This document shows positions 1 to 64,000 of a stretch of DNA of 64,000 nucleotides, piece after piece. The notes under the pieces were generated by a model. It searched no databases. It had not been told where the DNA came from and saw only the letters and a program-made list of their open reading frames with translations. Source of the DNA: Halobaculum sp. CBA1158 (GTDB lineage: Archaea; Halobacteriota; Halobacteria; Halobacteriales; Haloferacaceae); assembly GCF_021431925.1 (NCBI RefSeq), contig NZ_CP090371.1:1240001-1304000 (forward strand). The letters run 5' to 3'. The position numbers and the translations under genes are program-made. The stretch's first letter is position 1; each line of letters starts with the position of its first letter.

Positions 1-59
1 TCGGCCTTCGACGGGCCGACGCCGGAGATGTCCTCGAGGCTCTCGATGTCGTCGCTCAT
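1..59 (-). CDS. rpl32e: Ribosomal protein L32e, N-terminal fragment
   Basis: Only the first 19 codons lie in the window; the gene runs off the left edge. The peptide starts MSDDIESLEDISGVGPSKA, which looks like the acidic, helix-hairpin-helix-like leader that halophilic L32e proteins carry before the conserved core. It begins one base after the L6 stop codon, in the place L32e normally takes in archaeal spc operons. The call rests on this start and on position. Confidence 0.75.
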   Translation of the reverse strand, partial: MSDDIESLEDISGVGPSKA

Positions 60-60
60 C

Positions 61-597
61 TCAGATCGCCCCCGACGGGGTGCGCGTGATGTACACGCCG
101 TCCTGGAAGACGCGCGTGTCCTTGTCGGTCACGCGGGTGAGCTGTTCGACGCTCGCGGCCGTCTGGCCCACGTCCTCCTTGGACGGGCCCGACAGCGTGA
201 GTTCCTCGCCGTCGATCTGTACGTCGGTGTCGCCGCGGATCTCCGCGCGACGGGGTGCCGTCTCCCCGAGGAAGTTCGTGATGACGACCTCGTCGCCCTC
301 GACGGTCACGTCCATCGGGAAGTGAGCGTAGAAGACCTCCATGCCGTACTCCCAGCCCTCGGTGACCCCGTGGATCATGTTGTCCACGTGGCTCTCGAAG
401 GTGCCGACGGTCGCGTTCGTCTGTCGGTCCGCGTCGTCCGGGTACTCGAGGACGACGGCGTCGTCCGCCACGGAGACGCTCACGTCCGGGTACCACAGCC
501 GACGCGTCACCGAGCCGTTCGGCCCCTCGATCGTGAGATCGAGGTGGTCGAGGTCGGCGGAGACGTCCTCGGGTAGTTCGATTGTTCGTTCTGTCAT
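61..597 (-). CDS. rpl6: 50S ribosomal protein L6
   Basis: 178-residue protein starting MTERTIELPEDVSADLDHLD. L6 binds 23S rRNA near the sarcin-ricin loop and the GTPase centre of the large subunit. Both L6 repeats are visible: an N-terminal half with GPNGSVTRRLWYPDVSV and a C-terminal half with VVITNFLGETAPR. An upstream in-frame extension is open to 780 but overlaps S8; the ATG at 597 gives the usual archaeal length and a 2-base gap after the S8 stop. It lies between S8 and L32e in the ribosomal operon. Confidence 0.96.
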   Translation of the reverse strand: MTERTIELPEDVSADLDHLDLTIEGPNGSVTRRLWYPDVSVSVADDAVVLEYPDDADRQTNATVGTFESHVDNMIHGVTEGWEYGMEVFYAHFPMDVTVEGDEVVITNFLGETAPRRAEIRGDTDVQIDGEELTLSGPSKEDVGQTAASVEQLTRVTDKDTRVFQDGVYITRTPSGAI

Positions 598-599
598 TG

Positions 600-992
600 T
601 CAGTAGACGTATGCGATCACCTGGCCACCGATGCCCGCCTCGCGGGCCTCGTAGTGGCTCATGACGCCGTGACTCGTGGTCACGATGAGTGCGCCGTAGT
701 CGCGGGCGGGGAGCAGCCGCTTCTCCCAGCGCTCGTAGCCGTCGGCGGCCACGGAGTATCGCGGCTTCACCGCGCCGCACTCGTTGATCGCGCCCTTCAG
801 TTCGACCTCGAACGTTCCCGCTCGGCCGTCGTCCACGAACTCGAAGCCGTCGACGTATCCGTTGTCGTACAGCACTTCCAGCGTGGAGCCGATGATGTTC
901 GAGGCGGGCTGGACCGTGTATTCCAGATGGCCGACGTCCTCTGCGTTGTCGAGGCCGGCGAGGGCGTCGGCGAGTGGGTCGTTACCTGCCAT
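600..992 (-). CDS. rps8: 30S ribosomal protein S8
   Basis: 130 residues from MAGNDPLADALAGLDNAEDV to a C-terminal GQVIAYVY. S8 is a primary 16S rRNA binder in the central domain of the small subunit. The archaeal C-terminal signature LIVTTSHGVMSHYEAREAGIGG is present, including the S-H-G-V-M-x-H segment. A longer open frame to 1106 runs into S14, so the ATG at 992 is chosen; it follows the S14 stop by 2 bases. Length is normal for the family. Confidence 0.97.
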   Translation of the reverse strand: MAGNDPLADALAGLDNAEDVGHLEYTVQPASNIIGSTLEVLYDNGYVDGFEFVDDGRAGTFEVELKGAINECGAVKPRYSVAADGYERWEKRLLPARDYGALIVTTSHGVMSHYEAREAGIGGQVIAYVY

Positions 993-994
993 TG

Positions 995-1186
995 TTATCG
1001 GTACTTCCGGAATCCCATGTCGCGGGCGACCTCGCGGAAGCACTGGCGACAGAGGTTGATATCGTACTTGCCGACCAGGCCCTGCTTTCGCTCGCAACGA
1101 CGGCACTCGACCTCCTGGCCGGTGCGCTTTGCGGCGTGCTCGCCCGTCTCCTCGGGTCCGGTCGTCTCTGTGTCTGCGTCGCTCAT
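995..1186 (-). CDS. rps14: 30S ribosomal protein S14, zinc-binding type
   Basis: 63-residue protein, [20 protein letters not shown] at the N-terminus and DMGFRKYR at the C-terminus. Two Cys pairs, C28-x2-C31 and C46-x2-C49, form the zinc knuckle of the C+ form of S14. S14 sits in the head of the 30S subunit. The acidic N-terminal extension of about 20 residues is typical of halophiles. The start codon overlaps the L5 stop by 4 bases (ATGA), so the two are probably translationally coupled. Confidence 0.96.
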
Positions 1187-1716
1187 TCGTTGACCTCCAC
1201 GTCGAACTCGCGTTCGAGGAACGCGATGGCGTCCTCGACGGTCATCCGGTGACCGCTCGGGATGGACCGGGTGACGGCGTCCCGCTTGGAGACGCGGTAG
1301 CCCGGTCGCGTGAGCGTCACGGTGACGTCGAGCCCGTAGATGCCGATCTGCGGGTCGTACTCCTGACTCGGGAACTCGGTGTGTTCGGCGACGCCGAAGC
1401 TCACGTTCCCGGTGTCGTCGAACTGCGAGGCCGAGAGGTCGGTGAACTCCAGGGCCGTGGCCAGGAACTCGTCGGCGTCGTCGTCGCGCAGCGTAACCTT
1501 CGCGCCGATCGGGTCGCCCGGCCGGATGCCGAACTCGCCGATGGCCCGGTCGGCCGTCGTGCGGACGGTGTCCTGTCCGGTGATCTCCTCGAGGATCTCC
1601 TCGCCGTTCGCGAGCTCTCGACCGCCCTCGCCGACGCCCATGTGGACGACGACCTTCTCGATGCGCGGTTCGCGCATCTCGTGGAACTCGGCGTCCGACT
1701 CGGACTCCGAGCTCAT
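1183..1716 (-). CDS. rpl5: 50S ribosomal protein L5
   Basis: 177 residues. L5 binds 5S rRNA and contacts P-site tRNA. The family signature follows the acidic leader: [19 protein letters not shown], then a [24 protein letters not shown] stretch. Near the end [16 protein letters not shown] is the archaeal tail. The gene overlaps S4e by 4 bases upstream and S14 by 4 bases downstream. Confidence 0.97.
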
Positions 1717-2423
1717 TCGTCGTCACCTCCGTCGGTGAAGTTCTCGTCGATCACGACGACGTACTCCTCGATCGTCTCGAAGCCGCCGTCGTCCCCGTCC
1801 TGACTGACGGAGACCGCGTTGTCGCCGGAGCCGGCGGAGACGGTGATCTCCTCGACCGTGCCGATCTCGCCGGAGTGACTCCCGGCGACGGCGGTGACGA
1901 GCGCGCCCTCCTCGTACGGGAAGTGCGCGACGACCTCCTTCGTCTCGTTGTCGACGACCAGCGAGTCGCCGCCGGCGTAGCTCCCGTCCTCGCTCACGAG
2001 GGTCGTCCCGTCGTGGAGCGTGTACTGGAAGTCGCCGCCGGCGACCTGCGTCTTGCCGTCGACCTTCCCCAGTCGCGAGGAGGCGGCCTCCTCGTCGATG
2101 GGCGTCAGCGAGAGCCGGCCGCCCTCGCCGGGGAACACCCGGTAGTACTCCTCGCGCTCGGCAAAGGCCAGGATGTCGAACATCCCGACAGGGCGGGCCT
2201 CGTCTGAGACCGCCTTGCCGTTGACGAGCACGGATCCGTGATCGAGCGCGTAGCGCGCCTCCTTCCGGGAGTCGACGTAGCCCAGCACGTCCCGAAGGAC
2301 GATGAGCAGGGGCACGCCCGACTCGCCGTGCGGGCCCGCGCCCGCCTTCACGGTGAACGTCTGTTCCTTCCGCTCGATCGGCCACGAGTTCGGGGCCGAC
2401 AGTCGCTTCTGGTGGTTACTCAT
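1713..2423 (-). CDS. rps4e: 30S ribosomal protein S4e
   Basis: 236 residues starting [20 protein letters not shown], the S4e hallmark. S4e is found only in archaea and eukaryotes. After the N-terminal region comes an S4-type RNA-binding segment ([19 protein letters not shown]), then the central S4e domain, and a C-terminal KOW-like segment ([10 protein letters not shown]). It is 1 base downstream of L24. Length is normal for haloarchaea. Confidence 0.97.
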
Positions 2424-2424
2424 G

Positions 2425-2787
2425 TTATGCAGCCTCCTCGTCGGACTCCAGACGCGCCTCTCGACGGTCGTCCTCGAGGTCCAGGTCGACGACGCGCACG
2501 TTCGAGCTGTCGAGCGGCCGCGGGGTCTCCTCCCCGTCGGCCTTCTCGACGGTGACGTCCTCGACGTGGATCACCGAGTCGCGGAGATCCACGTCGATGA
2601 CTTCACCCTCCTCGCCGGCGAAGTCGCCGCGCATGACCTCGACGGTGTCGCCCGCGTTGACGCGGACGTTCCGCTGGCCGTACTCCTCTCGGAGCTCCGC
2701 CGAGAGGGTGGCGCGGACGAACTTCTGCCGCTCGTGGAGCGGCGCGTCTCGGGTCCGTGTGCGCTGTTTGTGCGGTTGTTCGCTCAT
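2425..2787 (-). CDS. rpl24: 50S ribosomal protein L24
   Basis: 120 residues. L24 helps start assembly of the large subunit. The protein has the archaeal basic start ([19 protein letters not shown]) and a KOW motif ([20 protein letters not shown]) at about residues 45-64. The acidic C-terminal tail (SDEEAA) is a halophile trait. Its start codon overlaps the L14 stop by 4 bases. Confidence 0.96.
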
Positions 2788-3182
2788 ACGATCTGGGTCG
2801 CGGTGGATGCGATGCTCCCGAAGCGTTCGGCGACCTCGCGTGCGATGGGACCCTTGATCTCGGTCCCGCGCGGCTCCTCCATGTCGTCGATGACGACGGC
2901 GGCGTTGTCCGCGAACTTGACGCGCTGGCCGCTCGGGCGACGGATGGATTTGCGCTGGCGGACCACGACGGCCTCCAGCACCTGACGCCGCATCTCCGGC
3001 GTCCCCTTCGTCACCGAGACGGTGACCTTGTCGCCCACGCCCGCTTTGGGGTGGCGGTTCTTCGTGCCCGAGTAGCCCGACACCGAGATGACCTTCAGCT
3101 CACGCGCGCCGGTGTTGTCGGCGCACGCGATCAGCGAGCCCTTCTCCAGGCCCTGCGTGACGTCGGCCTTGAGGGCCTCCAT
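2784..3182 (-). CDS. rpl14: 50S ribosomal protein L14
   Basis: 132 residues. L14 lies at the subunit interface near the factor-binding site. Seen: a core with [20 protein letters not shown] and a C-terminal half with [20 protein letters not shown] then [11 protein letters not shown], all family signatures. The gene overlaps the S17 stop codon by one base. Archaeal L14 is slightly longer than the bacterial form, as here. Confidence 0.97.
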
Positions 3183-3514
3183 CAGGCATCACCGTCCGTG
3201 TCGAGGCTGTCGACCACGACGTGGCTCTTCGTCTTCGACAGCGGCCGCGTCTCGGCTATCTGCACCTCGTCGCCCTCCTCGATGTCGAGGCAGGGCGAGA
3301 CGTGTGCCGGCACGCGGCTTCGTCGCTTCATGTACCGGTCGTACTTCGGCACGAATACGTCGTATTCGCGCTCGACGACGACCGTCTTGTCCATCGATGT
3401 GGAGGCGACCGTTCCCTCGAGCGTCTGTCCGCGCACGGAAAGCGTTCCGTGGAAAGGACAGTTCTCGTCGGAGCAGGCCTCCTCCGGTTCTGTTACGTTC
3501 AGTCCGATTGCCAT
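3182..3514 (-). CDS. rps17: 30S ribosomal protein S17
   Basis: 110 residues starting [21 protein letters not shown]17 is an OB-fold primary 16S rRNA binder. Visible signatures are the archaeal N-terminus with [17 protein letters not shown], then a segment containing [15 protein letters not shown], and the end [20 protein letters not shown]. The Cys pair near the N-terminus (C14, C19) is common in archaeal S17. The start shares one base with the end of the RNase P gene. Confidence 0.96.
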
Positions 3515-4014
3515 TAGTGATCACCCGCACGTTCCGTGCGGAAGGCGGGTCGTGAGAGCAGTCTGGCCCCATCCACCGTAACGGAGACCGCGTCCTCGCA
3601 ACCGTCCGACTGACCGGATCTGACCCCGGTAGTATCGTACTGCCCGCGCTTCCCGGCCAGTGTAGGGAAGTCGGGCGACGGAAGTTCGAACGCGGACCCG
3701 GGGGCCTTGCGGTCCCCCGCGGCTTCATCTATGACGGGCGACGCCTCGCCGCTTCGAGGCGCGTCCGTACGGGGCTCGGTGTGACGGCGGCCCACGCCGT
3801 CTCCCGAACGCTGCGCGGAGAGGACGAACCGGAACGTCGTCCCCTCCTTCGGCACCTGCTTGTCCCCCCGGGCGGTGCGCACCGTGAGGGTGCGCATGCT
3901 CTCGGACACGACGACGCCCGCGATCCCGACGTGGGCGTCGCTGGCGGCGGCGACCGCCCGTACGGGGAGGCCGCGGAGTTCGTGTCGCGTGAGCGTCTCG
4001 GGGGTGAGTGCCAT
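3514..4014 (-). CDS. rnp1: Ribonuclease P protein component 1 (Rpp29/Pop4-like) with a large insert
   Basis: 166 residues, against roughly 95-140 in most archaea. Rnp1 is a protein subunit of RNase P, which trims the 5' leader of pre-tRNA. The Sm-like core is clear at the N-terminus: [30 protein letters not shown] and [15 protein letters not shown] low-complexity stretch of about 65 residues (about 75-140) follows, before the conserved last strand [19 protein letters not shown]. Its place between L29 and S17 is the standard archaeal location, which supports the call. The insert is probably a disordered loop. Confidence 0.9.
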
Positions 4015-4025
4015 GTGTCGTGTCG

Positions 4026-4238
4026 TTACTCGTCGTCGAGGTCGCCTTCCTCGCCCTGGATCGTCTTGATCCGGGCGATCGTGCGCTTGAGCTCGCCGAC
4101 GCGCCCCGGGTTCTCCGGGGCTCCGCCGGCCGCCTGCACGGCCTTCGCGTTGAGCAGCTCGGTCTCGAGCTCCTCGAGTTCGGCCTCGCGCTCGGCGGGC
4201 GTCATGTCGCGGATCTCCTGAGTGTGAAGGATCGCCAT
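4026..4238 (-). CDS. rpl29: 50S ribosomal protein L29
   Basis: 70 residues, [20 protein letters not shown] at the start. L29 sits near the polypeptide exit tunnel and helps form the docking site for the signal recognition particle. Typical features are the helical hairpin, with [20 protein letters not shown] followed by [18 protein letters not shown]. It is 1 base downstream of S3 and 11 bases upstream of rnp1. Confidence 0.96.
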
Positions 4239-4239
4239 G

Positions 4240-5226
4240 TTACTCCTCCTCCTCCTCGTCCGCGTCCTCGGCGGTCTCGTCTGCCGCGTCCGCCTCGTCG
4301 GCGTCCTCGGCGTCCTCCTCTGCTTCCATCTCCGCGACGAGGTCCTCGGCCTCGCTCTCGACGTCCTCGTCGAGGTCGTCGAGCTCGGGCTCCTCCTCCT
4401 CGGGCTCGGCCGTTTCGGCGGCGTCGCCGTCGGCGGTCTCGTCGCTCTCGATGACCTCCTCGACGACCTCCTCGTCGATGACGTCCTCCTCGTCGGGGAC
4501 CTCGCTCTCGTCGAAGTCGGGCTCGCCGCCGGGGACCTCGGGCTCCGTCTCCGGAACCTCCTCGTCGTCCACGTCGGCCAGCAGGTCCTCGACGCCGCCC
4601 TCGGCCGCCTGCTCGACCTCGGGCGCGTCGGCGTCCTCGGCGATCTCGAAGTCGTCGGGCAGGGTCGCGCCCGGCGGGATGATCTTCACCGTCACGCCGA
4701 TGGTGCCGAGCTTCATGACCGCGACGCCCTGGCCCTCGTCGACGACGTCCTCGGCGGGCTCGCCGTTGTGCTTGATGTACCCGCGGTTGAACTTCTCCAC
4801 GCGCGAGCGAGCGCCCGTGACCTTCCCGGAGAGGACGATCTCCGCGCCCAGCGCGCCGGCGTCCATGATCCGGTCGATCGTCGTGTGGCCCGCGCGGCGG
4901 AAGTACCAGCCGCGCTCGAGGGCGTTCGCCAGACGGTCCGCGACGATCTTCGCGTTGAGGTCGGGTTCGTCGACCTCCTGCACGTCGATCTGCGGGTCGT
5001 CCATGTCGAAGCGCTCCTCGAGCTCGGTGGTCACCTTGCGGATGTTCTTCCCGCCCTTACCGATCACCATGCCGGGCTTCTCGGCCTTGAGCACGATCTG
5101 CGTGCCCATGGGCGTCTTCGCGACCTCCATCCCGCCGTAGCCGGCGCGACCGAGCTCGTCCTCGAAGAACTCGTTGATCTGGCTCCGCTGGAGCCCGTCC
5201 TCGATGAACTGGTGCTCGTCCGCCAT
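4240..5226 (-). CDS. rps3: 30S ribosomal protein S3 with a long acidic tail
   Basis: 328 residues. S3 forms part of the mRNA entry pore and the small-subunit helicase. Residues 1 to about 205 hold the KH domain ([15 protein letters not shown]) and the C-terminal S3 domain ([20 protein letters not shown], then [18 protein letters not shown]). The remaining 120 residues or so are almost only Glu, Asp, Ala and Val, an unusually long acidic extension even for a haloarchaeon. It starts 1 base after the L22 stop. Confidence 0.96.
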
Positions 5227-5227
5227 C

Positions 5228-5686
5228 TTACTCGTCCTCCTCGATGATCATTTCGACGTCCACTTGCGGTGTGTTCCAGGCGCTCGCGCGACCCATCGCT
5301 CGGGGCTTGCGGCCCTGCTGCTCGCCGACCTTGTGGGCGGCGACGTGTTTGATCGTCATTGACTCCCCGTCGAACCCCTGTTCGTCGGCGTTGTTGGCGA
5401 CGTTCTCCAGGAGCTTCAGGAAGTCCTTGGAGGCCTTCTCGGGGTAGCGGCCGGCGTCCCAGCCGTCGATGTCCGAGCGGTGACCCACGCCGGAGTTGTG
5501 CTTGCGGAACGGGACCGACTGCTCCCCGTCGATGACCGCCTGCAGGTACTCCTCGGCGTCGGCGACCGTCTCGCCCTTCAGTTCGCGGGCGATGGCCTTG
5601 CTGTGCTTGAAGCTGATCTGCCGCTCTCGGAGCATCCCCTTGGCGGTGGTCTCCGGGTCGACGTCGACGCTGTAGCTGATTCCCAT
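5228..5686 (-). CDS. rpl22: 50S ribosomal protein L22
   Basis: 152 residues starting MGISYSVDVDPETTAKGMLR, the archaeal L22 (L17e-like) N-terminus. L22 lines the exit tunnel. Family features include the RQISFKHSKAIARELKG segment, HNSGVGHRSDIDGWDAGRYP and the end HVAAHKVGEQQGRKPRAMGR. The gap to S19 is 2 bases. Confidence 0.96.
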   Translation of the reverse strand: MGISYSVDVDPETTAKGMLRERQISFKHSKAIARELKGETVADAEEYLQAVIDGEQSVPFRKHNSGVGHRSDIDGWDAGRYPEKASKDFLKLLENVANNADEQGFDGESMTIKHVAAHKVGEQQGRKPRAMGRASAWNTPQVDVEMIIEEDE

Positions 5687-5688
5687 TG

Positions 5689-6111
5689 TTACTTGAGGGG
5701 CACGAACTTCGAGGACCGGGTCGCGCCGATTCCGGCCTGACCGTGTTCCACGGAGTTCCGCGTGAGGTTGAACTCGCCCAGGTAGTGCCCGATCATCTCG
5801 GGCTCCACCCTGACGCGCTCGAAGTGACTCCCGTCGTACACCTCGAACGTGAGGTCGACGAACGACGGCAGGATCGGCATGTCCCGAACGTGCGTCCGGA
5901 TCGGGTCGTTCGCCGTCTCCTCTTCCGTGGCGTCCTCGGCGGCCTCCAGCAGCTTCTGCTGTTGGACCCCGAGTCCTCGGTCGATGGTTCGCCGCGCGCG
6001 GGCGGGGAGCAGTTCGACGACCTCGTCGAGCTCCATCTCCTGCAGCTCGTCGAGCGTGTGGCCGCGGTAGGTGAACTCACCCTCGCGACCGGTGCGGTAT
6101 TCCGAACTCAT
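5689..6111 (-). CDS. rps19: 30S ribosomal protein S19
   Basis: 140 residues. S19 is a head protein of the small subunit near the A-site finger. The signature block is intact: [20 protein letters not shown], then [20 protein letters not shown] and [14 protein letters not shown] at the end. The open frame continues upstream to 6228 but that overlaps L2; the ATG at 6111 gives the normal archaeal length and a 1-base gap after the L2 stop. Confidence 0.97.
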
Positions 6112-6112
6112 G

Positions 6113-6841
6113 TTATCTGTCTCCACCTCGACCGGTCCGCTTCGAGGCGATGTCGCCGACCTTCCGTCCCGGCGGGGCGTTCCGCGAGACGGACTTCGGC
6201 TGTCCGGGGTGCTGACGGCCGCCGCCACCGAACGGGTGGTCGACGGCGTTCATCGCCACACCGCGGACGCGCGGGTACTTCGTCCCGCGACTGCGCATCT
6301 TGTGGTGCTTCTTCCCGGCCTTCACGAACGGCTTCTCCGTCCGGCCGCCGCCGGCGACGACGCCGACGGTGGCGCGGCAGTCCGGGCTGAGTCGCTTGAC
6401 CTCCCCCGAGGGGAGCTGGACGACCGCCACGTCGCGGTCGTGGGTGAGCAGCGTCGCGTTGACGCCCGAGGCGCGGGCGAACTTGCCGCCGTCGCCGGGC
6501 TTGGACTCGACGTTGCACACCGGCACCCCCTCGGGAATCTCCGAGACAGGGAGCGTGTTGCCGGGCTTGATCTCCGCGGAGACGCCGACCGACAGCGTCT
6601 CGCCGACGGTGATCCCCTCGGGCGCGAGCACGAGGCGGCGGTCGCCGTCCTCGAACTGCACGTCCGCGATGGGTGCCGACCGCGCGGGGTCGTGCTCGAT
6701 GCCGACGACCTCGCCGTGGACGGTGTCCGCGTCGTCCTCCGCGATCTTCTTGTGCTGCTTGTCCGATTTGTAGCGGTGCGACGGGGCTCGGAACGTCGAG
6801 CCGCCGCGACCGCGTCGTTGTCCCTGAATTCTACGTCCCAT
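6113..6841 (-). CDS. rpl2: 50S ribosomal protein L2
   Basis: 242 residues starting [21 protein letters not shown]2 supports the peptidyl-transferase centre and subunit joining. Typical features are the basic N-terminus, [20 protein letters not shown]-like central segment and the conserved C-terminal [20 protein letters not shown] with its key His in the GGGRQH context. It follows L23 by one base. Confidence 0.97.
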
Positions 6842-6842
6842 C

Positions 6843-7097
6843 TTAGAACACCCCGATGCGGGAGGCGACTTCCTGCGCGTCGCTGTCCTCGTCGAGTTCG
6901 ACGGTCGCCTTCTTCTTCCCCTGCGGGGTCACCTGCGTCCAGACCGACTCGACGCCCACGTCGAACTGCGCGGCGACGGCGTCGGCGATCTCGGGCTTGG
7001 TCGCGTCGATGTGGACGATGAACTGGAGCTTGTTCTGGAAGTCCATCTCGTCCATCGCCTTCTCGGTGACCAGCGGGTGCTCGATGACGGAGCTCAT
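6843..7097 (-). CDS. rpl23: 50S ribosomal protein L23
   Basis: 84 residues. L23 borders the exit tunnel and is the main docking point for SRP. The protein opens with [20 protein letters not shown] and ends with the conserved [17 protein letters not shown] segment followed by ASRIGVF. The start overlaps the L4 stop codon by 4 bases. Confidence 0.96.
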
Positions 7098-7840
7098 CGG
7101 TCCGCCACCTCCTCTACGGCGCTCTCTGTGAAGACCGTCAGGCGACCGGCGTGCGTGCCGGGCGCGAGGTCCTCGACGCTCACCTCGCGGCCGGTGGCCA
7201 CGTCGGCACCGGCGAGGTTGCGCGCCGCCTTCGACGGCTCCTCGCTCGTGACGAACAGCACAGACTTGGGCTCGTTCGTCTTGCGGCCGCGGGTCGTCCC
7301 GCGACCGGCGCGGATCGTGCGACCCTCGTCGGCGCGCTCGATGTCGTCGGCGATTCCGACGGCCTCGAGGAAGGAGACGACCTCCTTCGTCTTCACGAGC
7401 TCTTCGAACTCGTCGGAGACGACGAGCGGGAGTTCGGTGTCCTCGTCGAAGGCGTGGCCGCGCTCGGCGACCAGCTCGGCGTCGGCGGTGGCCGCGATGG
7501 CCGCCCGCGTCGCGAGCTTGCGCTCCTTGTCGTTCACCTTCTTGGTCTGGTCCTTCTCGGCCTTCGGCGGGTGGGCCTTGCGACCCTTGACGGTCTGCGG
7601 GACGCGGCGACCCTGCCCGTTCGAACGGGGCACGTGGGCCATGCCGCGGCCGGAGCCGAACGACTCCGCGGGAGTGCGGAGGCCGGCGAACTCGTCAGCG
7701 CCGTACGCCTGCTTCCTGTTTGCCTGCGCGGCGACGACGGACCGCTGGATGAGGTCCGAGCGGAACTCCGTCTCGAAGACGTCGGGGAGGTCGATCTTGC
7801 CCGCGTCGTCGCCGTTCAGGTCGCGTACTGTTGCCTTCAT
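7094..7840 (-). CDS. rpl4: 50S ribosomal protein L4
   Basis: 248 residues starting MKATVRDLNGDDAGKIDLPD. Archaeal L4 (L1e type). Clear signatures are the QAYGADEFAGLRTPAESFG segment, GRGMAHVPRSNGQGRRVPQT, and the C-terminal RAGRGTTRGRKTNEPKSVL. The frame is open far upstream through the L3 gene, but that is a shadow. The ATG at 7840 shares its A with the L3 stop (TAATG), so translation is probably coupled. Confidence 0.97.
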   Translation of the reverse strand: MKATVRDLNGDDAGKIDLPDVFETEFRSDLIQRSVVAAQANRKQAYGADEFAGLRTPAESFGSGRGMAHVPRSNGQGRRVPQTVKGRKAHPPKAEKDQTKKVNDKERKLATRAAIAATADAELVAERGHAFDEDTELPLVVSDEFEELVKTKEVVSFLEAVGIADDIERADEGRTIRAGRGTTRGRKTNEPKSVLFVTSEEPSKAARNLAGADVATGREVSVEDLAPGTHAGRLTVFTESAVEEVADR

Positions 7841-8856
7841 TATCCTTGGTTCGATGCGGTGGAGACGTAGCGCACCTCGGGGTCGAGGCGCGGCTGGTCG
7901 TTCGGCCGGATGGCCGGTCTGAATCGCAGGAGGCGCTTCGAGGGACCCGGCAGCGAGCCCTTCACGAGCGCGTAGTGGCCGTCCACCTCGCCGTAGCCCT
8001 TGAAGCCGCCCTCGACGGAGGCGTCGTCGCCCTCGCCGAAGTCGATGAGCCGCTTGTTGAGCTCCGTGCGCTGGTGGTAGCCGGTCTGCCCCTGCTGGGG
8101 GACGGTCGAGCGAACCCGCGAGGGGTTCCACGGACCGAGGTTCCCGATCCGTCGCCGCCACCCCTGGCGGGCGTGCTTGCCCTTCCGCTTCTGGACGCCC
8201 CAGCGCTTGACGGGGCCCTGGGTGCCCTTCCCCTTCGTGACGCCGGAGACGTCCGTGTACTCGCCGGCGCGGAAGACGTCGCCGAACTCGTGTTCGCCGC
8301 CGTCCTCGACCAGCTCGAGCGCGTACTCGAGGCGGTCGTCGAGCGAGTCGCCGCCGACCCGCGTCTCCATCACGTCGGGCTTCTTCTTGGGGACGTTCGA
8401 CAGCTTCGCCGGCTCGGTGTGCGTGATGAACCGGAGGTCGTCGACGACGCCGTCGTCGACCAGTTCGCGAAGCTCCTCGGCGTCCGCCTCGAAGGTGTTC
8501 TCCGCCGGCAGGTCGAGCGTGCGGTCGAGCTCCTCGTGGAACTCGGTGGCCCACACCTCGGTGACCGGCTTCTGTCCGTACGGCGTGTCCTCGTAGGCTC
8601 GCAGGGCGACCGCCCGCATGGGGGGCACCTCCACGACCGTCACGGGAACGGACTCCTCCATCCCCTCGCGCGGGGAGTCGGACTCGTCGTTCACCATGAC
8701 GACGTGGGTCATGCCCGCCTTGTAGCCCGCGAAGCCCTGGACGCCGGCCGCGCCGTCGTCGTCGGGCCACGAGCGGATGCGGGGGACTTCGCTGCTCGCG
8801 CGCTTGCGCGGGCCGAAGCCCAACGAACCCTTGCGTGGTCTGCTTGGTTGTGGCAT
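7840..8856 (-). CDS. rpl3: 50S ribosomal protein L3
   Basis: 338 residues starting MPQPSRPRKGSLGFGPRKRA, the archaeal L3 N-terminus. L3 starts 50S assembly and reaches the peptidyl-transferase centre. Other signatures are GFAGYKAGMTHVVMVND, DVSGVTKGKGTQGPVKRWG and the QQGQTGYHQRTELNKRLID block. It is the first r-protein gene of the operon, 10 bases after the methyltransferase stop. Confidence 0.97.
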   Translation of the reverse strand: MPQPSRPRKGSLGFGPRKRASSEVPRIRSWPDDDGAAGVQGFAGYKAGMTHVVMVNDESDSPREGMEESVPVTVVEVPPMRAVALRAYEDTPYGQKPVTEVWATEFHEELDRTLDLPAENTFEADAEELRELVDDGVVDDLRFITHTEPAKLSNVPKKKPDVMETRVGGDSLDDRLEYALELVEDGGEHEFGDVFRAGEYTDVSGVTKGKGTQGPVKRWGVQKRKGKHARQGWRRRIGNLGPWNPSRVRSTVPQQGQTGYHQRTELNKRLIDFGEGDDASVEGGFKGYGEVDGHYALVKGSLPGPSKRLLRFRPAIRPNDQPRLDPEVRYVSTASNQG

Positions 8857-8866
8857 TGTGTTTGGC

Positions 8867-9700
8867 TTACTCCGTGAGTGTGAGCGGCGAGAGCGCGGCG
8901 AAGATCGCTTCTTCGGTCCGCACCACCTCGCTGCCCTGTCGCGGAATCGCGTTCAGCCAGAGGTCGAACCCCGAGCCGTCCGTGGCGTCGGGGTCGACCG
9001 GGACGTCCGCGGGCTCGATGCCCAGGATGTCCGGGAGCCCCCTGCCGGGTGAGCCGAACGCGATGGCGACGTGTGAGTCGCGCGTGCGTGTACCCACGTC
9101 CGCCAGGCGGGACACGGACAGTTCGCGTCCGTGTCGCGACGTGGCGATCGCGGTGTCGGCGTCGGCGAGGGCGTCCTCCAAGGCCGCGCCCGCAACCCGA
9201 AACCCCGGTGGGGGGTCGTCGGTGAGGCGAGCACGGACCGGTTCTCTCGAAGAGACCCTGACGGTGACGCGCTCCCCCTCCACGTACTCCCGTCCGGGAG
9301 ACGCGTGCAGGGAGATCGGGTGTTGCGTTCCGCAATTGACCCGAACGCGGCCTTCAGGTCCGACCTCGGTCACGATTCCCTCTCGTAGTTCCGACCCGTC
9401 TGGGCCGGATCGAGCGGGCCGCATCGGCGGGAGCACCCCCACGTGCTGCAGTTCCTCGCGTTTCCCCCACACCTCCCGACGGAGGTAGGCGGGTGTCGCG
9501 CAGTACTCCAGCAGCGTGCGGACGTACTCGCTGCCTCTGCGACGTTCGCCTTCCCGGTCCGGGAAGACGACCAACCGGTCCGCCCGGAAGACCGTCGCCG
9601 CGCGGGCGACGTAACCGAGTTTCCGCGTGGCCTCGCGGCCGTCCTCGGCCTCCCGGACGAGCGACGACGGAACGAGCACGTCGAGTCTCGTTCCGTTCAT
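8867..9700 (-). CDS. SPOUT-class RNA methyltransferase (DUF171/COG2106 family)
   Basis: 277 residues from the ATG at 9700 (MNGTRLDVLVPSSLVREAED). An upstream in-frame start at 9790 would add an unlike leader, so the inner start is preferred. The family comprises putative RNA (uridine-N3) methyltransferases. Seen: an N-terminal segment with VARAATVFRADRLVVFPDRE, a central OB-like insert (about residues 110-180), and a C-terminal AdoMet-binding SPOUT knot with HVAIAFGSPGRGLPDILGIE and LWLNAIPRQGSEVVRTEEAI. It heads the ribosomal operon, a common haloarchaeal arrangement, which suggests a ribosome-linked substrate; the target base is inferred only. Confidence 0.85.
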   Translation of the reverse strand: MNGTRLDVLVPSSLVREAEDGREATRKLGYVARAATVFRADRLVVFPDREGERRRGSEYVRTLLEYCATPAYLRREVWGKREELQHVGVLPPMRPARSGPDGSELREGIVTEVGPEGRVRVNCGTQHPISLHASPGREYVEGERVTVRVSSREPVRARLTDDPPPGFRVAGAALEDALADADTAIATSRHGRELSVSRLADVGTRTRDSHVAIAFGSPGRGLPDILGIEPADVPVDPDATDGSGFDLWLNAIPRQGSEVVRTEEAIFAALSPLTLTE

Positions 9701-9897
9701 TGTCGCTGCACCGGACTGTACTGGACAGATCCTCGGCCACTCCGTAAAAGGGTGTTGACTCGCATCCCCCGTAGTCACGGCGTCACACACCCGTCCGCGG
9801 GCGTTTCACGTGTCACTCACTCACGTGCCGGATTCCGACCGCACCCGTGTGGGTTGCGGGCACGCGATATTCTCACACGCCGCCGTTGGAGGAACGG

Positions 9898-9907
9898 ATT
9901 TATATAC
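9898..9907 (+). promoter_or_regulatory. Archaeal TATA box, probably for tRNA-Gly
   Basis: ATTTATATAC is a strong archaeal TATA element in otherwise GC-rich DNA. It lies 66 bases upstream of the tRNA, so the primary transcript would have a 5' leader of about 40 bases that RNase P removes. Confidence 0.65.
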
Positions 9908-9972
9908 GACCCTGCCGTTAGTGGTGAATGCGCACCGGGAGAAAGCCGGAGACGGCACCCGGATGCAGGTAC

Positions 9973-10043
9973 GCACTGGTAGTGTAGTGGTATCACGTGA
10001 CCTTGCCATGGTCACAACCGGGGTTCAAATCCCCGCCAGTGCA
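9973..10043 (+). tRNA. tRNA-Gly (anticodon GCC)
   Basis: 71-nt cloverleaf. The acceptor stem pairs GCACTGG (9973-9979) with CCAGTGC (10036-10042), and the discriminator is A. The anticodon stem is TGACC/GGTCA around loop TTGCCAT, giving anticodon GCC. The T arm is CCGGG-GTTCAAAT-CCCCG-like with the GTTCAAAT loop. No CCA is encoded and no intron is seen. Confidence 0.97.
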
Positions 10044-10224
10044 GTTCTCTATCGGCGACCGAACTCGCGAGGCGTCGCCTCGCGAGTGTCGCGGCCGGTG
10101 CTAACACGGTGCTCGTTTCACGCGGTGCGATCAGTTCAGGTCCGTGACCTCTCGGTTCATCACGGGACTGATATCGGATCGGTGGCGGGGAGTCGCCGCG
10201 GGCCACTCGCTCGGGAGCCAACGG

Positions 10225-10230
10225 TTATAT
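10225..10230 (+). promoter_or_regulatory. TATA box of the CBS-domain gene
   Basis: TTATAT lies about 28 bases before the ATG at 10256, which would place transcription start at or next to the start codon (leaderless mRNA). Confidence 0.55.
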
Positions 10231-10255
10231 CTGCACCGACGAACTCGGCGATACT

Positions 10256-10657
10256 ATGGACGATTTAGACGACGTCTTCGTCGCGCAGGTGATGTCCGAG
10301 AGTCTCTACACCGTCACGCCCGACACGCTGGTCGAGGAGGCGGCCACGGGCATGATGGAGCACGGGATCGGCTCGGTGATCGTCGTCGACGACGACGGCA
10401 CGCTTCGCGGGATCCTCACCAACACGGACTTCGTGCAGATCGTCGCCGAGCGACGACCGAAGGACCAGACGCCCGTCTCCGAGTACATGAGCACCGACCT
10501 CGTGACCGCCGATCCGGGCGACTCGCTGGCGAGCGTCGCGACGACGATGCTGGATCGGGGGTTCCACCACATGCCCGTCACCGACGGCGACAGCGGCGTC
10601 GTCGGCGTCGTCTCCACCACCGACCTCACCGCGTACCTCTCGAGCCTTCGCGCCTGA
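10256..10657 (+). CDS. Tandem CBS-domain protein
   Basis: 133 residues made of two CBS motifs, about residues 8-60 (VMSESLYTVTPDTLVEEAAT ... GTLRGILTNTDF) and 74-130 (YMSTDLVTADPGDSLASVAT ... GVVGVVSTTDLTAYL). CBS pairs usually form a Bateman module that binds adenine nucleotides and regulates partner proteins. There is no attached effector domain, so the partner is unknown. The stop codon lies inside the first unit of a 20-bp tandem repeat. Confidence 0.88.
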   Translation: MDDLDDVFVAQVMSESLYTVTPDTLVEEAATGMMEHGIGSVIVVDDDGTLRGILTNTDFVQIVAERRPKDQTPVSEYMSTDLVTADPGDSLASVATTMLDRGFHHMPVTDGDSGVVGVVSTTDLTAYLSSLRA

Positions 10658-10713
10658 GCCGTCCGGATCGAGCCTGAGCCATCCGAATCGGGTCTGAGCC
10701 GTCCGAATCCGGA
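10654..10713 (+). repeat. Three 20-bp tandem repeats over the CBS gene stop codon
   Basis: Units CTGAGCCGTCCGGATCGAGC (10654-10673), CTGAGCCATCCGAATCGGGT (10674-10693) and CTGAGCCGTCCGAATCCGGA (10694-10713). The TGA of the first unit is the stop codon of the CBS gene. Confidence 0.85.
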
Positions 10714-10784
10714 CGCCCCTCGGGCGAAGGCGACGAGGCGATCGACGGGGACACAGATTTGCGTCCCGCCACCGTCGATCGGGT

Positions 10785-11099
10785 ATGACAGTCATCGCGC
10801 TGTTGAGCGTCGCGCCGGTCGTCGAGGGGAGCATGGCGGGCGAGGTCGCGAAGGCCGTCGCCGCGCTCGACGACTTCGACGTGGCCTACGAGACCAACCC
10901 GATGGGGACCGTGATCGAGGCCGACGACATCGAGGAGGTGATGGCCGCGGCGACGGCGGCCCACCGCGCCGTCGACGGCGACCGCGTCTCCACGTTCCTC
11001 AAGATCGACGACAAGCGCGACCGCGACAGGCGCGCCCGCGAGAAGGTCGAGTCCGTCGAGCGCGAACTCGGTCGTCCCGCCCGCAGCGACGCAGAATAA
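10785..11099 (+). CDS. UPF0045 / MTH1187 family protein
   Basis: 104 residues. The family has a YkoF-like ferredoxin fold and is annotated as putative thiamine- or hydroxymethylpyrimidine-binding, with no firmly assigned role in archaea. Typical are the hydrophobic start MTVIALLSVAPVVEGSMAGE, the YETNPMGTVIEADDIEEVMA segment and RVSTFLKIDDKRDR near the end. Length fits the family. Followed by an AT-rich spacer that holds the next promoter. Confidence 0.85.
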   Translation: MTVIALLSVAPVVEGSMAGEVAKAVAALDDFDVAYETNPMGTVIEADDIEEVMAAATAAHRAVDGDRVSTFLKIDDKRDRDRRAREKVESVERELGRPARSDAE

Positions 11100-11160
11100 T
11101 AACAAAGCCGATATAGATTATTAAGAACGAGCAGCTAGAGCCGATCCGTTAGCAGATGAA

Positions 11161-11167
11161 TTAATAA
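11161..11167 (+). promoter_or_regulatory. TATA box of the metal ATPase operon
   Basis: TTAATAA is centred about 30 bases before the ATG at 11194, as expected for a leaderless transcript covering the ATPase and the overlapping ACR3-like gene. No clear operator palindrome was seen next to it. Confidence 0.55.
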
Positions 11168-11193
11168 CCGATCGTCGGCTAGGGCGGGTACGA

Positions 11194-13851
11194 ATGTCAC
11201 GCGACGACGGGGCCGACGGCCAGACCGGCGGCGACCGCGCCGGCGATGACCACATCGGCGGTGACCGCGCCGACGCCGACCGCGCCGGCGACGACGCCCG
11301 GTTCGACCTCTCCGTGCCGGCGATGGACTGCGCCTCCTGCGCCTCGAAGGTCGAGGGGAGCGTCACCCGCGTTGACGGGGTCACCGCCGTCGACACCCGG
11401 CCGACGACGGGGGGGCTCTCGGTGGGTACCGACGGCACCGTCGCTCGCGACGCCGTCGTCGCCGCGGTCGAGTCCGCCGGCTACGCCGTCGCCGACGACG
11501 CGGAGTCGGTGACGCTGTCGGTCCCCGACATGGACTGCGCCTCCTGCGCCTCGAAGGTGACCGGCGCGCTGGAGCGCGTCGACGGCGTCCGCGACCTCGA
11601 CGCGCGTCCGACCACGGGGACGGTGGCGCTCCAGTTCGATCCGGACGCGACGACGCTCGCGGCGCTCCGCTCGGCCGTCGAGTCCGCCGGCTACGAGGTC
11701 GTCTCCACGTCGCTCGACGGGGACGGCGACGCGAACGCCGACGCCGAGGAGTCGTCGGTGTGGCGGAGCCGTCGGGCGTACGCGACGTACCTCGCGGCGC
11801 TGTTTACCGGCGTCGGCCTCGCCCTCGCGAACCCGCTCGCGCCCCCGACCGCGGGGCCGGCCGTCGACCTCCTCGGCCGCGCCGTCCGCGTCGGCGACCT
11901 GTCGTACCTCGCGGCCGTCGCCGTCGGCGGCGTCGCCGTCTTCCGCAACGGCTACTACTCCCTGCGCGGGCGGAGCCTCGACATCGACCTGCTGATGAGC
12001 GTCGCCATCCTCGGCGCGGTCGCCGCGGGGATCGGCTTCGACGAGCCCCTGTACTTCGAGGCGGCGACGCTGACGACGCTGTTCTCGGTCTCGGAGTTGC
12101 TCGAGGGCGCGGCGATGGACCGCGCTCGCGACTCCCTCCGGGAGCTGATGGAGCTGTCGCCGACCGAGGCGACGGTCGTGCGAGACGGAACGGAAGAGGT
12201 CGTCCCCGCCGACGCGGTCGAGGTGGGCGAGACGGTCGTCGTGCGCCCCGGCGAGCGCGTCCCCCGCGACGGCGTCGTCACCGACGGTACCAGCGCCGTG
12301 AATCAGGCACCCGTCACCGGCGAGTCCGTCCCGGTCGACAAGGCCCCCGGCGACGAGGTGTTCGCGGGCACCATCGTCGAGGGCGGCTATCTCGAGGTGG
12401 AGGTTACGACGGAGGCGGGCGAGGACACCCTCTCGCGGGTGGTCGATATGGTGGAGGCCGCCCAGGGCGAGCGCTCCGACCGCGAGCAGTTCGTCGAGCG
12501 CTTCGCGGGCTACTACACGCCCGTCGTCGTCGCGTTCGCGCTGGTCGTCGCCGTCGGCCCGCCGCTGGCCGTCGGCGCGGCGTGGGACACGTACGTCCTC
12601 TACGGGCTGACCCTGCTCGTGCTCGCGTGCCCGTGCGCGTTCGTGATTTCGACGCCGGTCACCGTCGTCTCGGGGATCACCTCCGCCGCCCGCAACGGCG
12701 TCCTGATCAAGGGCGGCACCCACCTGGAGGCGATGGGCGACGTGGACGCCGTCGCCTTCGACAAGACGGGGACGCTCACGAAAGGGGAGCTGACCGTCAC
12801 CGACGTGATCCCGTTGGGCGACAACACGGAGGACGACGTGCTTCGATGCGCCCGCGGCCTCGAACTCCGTTCGGAGCACCCCATCGGCGACGCCATCGTC
12901 GACCGGGCCGAGGCCGCCGGCGTCGCCGACCGCGCGGTCGACGACTTCGAGGCCGTCACCGGCAAGGGCGTGACGGCGACGCTCAACGGGGAACCCCACT
13001 ACGCGGGCAAGCCGGGGCTGTTCTCGGACCTGGGCTTCGACCTCTCGCACGTCCACGCCGCGACCGACGGCGGCGTCGTCACCCGGACCTCCCGAGCGAT
13101 CTGCGAGCGGAACAACTGCCTCGACCTCCTCTCGGACACGGTTCCCGAACTCCAGGCCGAAGGCAAGACGGTCGTGCTCGTCGGGACCGCCGAGGACCTG
13201 GAGGGCGTCATCGCCGTCGCCGACGAGGTGCGCCCGGAGGCGCGCCGCACGGTCGAGCGCCTGCGCGAGGCGGGCGTCCGGACGGCGATGCTCACCGGCG
13301 ACAACGAACGCACGGCCCGCGCGGTCGGCCGCGAGGTGGGCGTCGACGAGGTGCGCGCGGAACTCCTGCCCGAAGAGAAGGTCACCGCGGTCGAGGAGTT
13401 GCTCGACGCACACGACGGCGTCGCGATGGTCGGCGACGGCGTGAACGACGCCCCCGCGCTGGCGACCGCGACGGTCGGGATCGCGATGGGCGCGGCGGGA
13501 ACCGACACGGCCCTGGAGACCGCGGACGTGGCGCTGCTCGCGGACGACCTCTCGACGCTGCCGTACCTCCGGACGCTCGCCGAGCGCGCGAACGGCGTCA
13601 TCCGGCAGAACGTCTGGACGAGCCTCGCGGCGAAGGCCGCCCTCGCGGCGGCCGTGCCGTTCGGCCTCGTTCCCATCTGGTTCGCCGTCCTCGCCGGCGA
13701 CGCCGGCATGACCGTCGGCGTCACCGCGAACGCGAGTCGGCTGGCGCGGGTGTCGCCCGCCGACTCGGACGCGACGACCGCGGACGCGACTCCGGACCCG
13801 GATACCCCGTCGCCACCGACAGGACCACGGGAGTCGACAGTCGACGCGTGA
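11194..13851 (+). CDS. P1B-type heavy-metal ATPase, probably Zn/Cd/Pb-exporting
   Basis: 885 residues. After an Asp/Gly/Ala-rich leader come two HMA metal-binding domains with CASC at 46-49 and 115-118. Transmembrane helices follow, with the metal site C479-P-C481 in TM6, the phosphorylation motif DKTGTLTKG from D523, the SEHPIG locus at 560-565 and GDGVNDAP from G747. The ISTPV after CPC, GVLIKGG, the IRQN motif and an Asp in the last helix pair (GDAG) resemble ZntA/CadA rather than copper pumps. The nucleotide domain has an insert of about 30 residues with C-x5-C (CERNNC) at roughly 640. The stop overlaps the next gene by 4 bases. Confidence 0.88.
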   Translation: MSRDDGADGQTGGDRAGDDHIGGDRADADRAGDDARFDLSVPAMDCASCASKVEGSVTRVDGVTAVDTRPTTGGLSVGTDGTVARDAVVAAVESAGYAVADDAESVTLSVPDMDCASCASKVTGALERVDGVRDLDARPTTGTVALQFDPDATTLAALRSAVESAGYEVVSTSLDGDGDANADAEESSVWRSRRAYATYLAALFTGVGLALANPLAPPTAGPAVDLLGRAVRVGDLSYLAAVAVGGVAVFRNGYYSLRGRSLDIDLLMSVAILGAVAAGIGFDEPLYFEAATLTTLFSVSELLEGAAMDRARDSLRELMELSPTEATVVRDGTEEVVPADAVEVGETVVVRPGERVPRDGVVTDGTSAVNQAPVTGESVPVDKAPGDEVFAGTIVEGGYLEVEVTTEAGEDTLSRVVDMVEAAQGERSDREQFVERFAGYYTPVVVAFALVVAVGPPLAVGAAWDTYVLYGLTLLVLACPCAFVISTPVTVVSGITSAARNGVLIKGGTHLEAMGDVDAVAFDKTGTLTKGELTVTDVIPLGDNTEDDVLRCARGLELRSEHPIGDAIVDRAEAAGVADRAVDDFEAVTGKGVTATLNGEPHYAGKPGLFSDLGFDLSHVHAATDGGVVTRTSRAICERNNCLDLLSDTVPELQAEGKTVVLVGTAEDLEGVIAVADEVRPEARRTVERLREAGVRTAMLTGDNERTARAVGREVGVDEVRAELLPEEKVTAVEELLDAHDGVAMVGDGVNDAPALATATVGIAMGAAGTDTALETADVALLADDLSTLPYLRTLAERANGVIRQNVWTSLAAKAALAAAVPFGLVPIWFAVLAGDAGMTVGVTANASRLARVSPADSDATTADATPDPDTPSPPTGPRESTVDA

Positions 13852-14849
13852 GCGTCGCCGACCGACTCGCTCGAAATCAGATCGCGGCCTACGCCGTCGC
13901 CAGCGCGGCCGCGGTCGCCGCCGCGGTCGCTCGTCCGGACGCAGTCGCGGGGTTCGACGCCGCGATCGACCCGGTGCTGGCGGTGCTGTTGTACGTCACC
14001 TTCCTCGAGGTCCCGTTCGTGCGGCTGCGCCGGGCGTTCACGAACGGCCGGTTCGTGGGGGCCGCGCTGGCGACGAACTTCCTCGTCGTCCCGGTCGTCG
14101 CGTGGGCGCTCACACGCCCCGTCGCGGACGAGCCGGTCGTCCTCGTCGGCGCGCTGCTGGTTTTGCTCACGCCGTGTGTCGACTACGTCATCGCGTTCAC
14201 CGGGATCGCCGACGGCGACGCCGAACAGCTCACGGCGACGACGCCGGTGTTGCTGCTGGTTCAGTTCGCGCTGCTTCCCGGCTACCTGTGGCTCTTCGCC
14301 GGCCCCGCGGCCGCGGCGGTCGTCGAGGCCGAGCCGTTCCTGGAGGCGTTCGCGACGCTCATCGCCGCGCCGCTGGCGCTCGCGTGGACGACGGAGTGGT
14401 GGGCCGAGCGCTCGGAGACGGGGCGGCGCGCGGAGACCGTACTCGGAACCCTCCCGGTTCCGATGATGGCGCTGACGCTGTTCGTCGTGATCGCCTCGCA
14501 GCTCCCTCGCGTGACCGCGTCGCTCGACCGGATCGCGGCGGTCGTGCCGATCTACGCGGTGTTCCCGATCGTGATGGTCGCCGTCGGCCGCGTCGCCGCC
14601 GGCGTCTTCGGGCTCGATCCGGGCGAGAGCCGCGCGCTCGTGTTCACGTCGGTCACGCGCAACTCGCTGGTCGTGCTTCCGCTGGCGCTCGCGCTGCCGG
14701 ACGGCTACGCGCTGGCTCCGGCGGTCGTCGTCACGCAGACGCTCGTCGAGTTGGCATGGATGGTCGCGCTCACGCGGGCGGTGCCGCGGTGGGTCGTTCC
14801 GAGCGCGCCGGTCGGGCCGTCGGTCCCCGGCCCGCGGGTCGAGGACTGA
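13848..14849 (+). CDS. ACR3-like (BASS superfamily) exporter, probable arsenical resistance protein
   Basis: 333 residues from the GTG at 13848, which overlaps the ATPase stop (GTGA), so the two are probably translated together. About ten hydrophobic helices fill the protein. The fourth helix contains LLTPCVDYVIAFTGIADGD, in the place of the conserved Cys of ACR3 arsenite exporters, and a late helix has VTRNSLVVLPLALALPDGYA. The frame is open from 11760 through the ATPase gene, but that part is a shadow. Arsenite export is inferred from family; the coupling to a divalent-metal ATPase suggests a combined metal-resistance operon. Confidence 0.75.
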   Translation: MSVADRLARNQIAAYAVASAAAVAAAVARPDAVAGFDAAIDPVLAVLLYVTFLEVPFVRLRRAFTNGRFVGAALATNFLVVPVVAWALTRPVADEPVVLVGALLVLLTPCVDYVIAFTGIADGDAEQLTATTPVLLLVQFALLPGYLWLFAGPAAAAVVEAEPFLEAFATLIAAPLALAWTTEWWAERSETGRRAETVLGTLPVPMMALTLFVVIASQLPRVTASLDRIAAVVPIYAVFPIVMVAVGRVAAGVFGLDPGESRALVFTSVTRNSLVVLPLALALPDGYALAPAVVVTQTLVELAWMVALTRAVPRWVVPSAPVGPSVPGPRVED

Positions 14850-14882
14850 GCCGGTCCGAGGCGGCTGCCGAACCGGGAACGA

Positions 14883-14888
14883 TTATCC
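14883..14888 (+). promoter_or_regulatory. TATA box of pyrF
   Basis: TTATCC lies about 26 bases before the pyrF ATG at 14911, a leaderless arrangement. Confidence 0.45.
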
Positions 14889-14910
14889 CCCGGCCGACGA
14901 ATCGCCGACC

Positions 14911-15762
14911 GTGCCCGAGTTCAACGCCTTCTTCGAACGCCTCCGCGAGCGCATCGAGTCGCACGACACCGTCGTCTCCGTGGGGCTGGACGCCGACCTC
15001 GACCGGATCCCCGAGCACCTGCTCGACAAGGACCTCCCGCGGTGGGCGTTCAACCGTCGGATCATCGACGCGACCCACGAGTACGCCGCCTGCTACAAGC
15101 CCAACGCCGCCTTCTACGAGGACGCCGACGGCTGGCGCGCGCTCCGCGAGACAGTCGCGTACGCCCACGGCAAGGACGTGCCCGTCCTGCTCGACGCCAA
15201 GCGCGGCGACATCGGAAACACGGCCAGGAAGTACGCCGAGATGCTCGAGCACGTCGACGCGATTACTGCGAACCCCTACCTCGGACGCGACTCCCTGGAG
15301 CCGTTTCTCTCGCGGGCGGACACGGGCGTGTTCGTCCTGTGTCGCACCTCCAACCCCGGCGGCGCGGATCTGCAGGACCTGGAACTCGCCTCGGGCGAGC
15401 CGCTGTACCGGCGGGTCGCCGCCCTCGCGGACACGTGGAACGGCCGGGGGAACGTCGGGCTCGTCGTCGGCGCGACCGCCCCCGAGGAGTTGGAAGAACT
15501 GCGCGAGGCGGTTCCGGACCTCCCGTTCCTCGTGCCCGGGGTGGGCGCGCAGGGCGGCGACGCCGAGGCGGCCGTCGAGCACGGCCTCGCCGACGGCGTC
15601 GGCCTCGTCAACTCCTCTCGAGGGATCATCTTCGCCGGAGTGGACGCGGGAGGGGACGCTGGGGTCGCCGACGGCGACGGCGGCGACGACGCGTTCGCGA
15701 AGGCGTCGGGGCAGGCCGCCAAGCGACTGCGCGACCGACTGAACGACCACCGCGACCGCTGA
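14911..15762 (+). CDS. pyrF: Orotidine 5'-phosphate decarboxylase
   Basis: 283 residues. PyrF converts OMP to UMP, the last step of de novo pyrimidine synthesis. The sequence is the longer type-2 form of the TIM-barrel enzyme. The active-site segment is D95-A-K97-R-G-D100 (LLDAKRGDIGNTARK), with the invariant Lys at 97; the phosphate-binding end is VPGVGAQGGD followed by VGLVNSSRGIIFAG. An Asp/Gly-rich insert (about 240-258) precedes the final helix and is probably lineage-specific. Confidence 0.94.
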   Translation: MPEFNAFFERLRERIESHDTVVSVGLDADLDRIPEHLLDKDLPRWAFNRRIIDATHEYAACYKPNAAFYEDADGWRALRETVAYAHGKDVPVLLDAKRGDIGNTARKYAEMLEHVDAITANPYLGRDSLEPFLSRADTGVFVLCRTSNPGGADLQDLELASGEPLYRRVAALADTWNGRGNVGLVVGATAPEELEELREAVPDLPFLVPGVGAQGGDAEAAVEHGLADGVGLVNSSRGIIFAGVDAGGDAGVADGDGGDDAFAKASGQAAKRLRDRLNDHRDR

Positions 15763-15952
15763 GGAGGCGACCGGTCGGGGATCGGCCGGCGGGCTGTCAG
15801 GATCGGCCGGCGACCGGCGGGCGACCCATCACCGCCCCGTCGACGACGACGGGCCCGCCGATCGGCCCGTGTCCGACCCGTGCCCGGCGCTCGACGGGTT
15901 CGACCCGACGGAAGGGTGATCCGTATTTACGTCTCCGACGAGGAGAGTGGAT

Positions 15953-17938
15953 ATGCTCTCCGAGGGCTTCGCGGTCGTCGCGGTCGCGTTCCTCGCCGGG
16001 GGGACCGCGGTCGCGGTCGGGACGGCCGCCTGGCAGAACCGCGGCGAGCCCGGGGCGACCTCGTTCGCGGTCCTCATGGCGGGCGTCGCGATCTGGTCGC
16101 TGTCGTACGCCCTCGCGCTCACGGCATTCGACCCCGGCGTCCGTGAGCTGTTCGAGATCCCGCTGGAGGTCGGAAAGGCGATCGTCGCGCCCGCGTGGCT
16201 GTGTTTCGCGCTCGGCTACACCGGCCGCGGCGAGTACGTCACGCGGCGACTGGTCGCGGCGCTGTCGGTCGTCCCGGTCGTCACGACGGCGCTCGTCGCG
16301 ACCGCGCCCTCCCACGGGCTGATGTGGACCGACTACCGGATCGAACCCGCCTTCGGCTCCGCCACGGTCGCGTTCGACCCCGGCATCTGGTTTTACGTTC
16401 ACGCGGCGTTCGGGTGGGTCGTCATCGGCTCCGGCATGGTGTTCCTGCTCGGTCCGGTGCTGTCGTACGGCGCGCTCTACCGGGACCAGGGGATCGCGCT
16501 CATCCTCGGCGCGGCGGTGAGCTTCGCCGCGCACGTCAAGGCCGTGTTCTTCCTGCCGCCGGTGCCCGTGCTCGATCTCACGCCGCTCACGCTGGCGGCG
16601 ACCGGGGTGCTGTTCGGCTTCGCGCTGTTCCGCTTCGACCTCCAGGGGCTGTTGCCGGCGACGCAGGCGCTGGGCCGCCGCGCCGCCATCGAGGACGTGG
16701 GGGTGGGGCTCGTCGTCGTCAACAGCGACGGGCGGATCATCGAGTTCAACGCGGCGGCCCGACCGGTCCTCGGGATCGGCCGCGGCGGAGCCACCGGTGA
16801 TCCGGACGGCGACCGCGACGGCGACGGAGACTACGGCCCCGACCGCGACGGCGACGAGGACCTCGACCGCACAGTCGCCGGCGACTCACTCACGGCGTAC
16901 GTGCCGGACATCGACCTCGCGGCCGACGGTCCCCAGCGGATCGAGCAGTCCGACGAGACCGGCTACCGAGTGTACGAGGCGACCGTTTCCGGCATCGAGG
17001 ACCACCACGGCCGCCCGGTCGGGTACACGATCACCTTCGCGGACGTGACCGACCGGGAGGCGCGCCGACAGCGCCTGGAGGTGCTCAACCGCGTGCTCAG
17101 ACACAACCTCCGCAACGACATGACCGTCGTCGTCGGCAACGCGGACCTGCTGGTCGAGCGCGTCGACGAGGACGACCGGCCGCTCGCTGACGCGATCAGC
17201 CGGCGCGGGCGAGCGCTCCAGCGCCTCGGCGAGAAGGCCCGCGACGTGGAAGACGTCCTCGACGACGAGACCGACGCCCGGGAGACGGACGTGGTGGACC
17301 TCGTTCGGACGGCCGTCGGCGACGTGCGCGACCCGTATCCCGACGCCTCGATCGCGCTCGACGCTCCCGATCGACTCTCCCTTCACGTTCGCCCGCCCGT
17401 GTTTCGGGTCGTCGTGGCGAACCTCGTGGAGAACGCGCTCGAACACGGCGGCGACGGCGTGCGCGTCCGCGTCTCGGTCGGCGTCGACGACGACGGCGTC
17501 CGTGTCGTCGTCGCCGACGACGGCCCCGGCATCCCGGAGGGCGAACTGGAGAGCCTCCGCTCGGGCACCGAGACGGCGCTGAGCCACGGGAGCGGCCTCG
17601 GCCTGTGGGTCGTCCAGTGGGGGACTCGCCTGCTCGGGGCCGACTTGTCGTTCGAGGGTCGCGATCCCAGCGGCACGCGGGTGAGGGTGACGCTCCCCCG
17701 GTCGACGCTCGTCGCCGGCGACGACGGGGGCGATACCGATTCGGTCGACGCAGACGGGACCGAGACCGCGGCGGACGACGACGCAGCGGACGCCAGCGCG
17801 GCCGACGACGGCGCGGCCGACGACGACCGGGAAGACGCCGGCTCCCGGGAGGCTCACACCGCACCCGACGACACCGGAGCGGGCGGGGAGGGACGGCCCC
17901 CCGGGCCGTCGCTGGCCGACCGCGACGACGGTACGTGA
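15953..17938 (+). CDS. Membrane sensor histidine kinase (7TM-PAS-HisKA-HATPase)
   Basis: 661 residues from the ATG at 15953; a GTG at 15947 is also in frame, but the TATA-like TTTAC at 15926-15930 fits the ATG better. Residues 1-220 hold seven hydrophobic helices of the histidine-kinase N-terminal 7TM type. A PAS-like segment follows (GVGLVVVNSDGRIIEFNAAA), interrupted by an Asp/Gly repeat at about 283-305. The H-box is RHNLRND with H384; the ATPase domain has NLVENALEH (N box), DDGPGIP (G1) and GSGLGLWVV (G2). The tail is acidic low-complexity. No response regulator gene is next to it, so it is an orphan. The signal is unknown. Confidence 0.9.
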   Translation: MLSEGFAVVAVAFLAGGTAVAVGTAAWQNRGEPGATSFAVLMAGVAIWSLSYALALTAFDPGVRELFEIPLEVGKAIVAPAWLCFALGYTGRGEYVTRRLVAALSVVPVVTTALVATAPSHGLMWTDYRIEPAFGSATVAFDPGIWFYVHAAFGWVVIGSGMVFLLGPVLSYGALYRDQGIALILGAAVSFAAHVKAVFFLPPVPVLDLTPLTLAATGVLFGFALFRFDLQGLLPATQALGRRAAIEDVGVGLVVVNSDGRIIEFNAAARPVLGIGRGGATGDPDGDRDGDGDYGPDRDGDEDLDRTVAGDSLTAYVPDIDLAADGPQRIEQSDETGYRVYEATVSGIEDHHGRPVGYTITFADVTDREARRQRLEVLNRVLRHNLRNDMTVVVGNADLLVERVDEDDRPLADAISRRGRALQRLGEKARDVEDVLDDETDARETDVVDLVRTAVGDVRDPYPDASIALDAPDRLSLHVRPPVFRVVVANLVENALEHGGDGVRVRVSVGVDDDGVRVVVADDGPGIPEGELESLRSGTETALSHGSGLGLWVVQWGTRLLGADLSFEGRDPSGTRVRVTLPRSTLVAGDDGGDTDSVDADGTETAADDDAADASAADDGAADDDREDAGSREAHTAPDDTGAGGEGRPPGPSLADRDDGT

Positions 17939-18013
17939 CTCCGGTCGACAGGCGGTACCGGAAGGCGCGACTCCGGGCGAGAGGCTACCGGAAACCGTGA
18001 TCCGGGAGCGTCC

Positions 18014-18148
18014 TCACGCGGCCGCGCAGTCGACGCAGACGCCGGCGGCCCGGTCGTAGTGGTCGTCGCAGACGACCGCCCCGCACCGCTCACACGAGGC
18101 CGACGCCTCGGCGGTCTCACACACCTGACAGAGTTCGCTCGCGTGCAT
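18014..18148 (-). CDS. Small zinc-finger protein (44 residues)
   Basis: A short gene starting MHASELCQVCETAEASASCE. Cysteines fall in pairs: C7-x2-C10, C19-x2-C22, C27 with H30, and C38-x2-C41, a pattern like HIT or B-box cross-brace zinc fingers. Haloarchaeal genomes carry many such micro-zinc-finger proteins, mostly of unknown role. It faces the histidine kinase tail to tail and is divergent from the J-domain gene. Eight regularly spaced ligands in 44 residues argue against chance. Confidence 0.75.
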   Translation of the reverse strand: MHASELCQVCETAEASASCERCGAVVCDDHYDRAAGVCVDCAAA

Positions 18149-18217
18149 GATCGTCGCGGCGTACCCGGCGCGAGCACTTGGTCGCTGCGACGGTTCCCGC
18201 GGAGAGCCGGCGAGGGG

Positions 18218-18223
18218 TTTACG
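18218..18223 (+). promoter_or_regulatory. TATA-like element of the J-domain gene
   Basis: TTTACG lies 26 bases before the GTG at 18247 and is the main reason for choosing that start over ATG 18178, which overlaps this promoter. Confidence 0.4.
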
Positions 18224-18246
18224 GTCGCTCGCCGCCGAGTCGGGGT

Positions 18247-18804
18247 GTGGACCGCGACGTACTGATCCTCGGGATCGCGGCCGTGCTCGGCGGGCTATCG
18301 GTGACGCTCGCGATGGTGGGCATCGCCCGCTCGCCGTTCGTGCTGATCGTGGCGGTCCCCCTCGCCGCGGCCGCCTACTTCATGTGGTACCAGGCCTCGG
18401 GTCGGATGCGCGAACGCCTCCACGAGCGGGCGAGTCGCGAGCGCGCGGCCGCCGACGCCGCGGAAGGGGCTCGGGGGGCCCGATCCCGGTTCGCCCGCGA
18501 GGCCCGCGCCCGGATGGGCGACGGCGGCCGCGTCGGCGCGAACGGTCGACGGCGGCAGGCCGGCCCGCGCGGTCCGAACGGTCGCCGCGGTCGCGGCCCG
18601 ACGGGCGGGGCGTCGATGACCGGCAACGCGGGGATGCCGCCCGGAGACGCCCGCCGGACGCTCGGCGTCGACGCCGACGCCTCGGAGTCGGCGGTGAAGT
18701 CCGCCTACCGCGAGCGCGTCAAGGAGACCCACCCCGACTCCGGCGGCGACGAGGAGGAGTTCAAGCGCGTCAACCGCGCGTACGAGGTTCTGACGGAGGA
18801 GTGA
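18247..18804 (+). CDS. Membrane-anchored J-domain protein
   Basis: 185 residues from the GTG at 18247. Two hydrophobic helices (about residues 5-45) anchor the protein. A basic, Arg/Gly-rich middle (50-130) with repeated NGRRG-like stretches follows. The C-terminal J domain is compact (DARRTLGVDADASESAVKSA) and keeps the HPD motif in KETHPDSGGDEEEFKRVN. J domains stimulate DnaK ATPase; the layout resembles single-pass J proteins that recruit DnaK to a membrane site. No dnaK gene is nearby. The stop codon sits in a 19-bp tandem repeat. Confidence 0.82.
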   Translation: MDRDVLILGIAAVLGGLSVTLAMVGIARSPFVLIVAVPLAAAAYFMWYQASGRMRERLHERASRERAAADAAEGARGARSRFAREARARMGDGGRVGANGRRRQAGPRGPNGRRGRGPTGGASMTGNAGMPPGDARRTLGVDADASESAVKSAYRERVKETHPDSGGDEEEFKRVNRAYEVLTEE

Positions 18805-18852
18805 GTTCCGAAACGAGGAGTGAGTTCCGAAACGAGGAGTGAGCTCCTGGAT
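18796..18852 (+). repeat. 19-bp tandem repeats over the J-domain gene stop codon
   Basis: Two identical units GAGGAGTGAGTTCCGAAAC (18796-18814 and 18815-18833), a degenerate third (18834-18852) and the start of a fourth. The TGA at 18802-18804 is the stop codon of the upstream gene. Confidence 0.88.
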
Positions 18853-18993
18853 GAGGAGTGTGGTCTGACCGAAGAGCGATGGCAGTTTGAACCCCTTCTG
18901 GCGGCCCGTGGCGAACTCGTCGTTGTCCGACAGATCCTCTCCGTTCCCCCTCCGCCAGCCCCGTGTGAATGAGACGCATACGCGTGAAAACCG

Positions 18994-18999
18994 TTATAC
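18994..18999 (+). promoter_or_regulatory. TATA box of the GTPBP1-like gene
   Basis: TTATAC lies about 27 bases before the ATG at 19023, which supports that start over an upstream in-frame ATG at 18969. Confidence 0.55.
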
Positions 19000-19022
19000 T
19001 GACTCACCCCTACCCCTCGGCC

Positions 19023-20645
19023 ATGGGCGCTGACCGGGCCGTGCTCCGCCGGACCATCGAGCGCGGCGAGGAGGAAGGCGGGAACGTCGAGTTCAAGACG
19101 CGGCTCACCCGCGAGGTCCACCTCGCGGAGGGACGCATGGAGTCGCTCGCGGCGCAGCTTCGCCACCGGGTGCTCTCGGGGGACGGCGAGGCGCTGTACG
19201 TGGTCGGCGTCACCGACGACGGCGGCATCGCCGGCATCGCCCCGACCGCCTTCTCGGAGTCGATGGACGTGCTCTCGCTGTTGGCCGAGGAGGCCGACGC
19301 GCACATCCACGAGGTGGAAACGTGGGCCGCCGGCGACGGCGAGGCTGAGGGCGGACTGGTCGGCCTGGCGACGGTGCGCGAGGGCGCGGCGCTGGAGGCG
19401 GACGACGACCACATCGTCGTCGGGACCGCGGGCCACGTCGACCACGGGAAGTCGACGCTCGTCGGGACGCTCGTCACCGGACAGGCCGACGACGGCGAGG
19501 GCGGCACCCGGTCGTACCTCGACGTGCAGCCCCACGAGATGGAGCGCGGGCTCTCGGCGGATCTGAGCTACGGCGTGTACGGCTTCGACGACGAGGGGCC
19601 GGTCCGAATGGACAACCCGGACCGCAAGAGCGACCGCGCCAGGGTGGTCGAGGAGGCGGACCGACTCGTCTCGTTCGTCGACACCGTCGGCCACGAGCCG
19701 TGGCTCCGGACGACGATCCGCGGACTGGTCGGCCAGAAACTCGACTACGGGCTGCTCACGGTCGCGGCCGACGACGGGCCGACGAAGACCACCCGCGAGC
19801 ACCTCGGCATCCTGCTCGCGATGGAACTGCCGACGATCGTCGCGATCACCAAGGTCGACGCCCCGCCCGAGGAGCGCGTGCTGGAGGTCGAGCGCGCGGT
19901 CGAGTCGATGCTCAGGGACGTGGGCAAGACTCCCCTCAGGGTCGAGCGTCACGGCGTCGCCGCCGCTGTCGAGGAGATCGGCGACGGCGTCGTCCCCGTG
20001 TTGCAGACGTCGGCGGTGACCAAGCGGGGCCTGGGCGACCTCGACAGGATGCTCGAGTCGCTGCCGAAGCGCGCCGACAACGCCGACGGCGACTTCCGGA
20101 TGTACATCGACCGCACCTACGACGTGAAGGGCGTGGGCGCGGTCGCCTCCGGCACGATCCGGTCGGGCGAGGTGGAGGCTGGCGACGAACTCCTCCTGGG
20201 GCCGATGCCGGACGGTTCCTTCCGCGAGGTCGAAGTCCGCTCCATCGAGATGCACTACCACCGCGTCGACAAGGCCAGCGCCGGCCGGATCGTCGGCATC
20301 GCGCTCAAGGGCGTCCGGGAGGCGGAGATCGAACGCGGGATGGCGCTGGTCCCCCGCGACGCCGACCCCGAGCCGGTCCGCTCGTTCGACGCGGAGGTGA
20401 TGGTGCTCAACCACCCGACGCGGATCCGCGAGGGGTACGAGCCGGTCGTCCACCTGGAGACCGTCAGCGAGGCCGCGGTCTTCCACCCGGAGGGCGGCCG
20501 CCTGCTCCCCGGCGACACCGGCGAGACGGAGGTCCGATTCAAGTTCCGCCCGTACCTCATCGAGGAGGGCCAGCGGTTCGTCTTCCGCGAGGGTCAAAGC
20601 AAGGGCGTCGGCACGGTCACGGGCGTGCACTACGCCGACGACTGA
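19023..20645 (+). CDS. GTPBP1/GTPBP2-like translational GTPase
   Basis: 540 residues from the ATG at 19023 (MGADRAVLRRTIERGEEEGG). The N-terminal 130 residues resemble the archaeal GTPBP1 leader. The GTPase domain has G1 GHVDHGKST (137-145), the PHEMERGLSADLSYGVYGF switch segment, DTVGHE (G3) and ITKVD (G4). Domains II and III of the EF-Tu type follow, with DVKGVGAVASGTIRSGEVEA and the C-terminal RFKFRPYLIEEGQRFVFREG. Eukaryotic GTPBP1 is linked to mRNA decay and ribosome rescue; the archaeal role is not established. It stands alone. Confidence 0.88.
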   Translation: MGADRAVLRRTIERGEEEGGNVEFKTRLTREVHLAEGRMESLAAQLRHRVLSGDGEALYVVGVTDDGGIAGIAPTAFSESMDVLSLLAEEADAHIHEVETWAAGDGEAEGGLVGLATVREGAALEADDDHIVVGTAGHVDHGKSTLVGTLVTGQADDGEGGTRSYLDVQPHEMERGLSADLSYGVYGFDDEGPVRMDNPDRKSDRARVVEEADRLVSFVDTVGHEPWLRTTIRGLVGQKLDYGLLTVAADDGPTKTTREHLGILLAMELPTIVAITKVDAPPEERVLEVERAVESMLRDVGKTPLRVERHGVAAAVEEIGDGVVPVLQTSAVTKRGLGDLDRMLESLPKRADNADGDFRMYIDRTYDVKGVGAVASGTIRSGEVEAGDELLLGPMPDGSFREVEVRSIEMHYHRVDKASAGRIVGIALKGVREAEIERGMALVPRDADPEPVRSFDAEVMVLNHPTRIREGYEPVVHLETVSEAAVFHPEGGRLLPGDTGETEVRFKFRPYLIEEGQRFVFREGQSKGVGTVTGVHYADD

Positions 20646-21192
20646 CACCGCTTTGACTCTGTTGAGGCGTTTTGTTAGACGTGGTTCTTCATGAAATCGC
20701 CGTTGGGTAGGGTTGCGAATTTACTGGATAGGCTGGATATGTCGAGGTGAGCTACCAATCACTTGTATCGGGAGAAGGGCATAACGGCCAAGCCGAACGA
20801 CGAGAGTAATTTTTTATATCCGGATAGCAACAAGTGAGATTGCTGTGAACAACGGCTCCAGGTCGAACACCTTAGTCGTCGCGTAACGGACGCGGTGGGA
20901 AACGGTTCGGCCGGCTCGTCAACTGTGGGCTTCTCGACAGGGAAGTTCGCTGCTTGACACCTGGTTCGCGCTTGCGCTTAGCCGTGCGTGGACCACGATC
21001 TGTGGGTTCCTCATGGAGAGCGTAGCGCGTCTGCCGCCTCGATAGTCAACCGCTATGAGCTGCCGAACCAACAAAAATGATCGAGACATCTCCGGCCTGG
21101 CTGGAGTTCGACCAGAGGAGTCGCTCCCGAAACACAACTGAGCCGATTCGCGACTACGTACTGATTGGCAAATTCTCGCGGGGAACCCGTTG
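20646..21192. other. Intergenic region without a recognised gene
   Basis: 547 bases of mixed composition, more AT-rich than the left flank. No open frame reads like a protein. The stretch 20660-20760 encodes a short peptide start (MKSPLGRVANLLDRLDMSR then stop) that could be the rim of a lost mobile element, but no terminal inverted repeat was found. A T-rich run with TTTTTTATATCC (20807-20822) looks like a promoter without an obvious gene. This marks the left edge of the region that holds the RsmC-like gene. Confidence 0.5.
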
Positions 21193-22320
21193 ATGACGCG
21201 GACCCCATATACTCTACCGCTCGAATCGAGAGTTTCGGAAGGCCCGCAGAGATACCAGTTCCACACCGCCGATGGTGTCTGCTCAAAAGACGCATTCCGG
21301 ACGTCTGAACTGCAACTTCTGGAATCACTATGGGAGGCCGACGTAGGCGATCTGCTCTGTCCCGAGGCAAACTACGGCGTCGTTGGGACTATTCTCTCTG
21401 CAAAAGGAGAATCTGTCCAGATGACTGAGTCGAGTGCTCGAGCGACCCATATTTGTGAGAAAAATATCAGAGAGAACGATGCCGACGCAGAGGTCTCTCT
21501 CTTGGCTGATCTGACGACAGTAGAACGGGAGTTCGATACGGTGGCGTATGCTCCGAAACCGTATACCGCGCTGCCAGTTGGAAAACAACGGATTGCAGAT
21601 TCCCTCGCGGTGTTGCGTACGGGTGGAAGCCTCTACGTGGCGGCATCGAAACAATCCGGATTGACACGGTACAGGGATTGTCTACAGGAACTGGGTGCCA
21701 CGGTTGAGCAAGTGAGTAAGAGTGGAGATTCTCGCCTTCTCAAGGCTACACGCCCGAAGAAGTACAATCCGACAAGCTACGTCTCACCTGAAGTAATACA
21801 AGCGACGATAGATGGGATCGAACCGCGTCTCGTTACTGTCCCGGGCTTGTTTTCGGCCGCAGAGGTAGACCGGGGGACTCGCCTCCTCATGGAATCTGTT
21901 GCAATCGAGGACGGGGAACAGGTACTGGACGTTTGCTGCGGGTACGGGGCCATCGGAGCATACGCGGCGCACGTTGCCGAGTGTGACGTATGGCTCTCGG
22001 ACGACAATAAAATCGCGACAACGTGTGCAGAATGCACGCTTGAGAAGTCAGATGTTGACGGGACAGTTGTGACCGCAGATTGTGTTGAAGGGGTTTCCCA
22101 CCAGACGTTCGACAGAGTACTGTGTAATCCACCGACTCACGCAGGTGAAGGGGTTCTCTCCGAGCTTTTTGCTGGGATTCACGGCGTGCTGGATGACAAC
22201 GGAGTACTCTGTATTGTACATCACGCAGAGCTTGATTTGAGTGATCACCTCTCGCGATTTAGTAGTGTAGAGAGGGGTTGCACGGGAGAGGAACACGTTG
22301 TTCTGGAGGTAACACCGTAG
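21193..22320 (+). CDS. RsmC/RlmG-like class I SAM-dependent methyltransferase
   Basis: 375 residues from the ATG at 21193. The protein is built as two methyltransferase-like halves, as in RsmC and RlmG, which methylate guanine N2 in rRNA. The C-terminal half is the active one by motif: GEQVLDVCCGYGAIGAYAAH (AdoMet motif I, residues about 235-255) and the catalytic CNPPTHAGEG. The N-terminal half has lost these motifs. Base composition is clearly lower in GC than the genes on both sides, which points to transfer. The substrate could also be a small molecule. Confidence 0.75.
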   Translation: MTRTPYTLPLESRVSEGPQRYQFHTADGVCSKDAFRTSELQLLESLWEADVGDLLCPEANYGVVGTILSAKGESVQMTESSARATHICEKNIRENDADAEVSLLADLTTVEREFDTVAYAPKPYTALPVGKQRIADSLAVLRTGGSLYVAASKQSGLTRYRDCLQELGATVEQVSKSGDSRLLKATRPKKYNPTSYVSPEVIQATIDGIEPRLVTVPGLFSAAEVDRGTRLLMESVAIEDGEQVLDVCCGYGAIGAYAAHVAECDVWLSDDNKIATTCAECTLEKSDVDGTVVTADCVEGVSHQTFDRVLCNPPTHAGEGVLSELFAGIHGVLDDNGVLCIVHHAELDLSDHLSRFSSVERGCTGEEHVVLEVTP

Positions 22321-22503
22321 GTAGCGAATAGCCCTGACCGTCGAGAAGAGTCGCCACTCGAATCGGGTCCTCTCTGCCCGTTTGGGTACCTTACCGCTCG
22401 ACAGATCTGCTGTATTTATCGACACCCGCCAAACCCATTACCGCTCGAGAATTCCGATAGAGCCACCGATCTCCGGCTTCGACCGAGATCCCCCGATCCA
22501 GAT

Positions 22504-23211
22504 TCAGTTCATCCCGTCCGCGAGCGTCGCCAGCGACGGCACCCGGACGGCGTCGTCCGGCACCGGCCTGCCGTCGCCGACGAGCACCGCCCGCATCCCG
22601 GCCGCGAGCGCGGCGGCGGCGTCGGACTGGGGCGAGTCGCCGACGTGGACCGCCGCCGAAGCCGGGACACCGAGCGACGAGAGCGCCGACTCGAAGGGCT
22701 CGGCCGCGGGTTTGGCCGGCGCGTCGTGGCCGGCGAACACCACGTCGACGGCGCGGTCTGCGAGGCCGACCGCCCGGACCTTCTCGGCTTGCGCGTCCGG
22801 CGGGCCGTTCGTGACGACCGCGAACGGGACGCCCTGGGCCTCCAGCGCGTCCAGCAGGTCGCGCGCCCCCGGTCGCCACGCCACGTTCGCGTGGTCGCGC
22901 TCGGCGGCGAACGCCCGCGCCACCCTGCGCCCGAGCTCCGGGTCGCGCCCGCGCTCGGCACACAGCGCTGCGAAACACGCCTCTCTGAGCTCCGCCATCG
23001 AGTCGGTTCGGTTGTTGAACTCGGCGAAGCGATCGTAGTACGCGTCAACCTCGAACGCCGGATCGACGCCGACGGCGTCGAAGGCGGCCCTCAGCACGGC
23101 TCCCGGCGACCGTCGGTAGGCGACGAGCGTGTCGTCGAGGTCGAACGTCACCGCCGCGGCGTCGGTGAGGACGTCGGCGACCGCGCCGTCGCCGGACGGG
23201 CTATCGGGCAT
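22504..23211 (-). CDS. HAD-superfamily hydrolase
   Basis: 235 residues from the ATG at 23211. All four HAD motifs are visible: FDLDDTLVAYRRS (I, nucleophile Asp), VVTNGPPD (II), the Lys of AKPAAEPFESAL (III) and HVGDSPQSDAAAA (IV). A helical cap of about 80 residues between motifs I and II makes it subclass I, like phosphoglycolate phosphatase and haloacid dehalogenases. The substrate is unknown. The start overlaps the upstream gene by 11 bases. An alternative start at 23244 would lengthen the overlap. Confidence 0.9.
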   Translation of the reverse strand: MPDSPSGDGAVADVLTDAAAVTFDLDDTLVAYRRSPGAVLRAAFDAVGVDPAFEVDAYYDRFAEFNNRTDSMAELREACFAALCAERGRDPELGRRVARAFAAERDHANVAWRPGARDLLDALEAQGVPFAVVTNGPPDAQAEKVRAVGLADRAVDVVFAGHDAPAKPAAEPFESALSSLGVPASAAVHVGDSPQSDAAAALAAGMRAVLVGDGRPVPDDAVRVPSLATLADGMN

Positions 23212-23716
23212 CGTCGCGGAGGGCGGAGAGTGCGTCGGTGGCAACGTACCGTCCGTCCCGGCGCTCGGCGAGATCGAGCAGGAGAAACCATCCCAGCAGG
23301 AACTCGACCCGTTCGCGCCACACCGCCTCCCAGTCGTCGGTGCGGTAGCGCTCCCACTCGGGCACGCGGTCGACGAACCCCGCGAACGCCTCGTCGGCGG
23401 TCAGCGACTCGGATTCGGTCAGGGCGTCGCCCACGTCGCTCGCGCCGTACACCCCCGACAGCAGGTGCTCGCGGAGGTGCTCGGCGGTCGGCTCCGCGCG
23501 GATCCGACGGAAGCCGTCGGGCGTCTCCTCCGCGAGTCCGACGGCTCGCAGGAAGGTGAGCCACGTCCGAGCCACGTCGCGCGAGCGGAACCCGACCCGG
23601 CGCATCAGGCGGGCACAGCAGTCGTCCTCGCTGCCCGGCACCAGCGGGACGGCGGCGTGGGCGTCGGCGACGAGCCCGAGCGACTCGGGCGGTTCGGGGA
23701 CCAGCTTGAACTTCAT
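23201..23716 (-). CDS. Haloarchaeal protein of unknown function
   Basis: 171 residues starting MKFKLVPEPPESLGLVADAH. I do not recognise the family. The middle (about residues 35-75, LMRRVGFRSRDVARTWLTFL then GLAEETPDGFRRI) could be a winged-helix fold, and the C-terminal half has a run WRERVEFLLGWFLLLDLAER with a hydrophobic helix. It lies between mch and the HAD gene on the same strand, 9 bases after mch, and overlaps the HAD gene, so it is probably cotranscribed. Confidence 0.8.
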   Translation of the reverse strand: MKFKLVPEPPESLGLVADAHAAVPLVPGSEDDCCARLMRRVGFRSRDVARTWLTFLRAVGLAEETPDGFRRIRAEPTAEHLREHLLSGVYGASDVGDALTESESLTADEAFAGFVDRVPEWERYRTDDWEAVWRERVEFLLGWFLLLDLAERRDGRYVATDALSALRDDAR

Positions 23717-23725
23717 CGGTCGCGT

Positions 23726-24661
23726 TCAGCGGTAGTCGAACGACTCGGCCAGCAGGTCCTCGCGCGTCTCCCCGAGCGCGTACGTCGGCCCGTCGAGCAC
23801 GTCGACGGTGACGGCGGCGGGCGCGAACACGCCCTCGTCGAGCTCGTAGAAGTCGTACTCCGCGTCGGCGAACACGTCGGCGAACGGACGGCCGTACTCG
23901 TCGGCCGCGCTGGAGGGGAGTTCGTCGAACCGGTCGAACTCCTCGCTCACGGTGAGGTGGACCTCGCCGCCGTACGCCAGGGCGTCGTTCGTTCGCCCCA
24001 TCGCCTCGGTCTCGTCGTAGCTGACCGGCGCGACGGGGGCGCTCCCCGCGACGGACTTCACGTTCTCCGGGTCGTAGCCCAGTTCGAACAGCCGGAAGAC
24101 GGCCAACTCGGCGGCGCGGGCGGCCGCGGTGACGCTGCCGGCGGTCGACCCGAGCGCGGTCGTCGGGAGGTAGACGGCCTGCGCGTTCACGTTCGCCCGT
24201 TCCGCGACGTGTTCGGCCACGGCGTCGCCGGGGAGCGTCGCGCTCTCGACGCACAGCACCGTGAGGTCGAACTCGTCGTAGTAGCCCAGCGCCTGGTACT
24301 CGCGCTCCTCGCCCACGAGCGCGCGGGCGGGCCCGGAACCGAGCCCGGCGAAGCCGTCGAGATCGAGCTCCCAGCCGGCCTTCTGCGATCCCAGCAGGGC
24401 GATCCCGGGGTGGTCGGTCGTCAGCTCCACGTGCGGGGTCGGCGTCCCGTCGACGCGACCCATCCGGGTCTGCACGGTCGCGAGGCCGGCGGTCTGTATC
24501 TCCGCGAGGAGGAGGCCGGCCTCGAGGCCGCCGTCGGCGTCGACGCCGAAGTCGACGACCGTCGCGCCCGAGTCCAGTTCGTAGGCGGCGACGTTCAGCT
24601 CGTCGGCGAAGTCGAGCGCCTCGTCGACCAGCTCCACCGCCATGCGATTGAGGCTGTCCAT
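23726..24661 (-). CDS. mch: Methenyltetrahydromethanopterin cyclohydrolase
   Basis: 311 residues, the normal Mch length. Mch interconverts methenyl- and formyl-pterin in C1 metabolism; in haloarchaea, which do not make methane, it is thought to serve folate-linked one-carbon transfer. Family stretches include GLEAGLLLAEIQTAGLATVQ, HPGIALLGSQKAGWEL, LGSGPARAL and PENVKSVAGSAPVAPVSYDE followed by MGRTNDALAYGG. It is the first gene of a three-gene minus-strand unit. Confidence 0.93.
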   Translation of the reverse strand: MDSLNRMAVELVDEALDFADELNVAAYELDSGATVVDFGVDADGGLEAGLLLAEIQTAGLATVQTRMGRVDGTPTPHVELTTDHPGIALLGSQKAGWELDLDGFAGLGSGPARALVGEEREYQALGYYDEFDLTVLCVESATLPGDAVAEHVAERANVNAQAVYLPTTALGSTAGSVTAAARAAELAVFRLFELGYDPENVKSVAGSAPVAPVSYDETEAMGRTNDALAYGGEVHLTVSEEFDRFDELPSSAADEYGRPFADVFADAEYDFYELDEGVFAPAAVTVDVLDGPTYALGETREDLLAESFDYR

Positions 24662-24683
24662 GGCCGGGCTTGGGCGGCATCCC

Positions 24684-24690
24684 GGTTAAG
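24684..24690 (-). promoter_or_regulatory. TATA-like element of mch
   Basis: CTTAACC on the minus strand lies about 26 bases before the mch ATG at 24661. Confidence 0.45.
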
Positions 24691-24753
24691 TTCGGTCTTG
24701 TGCGACCGTCGCCGAAGTCGCCGGCCGCGGGGAGACGGGTCCGATACGCAGTC

Positions 24754-24869
24754 GTGGGCGGTGCGGCACGAAGCCCTCGGCGCCGTCCATCCGAGCCGGC
24801 TTCGCTGACCGTTCCTGTGGGCGGAGCGGCACAAGGACCTCGCCGCCGTCTCCCCGAGCCGGCTTTGCC
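24754..24869 (+). repeat. Two diverged copies of a 53-bp repeat, 63-bp period
   Basis: Copies at 24754-24806 and 24817-24869 begin GTGGGCGG and end in GAGCCGGCTT; about 42 of 53 positions agree by eye. They fill the mch-gltB spacer. The block looks like a member of the GC-rich intergenic repeats that are scattered in haloarchaeal genomes. Confidence 0.6.
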
Positions 24870-24874
24870 GGCTC
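24856..24874 (-). terminator. Hairpin just after gltB
   Basis: A perfect 8-bp stem, GAGCCGGC/GCCGGCTC with a 3-base loop, begins 3 bases beyond the gltB stop codon. No T run follows on the minus strand, so it may act as an RNA 3'-end or a roadblock rather than a classic archaeal terminator. Confidence 0.4.
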
Positions 24875-24877
24875 GCG

Positions 24878-27800
24878 CTAGTCGTCGCCGACCGCGCCCG
24901 CCCCGAACTCCGCGGTCACGGCCCCGCCCTCGGCGGCGTCGGGCAGCTCCTCGCGCACGTCGTCGCCGCGACCCTCCGCGATGACCTGCGCGTAGGCGTC
25001 GGGGAGGACGCGCGTGAACTCCGAGACGACCGACTCCCAGTCGTCGAGCAGTTCCGTCGCGCGATCGCTGCCGGTGCGCGCGAGGTGGTTCTCCACCAGG
25101 CGGCGCAGCATCGCCTCGTCCTGCTCGGTCAGCTCCTCGGAGAGGCTCACCATCCCCGTGTTCGTCTTCGCGGCCAGTTCACCGTCGGGGTCGTGGACGT
25201 ACGCGACGCCGCCGGACATGCCGGCCGCGAAGTTGCGGCCGACCTCGCCCAGCACCGCGACGACGCCGCCGGTCATGTACTCGCAGCCGTGGTCGCCGAC
25301 GCCCTCGACGACGGCCTTCACGCCGGAGTTGCGCACGGCGAAGCGCTCGCCGGCCGTCCCGTTGACGTACGCCTCGCCGTCGGTCGCGCCGTACAGCGCG
25401 ACGTTGCCGATGAGGATGTTCTCGTCGGCCTCGAAGGCGGCGTCGGCGGGCGTCTCGACGACGACCGTGCCGCCCGACAGCCCCTTGCCGACGTAGTCGT
25501 TCGCCGCGCCGACGAGGTGGGCGTCGACGCCGTGTGCGAGGAACGCGCCGAACGACTGGCCGGCCTCGCCCCGGAAGTCGAGATCCAGCGTGCCGGCCGG
25601 GAGGCCGTCCTCGCCGTGGGCCTCGGAGATGCGGTTCGAGAGCGTCGCGCCCACGGCGCGGTCGGTGTTGTCCACCTCGGCCGCGAGCGCGGCCGGCTCT
25701 CCCGTCTCGACGCTGTCGCCGAGTTCGTCGAGGATCTCCCAGTCGAGCGCCTCCGCGAGGTCGGGGTGATCCTGCTCGCGCACCTTGTGGCGCGGGCCGT
25801 CGTCGGACGGCTCGGCGATCATCGCCGACAGATCGAGTTTCCTCGCCTTGGGGTGGTCGACCTCGCGCTGGGAGAGGCAGTCGACGCGTCCGACCATCTC
25901 GTCGACGGTGGTGAAGCCCAACTCGGCCATGATCTCGCGCAGCTCCTGGGCGATGAACTGCATGTAGTTGATGACGTGCTCGGGCTCGCCGGGGAACCGG
26001 TCCCGGAGGTCCTCGCGCTGGGTGGCGACGCCGACCGGACAGGTGTTCTGGTGGCACTGCCGGGCCATCACGCAGCCCGAGGAGACGAGCGCCGCGGTGC
26101 CGAACGCGAACTCCTCGGCCCCCAGCAGCGCCGCGACGGCCACGTCGCGGCCGGTCTTCAGCCCGCCGTCGGCGGAGACTGTGATGCGGTCGCGGAGGCC
26201 GGTCGCGCGGAGCATCTGGTTCGCCTCCGCGACGCCCAGCTCCCACGGCAGGCCGGCGTTCTTGATCGAGGTCTTCGGCGACGCGCCGGTGCCGCCGGAG
26301 TGACCCGAGATGTGGACCACGTCCGCCTCCGCCTTGGCGACGCCGGCGGCGATGGTGCCGATGCCGGCCTCCGAGACGAGCTTCACGTTGACGTCGGCCT
26401 CGGGGTTGGCGGCCTTGAGGTCGTAGATGAGTTGCTTCAGGTCCTCGATGGAGTAGATGTCGTGCAGCGGCGGCGGCGAGATGAGCCCCACTCCCGGGGT
26501 GGAGTAGCGGACGTGCGCGATGTACTCGTTCACTTTCGCGCCGGGGAGGTGGCCGCCCTCGCCGGGCTTGGAGCCCTGCGCCATCTTGATCTGGATCTCC
26601 TCGGCGTTCGCGAGGTAGTTCGAGGTGACGCCGAAGCGGCCGGATGCGACCTGCTTCACGCTACAGCCGCGCTCGGTGTCGAAGCGCTCGGGGGGCTCAC
26701 CGCCCTCGCCGGTGTTGGACTTCGCGCCCAGGCGATTCATCGCGATCGCGTTGTTCTCGTGTTGCTCGGGCGAGAGGCTCCCGAGGCTCATCGCGGCCGT
26801 CGAGAAGCGCTCGGCGATGTCGCCGACGGCCTCGACCTCTTCGACGGGCACCGGGTCGCGGCCGTTGTCGATGTCCAGCAGGTTCCGGAGTTCAGCGGGC
26901 TCGTCGGGGTCGTTCACCTGCGCCGAGAACTCGTCCCACGCCTCGCGGTCGCCCTCGCGGACGGCGGTGTGGAGCGCGTTCACCGAGTGGGGGTTCCAGC
27001 CGTGTTTGATCCCCGAGGAACGGTGTTCGTACTCGCCCTGGGTCTCAAGTTCGGGGTCGTCGCCGAAACCGACCGCGTAGCGCTCGCGCAGGTCCGACTC
27101 GATCTCCGGGAGGCCGATTCCCTCGGTCCGGATCTCGGTGCCCTCGAAGTACTCGCGCACCAGCCCCGAGTCGAGCCCGACCGCCTCGAATATCTGCGCG
27201 CCCTGGTAGGACTCGACCGTCGAGATGCCCATCTTCGCCATCGTCTTCAGCAGGCCCATCTCCAGGGCGTCGCGGTAGGCCGACAGCGCCTCGTCCTCGT
27301 CGGCCCCGTCCGGGCCGGCGACGATGTCGCGGACGGTGTCGTACGCGAGGTACGGACACACAGCGCCCGCGCCGTAGCCGACGAGACACGCGACGTGGTG
27401 GACCTCGCGGGGGTCGCCCGACTCCACGACGAGACCGGCGCGGGCGCGCAGCCCCTCGCGCACGAGGTGGTGGTGGACCGCGCCCGTCGCCAGCAGGCTC
27501 GGGACGTGCATCCGGTCGCGGCCCATCTCGCGGTCCGAGAGCACGATCACGTCCGCGCCGTCGCGAACCGCCGCGGCCGCGCGCTCGCGGAGGTCCTCGA
27601 CCGCGGTTCGGAGGTCGCCATCGGGGTCGAACGTCATGTCGAGCGTGACCGAGGTGAGGTCGCCGTCGGTGGCGTCGTCTAGACCGCGCAGGGCGGCCGT
27701 CTCCGATTCCGTCAGGACCGGCGACTCGTGGACGACCTGCCGGGCGTGTTCGGGCGTCTCCCCGAGGAGGTTGCGCTGGGGACCGAGTCGCGTCTCCAGC

Positions 27801-29425
27801 GACGTGACCAGCTCCTCGCGGATGTAGTCGATCGGCGGGTTCGATACCTGCGCGAACAGCTGCTTGAAGTAGGTGAACAGCGGGCGGTCGAACTCCGAGA
27901 GGACGGAGAGGGGGGTGTCGTCGCCCATCGACCCGACCGGGTCCTTCCCCTGCTCGGACATCGGCCCGATGAGGTGGTTGAGCTGGTCGGTGGTGTAGCC
28001 GAAGGCCGCCTGCTTGCTCCGGAGGTGGTCGTCGGGCTCCGTCGCCGGCGACGGGTCGGTGGCGTCGGTCACGCCGACCAGGTCGCGCTGTTCGGCCTCG
28101 ACCCACTCGCCGTACGTCTCGTCTGTGAGGTCGGCGAACACCTCCTCGTCGTCGAGGACGCGTCCCTCCCGGCGGTCAGCGACGAACGTCTCCCCCGGCC
28201 GGAGGCGGCCGCGCTCGCGGACCTCCTCGGGGTCGTGCTCGAGCGCGCCGACCTCGCTGCCCATCACGAGGCGGTTGTCGGTCGTCACGTCGTAGCGGCA
28301 CGGCCGGAGGCCGTTGCGGTCGAGCACGCCGGCGACGCGGTCGCCGTCGAAGCCGATGACCAGCGCGGGGCCGTCCCACGGCTCGACCAGCGAGGCGTGG
28401 TAGTCGTAGAACTCCCGACGCGCCTCGCTCATCGCGTCGTCCTTCCGGTACGCCTCGGGGATCATCATCCGCAGCGCGTGCGGGAGGTCGCGACCGCCGT
28501 TGAGCAGGAGGTCGAGCGTCTCGTCGACGGAGGCCGTGTCCGACTGGTTCGGGTCGGAGATGACCGGTCGGATCGCGTCCAGCTCCTCCTCGGTGAAGCC
28601 GCCGTCCGCGAGGTCCGACTGGCGGGCGCGCATCCAGTTGACGTTCCCCTGGATGGTGTTGAACTCGCCGTTGTGGACGATGTTGCGGTACGGGTGCGCG
28701 AGGTGCCACGCGCCGAGCGTGTTCGTCGAGAAGCGCGCGTGCACCAGCGCGACGCCCGAGGTCAGGCGCTCGTCGGTCAGGTCGGGGTAGTACGCGGGGA
28801 GCTGGTCGGCCTTCAGGAGGCCCTTGTAGACCACGCGCCGTCGATCCAGCGAGCAGACGTAGAAGCGCTCGCCGCCGTCGGCGTCCTCGGCGGCCGTCTC
28901 GACGGCGCGTCGGGCGACGTACAGTCGTCGGTCGAAGGTGTCGTCGTCGAGCTCCGCGTCCTCGGCGGGCGCGACGAACGCCTGCCGGACGTCCGGCTCG
29001 GACTCCAGGGCCGTCGCGCCCAGGTCCGCGCCCGCGGCGTCGGTGGGCACGTCACGCCACGCGATCACCGTCAGATCGTACTCCGCCAGCGTGGACTCGA
29101 ACAGCGCCTCCACGTCGCCGCGGGCGGCGTCGTCGGTCGGCATGAACAGCGACCCGACGGCGTACGTCTCCGGGAGGTCGCCGACGACCGACTCGAAGAA
29201 TCCGTCGGGGCGTTCGACCATGATGCCGGCCCCGTCGCCGGTGTTCTGTTCGGCCCCGGTCGTCCCTCGATGCTCGAGGTTCTCCAGTAAGTCGAGTGCG
29301 TCCGATACTACGTCGTGTGATCGCCCGCCGTCGAGGTCGACGACGGCCCCCACACCACAGTTCGAGCGCTCGTCGTCCGGGTCCGCCAGGCCCCCGACGT
29401 GCGCCGACGCGTCCGGCTCAGTCAT
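24878..29425 (-). CDS. gltB: Glutamate synthase (GOGAT) large subunit
   Basis: 1515 residues. Makes two glutamates from glutamine and 2-oxoglutarate. Domains in order: class-II glutamine amidotransferase whose nucleophile would be C23 after loss of a 22-residue propeptide (SNCGVGAVVD); the central domain; the FMN domain with MAQGSKPGEGGHLPGAKVNE, HISGHSGGTGASP and a C-x5-C-x4-C 3Fe-4S motif (CVMARQCHQNTC, near 1118-1129); and the C-terminal beta-helix with repeated G-x-x-G. No small subunit gene is adjacent, so the electron donor may be ferredoxin. The gene ends 3 bases before a hairpin. Confidence 0.96.
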   Translation of the reverse strand: MTEPDASAHVGGLADPDDERSNCGVGAVVDLDGGRSHDVVSDALDLLENLEHRGTTGAEQNTGDGAGIMVERPDGFFESVVGDLPETYAVGSLFMPTDDAARGDVEALFESTLAEYDLTVIAWRDVPTDAAGADLGATALESEPDVRQAFVAPAEDAELDDDTFDRRLYVARRAVETAAEDADGGERFYVCSLDRRRVVYKGLLKADQLPAYYPDLTDERLTSGVALVHARFSTNTLGAWHLAHPYRNIVHNGEFNTIQGNVNWMRARQSDLADGGFTEEELDAIRPVISDPNQSDTASVDETLDLLLNGGRDLPHALRMMIPEAYRKDDAMSEARREFYDYHASLVEPWDGPALVIGFDGDRVAGVLDRNGLRPCRYDVTTDNRLVMGSEVGALEHDPEEVRERGRLRPGETFVADRREGRVLDDEEVFADLTDETYGEWVEAEQRDLVGVTDATDPSPATEPDDHLRSKQAAFGYTTDQLNHLIGPMSEQGKDPVGSMGDDTPLSVLSEFDRPLFTYFKQLFAQVSNPPIDYIREELVTSLETRLGPQRNLLGETPEHARQVVHESPVLTESETAALRGLDDATDGDLTSVTLDMTFDPDGDLRTAVEDLRERAAAAVRDGADVIVLSDREMGRDRMHVPSLLATGAVHHHLVREGLRARAGLVVESGDPREVHHVACLVGYGAGAVCPYLAYDTVRDIVAGPDGADEDEALSAYRDALEMGLLKTMAKMGISTVESYQGAQIFEAVGLDSGLVREYFEGTEIRTEGIGLPEIESDLRERYAVGFGDDPELETQGEYEHRSSGIKHGWNPHSVNALHTAVREGDREAWDEFSAQVNDPDEPAELRNLLDIDNGRDPVPVEEVEAVGDIAERFSTAAMSLGSLSPEQHENNAIAMNRLGAKSNTGEGGEPPERFDTERGCSVKQVASGRFGVTSNYLANAEEIQIKMAQGSKPGEGGHLPGAKVNEYIAHVRYSTPGVGLISPPPLHDIYSIEDLKQLIYDLKAANPEADVNVKLVSEAGIGTIAAGVAKAEADVVHISGHSGGTGASPKTSIKNAGLPWELGVAEANQMLRATGLRDRITVSADGGLKTGRDVAVAALLGAEEFAFGTAALVSSGCVMARQCHQNTCPVGVATQREDLRDRFPGEPEHVINYMQFIAQELREIMAELGFTTVDEMVGRVDCLSQREVDHPKARKLDLSAMIAEPSDDGPRHKVREQDHPDLAEALDWEILDELGDSVETGEPAALAAEVDNTDRAVGATLSNRISEAHGEDGLPAGTLDLDFRGEAGQSFGAFLAHGVDAHLVGAANDYVGKGLSGGTVVVETPADAAFEADENILIGNVALYGATDGEAYVNGTAGERFAVRNSGVKAVVEGVGDHGCEYMTGGVVAVLGEVGRNFAAGMSGGVAYVHDPDGELAAKTNTGMVSLSEELTEQDEAMLRRLVENHLARTGSDRATELLDDWESVVSEFTRVLPDAYAQVIAEGRGDDVREELPDAAEGGAVTAEFGAGAVGDD

Positions 29426-29495
29426 GCGTGACTATCTGCGGCCTCCGGCTAAAGGGTTGACCCTAAACGGCTAAGGGTGTGTTATTGGCATATTA

Positions 29496-29513
29496 GGTTG
29501 TACAAGGACAACC
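29496..29513. promoter_or_regulatory. Inverted repeat upstream of gltB, possible operator
   Basis: GGTTGT (29496-29501) and ACAACC (29508-29513) form perfect 6-bp arms 6 bp apart, and TTGTACAA inside is itself an 8-bp palindrome. It lies 70-90 bases upstream of the gltB start. A second small palindrome, GGGTTGACCC, lies at 29454-29463, close to where the promoter should be. A regulator site for nitrogen control is plausible but inferred. Confidence 0.4.
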
Positions 29514-29626
29514 GTATGTTCTCGGACGATCCTGAAGGATACCGATCGCGAGACGGCGCGCGGTGACTCGACACCGAGTTGTCGCTCGTCACGAGGGAGA
29601 CGGAGGTGAATCGCGGCGACGGAGAG

Positions 29627-31126
29627 TCAGTACGACTTCGCGAAGTACGCCGTCCGCGTCGCGTCGTCGCCGCAGACCGCGCAGGCGTCGTCGTGGTCGG
29701 AGCCGTGGCGCTCGTCGTCCTCCTCGAACGGGACCATCACGATCTCGGCGGCGATCTGGTCTTTGATCTCCTCCTCGCACGCCTCCTCGCCGCACCAGGG
29801 CGCTTTCACGTAGCCGCCGTGCTGGCCGATGGTCCCGAGGATCTCGTTTCTGGAGTCGGCCTCGCGCACCTCGCCCGCGAGGTTCTCCTCGGCGGCGGCG
29901 TACAGCTTCCCGTACACCTCGTCGAGGTGTTCGCGAGTCGCCTCGGCGACGCCGTCGCGGTCGACGGTCGACTCCTCGCCGTCGGGGCGATGGACGACCG
30001 TTACCTCGTCGTCTTCGACCTCGTACGGGCCGATCTCGAAGCGGACGGGCACGCCGTTGAGCTCGTGTTCGTTGAACTTGAAGCCGGGATTGCGCGTGTC
30101 GCGGTCGTCGAGTTCGACGCGGATCCCCGCCTCCTCGAGTTCCTCGGCGACGCCCTCGGCGTACTCCAGCACCTCGTCTTTCGTCTCCTCCTGCCAGATG
30201 GGAACGATCGCGACCTGCGTGGGCGCGACCGTGGGGGGAAGGACGAGCCCCTGGTCGTCGGAGTGAGTCATGATCAACGCGCCCAGCGCACGCCAGGACA
30301 GCCCCCAGGAAGTGGTGTGTGCGAGGCGCTCCTCCTCGTCGGCGTCGGAGAAGGTGATGTCGAACGCCTCCGCGAAGCTCGTCCCGAGGTAGTGGGAGGT
30401 GCCCCCCTGCACGGACTTGCCGTCGGGCATCAATGCCTCGACGGTCGTGGTGGTGTCCGCGCCGGGGAACGTGTCGTGGTCGGGCTTCTGCCCCCGGAGG
30501 ACGGGGATCGCGAGGAAGTCCTCGTAGACGGACTCGTACTGGTCGAGGCGCGTCATCGTCTCCGACCACGCGTCGTCGCGGTCGACGTGGGCGGTGTGGC
30601 CCTCCTGCCAGAGGAACTCCTTCGTGCGGAAGAACGGCTTCGTCTCGGTCGCCTCCCAGCGCACGACCGAACACCACTGGTTCACGCGCAGGGGCAGGTC
30701 GCGGTGGCTTCGGACCCACTGGCTGATGTAGGGCGTGATGATGGACTCGGAAGTGGGTCGGACCGCGAGCCGCTCGTCGAGCTCCTCGTGGCCGCCGTGG
30801 GTCACCCACGCCACCTCGGGGTCGAAGCCCTCGACGATGTCCTTCTCGGCCTCGAGGTACGACTCGGGGATGAACATCGGGAAGTAGGCGTTCTGGACCC
30901 CTGTGCGCTTGAACTTCGCGTCCAGGAAGTTCTGGAGGCGCTCCCACAGCGCGTACCCGCGGGGTCGGGTGATGATGAACCCCGACATTCCCTCGGGCGC
31001 GTAGTTCGCGAGGCCGGCCTTCCGGACGACCTCGGCGTACCACTCGCCGGTCTCGTACTCCTTCGACTTCGTGATCCCCAACTCCTGGTCGTCGTCGCCG
31101 GAGTCGGCGGACTCGTGTTCGCTCAT
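29627..31126 (-). CDS. proS: Prolyl-tRNA synthetase, archaeal/eukaryotic type
   Basis: 499 residues. Charges tRNA-Pro. Class-II motifs are visible: GFIITRPRGYALWERLQNFL (motif 1 region), RVNQWCSVVRWE with FRTKEFLWQEGHTAH (motif 2), and WGLSWRALGALIMTHSDDQG (motif 3). The anticodon-binding domain has VAPTQVAIVPIW, and the C-terminal zinc domain carries Cys at CGEEACEE and CAVCGDD before the usual YFAKSY end. A TATA-like GTTTAAGAC (minus strand, 31150-31158) sits about 28 bases before the start. Confidence 0.96.
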   Translation of the reverse strand: MSEHESADSGDDDQELGITKSKEYETGEWYAEVVRKAGLANYAPEGMSGFIITRPRGYALWERLQNFLDAKFKRTGVQNAYFPMFIPESYLEAEKDIVEGFDPEVAWVTHGGHEELDERLAVRPTSESIITPYISQWVRSHRDLPLRVNQWCSVVRWEATETKPFFRTKEFLWQEGHTAHVDRDDAWSETMTRLDQYESVYEDFLAIPVLRGQKPDHDTFPGADTTTTVEALMPDGKSVQGGTSHYLGTSFAEAFDITFSDADEEERLAHTTSWGLSWRALGALIMTHSDDQGLVLPPTVAPTQVAIVPIWQEETKDEVLEYAEGVAEELEEAGIRVELDDRDTRNPGFKFNEHELNGVPVRFEIGPYEVEDDEVTVVHRPDGEESTVDRDGVAEATREHLDEVYGKLYAAAEENLAGEVREADSRNEILGTIGQHGGYVKAPWCGEEACEEEIKDQIAAEIVMVPFEEDDERHGSDHDDACAVCGDDATRTAYFAKSY

Positions 31127-31149
31127 ACTCGTGGATATCGGACTGCCGT

Positions 31150-31158
31150 CTTAAACTC
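31150..31158 (-). promoter_or_regulatory. TATA-like element of proS
   Basis: GAGTTTAAG/GTTTAAGAC on the minus strand is centred 28 bases before the proS ATG at 31126, consistent with a leaderless transcript. Confidence 0.45.
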
Positions 31159-31418
31159 GGTGCGTTCGGGTCGCCGTGCGGTGCCGGTCCGCGGCTCGAG
31201 ACCGACGTGTGATGAAAGATGGGTGCGTGGCTACGCGCCACGCGGCGGGACCCGAACGCGGCGGCGTCGCCGTCGGCGACGGTGACCGAATCGGCGTGCG
31301 GCGACTGCGACGCGCATGGATAGCCGGTGTGTCCGACCCGGCAAGAGCGTTGTCCCGTCGTGACAGACGGTGTCGTCCCACGGGAACGACTTACCCGGCC
31401 CGCCTCGTTCGCTCGCGT

Positions 31419-31901
31419 ATGCCGCTGACTCGCGTCGCCCTCGACGCGGACGACACCGAAGACGTCCTCGCCCTGTACCGGGAGTACGGCTGGTGGGACG
31501 ACCGCGACCGCGACGACGTGGAACGCGCCCTCGCGAACACCGACGTCGGCGTCGGGCTGCGCGACCACGACCACGGTCGGGACCCCGCCACCGGCGACCT
31601 GGTCGCCGCCGCGCGCGTCGTCACGGACTTCGTCTACTACGCCCGCGTCTACGACGTCGTCGTCGCGGGCGACCGTCGCGGCGAGGGTGTGGGCACCGCA
31701 CTCATGGAGGCGGTTTCCGAGCACGAGGATCTCCGCGACGTTCACCTCGTGCTCCTGTGTCGCGACGGCCTCGTCTCGTTCTACGAGTCGATCGGCTTCG
31801 AGCGATACCCCGAGTCGGTCGCCGTGCCCGACGAGGGAGTGGACGGCGAGCGAGAACTCGCGCAACTGATCCGCGTCAGCGGCGACGCGGATCGGGAGTG
31901 A
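31419..31901 (+). CDS. GNAT-family N-acetyltransferase
   Basis: 160 residues from the ATG at 31419; the open frame reaches further upstream but without protein-like sequence. The acetyl-CoA motif is VVVAGDRRGEGVGTALMEAV (about residues 85-104, Q/R-x-x-G-x-G/A form), preceded by a beta strand with AARVVTDFVYYARVYDVVV and followed by DVHLVLLCRDGLVSFYESIG and FERYPES, the usual end of motif B. Substrate unknown. It faces the next gene tail to tail. Confidence 0.88.
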   Translation: MPLTRVALDADDTEDVLALYREYGWWDDRDRDDVERALANTDVGVGLRDHDHGRDPATGDLVAAARVVTDFVYYARVYDVVVAGDRRGEGVGTALMEAVSEHEDLRDVHLVLLCRDGLVSFYESIGFERYPESVAVPDEGVDGERELAQLIRVSGDADRE

Positions 31902-31937
31902 GCGGCACTGGGTCCCGATTCACCCCAGGTGGACCGA

Positions 31938-32465
31938 TCAGGGTTCCTCCCGATCTTCAGCACGGCCGCCGTCCCGAACCTCCGCCGGCTCGACCGCGAA
32001 CGGGCTCTCGGTCTCGCGCCACGACCACCCCGGGAGTCGGGTCTGAAATCCCGCCGCGAGCGCGGCGTCGAGGTCGTCCGCGCCGGCGGCGTCGTCGGGG
32101 CCGCCGTGCGTTCGCGCGTCCGCGAGGTGAAACGTCGCCTCCGCGAGCAGCGCCAGCGGCTGTCCGCCCGCGATAGTCGAGGCGAGGCGACGACCCAGCA
32201 GCTCGTCGACGACGAACCCCGGGTAGTCGCCCTCCACGTCGAGATCGCGCAGGAGCCCCGCCAGCGCGGCGACGTTGACCGCGCGGTCGCCGTCGGCGAA
32301 CACCGCGTCCACCTCGCGGCGATACCCGGCCGGGGTGACGGCGTCGACCTCCGTCTCGAACAGCTCCGAGAGGACCTCGCGCGTCTCGTTGACCAGGGGG
32401 ACGACGCTCGCGCGCTCGCGCAGGCGGTCGCGCTCGGCGGCGACCGCGGCGGGCGTGACTCGCAT
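31938..32465 (-). CDS. Haloarchaeal protein of unknown function
   Basis: 175 residues from the ATG at 32465 (MRVTPAAVAAERDRLRERAS). Not recognised. The protein is mostly helical, acidic and without membrane segments or Cys motifs. It contains GYRREVDAVFADGDRAVNVA and a Trp-rich end (LPGWSWRETES). A TATA box (GTTATAAAA, minus strand, 32508-32516) lies 45-50 bases before the start, which predicts a short leader. It is divergent from fttA. Confidence 0.7.
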   Translation of the reverse strand: MRVTPAAVAAERDRLRERASVVPLVNETREVLSELFETEVDAVTPAGYRREVDAVFADGDRAVNVAALAGLLRDLDVEGDYPGFVVDELLGRRLASTIAGGQPLALLAEATFHLADARTHGGPDDAAGADDLDAALAAGFQTRLPGWSWRETESPFAVEPAEVRDGGRAEDREEP

Positions 32466-32507
32466 GACTGGAGTCACGGCGGGCGCGGGGTAGTGTTTTG
32501 CGAAGGG

Positions 32508-32516
32508 TTTTATAAC
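32508..32516 (-). promoter_or_regulatory. TATA box between the unknown gene and fttA
   Basis: The near-symmetric TTTTATAAC is the strongest TATA-like site in the spacer. Read on the minus strand as GTTATAAAA it serves the gene starting at 32465. It could also start a long-leader fttA transcript, but the distance to 32674 makes that less likely. Confidence 0.45.
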
Positions 32517-32673
32517 ACGGGGCGGATACGGGGAGGTAAGCGGGTTTTCCGTCGCCCACACGGGCAGCGATAACGGAGCGTCCCGTACTCATGCAGTCTT
32601 CCACTCACAGCCGGCCCGGGGGCATAGCGTCCGACAGCCGTGCCCCGCGGCACCCGCGACGATTCGCCTACAT

Positions 32674-34599
32674 ATGAGTCAAGTCGAGAAGCAGTTAGCC
32701 GACACGAAAGCACAGATAGAATCGGAGATCCCGGACGACGTCTCGGTGACCGACGTGAAGTACGAGGGTCCCGAGCTCGTCATCTACACGCGCCATCCCA
32801 AGGAGTTCGCCCAGAACGGCGACCTCGTGAGACGGCTCGCGTCGAAACTCCGCAAGCGCATCACGGTCCGCCCGCATCCGGACGTGCTCTCCAAGCCGCG
32901 CGAGGCGAGAGCGAAGATCGAGGAGATCATTCCCGACGACGCCGGCGTCGCCGACCTCGATTTCCACGAGGACACCGGCGAGGTCGTCATCGAGGCCGAA
33001 AAGCCCGGCATGGTCATCGGCCGCCGCGGCTCCACGCTCCGTGAGATCACGCAGGAGGTCGGCTGGACGCCCGAAGTCGTCCGCACGCCGCCGATCGAGT
33101 CCTCGACGGTGTCGAACGTCCGCAGCTTCCTGAAGAACGAGCGCGAGGAGCGCCGCGACATCCTCGAGCGCGTCGGTCGCACCATCCACCGCGAGGAGAT
33201 GGCCGACGAGCAGTGGGTCCGGATCACCACCCTCGGCTGCTGCCGCGAGGTCGGCCGCGCCTCGTTCATCCTCAACACCGCCGAGACGCGCATCCTCGTC
33301 GACTGCGGCGACAAGCCGGGCGCGGAGGGAGAGGTGCCGTACCTCCAGGTTCCGGAGGCGCTCGGCGCGGGCGCACAGAACGTCGACGCGGTCGTGCTCA
33401 CGCACGCCCACCTCGACCACTCGGCGCTCGTTCCGCTGCTGTTCAAGTACGGCTACGACGGGCCGATCTACTGTACGGAGCCGACGCGCGACCTGATGGG
33501 GCTGCTCACGCTCGATTACCTCGACGTGGCGAGCAAGGAGGGCCGAACGCCGCCGTACGAGTCGGCGCAGGTGCGCGAGGCGATCAAACACACGATCCCG
33601 CTGGAGTACGGCGACGTGACTGACATCGCCCCCGACGTGAAGCTCACGTTCCACAACGCAGGCCACATCCTCGGGTCGGCGGTGTCGCACTTCCACATCG
33701 GCGACGGCCTCTACAACGTCGCCTTCTCCGGCGACATCCACTACGACGACACCCGCCTGTTCAACGGGGCGGTCAACGACTTCCCGCGCGTGGAGACGCT
33801 CGTGATGGAGTCCACCTACGGCGGCCGCAACGACTACCAGACCGACCAGGAGGACTCCGAGCGCAAGCTGATCGAGGTGATCAACGAGACGTACGAGAAC
33901 GACGGGAAGGTGTTGATCCCGGCGTTCGCGGTCGGGCGCTCCCAGGAGATCATGATGGTGCTCGAGGAGGCGATGCGCACCGACAAGATCCCGGAGATGC
34001 CGGTCCACCTCGACGGGATGATCTGGGAGGCGACGGCGATCCACACCACCTACCCCGAGTACCTCCGCGACGAACTCAGGGACAGGATCTTCCACGAGGA
34101 CGAGAACCCGTTCCTCGCCGACCAGTTCAACCACATCGACGGCGGCGAGGACGAGCGCCAGGAGGTCGCCGACGGCGGCCCCTGCATCGTCCTCTCCACC
34201 TCGGGGATGATGACGGGCGGACCGATCATGTCGTGGCTGCGCCACATCGGCAGCGAGGAGGAGTCCACGCTCACCTTCGTCGGCTACCAGGCCCAGGGAA
34301 CCCTCGGTCGCCGGATCCAGAACGGGTGGGACGAGATCCCGGTACAGGACCCCCGCGACCGCAGCCGCGAGTCGACGATCTCCCTGCGGATGGGCATCGA
34401 GGTCGTCGACGGCTTCTCCGGGCACGCCGATCGCCAGGGGCTGGAGAACTTCGTGAAGACGATGAACCCGCGCCCGGAGAAGGTGCTGTGCGTCCACGGC
34501 GACGAGCGCTCCGTGCAGGACTTTTCCTCGGCGCTGTATCACGACTACAACATGCGGACGTTCGCGCCGAAGAACCTGGAGACGTTCCGGTTCAAATAA
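32674..34599 (+). CDS. fttA: FttA/aCPSF1, archaeal transcription termination factor ribonuclease
   Basis: 641 residues. FttA cleaves nascent RNA and ends transcription in archaea; it is the archaeal relative of CPSF73. Domains: N-terminal KH-type region (1-145) with VIGRRGS at 114-120; metallo-beta-lactamase core with HAHLDH (244-249), GSAVSHF and GDIHYDD; beta-CASP domain with PAFAVGRSQEIMMVLEEAMR, then STSGMMTGGPIMSWLRHIG; and the last motif FSGHADRQGL with CVHGDE near the C-terminus. All metal ligands look intact. It stands alone. Confidence 0.96.
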   Translation: MSQVEKQLADTKAQIESEIPDDVSVTDVKYEGPELVIYTRHPKEFAQNGDLVRRLASKLRKRITVRPHPDVLSKPREARAKIEEIIPDDAGVADLDFHEDTGEVVIEAEKPGMVIGRRGSTLREITQEVGWTPEVVRTPPIESSTVSNVRSFLKNEREERRDILERVGRTIHREEMADEQWVRITTLGCCREVGRASFILNTAETRILVDCGDKPGAEGEVPYLQVPEALGAGAQNVDAVVLTHAHLDHSALVPLLFKYGYDGPIYCTEPTRDLMGLLTLDYLDVASKEGRTPPYESAQVREAIKHTIPLEYGDVTDIAPDVKLTFHNAGHILGSAVSHFHIGDGLYNVAFSGDIHYDDTRLFNGAVNDFPRVETLVMESTYGGRNDYQTDQEDSERKLIEVINETYENDGKVLIPAFAVGRSQEIMMVLEEAMRTDKIPEMPVHLDGMIWEATAIHTTYPEYLRDELRDRIFHEDENPFLADQFNHIDGGEDERQEVADGGPCIVLSTSGMMTGGPIMSWLRHIGSEEESTLTFVGYQAQGTLGRRIQNGWDEIPVQDPRDRSRESTISLRMGIEVVDGFSGHADRQGLENFVKTMNPRPEKVLCVHGDERSVQDFSSALYHDYNMRTFAPKNLETFRFK

Positions 34600-34614
34600 A
34601 GAACCGCTTTTCTG

Positions 34615-34666
34615 ATGGGGGTTTCCTCGGTCGCTCGCTGCGCTCGCGCCCTGCGGGAACCCCCAT
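34615..34666. repeat. Inverted repeat after fttA, possible terminator
   Basis: ATGGGGGTT at 34615-34623 pairs with AACCCCCAT at 34658-34666. A second, GC-rich hairpin (TCGCTCGCTGCGCTCGCG) lies in the loop. The element sits 15 bases after the fttA stop codon. The TTTT just before it (34608-34612) is a weak T run. It may be a 3'-end structure or a copy of a haloarchaeal intergenic repeat. Confidence 0.45.
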
Positions 34667-34818
34667 TGAAAACCCGTTCATGACAAAACCTCCGCTCACT
34701 CGGGCCTACGGCCCTCGTTCGCGGTACGACACGGAATAAGACCGCCCGCAAACCATCGGTGACTGGGGCAAGGGGGATTACCGCCGGTACTCAAGTCCCA
34801 CGCCATCGAGGAGCGGGT

Positions 34819-35205
34819 ATGCGCCTCGCGCTCATCGCCCACGACGAACAGAAGGACACCCTCGTCGAATTCGCCCGCGAGTACGTCGACACGCTCTCGA
34901 AACACGACCTGCTCGCGACGGGAACCACCGGAAAGCGCCTGAACGAGGAGACCGACCTCACGGTCGAGCGCAAGTCGTCGGGACCGCTCGGGGGCGACAT
35001 GCAGATAGGCGCGGAGGTCGCCGACGGCGACTGTCACGGCATCGTCTTCCTGCGCGACCCGTTGACCGCCCAACCGCATGAACCGGACATCTCCGCACTC
35101 CTCCGGATCTGCGACGTGCACGACGTCCCGCTGGCGACCAACCCCGTGAGCGCCGCGTATCTCGTCGAGGGGATCGATCGCGACGTGAGCTATCAGGACC
35201 GATAG
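34819..35205 (+). CDS. mgsA: Methylglyoxal synthase
   Basis: 128 residues. MgsA turns dihydroxyacetone phosphate into methylglyoxal plus phosphate. Key features: MRLALIAHDEQKDTLVEFAR with His8 in the conserved H-D/K-x-K context, LLATGTTGKRL (phosphate binding), SGPLGGDMQIGAEVADG with the catalytic Asp in GGDxQ, FLRDPLTAQPHEPDISALLR with the catalytic-region His, and ATNPVSAA. Length matches the family. It stands alone. Confidence 0.93.
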   Translation: MRLALIAHDEQKDTLVEFAREYVDTLSKHDLLATGTTGKRLNEETDLTVERKSSGPLGGDMQIGAEVADGDCHGIVFLRDPLTAQPHEPDISALLRICDVHDVPLATNPVSAAYLVEGIDRDVSYQDR

Positions 35206-35249
35206 CCGGTTCGGGCGACTTTTTGACTCGGACCTCCGAAGCGACGCCC

Positions 35250-35696
35250 GTGCGCTCCGAGATCCCGGTACGCGCTGTGTTCGCCCTCCTCGTGTCGCTC
35301 GCGGCCGTCGGGGGACCGGCCGTCGCGCCCGCGACGGCCGCGCCGGAGGACTGCTTCGGCGACGGACGAGACCTCGACGTCGGCACCGAGGGGCCGACGA
35401 TCGACCTATCGGTGTACACGTCGCTGTTCAGCAACCTCGGCGGCGAGGGCGCGTTCGGCATCTCGGCCGTCGGCTCCACCGGAGAGGTCGAGGTGATATC
35501 GCTTCGCACCGGCGTCGTCTTCGCCGGCGTCGGCGACCCCGGCGAGTTCCTCGCCGACCCGTTCTCGCGGTTCGCGATCGCGTTCGACTACCGCCTCTCG
35601 TTGCCCATGCTCGCGGCCGCCCCCGGCGACGACACCTACGAGCAGTCCGAGTCGCCCGTCGAGGGCGTCCCCGAGGCCGAGTGTTCGGTCGACTGA
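35250..35696 (+). CDS. Small secreted protein, haloarchaeal, unknown function
   Basis: 148 residues from the GTG at 35250. The N-terminus is a Sec-type signal peptide: basic start, hydrophobic core VRAVFALLVSLAAVGGPAVA and an Ala-rich cleavage region (ATAA) before PEDC. The mature part is acidic and contains two Cys, near each end, which could form a disulfide. No conserved domain recognised. A T-rich element at 35220-35225 lies about 27 bases before the start and supports GTG 35250 over a TTG at 35223. Confidence 0.65.
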   Translation: MRSEIPVRAVFALLVSLAAVGGPAVAPATAAPEDCFGDGRDLDVGTEGPTIDLSVYTSLFSNLGGEGAFGISAVGSTGEVEVISLRTGVVFAGVGDPGEFLADPFSRFAIAFDYRLSLPMLAAAPGDDTYEQSESPVEGVPEAECSVD

Positions 35697-35822
35697 GGCG
35701 CGCGACAATCTGTCGCCGTCCGTCGACTCGACGCGTCTTCGGCGGGTTCGCTACGATATCGGAGGTGACTGGAGCGCAGACAGGTACTTATCGGCTCCTG
35801 TCGTGAGCAGGGTAGAGTAGCC

Positions 35823-38084
35823 GTGGTACCAGACCCAGGGGCGGGCGACGACCCGCCCGCCGAGGAGCAGGCCGACGACGGCGCGTCCGAGGGCGTCGCC
35901 GGGGACGCCGTCGCAGACGAGACACGAGCGCGGGCTCGACTCGACGAGAACCGTCGTCGACTCCTCGGGATCGCCGGCGCGGGGGTGCTCGGTGCCGCCG
36001 GGGTCGCCGGCGCGTGGCGCGCGTCGCGCGCCGGCGGGTCGCCGCCGACGGGAACGCCGTCTGCGACGCCCGCGCCGACCGCCACAGAGACGGCGACCGA
36101 CGATCCGACCGAGACGCCGACGGACGAACCGCCCGGCCAGGTGCCCGCGCTGGTCAGGCGGTACGCGCCCGACCTCTACTACGGCCGGTTGGAGAAGTGG
36201 TTCCCGACCGACCCGCGCCCGTACGTCGTCGAGACGGCGGACGGGCGGGTCGTCGACGGGTTCACGGCACTCGACGACTACTCGGCCGCGTTCGCCGAGA
36301 CCGGTGAACCGCCCGCCCCGACCGTGTTCTACGCCGTCGTCGAGGCGGCAGACGGTATCGACGCGGTCCAGTACTGGCAGTACTCTGTGTTCGACCAGTT
36401 CACGGTCAACTTCCATTGGCACGACTGGGAGCTGTTGCAGGTGTTCGTCGACCGCGAGTCCGGCCGACCGCTGCTGCTGTCGGCGAGCGCACACTCCCGG
36501 TCGGTGCCGAACAACGAGTTTCTCGACCCCGACCTCTCGGGTGACGCCCGCCCGGGAGTCCTCGCGGAGGTCGGTTCTCACTCCAGCGCGAGCGAGGTCA
36601 ACGGGCGCGTCCCGACGTTCGAGCGGCTCGCCGGCGGGGATTGGAACTCGGACGTGTCGAACGACTTCGTCGATGTCGCGTCGGGAGACCCGACCAGATT
36701 CGCCTACGGCCTCCCGCGCGACGAGGGCGCGCGCCTCCCGTTCGTCATGCCGGAACTCGACGGTCATCGCCTCGACGACCACCCCGACCTCTCGGTCGGC
36801 CCCGAGGGGTTCGTCGACGCGGCGGTCACCGTAAGCGACTGGCGCGGGATCCCTCGACCACCGGAGTCGCTCCCGCTTCGCGTCCCCGGGCTCGTCTTCA
36901 CCCACCCGGAGAGCGCGACGGACGGCGACGCCACCTACGCGCTCGAACCGATCGAGGTCCTCAGCGACGTGATCGACGACTTCGTCGGCCCGCAGTTGAG
37001 CTTCGAGTTCGCGGTCCCCGGCTTCCTAGAGGACCGGCTCGCGAGCCACATCACGTCGGTCGGCATCCCCTGGGAGCAAGAGCGGTTCACCGACCCCCTC
37101 GCGGACGTTACCGACCCCGCACACCGCCGCCGGATCGACGGCAGGTCGCCCGCGGGACTGCGAGACCGCGTCGTCGGACGGGTGCGACTGCTCGCCTCGG
37201 GTGCCGAGGGCGCGCTCGACAGGGTGAGCCAGGGCGCACGCGACGCGCTCGGAACCTCGATCACCGTCTCCTTCGGGAGCCCGCCGGTGGAACTGTGTAC
37301 GCAGCTCGCGAGTGCGGACCCGGTCGCGTCGGTCACTCGGGCGGGAGTGCTCGGATTCCTCCACGTCGACCCGGGCGAGCATCGACTCACGGTGAACGGT
37401 CCCGGGATCGCACCGCTGGCGGTCGGGTTCGTTCACGACGGCGGACTCCACCGCGCCGGCTCGGCGGGCGACCTGACGGTCGTCGCGACCGAGGACGCCG
37501 GCTGGATCCGCGGTGACGGCCGTACAACCACGGGAATCGCGCACGTCCGGATCGTCGAAGACTACGCGGGCGTCGTCTACGAGGGAGCGCCGGTGGAGGC
37601 GGACCGCTTCGCCGTCGCGGTCCACCGCGACGGCCGCTACACGGTGGAGGTCGTCGACGGCGCTGGCCGCCCGGGCGCGTACCGCGTCACCCCGGCGGAC
37701 TTCGGCGACGACGGCGAGGCGATCCGCGAGGCCGTCGAGACGGGGAAGGCGAGCCTCGCGGAGACGCTGCGAGCGGAGCTGGCCGACCTCCTCGATCTGG
37801 CGAGCGAGTTCGCTCGGCAGGACCGCGGCGGCGACGAGGTCGTCGAGCGGCTTTCGGCCGCGCTGGAGGCCGTCGACGCGGCGACGGCGACCGCCGAGCG
37901 CGGCGACGCGCAGTCCGCGAACGACCGGCTGACGCGTGCGGCGGCGGCGCTGGAGGAGGCGCTCGACGTGCTGTTCAGCGAGGATCTCGGCGGCTACGAC
38001 GACTCGTCGGTGGTGGCGCTGTACCCGCGCGTGCAGGAGGCAATCGACCGGGCAGAGGTGGCCGTGCGAACCGACCTCGCGTGA
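35823..38084 (+). CDS. Tat-exported surface protein with an NLP/Vps62-like H-x-HDWE motif
   Basis: 753 residues from the GTG at 35823. An acidic leader precedes a Tat-like signal (RRRLLGIAGAGVLGAAGVAG, about residues 45-64) and a Thr/Pro linker (70-105) typical of exported haloarchaeal proteins. Residues 110-240 hold YWQYSVFDQFTVNFHWHDWE with H198-W-H200-D-W-E203, then LLSASAHSR with H224, which resembles the GHRHDWE motif and downstream S-x-S-x-H of Nep1-like and Vps62-related proteins. The remaining 500 residues contain beta-rich segments and a C-terminal helical bundle. Function unknown; toxin activity is not implied. Confidence 0.75.
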   Translation: MVPDPGAGDDPPAEEQADDGASEGVAGDAVADETRARARLDENRRRLLGIAGAGVLGAAGVAGAWRASRAGGSPPTGTPSATPAPTATETATDDPTETPTDEPPGQVPALVRRYAPDLYYGRLEKWFPTDPRPYVVETADGRVVDGFTALDDYSAAFAETGEPPAPTVFYAVVEAADGIDAVQYWQYSVFDQFTVNFHWHDWELLQVFVDRESGRPLLLSASAHSRSVPNNEFLDPDLSGDARPGVLAEVGSHSSASEVNGRVPTFERLAGGDWNSDVSNDFVDVASGDPTRFAYGLPRDEGARLPFVMPELDGHRLDDHPDLSVGPEGFVDAAVTVSDWRGIPRPPESLPLRVPGLVFTHPESATDGDATYALEPIEVLSDVIDDFVGPQLSFEFAVPGFLEDRLASHITSVGIPWEQERFTDPLADVTDPAHRRRIDGRSPAGLRDRVVGRVRLLASGAEGALDRVSQGARDALGTSITVSFGSPPVELCTQLASADPVASVTRAGVLGFLHVDPGEHRLTVNGPGIAPLAVGFVHDGGLHRAGSAGDLTVVATEDAGWIRGDGRTTTGIAHVRIVEDYAGVVYEGAPVEADRFAVAVHRDGRYTVEVVDGAGRPGAYRVTPADFGDDGEAIREAVETGKASLAETLRAELADLLDLASEFARQDRGGDEVVERLSAALEAVDAATATAERGDAQSANDRLTRAAAALEEALDVLFSEDLGGYDDSSVVALYPRVQEAIDRAEVAVRTDLA

Positions 38085-38166
38085 TCGGTTCTGAAGCGGG
38101 AACGCGTCCGAAGCGGGAACGCGTCGACGCTCGGCCGCGTGGCTCCCGTCCTGGTATCGGCCGAAC

Positions 38167-38619
38167 CTACTCGACGCGGAGCGTCATCGTGAGCGGCGCG
38201 CCCCGCTCCAGGGCGGTGACGAGACGCCGGTCGAAGTCGCCGGCGGCGGCGTCCGCGCCGACCATGATCGTCCGCTCGTCGACGTAGTCGCTCGTTCGAC
38301 CGACCATGCTTCTGTCGCCCTCGTACGACAGGTCGGGATGGCCGCGACCGGTCACCGTCTGGGTCGCGTCCGCGGCGCTGAACTCGGCGACGATCGTCGC
38401 CTCTCGCGAGCGACACGCCTCGACGAACGACCGCGGCACGTCTGCGGGCGTCGCGTCCGCCTCGACGCCGACGATGCAGTCGCCCGCCGGCGTCAACCAG
38501 TCGTCGCTCGTCACCTCGAACGTGCTCGCGTGTTCGGCGGTGACGTGCTCGTGACCGGACGCCCGAACCGTCACCTCCCGGACCGGCGACTCCTCGTCGC
38601 CGGCCGTGTCCTCGTCCAT
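38167..38619 (-). CDS. DUF371 family protein
   Basis: 150 residues from the ATG at 38619; the frame is open to 38838 but the extra part is Arg-rich shadow. DUF371 is an archaeal family of unknown role. Typical features are VRASGHEHVTAEHASTFEVT, then LTPAGDCIVGVEADATPADV, and a HPDLSYEGDRSMVGRTSDYV region ahead of TIMVGADAAAGDF. It follows DUF368 on the same strand, 116 bases downstream. Confidence 0.82.
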   Translation of the reverse strand: MDEDTAGDEESPVREVTVRASGHEHVTAEHASTFEVTSDDWLTPAGDCIVGVEADATPADVPRSFVEACRSREATIVAEFSAADATQTVTGRGHPDLSYEGDRSMVGRTSDYVDERTIMVGADAAAGDFDRRLVTALERGAPLTMTLRVE

Positions 38620-38735
38620 GTGCCCGATTCGGGCGACCGCGGACAAAACGGCCGCGACTCGGCGGCGTCGCCGGCGCGGTCGCGGTCGGTGACGCGGTCG
38701 CGGTCCCGACGCAGTCGCGCTCAGGTCGACCCGGG

Positions 38736-39758
38736 TCAGTCGAGGTCGATCCCGCCCGCGAGCCGGTCGAGTGCGAACACCGCGACCGCACCGACGACGC
38801 CCGCGACCGCGAACTCCCCCGCGAGGCCGGCGGTCCACGCGCCGGCCTCCTCGCCGGCGCGCTCGACGGGCGCGCGAAGCGCCCCGATCACGAGGCCGAT
38901 CAGGAACGCGAGCGTCGCCTCTCGGCGCGCCGCAAGCGCCGCGCGGACGGCGTGAGCGACGGTCAGCAGGCCGACGACGCCGCCGGCGAGAAAGGCGACG
39001 ACTGGGACGCCGTCGCGGACGACGGCCGCGGTTGGCCCGCCGGTCGCGACGCCGATCAGCGAGTCGACGAACGTCGACAGCGCCCCGGTCATCCGGTCGT
39101 ACTGCCCGAGGATAACGAGCAACAGCGACCCCGAGATGCCCGGGAGGATCATCGCGCTGACGGCGACCGCGCCGGCGACGAACGTCGCCAGCGCCGTCTC
39201 CCCGAGCGCGGCCGAGGCGCTCCCGGAGACGACGAACGCGATTACGATCCCGCCGGCTCCGGCGACGGCCCGCGCGGGCGTGTCGACCCGGAACTCCCCG
39301 CGCAACACGACCGCCGATGCCCCGATCAGTCCGAAGAAAAACCCGTACGTGGGGACGGGAGCGGTCTCGAGCGCGACGTGGAGCGCCCGCGTTACTGTGA
39401 GGATCGCCGTCGCGATCCCCGCGCCGAGCGCGAGAAGGAATGCGCCGTCGACCTCTCGAAACGCCGCGCGGAGCCGTTCGCGGTCGCCGCGCAGTCCCGA
39501 GAGCGCACGGAGTGCGAGCCCCGGCGTCGCCGCGGTGACGGCGGCGATCAGTCGATCGTAGATCCCCGTGATCAGCGCGATCGTTCCGCCCGAGACGCCG
39601 GGGACCGCGTCGGCGGTGCCCATCGCGACTCCCCGGAGATACGTCCCCAGCGGGCCGTGCTCGCGTTCGATTCCCTCGTCTCCGGGGTCGCCGTCACCGT
39701 CGCCGTCGACGGCCTCGCCACCGATCCCGTCGCCTTCTACGTCAGCTCCGTCGCTCAT
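38736..39758 (-). CDS. DUF368 family membrane protein (PopT-type polyprenyl-phosphate carrier)
   Basis: 340 residues, about nine to ten hydrophobic helices after an acidic leader. The family motif GVAMGTADAVPGVSGGTIAL (about residues 43-62) and its second copy SAMILPGISGSLLLVILGQY are both intact. Bacterial DUF368 proteins (PopT) recycle undecaprenyl phosphate across the membrane. Here the start codon follows the aglB stop codon with no gap, so the two genes are almost surely cotranscribed and coupled, which points to recycling of dolichyl phosphate after N-glycosylation. That role in archaea is inferred. Confidence 0.88.
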   Translation of the reverse strand: MSDGADVEGDGIGGEAVDGDGDGDPGDEGIEREHGPLGTYLRGVAMGTADAVPGVSGGTIALITGIYDRLIAAVTAATPGLALRALSGLRGDRERLRAAFREVDGAFLLALGAGIATAILTVTRALHVALETAPVPTYGFFFGLIGASAVVLRGEFRVDTPARAVAGAGGIVIAFVVSGSASAALGETALATFVAGAVAVSAMILPGISGSLLLVILGQYDRMTGALSTFVDSLIGVATGGPTAAVVRDGVPVVAFLAGGVVGLLTVAHAVRAALAARREATLAFLIGLVIGALRAPVERAGEEAGAWTAGLAGEFAVAGVVGAVAVFALDRLAGGIDLD

Positions 39759-42700
39759 CTACGGCGCGAGCGCGTCCGCGCCTCGAACCGGCGCGCGGAC
39801 CGCGGGTTCGGCGTCGCCGACGAGGGCCACGCCCGCGGTCGAGGTGTCACCAGTCGTCGGACCGGCGGTGGCGGGTCCGTCGGCGTCGATCGAGTCGGAG
39901 GTCTGGAACGAGTCGATGCCCGACAGCGCGCTCGTGTTGTCGGAGCCGTTCGTCTCCGTCCCGTTCGCCGTCTCGTTCGTCTCCGAGTCGTTCTGTGCGC
40001 CCTCGGGTGCCTGGAGGACCTCCTCCTCCAGGGTGACGCTCACGGTGTCGTCCACGTCGCCGTTCACGACGCCCTCGCTGACGTTGAACGACCCCTGGTT
40101 GCGGATGACGTACGCCGACTCGTTGGTCTCGACCTCGCCGGTGACGGTGTAGCCGCCGTCGGCACGGACGCTGACGTTCGTGTAGCCGTTCTCGGGCCCG
40201 TACTCGTCGTACCCGGTCGTCGAGTACGGCAGCGTGAACTCGAAGCGTCCGTCCTCATCGGCGGTCGTCTGCTGCTCGTAGGTGAACGTCGAGGCGTTAC
40301 CGCCGGCCCCCGCGTTCGGCACCTCCATCCGGACGGTGGCGGTCAGCGTCTCGTTGGGGTCGGCTCCCGTGCCCTCGACGGTCGCGCCGGGCACCTTCTC
40401 GAAGGTCTTCACCCACTGCGGGCTGGTCTGCTGGAGCTGCGAGGGTCGCAGCCCGACCGCCCGCGACTCGCCGAGCACCGACCGCTGGTACTCGCTGGAG
40501 CCGTACGCCGAGGTGTCAGACGTGCTCACGAGCCGGTAGTGTTCCAGCGCGGGGACGTCCTCGCGCGGGAACGACCCGACGCCGCCGATCTGGGCGCTGC
40601 CGTCCTCCTCGACGAACTCCTGGGCGGCGGTCTCGTTGGGGAACGGGCGGATCGCCGAGGCGTTCTCGCCGCCCGGGAGGACCTTGTAGGTCGTGCCGTC
40701 CTCCGCGGTCACCGTGTCGTAGTCGAACACGATCACCTGCTCGCCGAACAGCGTGTTCACGGTCGGCTCGGCGCGGCTGCCGTGGTACTTGTACAGCCGC
40801 ACCATCATGCTCTCGTAGTAGCGCTGCTTCTTCTCGTTGAACGCCGCTCGTCCAACGACTTCCCCCTGCTGGTTCCGCTGGAGGACCGGCGAGTAGAAGT
40901 CCGACGAGGAGACGTTCCCGTCGTCGTAGAAGACGGTGGGCGCGCCGAACTTCGACCCGATCGTCGTCATCTGCCAGTCGACCATCACGTACCGCATCTC
41001 CTCGGCCTCGCCGTCGTCGTCGATCTCAGCGAGCGACTCCTCGGCGCGCTCCTCGCTGGGTGCGAGCAGGTAGTTCGCCGCCGAGGTCGCGCCCTGCTGG
41101 AACGGGTTCGCGTGCGGGACGCGCTCGCCGCGCGTGGTGATCCAGTGCCCGTAGTCCCACCACGACATCACGCCGTAGCTCCCCTCGGGGTACTCGAAGT
41201 CGTTGCCCGGAGGGCGCTCGTACGTGCCGTAATACTCCAACTCGTCGGCGTTGCCCGCGCCGCCGAGGTTCCCCTGTTCGGGGGTGTTGTCGTCCATCCA
41301 CTCCAGGTTCTCGTCCCAGATGGTCACAGCGCCCGGAGCCGTGCTGTTGCCGACGCCGACGGCGGTGTTCGTGCGGTCGATCGAGGGCTGCCCCGTGTTG
41401 CCCAGCGACAGCGGAACGACCAGTACCGGACCGAGCACGACCATGATCGTCACCGCGACCGCGACGACCTGGTACGTCTCGACGTCCGGCGTCGACAGGT
41501 CCCTCGAGAAGTCGACGCCGATGACGGCCAGCGCCTCGCGGAGGAAGTACGCGTTCAGCCCCGCGACCGCGACCGCGAGGTAGTAGTTGAACCGGACCTG
41601 CGTGAACGCGGCGGCCGTGATGAACGCCGCCCACACGAACACGAACAGGTGCTCGGCGTCGTATCGGACGCGCGCGGCCGCCCCGAACACGAGCAGCGCG
41701 ACGAGACCGAGTCCGGCCACTTGGGGGTTCAGGCCCAGCGCGCCCGCGAGGTCGTTGAAGATCGGCGCGCCGACGAACACGAACGCGACGACGAGCGCGG
41801 AGCCGCCCAGGTAGTAGTAGTCCGATGTCGTGCCACGCTTCCACAGCGGCTTGACGAGCAGCCAGACAGCCGCCGCGAGCGCCGTGATGAACGCGAATCC
41901 GTACTCGGCGAGCACGACGCCGAAGCCGCCGTAGTATCGCACGAGGCCGGACTGGAGGAACGGCTGGGCCTCGCCGATGGTACGCGCCTGTGCATTCGCT
42001 GAGAAGCCGACGAATCGGAGGAGGTTGCTCTCGATCGTCGTGAACGGAGCTGCCTCGACGAAGATGACGAGGAGGACGCCGACTGCGCCGAGGAGGCCGA
42101 CGGTGCCGGCGAAGCCGTACTCGTCGATCCGGTCGTCAGTAAACTCGCGTGCGTCGAACTGTCGAGCGAGGAACGCGAGAAGGACCGCGCCCGCGACCGT
42201 CGCGAGCGCGAAGACGGGCTGGACCAGACTGAACTGCGAGGGGGTGAACGATGCCTCCTGGAAGCGAACTAGCGCCATCAGCGCGGTCACGGTCATCGAG
42301 ACGACCGCGACGAACGCGACGTGATCCGGCGACCGGCCGCCCGCGTAGTCGCTGACGGCCTGGAACGCGACGTAGGCGGCGAAGATGCCCAACAAGAGGA
42401 CGGCCGGCGGCCACGTCCAGATGTACAGTCCGACCGCGACGCCCGCGATAGCGCTCCACGTCAGCGTCGGCTTCAGTTCGTCCCACTCGCGCGCCTGGAC
42501 GAGTTCCCAGATGGGTCGGTCGCGCTGGGCGACCGCGAGCGCGATCATGAGCGCGACGACCGCGAAGCCCTGGAAAAACGGCTCGGCGATGTTGTGGTCG
42601 GCGAAGCCGACGAGTCCCCGACGGAGGAAGGTGCCGGGGAGGAACATCAGAATGACTGCCCCGAAGAGCCCCGCGAGACGGCCGCCGAGACGTTTGCCGA

Positions 42701-43169
42701 TGAGGTAGGTGGGAACCGCGACGAGCGCGCCGAACACCGCCGGCGCGACGAGGAGGGTCTTAGCGATGAGGGTCTGGGAGGGGGACCCGAGGCCGACGAC
42801 GAGAGCTGCTGTGGCGACTAGTTGGTCGTAGAGGGTACCGAACTGGCCCTGTGCCGTGCCGAACGGGTAGTACGTCCAGGGGTCGTACGGCATCGTCGAG
42901 GGCCAGTTCGCGACGGTGTATCGGACCTCGCGGAGGTGATACCACGCGTCGTTCCCGGAGAAGTACACCTGACCGTCCCGAACGAAGTTGTCGTAGGACT
43001 GGAGGCGAACCCACAGCATGAACGCGACGACCGCGACGAGTGCCGGGACATGATAGAGGTCGCGGAGGATGTCCGTGAGCGACTTCCCTTCGAAGGAGTA
43101 GTCGATGCCCGGAACGGCGGAGGCGGGATTTCCGCCGTCCGGGGTCGTGTCGCTATCGCTTCGACTCAT
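39759..43169 (-). CDS. aglB: Archaeal oligosaccharyltransferase AglB (STT3 type)
   Basis: 1136 residues. AglB transfers the lipid-linked glycan to Asn of N-x-S/T sites on the outer face. The first 600 residues hold about 13 helices and the catalytic loops: SGNDAWYHLREV (first acidic motif) and FADHNIAEPF (second, D-x-N-type). The periplasm-side domain carries W670-W-D-Y-G674 and HANPFQQGATSAANYLLAP. A long beta-rich C-terminal part (about 700-1136) ends in a Thr/Ser/Asp-rich stretch. A TATA-like CTTAACCC (minus, about 43193-43201) sits 29 bases before the start. DUF368 follows with no gap. Confidence 0.95.
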   Translation of the reverse strand: MSRSDSDTTPDGGNPASAVPGIDYSFEGKSLTDILRDLYHVPALVAVVAFMLWVRLQSYDNFVRDGQVYFSGNDAWYHLREVRYTVANWPSTMPYDPWTYYPFGTAQGQFGTLYDQLVATAALVVGLGSPSQTLIAKTLLVAPAVFGALVAVPTYLIGKRLGGRLAGLFGAVILMFLPGTFLRRGLVGFADHNIAEPFFQGFAVVALMIALAVAQRDRPIWELVQAREWDELKPTLTWSAIAGVAVGLYIWTWPPAVLLLGIFAAYVAFQAVSDYAGGRSPDHVAFVAVVSMTVTALMALVRFQEASFTPSQFSLVQPVFALATVAGAVLLAFLARQFDAREFTDDRIDEYGFAGTVGLLGAVGVLLVIFVEAAPFTTIESNLLRFVGFSANAQARTIGEAQPFLQSGLVRYYGGFGVVLAEYGFAFITALAAAVWLLVKPLWKRGTTSDYYYLGGSALVVAFVFVGAPIFNDLAGALGLNPQVAGLGLVALLVFGAAARVRYDAEHLFVFVWAAFITAAAFTQVRFNYYLAVAVAGLNAYFLREALAVIGVDFSRDLSTPDVETYQVVAVAVTIMVVLGPVLVVPLSLGNTGQPSIDRTNTAVGVGNSTAPGAVTIWDENLEWMDDNTPEQGNLGGAGNADELEYYGTYERPPGNDFEYPEGSYGVMSWWDYGHWITTRGERVPHANPFQQGATSAANYLLAPSEERAEESLAEIDDDGEAEEMRYVMVDWQMTTIGSKFGAPTVFYDDGNVSSSDFYSPVLQRNQQGEVVGRAAFNEKKQRYYESMMVRLYKYHGSRAEPTVNTLFGEQVIVFDYDTVTAEDGTTYKVLPGGENASAIRPFPNETAAQEFVEEDGSAQIGGVGSFPREDVPALEHYRLVSTSDTSAYGSSEYQRSVLGESRAVGLRPSQLQQTSPQWVKTFEKVPGATVEGTGADPNETLTATVRMEVPNAGAGGNASTFTYEQQTTADEDGRFEFTLPYSTTGYDEYGPENGYTNVSVRADGGYTVTGEVETNESAYVIRNQGSFNVSEGVVNGDVDDTVSVTLEEEVLQAPEGAQNDSETNETANGTETNGSDNTSALSGIDSFQTSDSIDADGPATAGPTTGDTSTAGVALVGDAEPAVRAPVRGADALAP

Positions 43170-43192
43170 TGCATCGTAGGACTTGGAAAGCG

Positions 43193-43201
43193 GGGTTAAG
43201 G
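43193..43201 (-). promoter_or_regulatory. TATA-like element of the aglB-DUF368 operon
   Basis: The minus-strand CTTAACCCC region is centred about 29 bases before the aglB ATG, fitting a leaderless transcript. Confidence 0.45.
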
Positions 43202-43265
43202 CTTATGACATCGTCGTCTGTCGGATCGTGTTGACTCGAAACTCGCTCTGTAACACGGTCCAATA

Positions 43266-43276
43266 GATAAATAACC
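43266..43276 (+). promoter_or_regulatory. TATA box of the glycan island, plus strand
   Basis: GATAAATAACC lies about 30 bases before the ATG at 43301, fitting a leaderless transcript of the phosphotransferase-like and flippase genes. Confidence 0.5.
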
Positions 43277-43300
43277 GTCAGGGACAGAAACTTCTCGCTA

Positions 43301-44614
43301 ATGAACATAGCCCTGATCACGGTCGACTCTCTTCGAGCAGATCACGTCGGATTTAACGGATATGACCGTGATACGACCCCTACGCTCGACGAGCGCGCGG
43401 ACGAATCCCACATCTTCACCGATACGGTGGCGCACGCATGCGCGACGAGACCGTCCTTTCCATCGATACTGACTTCGACCCATGGGCTTCTATACGGCGG
43501 GTTCGACCACCTCGCCGATGAGCAGGTCCCTCTCTCGGTTCCCCTCTCGGATTCGGGGTATGCGACCGCCGGTTTCCATTCAAATCCATATCTCTCCGCA
43601 CAATTCGGGTATGATCGCGGATTCGACCACTTCAGCGACTCCGAGCGGGATCCCACGTTTGCGTCCCGGCTACGCCGATATGTCTCCGAGAACGTCGGCG
43701 GTCGGGTCAACGACCTGCTATCGTGGGTTCACACGAAAACTGAAGAACACGCCGGTGTCGATGTCGGGGACTACTATAAAGACGCAACCACCTTGACCGA
43801 CGAAGCACTCGAATGGGTTGAATCGGTACAGGAACCCTGGTTTTTGTGGGTACACTACATGGACCCACACCACCCGTATATCCCTCCCTCGGAGCATCAA
43901 GCCTTCGGGGAGCCCATCTCCAAACGACGGGGAGTCAAGCTTCGACAACGAGTACTTGATGACCCCGATGGTCTGAGCGAATCGGATTGGAGCGATCTCG
44001 TCGATCTCTATGACGCCGAGATCCGCTACACCGACGCTGAAATAGGTCGACTTCTCGATGGTATCGGAAACGCGACGTGGGCAGTTACGGCCGACCACGG
44101 CGAAGAGTTCCACGAACATGGTGGCTTCGGTCACAAGAATCGGTTCTACGAGGAACACGTACACGTACCGTTCATGTTGGGTGGCGTTCACGGATCGGGC
44201 GTTCACAACCACCTCGTCGGACTGAACGACGTTCCGATGACGCTCCTGCGACTTGCCGACGTGGACGTTCCGGACACCTATCGCGGGGTCGACGCACGCG
44301 AAGGTACCCGTGACCGCGTTCTCGGTGGGTGGGCTGGAGACGTAGGAACGGACCTCGATCGTGGTCGACTAATGAGTCGAACTGAGACGGAAAAATACAT
44401 TCGCGATATCAGCGACGACACGGAGGAAATGTATGATCTATGTTCCGATCCGGAAGAATCTCACAACCGTACCACTTTCCAGGGCAAGTCAGACCACCGA
44501 ACTGCCGTGGACTCGTTCATTGAGGAGGTCAAACGAACTTCTGAACGGGCTCAAGCCGTCGAGATAAGCGACGACCTCGAAAACCAACTCGAAAATCTCG
44601 GATACATGGAATGA
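43301..44614 (+). CDS. Alkaline-phosphatase-superfamily protein, sulfatase-like, with a Thr nucleophile
   Basis: 437 residues. The fold signatures are MNIALITVDSLRADHVG at the N-terminus, VHYMDPHHPYIPP in the middle and AVTADHGEEFHEHGGFGHKN for the second metal site. In true sulfatases a C/S-x-P-x-R motif holds the formylglycine; here that place reads T49-R-P-S-F53, so the formylglycine Cys and Arg are missing and Thr49 is the likely nucleophile. This is the pattern of phosphoglycerol or phosphoethanolamine transferases and phosphatases. It overlaps the flippase gene by 4 bases. It probably modifies the surface glycan or a lipid. Confidence 0.82.
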   Translation: MNIALITVDSLRADHVGFNGYDRDTTPTLDERADESHIFTDTVAHACATRPSFPSILTSTHGLLYGGFDHLADEQVPLSVPLSDSGYATAGFHSNPYLSAQFGYDRGFDHFSDSERDPTFASRLRRYVSENVGGRVNDLLSWVHTKTEEHAGVDVGDYYKDATTLTDEALEWVESVQEPWFLWVHYMDPHHPYIPPSEHQAFGEPISKRRGVKLRQRVLDDPDGLSESDWSDLVDLYDAEIRYTDAEIGRLLDGIGNATWAVTADHGEEFHEHGGFGHKNRFYEEHVHVPFMLGGVHGSGVHNHLVGLNDVPMTLLRLADVDVPDTYRGVDAREGTRDRVLGGWAGDVGTDLDRGRLMSRTETEKYIRDISDDTEEMYDLCSDPEESHNRTTFQGKSDHRTAVDSFIEEVKRTSERAQAVEISDDLENQLENLGYME

Positions 44615-46050
44615 ATCGAGAAGGGGGATTCGGGCTTGAGGTGTCGAAGGGACTGGTAGCCAAGATTTCTCTCGCCGTTATCGGGTTTCTCGGCAGCATC
44701 GTGTTCGCGCGAACTCTCGGTCCGGTCGGATATGGTGCATTCAGCGTTCTCGTCTCGGTCGCGAACATCCTTGACAATCCCGTACGTGGACTGGGGACCG
44801 CCTGTCAGAAATACATCGCTGAAGAGGGCCGCAGCGACGGAGAAATACTCACCATCGGTCTGGTTGGGACTACAGTCCTCGGTGGTATCGTGGTCGCAGG
44901 GCTATTGATTGTCGGCCCACGTATCAATTACTTCGATATCGAGAACGGGCCATATTACGTAGCCGTAGTGTTCGTCGGGCTCATATTCTTCAAAACGTTA
45001 CAACCCATGGTTTCCGGTCAAGGGAAGTTCGGCACCGCAGTATTCCTTGACTCACTTCGATCGCTATTCACGATACCACTACAAGTCGCGCTAGTTCTCC
45101 TCGGCTGGGGAGTGGGAGGTATGATTTACGGTCTGACGGCCGCCTCTTTGCTAACCGTTCCATTCTCGCTCCGCGTGCTCGGTGTGAGACCGCAACTACC
45201 GAGTAAACAGACTGTCGAGGACATTCTCTCGTATTCTAAGTATTCAATATCTAGTAGTTTCGTCGGATCTGCATACGGACAACTGGATATCCTGTTGCTT
45301 GGTGCTGTCATAGGCTCTGGCGCATCGGGGCAGTATCGGATCGCGTTGCAACTCGCTTTGCCGGGAGCATTGTTGTCGATGGTCATGGGGTCGGGGCTTC
45401 TTGCAGAGGTGAGCTCCCTGGCCAGCCGGGGCGAGGAAGTGGCACAACAGGTGACTAATAACGTCTCGTTCACCTCGTTGTTCGCTATTCCGCTGTTCTT
45501 CGGCGCATTAGCCATGCCTGAGTCGATCATCGTCACCGTGTTCGGAGAGGCATATCGTGATGCGGTGCCGTTGCTTATCGGGCTCGCAGTTTATCAAATA
45601 CTCAAGACACAGTCGGTACAGATCTCTTCAGTACTCGAAGGGTTTGGTCGTCCGGATCTCATGTTATATCTCAGTACGGTCACGCTGGTCGTGAACCTCG
45701 GCTTGGGAGTCTTACTCATATTCCAGATGGGTGCCCTGGGTGTCGTCTTGGCAACGATCGTTGCAGAAGGAACAAAACTGGTACTCATGACGTACTATGC
45801 GCGTCGCGAGATTCCGTACAATCCGTTTCCACCGGCGATTCGATATCAGGTCGTCGCCGGCGTTGGAATGTTTCTCATCATCGATCTCTTACACGGCTTC
45901 TGGGGAGTTTCCTCGTGGTTCGAACTTCTCGGACTCGTCGGAGTCGGTGCCGTCCTCTATGGTCTGTTTCTCGTTTCTCTCTCGGACATTTTCATGGATA
46001 CGGCTCGTACGATCATCTCTGACGCACAAGAACAGTACCTCGGACGTTGA
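44611..46050 (+). CDS. Polysaccharide/lipid-linked oligosaccharide flippase (Wzx, MATE-like)
   Basis: 479 residues with about 12-14 hydrophobic helices. The N-terminal FARTLGPVGYGAFSVLVSVA is the hallmark of the polysaccharide-transport (Wzx/RfbX) family, to which haloarchaeal AglR belongs; a second half has SYSKYSISSSFVGSAYGQLD and VFGEAYRDAVPLLIGLAVYQ. It would move the lipid-linked glycan to the outer face, upstream of AglB. Start overlaps the previous gene (ATGA). A gene symbol is not assigned because AglR identity cannot be shown. Confidence 0.88.
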   Translation: MNREGGFGLEVSKGLVAKISLAVIGFLGSIVFARTLGPVGYGAFSVLVSVANILDNPVRGLGTACQKYIAEEGRSDGEILTIGLVGTTVLGGIVVAGLLIVGPRINYFDIENGPYYVAVVFVGLIFFKTLQPMVSGQGKFGTAVFLDSLRSLFTIPLQVALVLLGWGVGGMIYGLTAASLLTVPFSLRVLGVRPQLPSKQTVEDILSYSKYSISSSFVGSAYGQLDILLLGAVIGSGASGQYRIALQLALPGALLSMVMGSGLLAEVSSLASRGEEVAQQVTNNVSFTSLFAIPLFFGALAMPESIIVTVFGEAYRDAVPLLIGLAVYQILKTQSVQISSVLEGFGRPDLMLYLSTVTLVVNLGLGVLLIFQMGALGVVLATIVAEGTKLVLMTYYARREIPYNPFPPAIRYQVVAGVGMFLIIDLLHGFWGVSSWFELLGLVGVGAVLYGLFLVSLSDIFMDTARTIISDAQEQYLGR

Positions 46051-46086
46051 CCCTGGGTATGACAACGAATAGAAGCTCGAATGGTT

Positions 46087-47733
46087 TCAGGAATCCCCCG
46101 AGCAGGTGTCTATCACCATGAATTCGCCGTGTCGTTTGATATTATCACGATTATCTATACTATCCTCTATATATTGCAACACCGAGTTGTCCTCGTCGAC
46201 CTTATCGACCCACGAGGTCGAGACGACGACGAGACAAGGACGGCGTTTGTCCAAGACGGTACCGATGTTGCTATATTTTGTTCCGACGAGGGTAACCGAT
46301 CTGTCTCCCACCGCGAACTGTTTCGGAACGTGTACGTTCTTAGTAAACTTCCCGACCCGATGTTCCCCGAGATACCATCGAAACGGAAGCGGATTTACCA
46401 CGATAGCAGTCGCTTGGGTATTTTCGCTTGCGTGGTTCGTGATATCTTTCGAGGCGTCCCCGATACCTGAATCGGTTCGGATCGAGTCGTGTGTGGTCGC
46501 CCCTCCGAGTGATGGTGGAACGATCGAAATCAAGAGTAATAGCGTGATTGCGACCGCCACGAGTCTCCTTTGTGAGGCCAGCTTCTTCGAACGCTGATCG
46601 GAGACAAATCTGACAACTACCATGGAAATTTTCACAATTAAGTATCCCGCCGCGAGAGCAAGCAGCGGATATAATGGGACGAGATATCTAGATAGTTTAA
46701 CAGATAATACTGAGTGGATGAGAAGTGGGCCGATCAGGAGTCCCACGAATCCGATGCGGATCCCTCGATCTCCGATCCGGCCGAGCGCTGCGATCACCGC
46801 TGTGACGAGTCCGGCAAGGTACGGAATACCACCGAACGTGGCGATCCAGTAGGGAAGGACCCACGCTGGAGGCGAAAAGTACGTCGTCCCCAGCACGATA
46901 ACTCGGTGGCCGTTATCCAAATGCGAGAGATTGTGAACTATCGACGCTGCAAAGGCGAATGCGACGCTTCCGAGCCACGGTATCGAGAAAATCGTTTGTG
47001 CGATTTCTGGGGGTGTGGCCCCGCCGTAGTACGTCGGTGCTGGAGAGAACGCGAACGGTAAATAGACAAGTATGAATGTGAGTACAGCCCCCACGGTGTA
47101 CGCCCGTACGATCCGTCGCCAACGGTTACGATGTTCGACGAGTGCCATCCAAGAAACGATTGCCAACAATCCGAACACGTAGAGGGCACCTTGTACCTTG
47201 ATCGAACCGGCAAACACGCTCAATGTGCCAAGTATGGATGCTGCTTGACCGTCGCGTTCTTCGCGATACCACCAGACGGTCACGCCGAAGGCCGCAGTCA
47301 CGACTACCGCTAGCGGAACGTCAAGCATCGCCATCGTGGCATAGTAGTTATACTCTGGAAGAGCAGCAAGGAGCAACGCCGCGACGAGTGCGGTCAGACG
47401 GTTGAAAACGTACCGTGCAGTTCCATAGATCACGGTGATAGAAGCGACCCCGATCATCGCAATTGGTGCACGGATTGTTTCCTCGGAAACCCCAAACAAC
47501 CACTGTGAAGCACCAATCAGGTACTTTGCGAGCGGAGCATGCATATGCGTTGGGTTTCCATGCATATTTCCTTCGATCATCGAAATACCTGCTTGCGCGT
47601 AGAACACTTCGTCCATAATCACTCCTCCAGGGAGGTTGCCCGCGTATCTGACTGTGATCAGTATTACGATAAGATAGAGCTCACCGTAACTGGTTAGCTG
47701 GTTACAAACATTAGTATATATTTTGTTATTCAT
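46087..47733 (-). CDS. GT39/ArnT-like GT-C membrane glycosyltransferase
   Basis: 548 residues. The first loop has the GT-C motif MDEVFYAQAGISMIEG with D41-E42, followed by HMHAPLAKYLIGASQWLFG, close to the H-P-P-L-G of PMT/ArnT enzymes. These use polyprenyl-phosphate sugars outside the membrane. About 11 helices follow, with SVKLSRYLVPLYPLLALAAG near the end of the membrane part, then an outer domain of about 140 residues. It faces the flippase gene tail to tail, 36 bases apart. The acceptor could be the N-glycan or a surface protein. Confidence 0.85.
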   Translation of the reverse strand: MNNKIYTNVCNQLTSYGELYLIVILITVRYAGNLPGGVIMDEVFYAQAGISMIEGNMHGNPTHMHAPLAKYLIGASQWLFGVSEETIRAPIAMIGVASITVIYGTARYVFNRLTALVAALLLAALPEYNYYATMAMLDVPLAVVVTAAFGVTVWWYREERDGQAASILGTLSVFAGSIKVQGALYVFGLLAIVSWMALVEHRNRWRRIVRAYTVGAVLTFILVYLPFAFSPAPTYYGGATPPEIAQTIFSIPWLGSVAFAFAASIVHNLSHLDNGHRVIVLGTTYFSPPAWVLPYWIATFGGIPYLAGLVTAVIAALGRIGDRGIRIGFVGLLIGPLLIHSVLSVKLSRYLVPLYPLLALAAGYLIVKISMVVVRFVSDQRSKKLASQRRLVAVAITLLLLISIVPPSLGGATTHDSIRTDSGIGDASKDITNHASENTQATAIVVNPLPFRWYLGEHRVGKFTKNVHVPKQFAVGDRSVTLVGTKYSNIGTVLDKRRPCLVVVSTSWVDKVDEDNSVLQYIEDSIDNRDNIKRHGEFMVIDTCSGDS

Positions 47734-48446
47734 TGGTTCGTATATGGAAGCAAGAAATTATTAAACTATTTTTATTTTTCGCTCTCCTGTGATCCAGTCT
47801 ATGTATTCAAACGTAGTATATGAATTATCGGTTCCCATGGTGTATAAAGCCATCGTAGACGTTGTCATATGAGTCTTGAGAATGGTTTCATATACCAAAT
47901 TGCCGGCCTCAAAAATAATAAAAAGGAAACGATCGCAGGAGTCCTCTCGGAACTCTTGGTCCGACACAGACCTGTTCGTGGAACATCCTACATTGTTCGA
48001 TATAGCAGCTCGGTAAATCACTACCGTAATCAAAGAGTTCGCGGCATACAGATGAAGCAGTTCATCGGGGGCTCAGGACGAAAAATAATTGCCCCGATTG
48101 CTGTCTGTCTCTGAATAGATAGCTCTCTAACCGAGGATCGACCCAAACTATCGATCCGTCGATAGTGATTCGTACATGAGGTGATTGAAGTAGTGTAGGG
48201 TGACATCACCGCTCTTGGTTTTTATATACTGCAGACCTCTTCTGTCGGTTGAAGCGCCGTCTTCCGAAACGAGTTCGTTCATAATTGTGAGAAAGCATCG
48301 TTCGGAGGTTGAACTGCGAACTGGAAGATCTGATGGAGATTTCACCATGTGATATTTAGAAATTATATTATTCCTTACACTATTACCACAGGTTTGAGGT
48401 CTCATTCGAGAAGACGGTCTGAGATGGAAAATATGCGTTCGGACGG
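47734..48446. other. AT-rich region without a firm gene
   Basis: 713 bases between two glycosylation genes. Short open frames exist on both strands (for example 47869-48114 plus and 47761-48033 minus) but their translations do not resemble proteins I know. The AT-rich stretch and multiple stops suggest gene decay. One short minus-strand frame at 48148-48348 is listed separately. No RNA gene, repeat array or terminal inverted repeat was recognised. Confidence 0.5.
48148..48348 (-). CDS. Possible small protein or gene fragment
   Basis: A 66-codon frame, MVKSPSDLPVRSSTSERCFL at the start and HYFNHLMYESLSTDR at the end. It reads as a plausible soluble protein end but matches nothing I know. It could be the C-terminal remnant of a lost gene. 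Support is weak: open frame and composition only. Confidence 0.25.
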   Translation of the reverse strand: MVKSPSDLPVRSSTSERCFLTIMNELVSEDGASTDRRGLQYIKTKSGDVTLHYFNHLMYESLSTDR

Positions 48447-49018
48447 GTGATGGGTGGAGACTGGGATCGAGGAGACCCACAAACACACCCGAATGCTTCG
48501 GCGTCTCCGAAAATCGCCGACCGATTTTCGGAGAGCACGCTGTACGAGTCGTTCAGGAGGCACTTCGATGACGGTGTCCCGTGGGAAGAAACGCAACTGT
48601 ATCGAGACGAGCTACAGAAGATCGAAACGACTCTTACGACTGGCCGCAGACAGAGTCCGATGTTCGGCGTCGCTATGCGAAGATCGACTCGCTCCACGAG
48701 GACATCGCTGAGAACGGATATCGAACCCAGACTGAACTCTACCAGACAGGAGAGCGCGTCGGTACTGGGTTCGGCAACGACATCGGTCCGAAGGGACTGC
48801 TTGAAAGATTCGCACACGAGATCACGGTGGACATCGGTCGAGACGGAACGCTATTGTTTGTCGACGGCCGCCACAGGCTGGCGATCGCCAAGGTCGCGGA
48901 GGTCGACCGAATCCCAGTAACTATTTTGGTTCGCCATGAGACGTGGATGGAGCACCGCGATCGGGTTATCGAAAACGGACGGGATGAGGATCACCCCGAC
49001 TTCCGAGATCCGATGTAG
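48447..49018 (+). pseudogene. ParB-like nuclease-domain protein, frameshifted
   Basis: Two overlapping plus frames together give one protein. The first (48447 onward) reads IADRFSESTLYESFRRHFDD then VPWEETQLYRDELQKIE up to about 48625. The second continues in another frame with YDWPQTESDVRRRYAKIDSL, TELYQTGERVGTGFGNDIG and the ParB-like core LLFVDGRHRLAIAKVAEVDR, ending DHPDFRDPM. A 1-base loss near 48615-48635 explains the break. Such ParB-like proteins occur in haloarchaeal glycan islands, role unknown. The true start is uncertain. A sequencing error cannot be excluded. Confidence 0.75.
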
Positions 49019-49104
49019 TGTCCCACCGTACCGTTTTTAGATAGGATGCCAACGAGAGGTCAAAGTCAACAGCAATAAGACTACTTGCCTCCTCAGACGG
49101 GTCA

Positions 49105-50001
49105 ATGGGTGAACTGGCAGTCACGTTCGCTGCGGGAGAAGGTAAATACGACGAGCAGGGACTGTATCTTGCTCGTTCGCTTGCTCGAACGAACCCAGAT
49201 GTCGAGATATACGTGTTCGTCCCCGAAAGCGAGTCTCCGTCGCATGAGAGTGAACTTTCAGATCTCGGAACGATCGTCCGGGGAAAGCAGACGATCCCGG
49301 AATACGGAATCTCGACGAAGATCGACGCCCTGAAATCAGCCGAACAGACCGCTGATGAAGAGTACCTCCTACTGCTTGATACGGATACCCTCGTATTTGA
49401 TGAGATAACCGTTCACGAGAGCGGACACGACCTATATCTTAAGCCCGCCGATATCGGCCTTCAGTACTGGGGTCGTGAGTCAGAATCGTCCGTAACGTGG
49501 CGAAGTTTAGCCGAACGTCTCGACTTACCGTCGCCTCGCTGGACGGAGAAGAGCACGTTCGATCACAATCCCATTCCTCCCTACTGGAACGCGGGATTCG
49601 TTCTCACCGCGAACAACGGGTTCGGCCACCGGTGGATGGAGGCTGTGAAGACGATCTATCCGGACATTCCGTATGAGTGGCATGCGGATCAAGTTACCCT
49701 CGGGCTATTATCTCAGGAATACGATACGATCTCGGTGAATAATCGGTATAATTACCCGCTTCACCTGCGAATTCGGATCCCTGATGACGTTATTGTCGTT
49801 CATTACCATGATATGAAACACCTCCAAAAAGCTCACAGATACAAGTCGGTTATTCGATCGATCGGGCTGTGGGACGACGTTCAACAGATGGACTATTCGT
49901 ATCTCGATTGGTCCTGGCGGTATCTGAAGCGAAAGACCCTCCCTATGAACGAGCGACATAGCCTAGAACGCTTCCGGGATGCGATCTTTCGGCGCGGGTA
50001 A
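49105..50001 (+). CDS. GT8-like GT-A glycosyltransferase
   Basis: 298 residues. The N-terminal half is a nucleotide-sugar binding fold: AVTFAAGEGKYDEQGLYLAR, then LSDLGTIVRG and KIDALKSAE, and the metal-binding D92-T-D94 in EEYLLLLDTDTLVF. The second half has YWNAGFVLTANNGFGHRWME and HADQVTLGLLSQEYD, typical of GT-A enzymes where N-x-G and the D-Q contact the sugar, and a HYHD motif near the end (HYHDMKHL). Donor and acceptor unknown. It lies alone on the plus strand between a broken gene and a truncated GT2 gene. Confidence 0.8.
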   Translation: MGELAVTFAAGEGKYDEQGLYLARSLARTNPDVEIYVFVPESESPSHESELSDLGTIVRGKQTIPEYGISTKIDALKSAEQTADEEYLLLLDTDTLVFDEITVHESGHDLYLKPADIGLQYWGRESESSVTWRSLAERLDLPSPRWTEKSTFDHNPIPPYWNAGFVLTANNGFGHRWMEAVKTIYPDIPYEWHADQVTLGLLSQEYDTISVNNRYNYPLHLRIRIPDDVIVVHYHDMKHLQKAHRYKSVIRSIGLWDDVQQMDYSYLDWSWRYLKRKTLPMNERHSLERFRDAIFRRG

Positions 50002-50119
50002 CAAGTGCTTCGTTCGACTCACGTATTCGATGACCTCGACTTCCACAGTAAAACGAATCATCCGGGGGTTAGCTGTGGAATGTCAGCACATAATCACCGA
50101 GGTTGCGATCGGTGGCGGT

Positions 50120-50338
50120 ATGAGTCCGACGCTATCCGTCGTTGTTCCGTATTATAATCCAGAGGACTACATTAGAAACGCGTTAGAGAGAATCGAGTCT
50201 CAAACGTACAAAGACTTAGAGGTTATTGTCGTTTACGAATGTTCCGATGAAAACTCGATATCCGTGCCTGAGAAAGCCATCTCAGAGGTCGAATTCCCGG
50301 TTACCGTTTCCAGGCACGATCAGAACCGGGGAACGCCC
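50120..50338 (+). pseudogene. GT2 glycosyltransferase, N-terminal fragment cut off at an IS element
   Basis: The fragment starts at the ATG at 50120 and reads SPTLSVVVPYYNPEDYIRNA, then LERIESQTYKDLEVIVVYEC and VTVSRHDQNRGTP, the classic first 70 residues of a GT2 enzyme up to the N-x-G loop. There the similarity stops and the degenerate IS1595-type element begins. No GT2 continuation is found past the right end of the element, so the rest of the gene is lost. The enzyme cannot be active as it stands. Confidence 0.82.
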
Positions 50339-51240
50339 CTGTGGCGTAGATTGTTGGTGAGCTTGAGGACAGTTTCGAGGATGGTTTTGAGAGCTTCTTT
50401 CCCGGTTTTCGGTAGACACGACGCCGAAGTTGAAACGTTCTGAAATACTGCGTGAGCTTGTCCTTGGAGACACCCCGATGGGGCGAGAGCCAGGATCGCA
50501 CTAGCGATCCGTGGCTCTCGTAGGTATCGACGTGAACGTCTTCATCGGCGTATTCGCCATCGCCGTGGACGACGTATTCACGGTCGAATGGATCGACCTC
50601 GTCAAGTGGTTTGTACACTCGAAAGCCGTCGGTGTGGACGGCCAGCGACTCCTCTTTGCGGTTCACAAGCAGGAGTCGAATTGTAGATCACCGGCGGGCT
50701 TCGCTGGTAGCACGTAGCGGTCTCCAGTACCGCGATTAGTCAGAATAAACGGGTGGCTTGTCCTGCTTGTACATACCTCGTCCACGCGCGAAGAGCCCAC
50801 GAGAACGCGACTTTTGGTGGCGCTTGCGGCCCTTGAGTCCAACTTTCACCTACAGGTCGTCGATTTCGACCGGCCCTTCGAGCTGTGGACGAGGCGCGTC
50901 TAGTGCCTTTTCCAAGCGCTGGACGCGCCGTTATACTGTCTTGTAGGAGACCTCAATCTCAACAACTAACTGCCGAAGACTGGTGTTGAAGCGGATGTGA
51001 GTGTAGACAGCAAGAAACCACTTCCTGAGTGAAAATAATAAATATTCGACAATAGTGACGGTCTGGTCGTTGAATGTACGGTCACAATTCTTACAGCGGT
51101 ATCGCTGGAACTCTCGATAGCTGCCGTACCGAATTACTGATTCGGCACGGTAGCGTGGGCAATAAACGCCGTCACTCCAGCGAATTAGTGCCAGCAGATC
51201 GCGGCGCGACGCTCCGAGACGAACGTTGTTACTGGGAACA
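50320..51240 (-). pseudogene. IS1595-type transposase, multiple frameshifts and stops
   Basis: From the ATG at 51240 the start MFPVTTFVSERRA is followed after a frame change by LLALIRWSDGVYCPRYRAES, the zinc-ribbon part (CKNCDRTFNDQT) and RKWFLAVYTHIRFNTSLRQL. The middle has several stops. The C-terminal part is clear at 50666-50400 (HTDGFRVYKPLDEVDPFDRE, HGDGEYADEDVH, SWLSPHRGVSKDKLTQYFRT, QLRRRVYRKPGK), with another frame change before an ALKTILETVLKL-like end. One zinc ligand of the first C-x2-C is Tyr instead of Cys. The gene cannot make an active transposase. Confidence 0.85.
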
Positions 51241-51264
51241 TGCTTCGTCGGGTTGGGCGTTCGC
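50328..51264 (-). mobile_element. Degenerate IS1595-family (ISH4-like) insertion sequence
   Basis: The interval between the truncated GT2 gene and position 51264 is filled by a decayed IS1595-type transposase gene. Short imperfect terminal matches are seen: GGGGAACGCCCC at the left (50328-50339) and GCGAACGCCC read inward from the right (complement of 51255-51264). No 8-bp target duplication is visible, which fits an old or rearranged copy. The exact ends are approximate. Confidence 0.65.
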
Positions 51265-51393
51265 GTCAAGAAAGTAAGTGAAAATACTCATTTCAGGAAA
51301 TCGCAAGTTCTGATACTGTGGAGAAAGATTTAATAATGCGAAAGATGGTGTGATACCAAGATTCCCGAGATATTCCTATTAGAAATTATATTT

Positions 51394-52089
51394 ATGAGTG
51401 ATAATTCTCGCTATCGGCTATTACAGATACTATCTTTGATTGTTGGTCTTGGAGTCCTTGCCTTGATAGGTATAGTATTCACGCCTACGGTGTATCTGCC
51501 ACTGGCTCAGAAAACCGATCCCAATTGGCTCCTGCTTATACTTGCGATGGTTGGACTCTATGTGATTCGCCCATTCCTCTTATGGCCGTTAAGTGTATTT
51601 TCCGTGTTTATTGGTTATATATCGGGTTTCCCGGAAGGTGTTCCGTTTGTGTTACTTGGAACAGTGTTGACGTGTTTACCGCCATTCCTTCTAGCCACCA
51701 GAGTCGGCAACGATTTTGCATACCTCGGACAAGTTGCAGAACGAGGAGCAAGAATCGTAGAGACGACAGGCGAACTCCGCGGGATGGTCGCTGCTCGACT
51801 CTCACCGGCACCCGCAGACGCTGTCTCCTACAGCGCCGGACTCGCAGGGGTCTCAGCACAGTCTTTCGCTATAGGAACTCTGGTCGGCGAACTGCCGTGG
51901 GCGATTTTCTATGTGGTTATAGGTCAATCACTTCGGTCGTTTTCCGTTGGAGCGGTTCAGCAGACTGACCTCCGCCTGATTTTATTTACTGCTGTGGTCT
52001 CTTTCCTAATCATCGCTCGTCCGCTATACGAATTCGTGCGTGATAACACTAAACAAAGTGGGGATGAGCAGACAGGTCCGTTAAGATGA
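51394..52089 (+). CDS. VTT-domain (TVP38/DedA superfamily) membrane protein
   Basis: 231 residues, about six hydrophobic helices. The VTT core is visible as a re-entrant first part (PFLLWPLSVFSVFIGYISGF with PEGVPFVLLGTVL) and a second part RLSPAPADAVSYSAGLAGVS followed by FAIGTLVGELPWAIFYVVIG, where R and P of the R-x-x-P motif are conserved. Bacterial DedA/UptA members of the superfamily recycle polyprenyl phosphate. In this glycan island a similar job is plausible. Its last 9 bases overlap the end of the convergent gene. Confidence 0.8.
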   Translation: MSDNSRYRLLQILSLIVGLGVLALIGIVFTPTVYLPLAQKTDPNWLLLILAMVGLYVIRPFLLWPLSVFSVFIGYISGFPEGVPFVLLGTVLTCLPPFLLATRVGNDFAYLGQVAERGARIVETTGELRGMVAARLSPAPADAVSYSAGLAGVSAQSFAIGTLVGELPWAIFYVVIGQSLRSFSVGAVQQTDLRLILFTAVVSFLIIARPLYEFVRDNTKQSGDEQTGPLR

Positions 52090-53058
52090 TTCTAGAGTAT
52101 TTCGGTCGCGAACGTATCGATAGGAGGCGAAGACGACAGTCCCCAGAACGGCCCCGTACCAGAGTGTGCCCACCCGGATCACTAACGTTGAGCTGACGGC
52201 AATCGCCCGCGAATATTCAAAAAAGACCAGCATACCGACCATACTGGCTTCAGCAGCTCCCAGACCACCAGGTAACAGACTCGCAGCCCCGACAACCGAA
52301 CCTAATCCCAACACAAATAGTGCTAGTAGTATCGACGCGTCCGTAGCGAAGCCATTCAACACAATCCAGAGTGCGACGCCCTCCATTCCCCATGCAACAA
52401 GACTGATCACCATCGCCACGCCTAGCTGCTTTGGTCGAAAGAGTGCGTATGTGCTATCATAGAATTCTCTGATCTCATCAGCATACGAACCGATCAGAGG
52501 GATCGTTTCGCATAGAGTTAGAATTCGTAGACAAAGCGATCGCCACTGGAGGAGTGCAACGCCGCCTACAAATAGCACGGTAACACCGATCAGCGTCGTT
52601 GACGATTGTCTATACAGCACGACTCCGAGAAACGCAAACGCTGCCAACGCCAACAGATCAGTCACACGTTCTGCACCGACAACAGGCGCCGTTTGATTCA
52701 CCGGGATGCCCTGTTCGTCTCGGAGAAACCAGGCCTTCCAAACTTCACCAGCCTTTCCCGGAGTTATCACCATCATCAACCCGCTCACGAAGATCAGGAG
52801 ACTGGTCTTGAGCGGAACGTCAATCCGGAGTGTACGGAGGTAATATTCCCACTTGAGAAAGCGGATACCGTAACTCAAAGTAACGAGACCAAACACAGCC
52901 CCAATCCGCCACAATTCGAGTGACCCGAGTGCATCAACAACTGCAGGGGCATCCCCGAACAGGAAGAGGCCAAAAAAGACGGCAACTGTCAAGAGAGCGG
53001 TTACCCAGAGACCATGTGTCCGGATCGCATCCTGGATTCGATATAGATACCCGCTCAT
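52081..53058 (-). CDS. MprF-N-terminal/UPF0104-like flippase-domain membrane protein
   Basis: 325 residues, eight or more helices. The LPG-synthase transmembrane signature is clear: YGIRFLKWEYYLRTLRIDVP (R-x-x-x-W-x-x-x-L), LIFVSGLMMVITPGKAGEVW (the T-P-G-K-x-G-E motif) and GSVVGAASLLPGGLGAAEAS (P-G-G-L-G-x-x-E). MprF members flip lipids; in archaea this family is common in glycan clusters and may move a lipid-linked sugar. It overlaps the PHP gene by 4 bases, so it is in one operon with PHP and UbiA. Confidence 0.86.
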   Translation of the reverse strand: MSGYLYRIQDAIRTHGLWVTALLTVAVFFGLFLFGDAPAVVDALGSLELWRIGAVFGLVTLSYGIRFLKWEYYLRTLRIDVPLKTSLLIFVSGLMMVITPGKAGEVWKAWFLRDEQGIPVNQTAPVVGAERVTDLLALAAFAFLGVVLYRQSSTTLIGVTVLFVGGVALLQWRSLCLRILTLCETIPLIGSYADEIREFYDSTYALFRPKQLGVAMVISLVAWGMEGVALWIVLNGFATDASILLALFVLGLGSVVGAASLLPGGLGAAEASMVGMLVFFEYSRAIAVSSTLVIRVGTLWYGAVLGTVVFASYRYVRDRNTLESS

Positions 53059-53693
53059 AAGTTCAGATAAGAGAGTGCATCGTTGAGCTTCGTTGCAACG
53101 TGCCCGGAGAAATAGCCACCGCGACCACCAGTTTCCGTCGCCCCCTCACGAATTGCATTGAGGATTGGTTCTTCACACATCGTATAAGCCCGTCCCACTT
53201 CCATTGGGAAGTGAGCGTCACTTCCGCCCGTGATAGTGAGGCTATGTTTTTCTGCGAACGAGCGTGCGTTTTGGTTATACTGAGGAATAAGACAACGCGA
53301 GTTTAGCACTTCGACGCCGTCAATCACACTAGCAATCTCAGCCAGATTATCGCTGTAGTATTCCCGAAGCTTGTCAAATGGATGTGATAGAATAGCGAGC
53401 CCATCTTGATCATGTATCGCATCAATAACTGTTAGCGGGTCGTCCTGTGGTGGCGCCTTATTGACATTAAGCGCAAGCAGATGGCCCTGTGTCGTTGTTA
53501 CTTCAACGCCAGGGATGACAGTCAGGTCCGCAGGTGCAAGCGTACTCACCGCATCAAAGTCTTCAAGCGTATCGTGGTTCGTGATTGCAATCCCGTCCAA
53601 TCCGGCTTCCAACGCTGCTTCAACCACATCTTCGGGGCTTGCTCGTGAACAAGGTGATGCATCCATATGCACCTGCAAATCATACTTTTTCAT
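53055..53693 (-). CDS. PHP-domain metal-dependent phosphoesterase
   Basis: 212 residues. PHP motifs in order: MKKYDLQVHMDASPCS with H9 and D11, AITNHDTLEDF, VIPGVEVTTTQGHLLAL, ILSHPFDKL and GGSDAHFP. These supply metal ligands; small PHP proteins act as phosphatases or phosphodiesterases. It overlaps the UbiA gene and the MprF-like gene by 4 bases each. In a pathway making a lipid-phosphate ribose, a phosphatase is needed after the UbiA step, and PHP is the obvious candidate; that is inferred from context only. Confidence 0.85.
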   Translation of the reverse strand: MKKYDLQVHMDASPCSRASPEDVVEAALEAGLDGIAITNHDTLEDFDAVSTLAPADLTVIPGVEVTTTQGHLLALNVNKAPPQDDPLTVIDAIHDQDGLAILSHPFDKLREYYSDNLAEIASVIDGVEVLNSRCLIPQYNQNARSFAEKHSLTITGGSDAHFPMEVGRAYTMCEEPILNAIREGATETGGRGGYFSGHVATKLNDALSYLNL

Positions 53694-54601
53694 CGAACTA
53701 CCTCAATTGCAAGTTCGGGGACGTTGTAGAGGACAGCAATCGCTACGAGACCCCACATAATCAGGTTCGCGATCGAAGGGCGATCTGTGAGGAGATATTC
53801 TGGTTGTCCAGCCACGTCGGTTGTATGAACGAGATGATGGTAGCGGAACACGCCGAAAAAAGCAAACGGGAGTGTCACCATCATCGTTGGATCGGTGCGG
53901 GAGAACGTGTACAGCGAGTATGCCATCAGCAAGGTTGCCATCGTCATCACGAGCAATTGATCGAGGTTCCCTTTGGAGTACTCTCCAAGCACCTCTCGAC
54001 TATCGCGTGGATTTGATGTGATCTCGAGTTCGTTACGTCGTTTCCCGAGCGCGAGCACCAGCGCAAGGAGAAAGGTGCTGACGATAAGCCACGGACTCAG
54101 GAACACGTCAATAGCGATGACGCCAGCAATCGCACGGAGTACGAATCCCACCGCAACGAGCAACACGTCAACGAATACAAGTTGTTTTAAATAGAGTGAG
54201 TAAAGGGCATTCTGGGCGAGGTATACAAGTAATACAACTAGAAAGAACGGTCCGAGGCTGTACGCAGCTACCAATCCGACGAGTGTGAGAGAGCCGCCAA
54301 AGACAATCGCAACCGGGACAGGCACCTGTCCACTAGCGATGGGACGATGCTGTTTTTCAGGATGATTGCGATCCTCTTCTAAGTCGTTAATGTCGTTAAA
54401 GATGTAGGTCGCCCCAGCAACAGCGGTGAATGACACGACACCAATGAGTAGGCTGATCCACGCTTCAGCATTAAGAAGGTTCCTTGAGAAGATGATGCCT
54501 AGAAGCATCACGCCCTGTTTGTACCACTGCCACGGACGAATTTCTCGAACTAGCCCGGTAACCGTAGTAACTGGATTACTCGTGTGCGACGATTCAGCCA
54601 T
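53690..54601 (-). CDS. UbiA-family transferase like decaprenyl-phosphate phosphoribosyltransferase
   Basis: 303 residues, about nine helices. The first Asp-rich motif is N69-D70-I-N-D73-L-E-E-D77-R-N-H-P with ASG after, and R22-P-W-Q-W-Y-K precedes it, as in decaprenyl-phosphate phosphoribosyltransferase (Mycobacterium Rv3806c type). The second half has YSLYLKQLVFVDVLLVAVGF then VLRAIAG and ALGKRRNELEI, again like that subgroup and unlike quinone or archaeol UbiA enzymes. It would attach phosphoribose from PRPP to a polyprenyl phosphate. Four-base overlap with the PHP gene. Confidence 0.82.
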   Translation of the reverse strand: MAESSHTSNPVTTVTGLVREIRPWQWYKQGVMLLGIIFSRNLLNAEAWISLLIGVVSFTAVAGATYIFNDINDLEEDRNHPEKQHRPIASGQVPVPVAIVFGGSLTLVGLVAAYSLGPFFLVVLLVYLAQNALYSLYLKQLVFVDVLLVAVGFVLRAIAGVIAIDVFLSPWLIVSTFLLALVLALGKRRNELEITSNPRDSREVLGEYSKGNLDQLLVMTMATLLMAYSLYTFSRTDPTMMVTLPFAFFGVFRYHHLVHTTDVAGQPEYLLTDRPSIANLIMWGLVAIAVLYNVPELAIEVVR

Positions 54602-54661
54602 TCAGTAATCTAAATCAGCGGAGAAAAGGATGATAAAGGTAGCGTTGCTGTCTGATAGCCC

Positions 54662-55083
54662 CTACGTACTTTTTTCGAAGTATCCGTCTCTAGTCCGGGG
54701 ATCTGAATATAAATCAGCAAGTACGTGTGTATAAACCGTGACTGCTGTTACAAACGCCCAGTACGGGCTGGCCGTCCAGAGTCCGGTATGAGAACGCCAC
54801 CGATAAGCAAATGACTCAACAATCGCTGATCACGCCAGATGTCGCCGCTGTCGAATATGGAGGATTGATCGAGGAATATCTGAGCTGGGTTTCGGAGACA
54901 GCGACGAGCGTTCGTCCAGTCTCCGCGATTGATCCGCCCGATAACGAAATGATCGAGATCGATCCCGACACCCAATAGGAGCACGTATCCCCAGAGACTC
55001 GCAGATGCGGGTACACCTGAGGCCCCAACAGCAAGCGGGATTCCGATTGCGGCGGAGAGGAGTGCGTGAGCTCGGGAATACAT
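54662..55083 (-). pseudogene. DUF457-like membrane metal-dependent hydrolase, frameshifted
   Basis: The start MYSRAHALLSAAIGIPLAVG and GVGIDLDHFVIGRINRGDWT with RRCLRNPAQIFLDQSSIFDS match a small haloarchaeal family of membrane proteins with a His/Asp cluster. The frame runs on as IPDSGRPARTGRL and stops at 54748, but in the neighbouring frame LWTASPYWAFVTAVTVYTHV and ADLYSDPRTRDGYF continue to a stop at 54662. One missing base near 54785-54800 restores a 140-residue protein. It lies upstream of the UbiA gene on the same strand. Confidence 0.7.
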
Positions 55084-55271
55084 CTACAGATGAATTTCGC
55101 CGGTGAAAGGGTAATTCTGCTGGTTATATCCCTACAATATCTGTTCAGTTGGGATTGTCGAGAAGGTCACTGCATAATAAATAATATTCCTGGTTCGAAG
55201 ACGGTTCGTTCACAGCGACAAAATAGACAGAACAGAAAGCATAATGGGATCACGCTAAGTCGTTCGACACG

Positions 55272-56363
55272 ATGAGTACGATAGAAGAGGAAACATCTCA
55301 CGATAACCAATACGACTCCGTGGTTGTCACCGGGGGAACTGGCTTTCTTGGCCTCCATACGTGCCAGCATTTGGATGAACAGGGCTGGGACGTAACTGCA
55401 CTCGATCTGAAGCCGTTCAACGAAGAGGACGATACAGAGGATATTGACTTCATAGAAGCAGACGTCCGCGACGAGGATGCCGTATTGGATGCGTTTGAAG
55501 AAGCTGATGCCGGCGTAGTTGTCCATAGTGCGGCAGCACTTCCTCTCTGGGACGATGACGAAATTTGGGAGGTGACGGTAGACGGCACGCGTTCTGTGCT
55601 CTGGGCAGCAAGTGAACTCGACATCGATCGAGTCGTCTACATTTCCTCAACAGCAGTCTATGGAACCCACGAAACGCACCCAATTACGGAAGAGTCACCG
55701 CTTGATGGTGTCGGACCATACGGCAACGCCAAAATAGAGGCCGAAAAAGTCTGTAAGGATTTCCGTCGGATGGGGATGTGTGTCCCAATTATTCGGCCGA
55801 AAACGTTCATCGGTCCGCAACGGCTCGGAGTCTTCCAGGTTCTGTTTGATTGGGTTGAGGACGGTGCAAATGTTCCACTCGTAGGGTGGGGTAACAATCA
55901 ATACCAACTCCTGCACGTGGACGATCTCGTGCGAGCAATTAAGTTGATGTTCACGTTGGAGGAGCAGGATGTGAATGACACATTCAACGTGGGTACGACT
56001 GAGTACGGCACTATGAAAGAGGACTTCCAAGCATTGCTTGACGAAGCCGGTACTGGGAAGCGTGTGATCGGGACGCCTGCCCCTCTTACTGTGTTTGCGC
56101 TCCGCGTGTTGAACGCACTCAATCTCTCACCGCTGTATCCATGGGTATACGAGACTGCTCACGAGGATTCATATGTGTCTGTAGAGAAGTTGTGCGATCT
56201 TGGTTGGGAACCCGAATACTCGAATAAGGAGGCTCTAGTTGATACTTATCACTGGTATCTAGAAAACTACGAAGAAAATACTGACAATACTGGGAAGGAC
56301 CATCGGGTAGCGTGGGATCAGGGCGCTTTACGATTTGTCAAACGTGTGTTTCAGAGTGTGTAA
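55272..56363 (+). CDS. NAD-dependent sugar epimerase/dehydratase (extended SDR)
   Basis: 363 residues. Rossmann motif GGTGFLG at 21-27 and catalytic Y150-x3-K154 (YGNAK) with Ser/Thr in YISSTAVYG upstream. The FEEADAGVVVHSAAALPLWD segment and VPLVGWGNNQYQLLHVDDLV are typical of nucleotide-sugar or related epimerases. In DPA synthesis an SDR (DprE2) works with an FAD enzyme (DprE1); no DprE1 is in this window, so a nucleotide-sugar substrate remains equally possible. It stands next to a GT-C gene on the same strand, 22 bases apart. Confidence 0.86.
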   Translation: MSTIEEETSHDNQYDSVVVTGGTGFLGLHTCQHLDEQGWDVTALDLKPFNEEDDTEDIDFIEADVRDEDAVLDAFEEADAGVVVHSAAALPLWDDDEIWEVTVDGTRSVLWAASELDIDRVVYISSTAVYGTHETHPITEESPLDGVGPYGNAKIEAEKVCKDFRRMGMCVPIIRPKTFIGPQRLGVFQVLFDWVEDGANVPLVGWGNNQYQLLHVDDLVRAIKLMFTLEEQDVNDTFNVGTTEYGTMKEDFQALLDEAGTGKRVIGTPAPLTVFALRVLNALNLSPLYPWVYETAHEDSYVSVEKLCDLGWEPEYSNKEALVDTYHWYLENYEENTDNTGKDHRVAWDQGALRFVKRVFQSV

Positions 56364-56385
56364 ATAACAGTTTTAGATAGAAGAT

Positions 56386-57828
56386 ATGAATTACAAATTT
56401 GGGCAGATTATTGATTTAATCGAAAGGAGAAATGGAGAGCTGTTGTTGGGAGCGGTTGCACTAGTTGGAGCAACAAATCTGATACTGCTCCTGTATGACA
56501 TCGTATATGCGTTGACTCTGTCACAGTCGATCGATTATGCTGAGGGATTTGTTCTTAATTATGCCCTGAACTGGGACGCTATGTTTCAACCAGTAGAAAC
56601 TGCACCTCATTTGGTTACTAATTACCCTCCGGTTTACCCTGTTATTGTGGGTATTCTTGATATAATTTTCAACAATATTTTCTTTTCATCTAGATTTGTC
56701 TCAGTTATATCTGGATTTTTTGTCGCCGCGTTATCAAGCTTGCTCCTATATCGGGATACCGACGCTCATTCAATTGTGGCACTAACACCCGGGATCATAT
56801 TTCTTTTCAGCCCAATTGTATCACAGCGTATTCTGTTGGCACGAGTAGATATTCTTGGAATGACATTCTCAATCGCAGCAATTTATTGGTTTATGACACG
56901 TAGCGGCCGGATTCAGTTGGTCGGAAGCGGACTTCTCTGTCTTCTTGCGTTGTATACTAAGCAGTCCTTATTTGTGGCGCCAGCAGCAATCGTGTTAACA
57001 CTTATAATTCGGCAAGAGTTCCGACGAGCAACAGCATTCAGTATAGGGCTCGGTGGTGTCGGACTCGGTCTACTTGGCGTTTTGACTTTTTTGACCGGAG
57101 GGGAGGCATGGCTACATTTGGTGACATACAATCAAAATACCTACTCTCTCTTTCCGGTTATAAGAAAATTATATTCTATTGGACAGGTTCATTTGATTGT
57201 CTTCGCATTTGCAGGCACAGCAATTTTGACAATGTGGCGGGCGCTGCCGACCGTTATGGTAGCTTACTTTATTGTCGGTAGTATCCGAATTCTTCTTGGG
57301 GGTAAGGTTGGGTCGGGACCGACACCCTATCTGAGTATGATTCTCGGTGCGGGAATTCTTGCTGGATACTTTATTACCTATTGGAATAAGGAACTACAGA
57401 TAGGAAGTATTCGTAATAAGGTAAACGGTAGAACTGCACTAGTAGTCTTTCTAGTCATATTACAACTCGGGGCATTCCTATCCCCACCAGTTTCACCATA
57501 TGGAGACGCTGAGCAGGCTGACCTAATGATAGAAGATGGTTCAAAGGTGCTATCGGAGGATGCTGGATTGCTTATTGGGTCTAATAGTGCTATTAATTAT
57601 CAGCCATTTATTATGCGGCAGTTAATGCGGCAAGAAATAGTCACCACAGACCCCATAATCAACGATCTTGACTCGGGAGAATATGACTATGTTGTATTAT
57701 TATTTAATGTGTCACATAAATCAGAGTGGCACACAAGCCGATGGACTCCGGAACAGATCAATGCCATTCGTGATAATTATAAATTATATGCTCAACCAGA
57801 TGGGTATTGGATCTATAAACCAAAATAA
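56386..57828 (+). CDS. GT-C-type polytopic membrane glycosyltransferase
   Basis: 480 residues, about 10-11 helices. The first outer loop has IDYAEGFVLNYALNWDAMFQ followed by HLVTNYPPVYPVIVG, the GT39/GT87-like pattern of an acidic pair (D-x-x-E) then Y-P-P. The C-terminal soluble part (about 370-480) includes DAGLLIGSNSAINYQPFIMR and DYVVLLFN. It probably uses a polyprenyl-phosphate sugar outside the cell. The gene is the most AT-rich long gene of the window. It follows the epimerase gene and may be cotranscribed. A true acceptor is unknown. Confidence 0.75.
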   Translation: MNYKFGQIIDLIERRNGELLLGAVALVGATNLILLLYDIVYALTLSQSIDYAEGFVLNYALNWDAMFQPVETAPHLVTNYPPVYPVIVGILDIIFNNIFFSSRFVSVISGFFVAALSSLLLYRDTDAHSIVALTPGIIFLFSPIVSQRILLARVDILGMTFSIAAIYWFMTRSGRIQLVGSGLLCLLALYTKQSLFVAPAAIVLTLIIRQEFRRATAFSIGLGGVGLGLLGVLTFLTGGEAWLHLVTYNQNTYSLFPVIRKLYSIGQVHLIVFAFAGTAILTMWRALPTVMVAYFIVGSIRILLGGKVGSGPTPYLSMILGAGILAGYFITYWNKELQIGSIRNKVNGRTALVVFLVILQLGAFLSPPVSPYGDAEQADLMIEDGSKVLSEDAGLLIGSNSAINYQPFIMRQLMRQEIVTTDPIINDLDSGEYDYVVLLFNVSHKSEWHTSRWTPEQINAIRDNYKLYAQPDGYWIYKPK

Positions 57829-57901
57829 AGAATTTGTGTTCCCACAAGGGACTCATATCAAGAACGGCTCATACTAATTTAATTGTTAATAATTTATATA
57901 A

Positions 57902-58695
57902 TTACTTATTATAGAGATGGTTAATTTCAGTCTCAGAAATACACCGTTCATAGATGCGCAGATCGTCCATATCACCCTCCTAATGATCCTCTGCTGAATG
58001 GCGTGCCCCAATTTTGAAAAATCAGCCGCGTCATTAACAACAATGGCAGAGGTGGATCCTACGGCCGATCCATTGTGAAACAGTTGTATAGTAGATCCAT
58101 CAAAAGTTCCGACAAGGTGTCACCATACATTTTCAGTTAAGTCCGAATAGGTTACTTCAACGAAATTGTCGGACCCATCATTTACACCGAAATCCAATTG
58201 CCCTGTTGAGCTATTATCCTGCTCAAACCGGAATACAGTATTAGAGTCGTTCCCTGATTCATAAGATAGCACATGATTGGCATTCCCCTGAAAAACTGGT
58301 CTAATCCAGACTACGACCGAAAAACCGTTCGAAAATCCTGAACCAAGACTCGGCGCTTCAAGATAGTCGCCGCTTCCATCGAACCTGTAAGCCTCACCCG
58401 TATGGTAAGTTTGGTTCGCTCCAGAAACTCCAGTAGTCGCTCCATAGATTGAAGCATCGCGATCATTCCAGACATCGTTGGCCAGAGAATCGGCCGTGTC
58501 TGCGTTATTTAAGATCCAATGAGCAATTCCGCTACTAGGTTTATAGTATCCAGCTTGGATACCGCGCTGATCTGTCACGGGACCACGGCCACGAATCTCA
58601 AACCCTCGGAGTTGGGCGACCAGCGCCTCAATGTATCCGTAGTCCGATCCAAACGGTATCTGACTGTTATATTTGAGCTTGCAGAGGTTGGGAAT
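57902..58695 (-). pseudogene. LamG/concanavalin-like surface protein, remnant
   Basis: The minus strand is open from 58695 and reads YGYIEALVAQLRGFEIRGRG, SSGIAHWILNNADTADSLAN, YRFDGSGDYLEAPSLGSGFS and FSVVVWIRPVFQG up to ENVW, a LamG-type jellyroll. A stop at 58120-58122 interrupts it, but the domain goes on in frame (HLVGTFDGSTIQLFHNGSAV) and, after a frame change, ends MDDLRIYERCISETEINHLY to a stop at 57902. No start codon or signal peptide is present on the left, so the N-terminal part is also lost. Confidence 0.8.
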
Positions 58696-58745
58696 TTATG
58701 CAAATAGCGACGGTCAGGCCATGAATTTAATGCTCACTCGTTGGT

Positions 58746-59143
58746 GGGGGTCGCGAAGTCTCAACCGTCGTTACAAATAACAGAGCAGTATCTGACGATT
58801 CCGTACATACGTTCGAGGGAGGTGCGGAGCAAGTAACGCAGTTGAAAGAGACGATTCGGCTAAATCAGGTTTTCGAGAAGTGTTCCGTACATCATTCTAT
58901 CGTAGGTGAGAACGTGGGAGTGTACAGCGACTCAGCTATCGCCAAAGAAATTTCACCATCAGATATCCTGGAGCATGATATGTTGTTTTTAGATCCAATA
59001 GATCAGAGATGAGAATTTTTCAGAATATGACTATCCCACAGGATACGATGATCGTAGAGACGAATGCCTTTCTCTATTCGCATCAAAAAGTGGTGTTCAA
59101 GCTGCTTGATGAGATGGATATTCTGTTGAGAGGGTGGGCCTGA
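58746..59143 (+). pseudogene. FkbM-family methyltransferase, internal fragment
   Basis: No start codon. One frame reads VHTFEGGAEQVTQLKETIRL, EKCSVHHSIVGENVGVYSDS and ISPSDILEHDMLFLD up to about 59000; another continues RIFQNMTIPQDTMIVETNAF and ends VVFKLLDEMD before a stop at 59141-59143. These are the central and C-terminal blocks of FkbM-type methyltransferases, which often methylate glycans. The AdoMet-binding N-terminus and the D-x-E-G-A-E motif are missing or changed. It abuts the LamG remnant. Confidence 0.75.
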
Positions 59144-59224
59144 TAACGCCGATAGCGGTGTATGTATTCTAACTGCGAGAAAGAATTAACAACTTAGTTG
59201 TAGCTACGGTGGTCGCCTACAGAC

Positions 59225-60241
59225 CTAGTCGTACCGGTCCACGTAGCTCCCCGCGACAGAACGCCACGTCATTCCAGAGGCGAGATCCCTCGCCACCTGC
59301 TTTCGATTTGGAAGTGAGGGATCTTCGACCAGGTCTATCGCCGCCTGCCCGGCCGCACCCTGATCACCGACAACCCGTACTGCTGAACTCTCACGTACGT
59401 GTGGGTAGGTCGCGATCCCACAACTATCGGTGATCACGAGCGCGGAACTCCGTGCGAGAGCTTCAAGAGCGGTCACGGAAAAGAACTCGTGAGTCGAACC
59501 GACGACAGTAACATCAGCTCTACTATAGAGGTTTAGCAACTCTTCCCGTGAGACGTAACCGTGATACGTGATATCGAAATCAAGAACGTCCCGAGCGTAT
59601 GCTTCGTCCTTAACCGATCCCGCGAGATGCACGTCACACCGCGACGTATCGAGCGATCGGAGGACGCCTAATTGCCCTTTTTTCTTTGAGATTCTCCCCG
59701 GCAAGAAGACCGTTGGGCGTTCAGTTTCGATGTCGTCCGCGAGAATTTCCTCGTCGATCCCGAGTGGGATCGTTATCGAGTCTATCCGCCACCAGCGTCT
59801 GAGCATAGTAGCGACCTCTGGGCTCGTAGACACAACAGTAGAGCTCGCAAGCGCGCTTTTTCGGGAGTAGTAGCTCATCACTGCGTCGCCGACCATTTCA
59901 CGGGGAGAATATGTGCCGAGGGGAACCTTGAGAAATGTAAGCGTGCCGTGAACGGTTCGAACGTCAGAACTCTCGAACGTCCCTTTCAGACAGTGAACGA
60001 CATCGACATCGACATCGGACATGACTGCTTCTCCTCGACGGTGAACGTCGAGATAGCCTCGAACGTTACCCGGACGCTCGCCGATGTGGTGGACCGTCGC
60101 TTGTGGGTGTTCTTGCGAGTTTCCGTAGGTGACGAGTACCGGCTCGTGTCCGAGTTTCTGCAATCCGGAGGCCAACCCACTTGTCACTCTTGATGGGCCT
60201 GTTTGCTCCTCATTGAGCGGACCGTAGAGACCGACTCTCAT
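59225..60241 (-). CDS. GT4-type glycosyltransferase
   Basis: 338 residues from the ATG at 60241 (MRVGLYGPLNEEQTGPSRVT); an open extension to 60301 overlaps the previous gene and is not used. The GT-B fold shows an N-terminal domain with GLQKLGHEPVLVTYGN and VDVVHCLKGTF, then the C-terminal donor domain PTVFLPGRISKKKGQLGVLR with ITYHGYVSREELLNLYSRAD and HEFFSVTALEALARSSALVI, the E-x7-E-like motif of GT4 enzymes. Overlaps the phosphatase-like gene by 4 bases. Confidence 0.88.
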   Translation of the reverse strand: MRVGLYGPLNEEQTGPSRVTSGLASGLQKLGHEPVLVTYGNSQEHPQATVHHIGERPGNVRGYLDVHRRGEAVMSDVDVDVVHCLKGTFESSDVRTVHGTLTFLKVPLGTYSPREMVGDAVMSYYSRKSALASSTVVSTSPEVATMLRRWWRIDSITIPLGIDEEILADDIETERPTVFLPGRISKKKGQLGVLRSLDTSRCDVHLAGSVKDEAYARDVLDFDITYHGYVSREELLNLYSRADVTVVGSTHEFFSVTALEALARSSALVITDSCGIATYPHVRESSAVRVVGDQGAAGQAAIDLVEDPSLPNRKQVARDLASGMTWRSVAGSYVDRYD

Positions 60242-61143
60242 CGGTACCCGAGGTCTCGAAGGAGGTCTTCCCGATCGTGTGCCTCCTCTGAGCTTTTCCA
60301 CTCCTTGGGTTCGTGTGAACGATTGTCAGTAGCAGACGTTTTGCACCACGGGACTCGCTTGAGCGCGGGCAACGGGACATGATCGGGATGCCCGTATAAA
60401 CCAAATTCCCCGAGAAGGTTCCCATGGTCGGCGGTGATCAGAACCTCGCCATCAACGTTATCCAAGAGAATCGCAACACTATCGAGAACGTACTCGAGGT
60501 TGGCTCGATAGTTTTGCCAGACGTCATCGTAAGTGACCTCACCAGCCTGTAGCCTGTCCCAGACGTCGCTCCACGGGCTCTGTCCGAAGTCGTGTAACGG
60601 TAGCCCTCGATCCATCGGACTTGGAACGAACGGATAATGTGGCTGCATGTAGTGTAAGATGAGTTTCTCGGGGTCTGCGTTCCGGTACGTATGAATTCCT
60701 CTATCGGTCACAGCATCGGCCGGGATCGTTCGAATCTCCTCGTCGACGGCGTAATCCCAGACTTCGTCGAGGACGAGGAAGTCTCCGCCGTCGAGAAGCA
60801 TCTTCGAGAATGGGTTCGCTGTAACGTATGCCACATCAGAGGTGTCAACATCGTCGAACGTTTTCGGAATCCACTCACCGGAACTGCTCGCGATCGAGTA
60901 GTCTGCAGTATCGTCGACGAACTCGTAGCTCGCTTCGACTTCACGCATCAGATCCCACCTACAGGCATCAAGGATAACGACGACGTCCCACGAGTCATCA
61001 AAGATATTTCTGCCGTAGTTGTACCGTCTTCCGAGAGTACGCCACATTCCGACGTACAACTCGTACATAGAGGGGTGCACACCAGCAAGGCCGTCAGCCG
61101 CGATGCGGTCGCGCGACTCCTCTACCCAGTCGCCGAACGTCAT
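60238..61143 (-). CDS. Alkaline-phosphatase-superfamily protein of a haloarchaeal glycan cluster
   Basis: 301 residues. Metal-site motifs: VVVILDACRWDLMREVEASY (first Asp pair), YMQPHYPFVPSPM, and VLITADHGNLLGEFGLYGHP with PDHVPLP. The nucleophile region is SSSGEWIPKTF, again without the sulfatase C-x-P-x-R. The family is frequent in haloarchaeal N-glycan clusters and may remove or transfer a phosphate or a phospho-group. It overlaps neighbours by 4 bases on both sides, so these are one operon. Confidence 0.8.
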   Translation of the reverse strand: MTFGDWVEESRDRIAADGLAGVHPSMYELYVGMWRTLGRRYNYGRNIFDDSWDVVVILDACRWDLMREVEASYEFVDDTADYSIASSSGEWIPKTFDDVDTSDVAYVTANPFSKMLLDGGDFLVLDEVWDYAVDEEIRTIPADAVTDRGIHTYRNADPEKLILHYMQPHYPFVPSPMDRGLPLHDFGQSPWSDVWDRLQAGEVTYDDVWQNYRANLEYVLDSVAILLDNVDGEVLITADHGNLLGEFGLYGHPDHVPLPALKRVPWCKTSATDNRSHEPKEWKSSEEAHDREDLLRDLGYR

Positions 61144-62036
61144 ATGTATCCCAAGTCCTCCAACTGGTCCGTCGGCATATCCACCTCTTGGCGTGAAATG
61201 TCAACGTCGCTCACAGCCGCTTCGATCCACTCACGGGCATGACGAACGTCATCGAAGAGATCGGTCGACATCGTGGTTGCGGCCATCGCTCGCTCGGCGT
61301 GTCGTCCCGGTTCCACGGAACTTGAGTCCCAGCTCGTGTGTATACCGTGATCGCTGAGCAGAAGGAGTTCATCGTCATCTCCCAGTCGATCGCGTACTTC
61401 GGCGACCCAGTCATTGACTCGCTGATACGTCTTCCGATATCGAGCCTCGTCGTGACGATAAATGTGCCCACACATGTCTAGTGTATGAATATGACAACCG
61501 ACTAGTGAGAGTTCGTGGTTGAGCATCTCGCGGGTCCAGCCGAACTGCTCGGCTCCGATACCGTATATTTCTCGCTCGAACCCACCGATGGTCTGGTCGC
61601 CCTCGTCCGGGTTTGCAGTATCCCACACCCGTTTGAGCTCTGCAGAGTTGTGGACTCCTGGCCAGTTGTGAACAACTCGACCCTCGCCTTGGAACACGTG
61701 TTCGGAATCGGTCTCGGGAATGCTGTATGTCGCCCCCGTTACTGACTCCGCGAGGCTTCCGAGCTTATCTCGCGTGTTCCCGCCGAGTTTCGATGTGAAT
61801 TTCGAAACAAAATTGACCGCCGAGTTGTCCCACTCGCTTGTTCCGCCTCCTGTCAGCCCGTGTTCTTCTGGTCCGAGCCCGGTCGCGACAGTCGGCCACA
61901 CCTCGAGTGTGTATGGCTGGTCTTTCATATATGAGAACGTCTCGATCGGGCGTGCTTGTTCGAGTTCCAAGGCGGGAACGTCGAACCGAGAGACGTGTTC
62001 GTGGTCCAATGCGTCCAATGCGAGTACGAGTAACAT
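61140..62036 (-). CDS. Alkaline-phosphatase-superfamily protein (nucleotide pyrophosphatase-like)
   Basis: 298 residues. MLLVLALDALDHEHVSRFDV opens with the first metal Asp; the nucleophile region reads YTLEVWPTVATGLGPEEHGL, with Thr in the place used by type-I phosphodiesterases; LVGCHIHTLDMCGHIYRHDE and LLLLSDHGIHTSWD are the other metal sites. It resembles nucleotide pyrophosphatase/phosphodiesterases rather than sulfatases. It overlaps the downstream gene by 4 bases and follows the GT2 gene after a 27-base AT-rich gap. Confidence 0.8.
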   Translation of the reverse strand: MLLVLALDALDHEHVSRFDVPALELEQARPIETFSYMKDQPYTLEVWPTVATGLGPEEHGLTGGGTSEWDNSAVNFVSKFTSKLGGNTRDKLGSLAESVTGATYSIPETDSEHVFQGEGRVVHNWPGVHNSAELKRVWDTANPDEGDQTIGGFEREIYGIGAEQFGWTREMLNHELSLVGCHIHTLDMCGHIYRHDEARYRKTYQRVNDWVAEVRDRLGDDDELLLLSDHGIHTSWDSSSVEPGRHAERAMAATTMSTDLFDDVRHAREWIEAAVSDVDISRQEVDMPTDQLEDLGYI

Positions 62037-62063
62037 TTTTATTTGCGTTGGTAGTTCGGATAT

Positions 62064-62624
62064 TTAATCGCTTTCGTTCAATACAGGTTCGACCATTCCT
62101 CGAAACAGTCGCGGCGCGTACCTGGGGTGTTTTCCGGCGAGGTAGAGTCCGCGCCAGGCATGGTCCCACGCATCGGTTCGCTCAATCGCACCGGGTGGCC
62201 CATCGTGGTGTATCTCGGTCTTCGGAATACGCTCTATGTTGAATCCGCGCTTGTGACACTTGAGCGCGAAGTCCGTATCTCCCATGTGGGATCTGAGACG
62301 TTCGTCGAAGCCGTTCACCTCCCGCCAAGTTCTCTTCGTGAAGCCCATCAGCCGTCCGGCGACAAGGTCGTAGTTCCAGTCGCACATTCCAACGAGAGTA
62401 TGGTCCTCTATTTCATCTACCACCGACCAAAAGAAATCCTCCGAGAAACGAATGTCGTCGTCGAGGAGGAGGACACGCTCGGTAGGCGCTGCATCGACTC
62501 CTGCGTTACGAGCCTCGTTTAATGTCCCGCCACGGGCGATCGCGATCGGGACGCCATCCGGGACGGACTCCCTCGTGAGCACGTCCTCGCTGGTCGTCGG
62601 TATAACGACTGTTATTTCTGTCAT
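62064..62624 (-). CDS. Short GT2-type glycosyltransferase
   Basis: 186 residues, short for GT2. Nucleotide-sugar domain: MTEITVVIPTTSEDVLTRES, then GGTLNEARNAGVDAAPTERV and the D-x-D region LLLDDDIRFSEDF. The acceptor half shows GFDERLRSHMGDTDFALKCH, with the E/D-D of the catalytic loop (GDTD), then a basic end. No membrane segment. It probably builds the lipid-linked glycan on the cytoplasmic side. Confidence 0.85.
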   Translation of the reverse strand: MTEITVVIPTTSEDVLTRESVPDGVPIAIARGGTLNEARNAGVDAAPTERVLLLDDDIRFSEDFFWSVVDEIEDHTLVGMCDWNYDLVAGRLMGFTKRTWREVNGFDERLRSHMGDTDFALKCHKRGFNIERIPKTEIHHDGPPGAIERTDAWDHAWRGLYLAGKHPRYAPRLFRGMVEPVLNESD

Positions 62625-62684
62625 TGTCGGCCCACGGGTGCTACTGTCTTGTGTATGGCAGATGTATATAGGCGATGCGGTCGA

Positions 62685-63749
62685 TCAATCGCTTGTCGGA
62701 TCGACCCTTGTCTGGTCGTAATAAATTGTTTCCACCCTATCAACTACTTCACTCCACGTCATCGGATCGTAGTTGACACTCGAGGTCGTGGCCGCTTCAA
62801 CGGCCTTCGATATCTCAGAGGGCTGAGTAGTATCGATTCCGACACACCCGTCGATTTCTACCCAATTCTTCAGGGCAGCTCGCTTAAGCACAACACACGG
62901 CGTACCTGTGGTGAGTGCCTCTGCGACCGTCATCCCGTACGCTTCGAACATTGAGAGACTCAAGAATACTGTCGCACCGGCGTACAGTCCGGGTAACCGG
63001 GCGTTATCGACATACCCGAGGAAATCAGTCCGTTCTGACACGCCAACCTCGGCAGCGAGCGATTTCAACGTATCGTCGTATGGTCCAGTACCTACAACCA
63101 TCAGTTCGTACTCCGGTAACTGAGGTAGTGCTCGGATAGCATGTTGCACGCCCTTGTACTCTTCGAGCCGGCCAACGTACAGTAAGTACGGTCGGGTCTG
63201 CGAAAGCGGGGATGCGTCCACGAATCGGTCTACATCCAGTCCGTTCGGTATGACTTTCGCGTTCACGCCGAAGTCATCGCGGAGCCGTGCCTGTTCCCAA
63301 CGACTTACGGCTATCACCTGCTCGGCTCTTCGTACTGTCCACCCTCCGATCGGCCGGTAAAATGACAAGAGCGTGTTCCGCGTAGGGGAAGCGCTCTCGC
63401 CGTGATAGTGCGTCGTGAACACGAAGCGCTCTTCGGAAACGTTGAGCGCTGCGAACAGCCCCGGGATGGCATGATAATTGTGTGCGTGGACGATATCCGC
63501 GTCGTACCGCCGAGCCGCCAGAGCGATACTTGGGGCGATATACATCGATCCGCCGGGAGCAAGCGAACGGAAACGACGGACGTTGACTCCGTTACGACAC
63601 TCACGAGTCGCACCGCCTTCACCGGCATCAGCCGCGAACACGGTCACGTCGTGCCCTCGAGAAGCGAGTCCCTCACTTATTTCGCGTACGTGAGTTTCGA
63701 CTCCTCCTTTTTGCGGAGGATACCGGTGTGTCACTTGCAGGACTCTCAT
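62685..63749 (-). CDS. GT4-type glycosyltransferase
   Basis: 354 residues. N-terminal domain: MRVLQVTHRYPPQKGGVETH, DIVHAHNYHAIPGLFAALNV and HYHGESASPTRNTL; linker AEQVIAVSRWEQARL; donor domain: VIPNGLDVDRF, YLLYVGRLEEYKGVQHAIRA and LSLSMFEAYGMTVAEALTTG with the E-x7-E motif (EAYGMTVAE). This is a full-length, intact GT4 enzyme. It overlaps the partial gene at the right edge by 4 bases. Confidence 0.9.
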   Translation of the reverse strand: MRVLQVTHRYPPQKGGVETHVREISEGLASRGHDVTVFAADAGEGGATRECRNGVNVRRFRSLAPGGSMYIAPSIALAARRYDADIVHAHNYHAIPGLFAALNVSEERFVFTTHYHGESASPTRNTLLSFYRPIGGWTVRRAEQVIAVSRWEQARLRDDFGVNAKVIPNGLDVDRFVDASPLSQTRPYLLYVGRLEEYKGVQHAIRALPQLPEYELMVVGTGPYDDTLKSLAAEVGVSERTDFLGYVDNARLPGLYAGATVFLSLSMFEAYGMTVAEALTTGTPCVVLKRAALKNWVEIDGCVGIDTTQPSEISKAVEAATTSSVNYDPMTWSEVVDRVETIYYDQTRVDPTSD

Positions 63750-64000
63750 CCGCTCTCAAACGCCTCCCGAAGCTCCATATCCACGTCCCACGTCCCGTCC
63801 CCCTCCCCACGCAGTAACTTCACCGCCGCCCGGAACAGCGAGACCTGCGTGTCGAACAGCGCGTACGCCGGCTGCAACGACCCCAGCGAATCCCGCGCCC
63901 CCAGCCACACGAACCCCCCGACCCCCGCGGGCACCGCAAGCCCGAGGGGCCCGCCCACAGCGACCGCCCCAAGCGACGCCAGTCCCACGCCGGCCATCAT
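63746..64000 (-). CDS. C-terminal part of a membrane protein, possibly a GT2 enzyme's tail
   Basis: The window cuts this gene; no start codon can be assigned. 84 residues remain. Two hydrophobic segments (about residues 3-35) come before a soluble tail DTQVSLFRAAVKLLRGEGDG then TWDVDMELREAFESG. Haloarchaeal glycosyltransferases of family 2 often end in such a membrane pair and a W-x-x-D tail, so this could be one. Composition is again GC-rich, like the core genome. The 4-base overlap with the GT4 gene suggests one operon. Confidence 0.5.
   Translation of the reverse strand: MMAGVGLASLGAVAVGGPLGLAVPAGVGGFVWLGARDSLGSLQPAYALFDTQVSLFRAAVKLLRGEGDGTWDVDMELREAFESG

Follow-up and report, generated by a model that had tools for sequence, protein, structure and literature searches.

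Gene organization and conservation of the cassette

In Halobaculum sp. CBA1158, genes of a UbiA-superfamily protein, a PHP-domain phosphoesterase and an MprF-like membrane protein are joined by 4-bp overlaps within a single string on the minus strand (52081-54601 of the window, by which we mean the whole 64,000-nucleotide stretch of DNA analysed; Table 1). The coordinates and overlaps agree with the earlier note, which described the three genes as one operon with an SDR epimerase gene close by on the other strand. The genes of this SDR and of a polytopic protein are divergent from the string, and the second of them starts 22 bp after the first. The VTT gene is convergent with the MprF-like gene, and their ends overlap.

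Table 1. Genes of the cassette and of its surroundings, with positions in the window
Feature	Position	Strand	Basis
UbiA-superfamily protein, DPPRS-like; predicted PRPP-using polyprenyl(dolichyl)-phosphate 5-phosphoribosyltransferase	53690-54601	-	NF008977, 8j8j, residues, tree
PHP-domain phosphoesterase (PHP + PHP_C); predicted 5'-phosphatase of phosphoribosyl lipid	53055-53693	-	PF02811, PF13263
LPG_synthase_TM (MprF flippase-like) membrane protein; predicted flippase of lipid-phosphate pentose	52081-53058	-	PF03706 138 bits, TIGR00374 92 bits
Extended SDR (NAD-dependent epimerase family); predicted lipid-phosphate ribofuranose epimerase	55272-56363	+	PF01370 148 bits
Polytopic protein, 480 aa; candidate GT-C pentosyltransferase	56386-57828	+	Topology only
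VTT/DedA-family membrane protein; possible polyprenyl phosphate recycling	51394-52089	+	PF09335 60 bits, weak UptA match
Small membrane ORF between UbiA and SDR	54748-55083	-	Comparison with L009 copy
aglB/STT3 oligosaccharyltransferase; N-glycosylation island context	40000-43169	-	TIGR04154 891 bits
PMT_2-type GT-C glycosyltransferase; context gene	46087-47733	-	PF13231 52 bits, PF02366 41 bits

The genome carries a second copy of the block (L009) about 80 kb away, with genes of the VTT, MprF-like, PHP and UbiA proteins, the small membrane ORF and the SDR. The small membrane ORF of the window is 62% identical to its L009 copy over 99 aa, after which the match shifts to another frame. This ORF is frameshifted relative to the L009 copy. 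The VTT gene adjoins the cassette only in the loci L009, L034 and L074.

We surveyed 195 Halobacteriales genomes, 21 of which carry the cassette-type UbiA. In all 21, the cassette-type PHP gene stands beside UbiA, and the MprF-like gene accompanies the pair in nearly all of them, so that the co-occurrence in related genomes on which the earlier note had staked its proposal was indeed found. Since the whole block is present twice in the genome and the UbiA-PHP string is constant among the UbiA-positive Halobacteriales, the arrangement is not due to chance. The divergence of the four proteins (UbiA, PHP, MprF-like and SDR) is correlated, with r of 0.75-0.88. Clusters of UbiA, PHP and MprF-like genes also occur outside the order, in G420, G214, G276 and G359, usually without the SDR gene. 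In the archaeon G376, the gene order is UbiA, a HAD phosphatase-GtrA fusion, an SDR (54% identical) and a PMT_2 GT-C protein; the fusion is the predicted occupant of both the phosphatase and the flippase slots. The corresponding operons are UbiA-GtrA-polytopic protein-SDR in Spirochaetia and SDR-UbiA-GT2-EEP-GT2-LPG_synthase in Streptomyces SAT1.

UbiA groups with phosphoribosyltransferases

The UbiA protein scores 229 bits against the NCBIfam equivalog of decaprenyl-phosphate phosphoribosyltransferases (DPPRS), NF008977, which is just under the cut-off of 234; its L009 paralog scores 233 bits, and several relatives outside Halobacteriales pass the cut-off. This score is far above that of every non-DPPRS single-domain UbiA model, and the models of geranylgeranylglycerol-phosphate geranylgeranyltransferase (DGGGPS) give only about 34 bits. 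The best solved relative in a phmmer search is Rv3806c (8j8j, E 2e-31). According to the alignment, N69, D70, D73, D77, H80, K83, R86, K187 and R188 are invariant with Rv3806c and bacterial relatives. The active-site motif NDxxDxxxDxxHxxKxxRP is present, and all PRPP/Mg residues are kept. Residues N69, D70, D73 and D77 are the counterparts of N247, D248, D251 and D255 of ORF15, which were examined by mutation (PMC11127046). The tree places UbiA together with Rv3806c and with DPPRS-like proteins of bacteria, apart from the DGGGPS- and MenA-like proteins of the same genome, with moderate support (85/90) and long branches. The DPPRS motifs claimed for this protein in the earlier note were confirmed, and the grouping with DGGGPS or quinone enzymes that the note named as a possible refutation was not observed in the tree and scores. 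The placement of UbiA with DPPRS is thus supported, and PRPP-dependent transfer is predicted for it.

The general UbiA domain is also what would be expected of an ordinary prenyltransferase of quinone, heme or archaeal lipid synthesis with coincidental neighbours. We consider this reading hardly credible, because the subfamily scores, the invariant DPPRS residues, the tree and the conservation of the cassette all contradict it, and other UbiA genes of the genome can cover those roles. On these grounds, we rejected UbiA as a DGGGPS and as an enzyme of quinone or heme synthesis.

The SDR protein and the identity of the sugar

The SDR contains the motifs TGGTGFLG and YGNAK, which correspond to TGxxGxxG and YxxxK, and belongs to a family that is GalE-like in general. 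Its ortholog was found in 19 of the 195 Halobacteriales genomes, all of them UbiA-positive, and in none of the other 174 (hypergeometric P ~2e-24, without correction for ancestry or linkage). In the draft assemblies G099, G111 and G121, the ortholog is present on another contig; in the UbiA-positive genomes G124 and G133 it was not found. Orthologs adjoin DPPRS-like UbiA genes in a spirochaete, in actinomycetes and in the archaeon G376. Specific co-occurrence and cross-domain linkage, beyond mere proximity, support the assignment of the SDR to the system.

An alternative is that plain dolichyl-phosphate ribofuranose is the final donor and that the substrate of the SDR is a nucleotide sugar used for the same glycan. 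The generally GalE-like character of the SDR, the occurrence of UbiA-PHP-MprF-like clusters without it in archaea outside the order and the two UbiA-positive genomes in which it was not found are consistent with this. However, a link between this SDR family and DPPRS-like UbiA exists not only in haloarchaea but also in one further archaeon, in actinomycetes and in a spirochaete, and in Citrobacter a GalE-like SDR has been shown genetically to be a pentofuranose epimerase (PMC11127046). We therefore regard this alternative as unlikely and prefer an SDR acting on the lipid-linked pentose.

In mycobacteria the epimerization is carried out by DprE1/DprE2, whereas the cassette offers one extended SDR. 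The genome contains no match to PF04030, the ALO domain of DprE1-type oxidases, although three control genomes do, and the DprE1/DprE2 route was rejected. The earlier note suggested ribose or arabinose as the sugar. Its lipid-pentose scheme is supported, but xylofuranose is now at least as likely as arabinose, because the nearest precedent includes the three-component systems of bacteria, in which one GalE-like SDR serves as the epimerase (PMC11127046).

Putative phosphatase and flippase

In the PHP protein, residues H9, H40, E64, H104, E128, D159 and H161 are invariant, and relatives beyond Halobacteriales share them. Most haloarchaeal members have Gln at the first His position of the HxH motif; the relatives outside the order have the canonical HxH. 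This Gln replaces the usual metal-binding His and counts against the pentofuranose scheme. Gln7 and Cys15 lie at the putative metal site. The phosphatase activity of the PHP protein and the flippase role of its MprF-like neighbour are predictions from family and context.

The MprF-like protein exceeds the TIGR00374 cut-off of 43.2 bits (Table 1). MprF-like proteins handle several lipids, and so the substrate and direction of flipping proposed here are guesses. MprF itself is a phospholipid flippase, and NCBIfam gives a weak match of the cassette protein to a glucosaminyl phosphatidylglycerol flippase (34.6 bits at a cut-off of 320). Both facts would suit a scheme in which another lipid, such as a phospholipid or glycerolipid of the archaeon, receives the phosphoribose from UbiA and is exported in ribosylated form by the MprF-like protein, so that the product would be a polar lipid head group and no glycan donor. 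On the other hand, GT-C-type or polytopic proteins adjoin the cassette or its relatives in both archaea and bacteria, the solved homolog 8j8j is annotated as a decaprenyl-phosphate enzyme, and the flippase slot of related clusters is held by GtrA, SMR or HAD-GtrA proteins. This makes the head-group scheme improbable compared with flipping of a lipid-phosphate pentose.

Candidate glycosyltransferase

The 480-aa protein has about nine transmembrane segments by hydropathy and a large C-terminal region. Profile searches gave no match to a GT-C or any other family, and no homolog was found among the 194 other genomes; the protein is an orphan. Its single-sequence AlphaFold2 model (pLDDT 40) is unusable. 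The polytopic proteins encoded after the SDR in the two cassette copies showed no homology to each other in BLASTP. In relatives, the same slot is filled by PF15971 or PMT_2 GT-C proteins. Topology and the enzymes in the equivalent slot suggest a GT-C role; the family membership of the GT-C enzyme named in the earlier note was not confirmed. Genes of PF15971, the AglS family, neighbour several cassettes, and among the control genomes only Haloferax volcanii has a match. AglS uses DolP-mannose (PMC3871713).

Discussion

The closest known system is the bacterial three-component pentofuranose pathway described in 2024 (PMC11127046). Like the Citrobacter youngae O1/O2 systems, which combine a PRPP-using, DPPRS-like UbiA with a dephosphorylation step, a flippase and a GT-C transferase, and in which an optional GalE-like SDR determines the pentose, the cassette holds a DPPRS-like UbiA, a predicted phosphatase and a flippase candidate in a single locus. 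In Citrobacter, UbiA carries the phosphatase as a fused HAD domain, and the flippase is a MATE protein, whereas the cassette has a separate PHP protein and, as the predicted flippase, an MprF-like protein; a HAD-GtrA protein takes the place of PHP only in G376. The cassette is archaeal, with dolichyl phosphate as the presumed lipid and surface glycans as the predicted acceptor. The comparison of the SDR with Citrobacter ORF13 covered the family and the two motifs. The mycobacterial decaprenyl-phospho-arabinose pathway (Rv3806c, Rv3807c, DprE1/DprE2) shares the UbiA chemistry, the catalytic residues and the phosphatase and epimerization steps, but uses an Rv3807c-type phosphatase in place of PHP. 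In the AglD-AglR-AglS branch of Haloferax volcanii (PMC3871713), a DolP-monosaccharide is also made inside, crosses the membrane and is used by a GT-C; its donor is mannose attached by a glycosyltransferase, in contrast to a PRPP-derived pentose.

Sequence comparison establishes the families of the UbiA, PHP, MprF-like and SDR proteins, the intact catalytic residues of UbiA, the conserved linkage and the specific co-occurrence. We infer the lipid, the sugar, the order of steps, the direction of flipping and the acceptor as follows. On the cytoplasmic face of the membrane, UbiA would transfer 5-phosphoribose from PRPP to polyprenyl phosphate (dolichyl phosphate in haloarchaea), and PHP would strip the 5'-phosphate to give dolichyl-phosphate ribofuranose. 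The SDR would probably invert one ring hydroxyl by oxidizing it transiently with NAD, so that a donor with xylo- or arabinofuranose results, which the MprF-like protein would carry to the outer leaflet. There a variable, acceptor-specific GT-C would put the pentose on surface glycans, probably S-layer or N-glycans, as aglB lies nearby. The VTT protein may bring the carrier back.

Our literature searches for archaeal pentofuranose donors found no report of them, and the paper on the bacterial system (PMC11127046) was the sole pertinent one found. Nor did we find firm structural evidence, in any haloarchaeon with the cassette, for a glycan containing a pentofuranose. Arabinose and ribose are mentioned for Natrialba EPS from tentative GC-MS peaks (PMC12457646), which we set aside as evidence.

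Apparently, the archaeal version uses another phosphatase and another lipid flippase than the bacterial pathway. The cassette probably represents a lipid-phosphate pentofuranose system of archaea that supplies a surface glycan donor by the predicted chemistry. The chances are about even for a wider reading, a widespread archaeal pathway in which PHP would be a new phosphoribosyl-lipid 5'-phosphatase, the MprF-like protein would flip a lipid-phosphate monosaccharide, one SDR would replace DprE1/DprE2, and haloarchaeal glycans would contain xylo- or arabinofuranose and those of some relatives outside the order ribofuranose. Culturable carriers of the cassette include Haloarcula amylolytica, Halococcus and Natrialbaceae. 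If the proposal is true, PRPP-derived pentofuranose donors would join archaeal glycobiology, likely functions could be given to the cassette's PHP and MprF-like proteins, and in bacteria as well as archaea a conserved UbiA core would work with interchangeable phosphatases and flippases.

Gene layout and UbiA identity

The earlier note had described UbiA, PHP and MprF-like genes joined by 4-bp overlaps, with an SDR and a GT-C enzyme close by on the opposite strand, and the ORFs lie at the positions it gave. GC content is about 0.5 across the cassette region versus about 0.7 over most of the window, consistent with an acquired surface-glycan island. A second copy of the block (L009) lies about 80 kb away in the same genome; there the gene after the SDR encodes a PMT_2-type protein, different from the 480-aa protein of the window. 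The window copy of the small membrane ORF passes into another reading frame after residue 99 and appears frameshifted.

Genes of the cassette region (window positions unless L009 is named)
Feature	Position	Strand	Remarks
VTT/DedA gene	51394-52089	+	converges on LPG_synthase_TM gene, 9-bp overlap
LPG_synthase_TM protein (MprF-like)	52081-53058	-	ORF; 4-bp overlap with PHP
PHP	53055-53693	-	ORF; 4-bp overlaps with UbiA and LPG_synthase_TM gene
UbiA	53690-54601	-	ORF; 4-bp overlap with PHP
Small membrane ORF	54748-55083; L009 copy 10626-11042		between UbiA and SDR; present in both block copies
Extended SDR	55272-56363	+	divergent from UbiA string
480-aa polytopic protein	starts 22 bp past SDR	+	ORF

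The top NCBIfam models for UbiA are decaprenyl-phosphate phosphoribosyltransferases (DPPRS; 229 bits, cut-off 234), compared with about 34 bits for DGGGPS models. At the default threshold, no solved structures other than the 8j8j/8j8k chains of mycobacterial Rv3806c were matched. In the alignment, N69, D70, D73, D77, H80, K83 and R86 are unchanged in haloarchaeal, bacterial and Rv3806c sequences; mutation of the counterpart residues in Citrobacter ORF15 showed that they matter (PMC11127046). In a tree with moderate support and long branches, UbiA joins Rv3806c and bacterial DPPRS-like proteins, and the genome's own DGGGPS- and MenA-like proteins fall apart from it. The grouping with DGGGPS or quinone enzymes that would have spoken against the proposed pathway was not found.

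Conservation of the cassette

Cassette UbiA was found in 21 of 195 Halobacteriales genomes. Cassette-type PHP (at least 55% identity, E <1e-60) adjoins it in 21/21 and the MprF-like gene in 20, so the three genes do co-occur in related genomes. SDR orthologs occur in 19/195 genomes, all among these 21, and lie on a different contig from the cassette in G099, G111 and G121. PHP paralogs in genomes lacking cassette UbiA reach at most 45% identity, except in G168. Pairwise distances of the four cassette proteins correlate (r 0.75-0.88); although shared ancestry and physical linkage inflate the correlations and co-occurrence counts, the gene-by-gene specificity of the association is clear.

G168, of the same family, carries a decayed cassette (L074, 7713-10284) in the same locus as aglB: PHP (77% identical), MprF-like (86%) and VTT are kept, but of UbiA only the 72 C-terminal residues remain, and no SDR is left. 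The exception for the MprF-like gene is G124, whose variant cassette (L080, 7536-12929) has UbiA and PHP with a different SDR upstream; no MprF-like gene adjoins PHP, and a 572-aa polytopic protein comes next on the opposite strand.

In nearly all haloarchaeal cassette members, PHP residue 7 is Gln in place of the first HxH His, which is kept in G124; Cys15 is invariant among the members with Gln.

DPPRS-like UbiA is also present in further archaea of the phylum. In G420, G214, G276 and G359, UbiA, PHP (with canonical HxH) and MprF-like genes cluster with an adjoining DUF362-type protein and no close SDR ortholog. Such a ~360-aa protein adjoins SDR-less clusters of DPPRS-like UbiA in five archaeal loci outside the order (L113, L115, L117, L119, L120) and in Kosmotogaceae (L048); the DUF362 label comes from Pfam for the L115 copy, and the others are alike by sequence start. 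The protein may serve as a modifying enzyme of another kind. The G376 order is UbiA, a HAD phosphatase-GtrA fusion, an SDR (54% identical to that of the window) and a PMT_2 GT-C. Because HAD and GtrA replace both the PHP and MprF-like slots, this arrangement is the best evidence that these slots may represent phosphatase and flippase.

Orthologous SDRs are also neighbours of DPPRS-like UbiA in bacteria: in Nonomuraea; in Streptomyces SAT1, whose cluster also holds EEP-family and LPG_synthase proteins; and in a spirochaete with the order UbiA-GtrA-polytopic protein-SDR, its polytopic protein giving a weak PMT_2 match. A Desulfonatronospira locus has an alternative make-up, in which UbiA is accompanied by a small GtrA-like protein, an FAD protein resembling DprE1, an SDR resembling DprE2 and a polytopic protein of GT-C-like character; the names GtrA and DprE2 were assigned by sequence inspection only. 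On rhizobial symbiotic plasmids (pNGR234a of Sinorhizobium fredii NGR234, L096; L097), a 34-35% SDR relative occurs together with an SMR transporter and a GMC oxidoreductase, and NGR234 also has UbiA a few genes away; these genes may form a related pentose pathway.

Proposed pathway and end use

The bacterial three-component pathway, published in 2024, needs UbiA, a 5'-phosphatase, a flippase and a GT-C, plus a GalE-like SDR for xylofuranose (PMC11127046). Every slot has a candidate here by predicted function: UbiA would transfer phosphoribose, PHP act as 5'-phosphatase, the MprF-like protein as flippase, the SDR as pentose epimerase and the 480-aa protein as GT-C. A DprE1/DprE2 arabinose route is unlikely because no ALO-domain oxidase was found in the Halobaculum genome. 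By analogy with Citrobacter O2, the single SDR would favour the C3 epimer, xylofuranose, with the C2 epimer, arabinofuranose, as a possible alternative product. Where the SDR is lacking, ribofuranose is the sugar expected to be used, provided that it is not altered by the DUF362 protein or some other enzyme. Our search of open-licence literature found no archaeal report of such a pathway. Examined for UbiA grouping and gene co-occurrence, the pentose-donor idea of the earlier note survives.

GT-C is the weakest slot in the window copy. The 480-aa protein proposed for it does have about nine predicted TM segments, but profile searches gave no family match, no homolog was found among 194 genomes, and structure prediction gave no usable model. 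In several relatives, the gene past the SDR encodes a PMT_2 protein or an AglS-family DolP-mannose mannosyltransferase (PF15971, matched among control genomes in Haloferax volcanii only). In H. volcanii, mannose reaches the outer face carried by dolichyl phosphate, and AglS transfers it (PMC3871713). About 9 kb from the cassette there is an STT3/AglB oligosaccharyltransferase. From these neighbours, the likeliest end use would therefore be N-glycan or S-layer modification.
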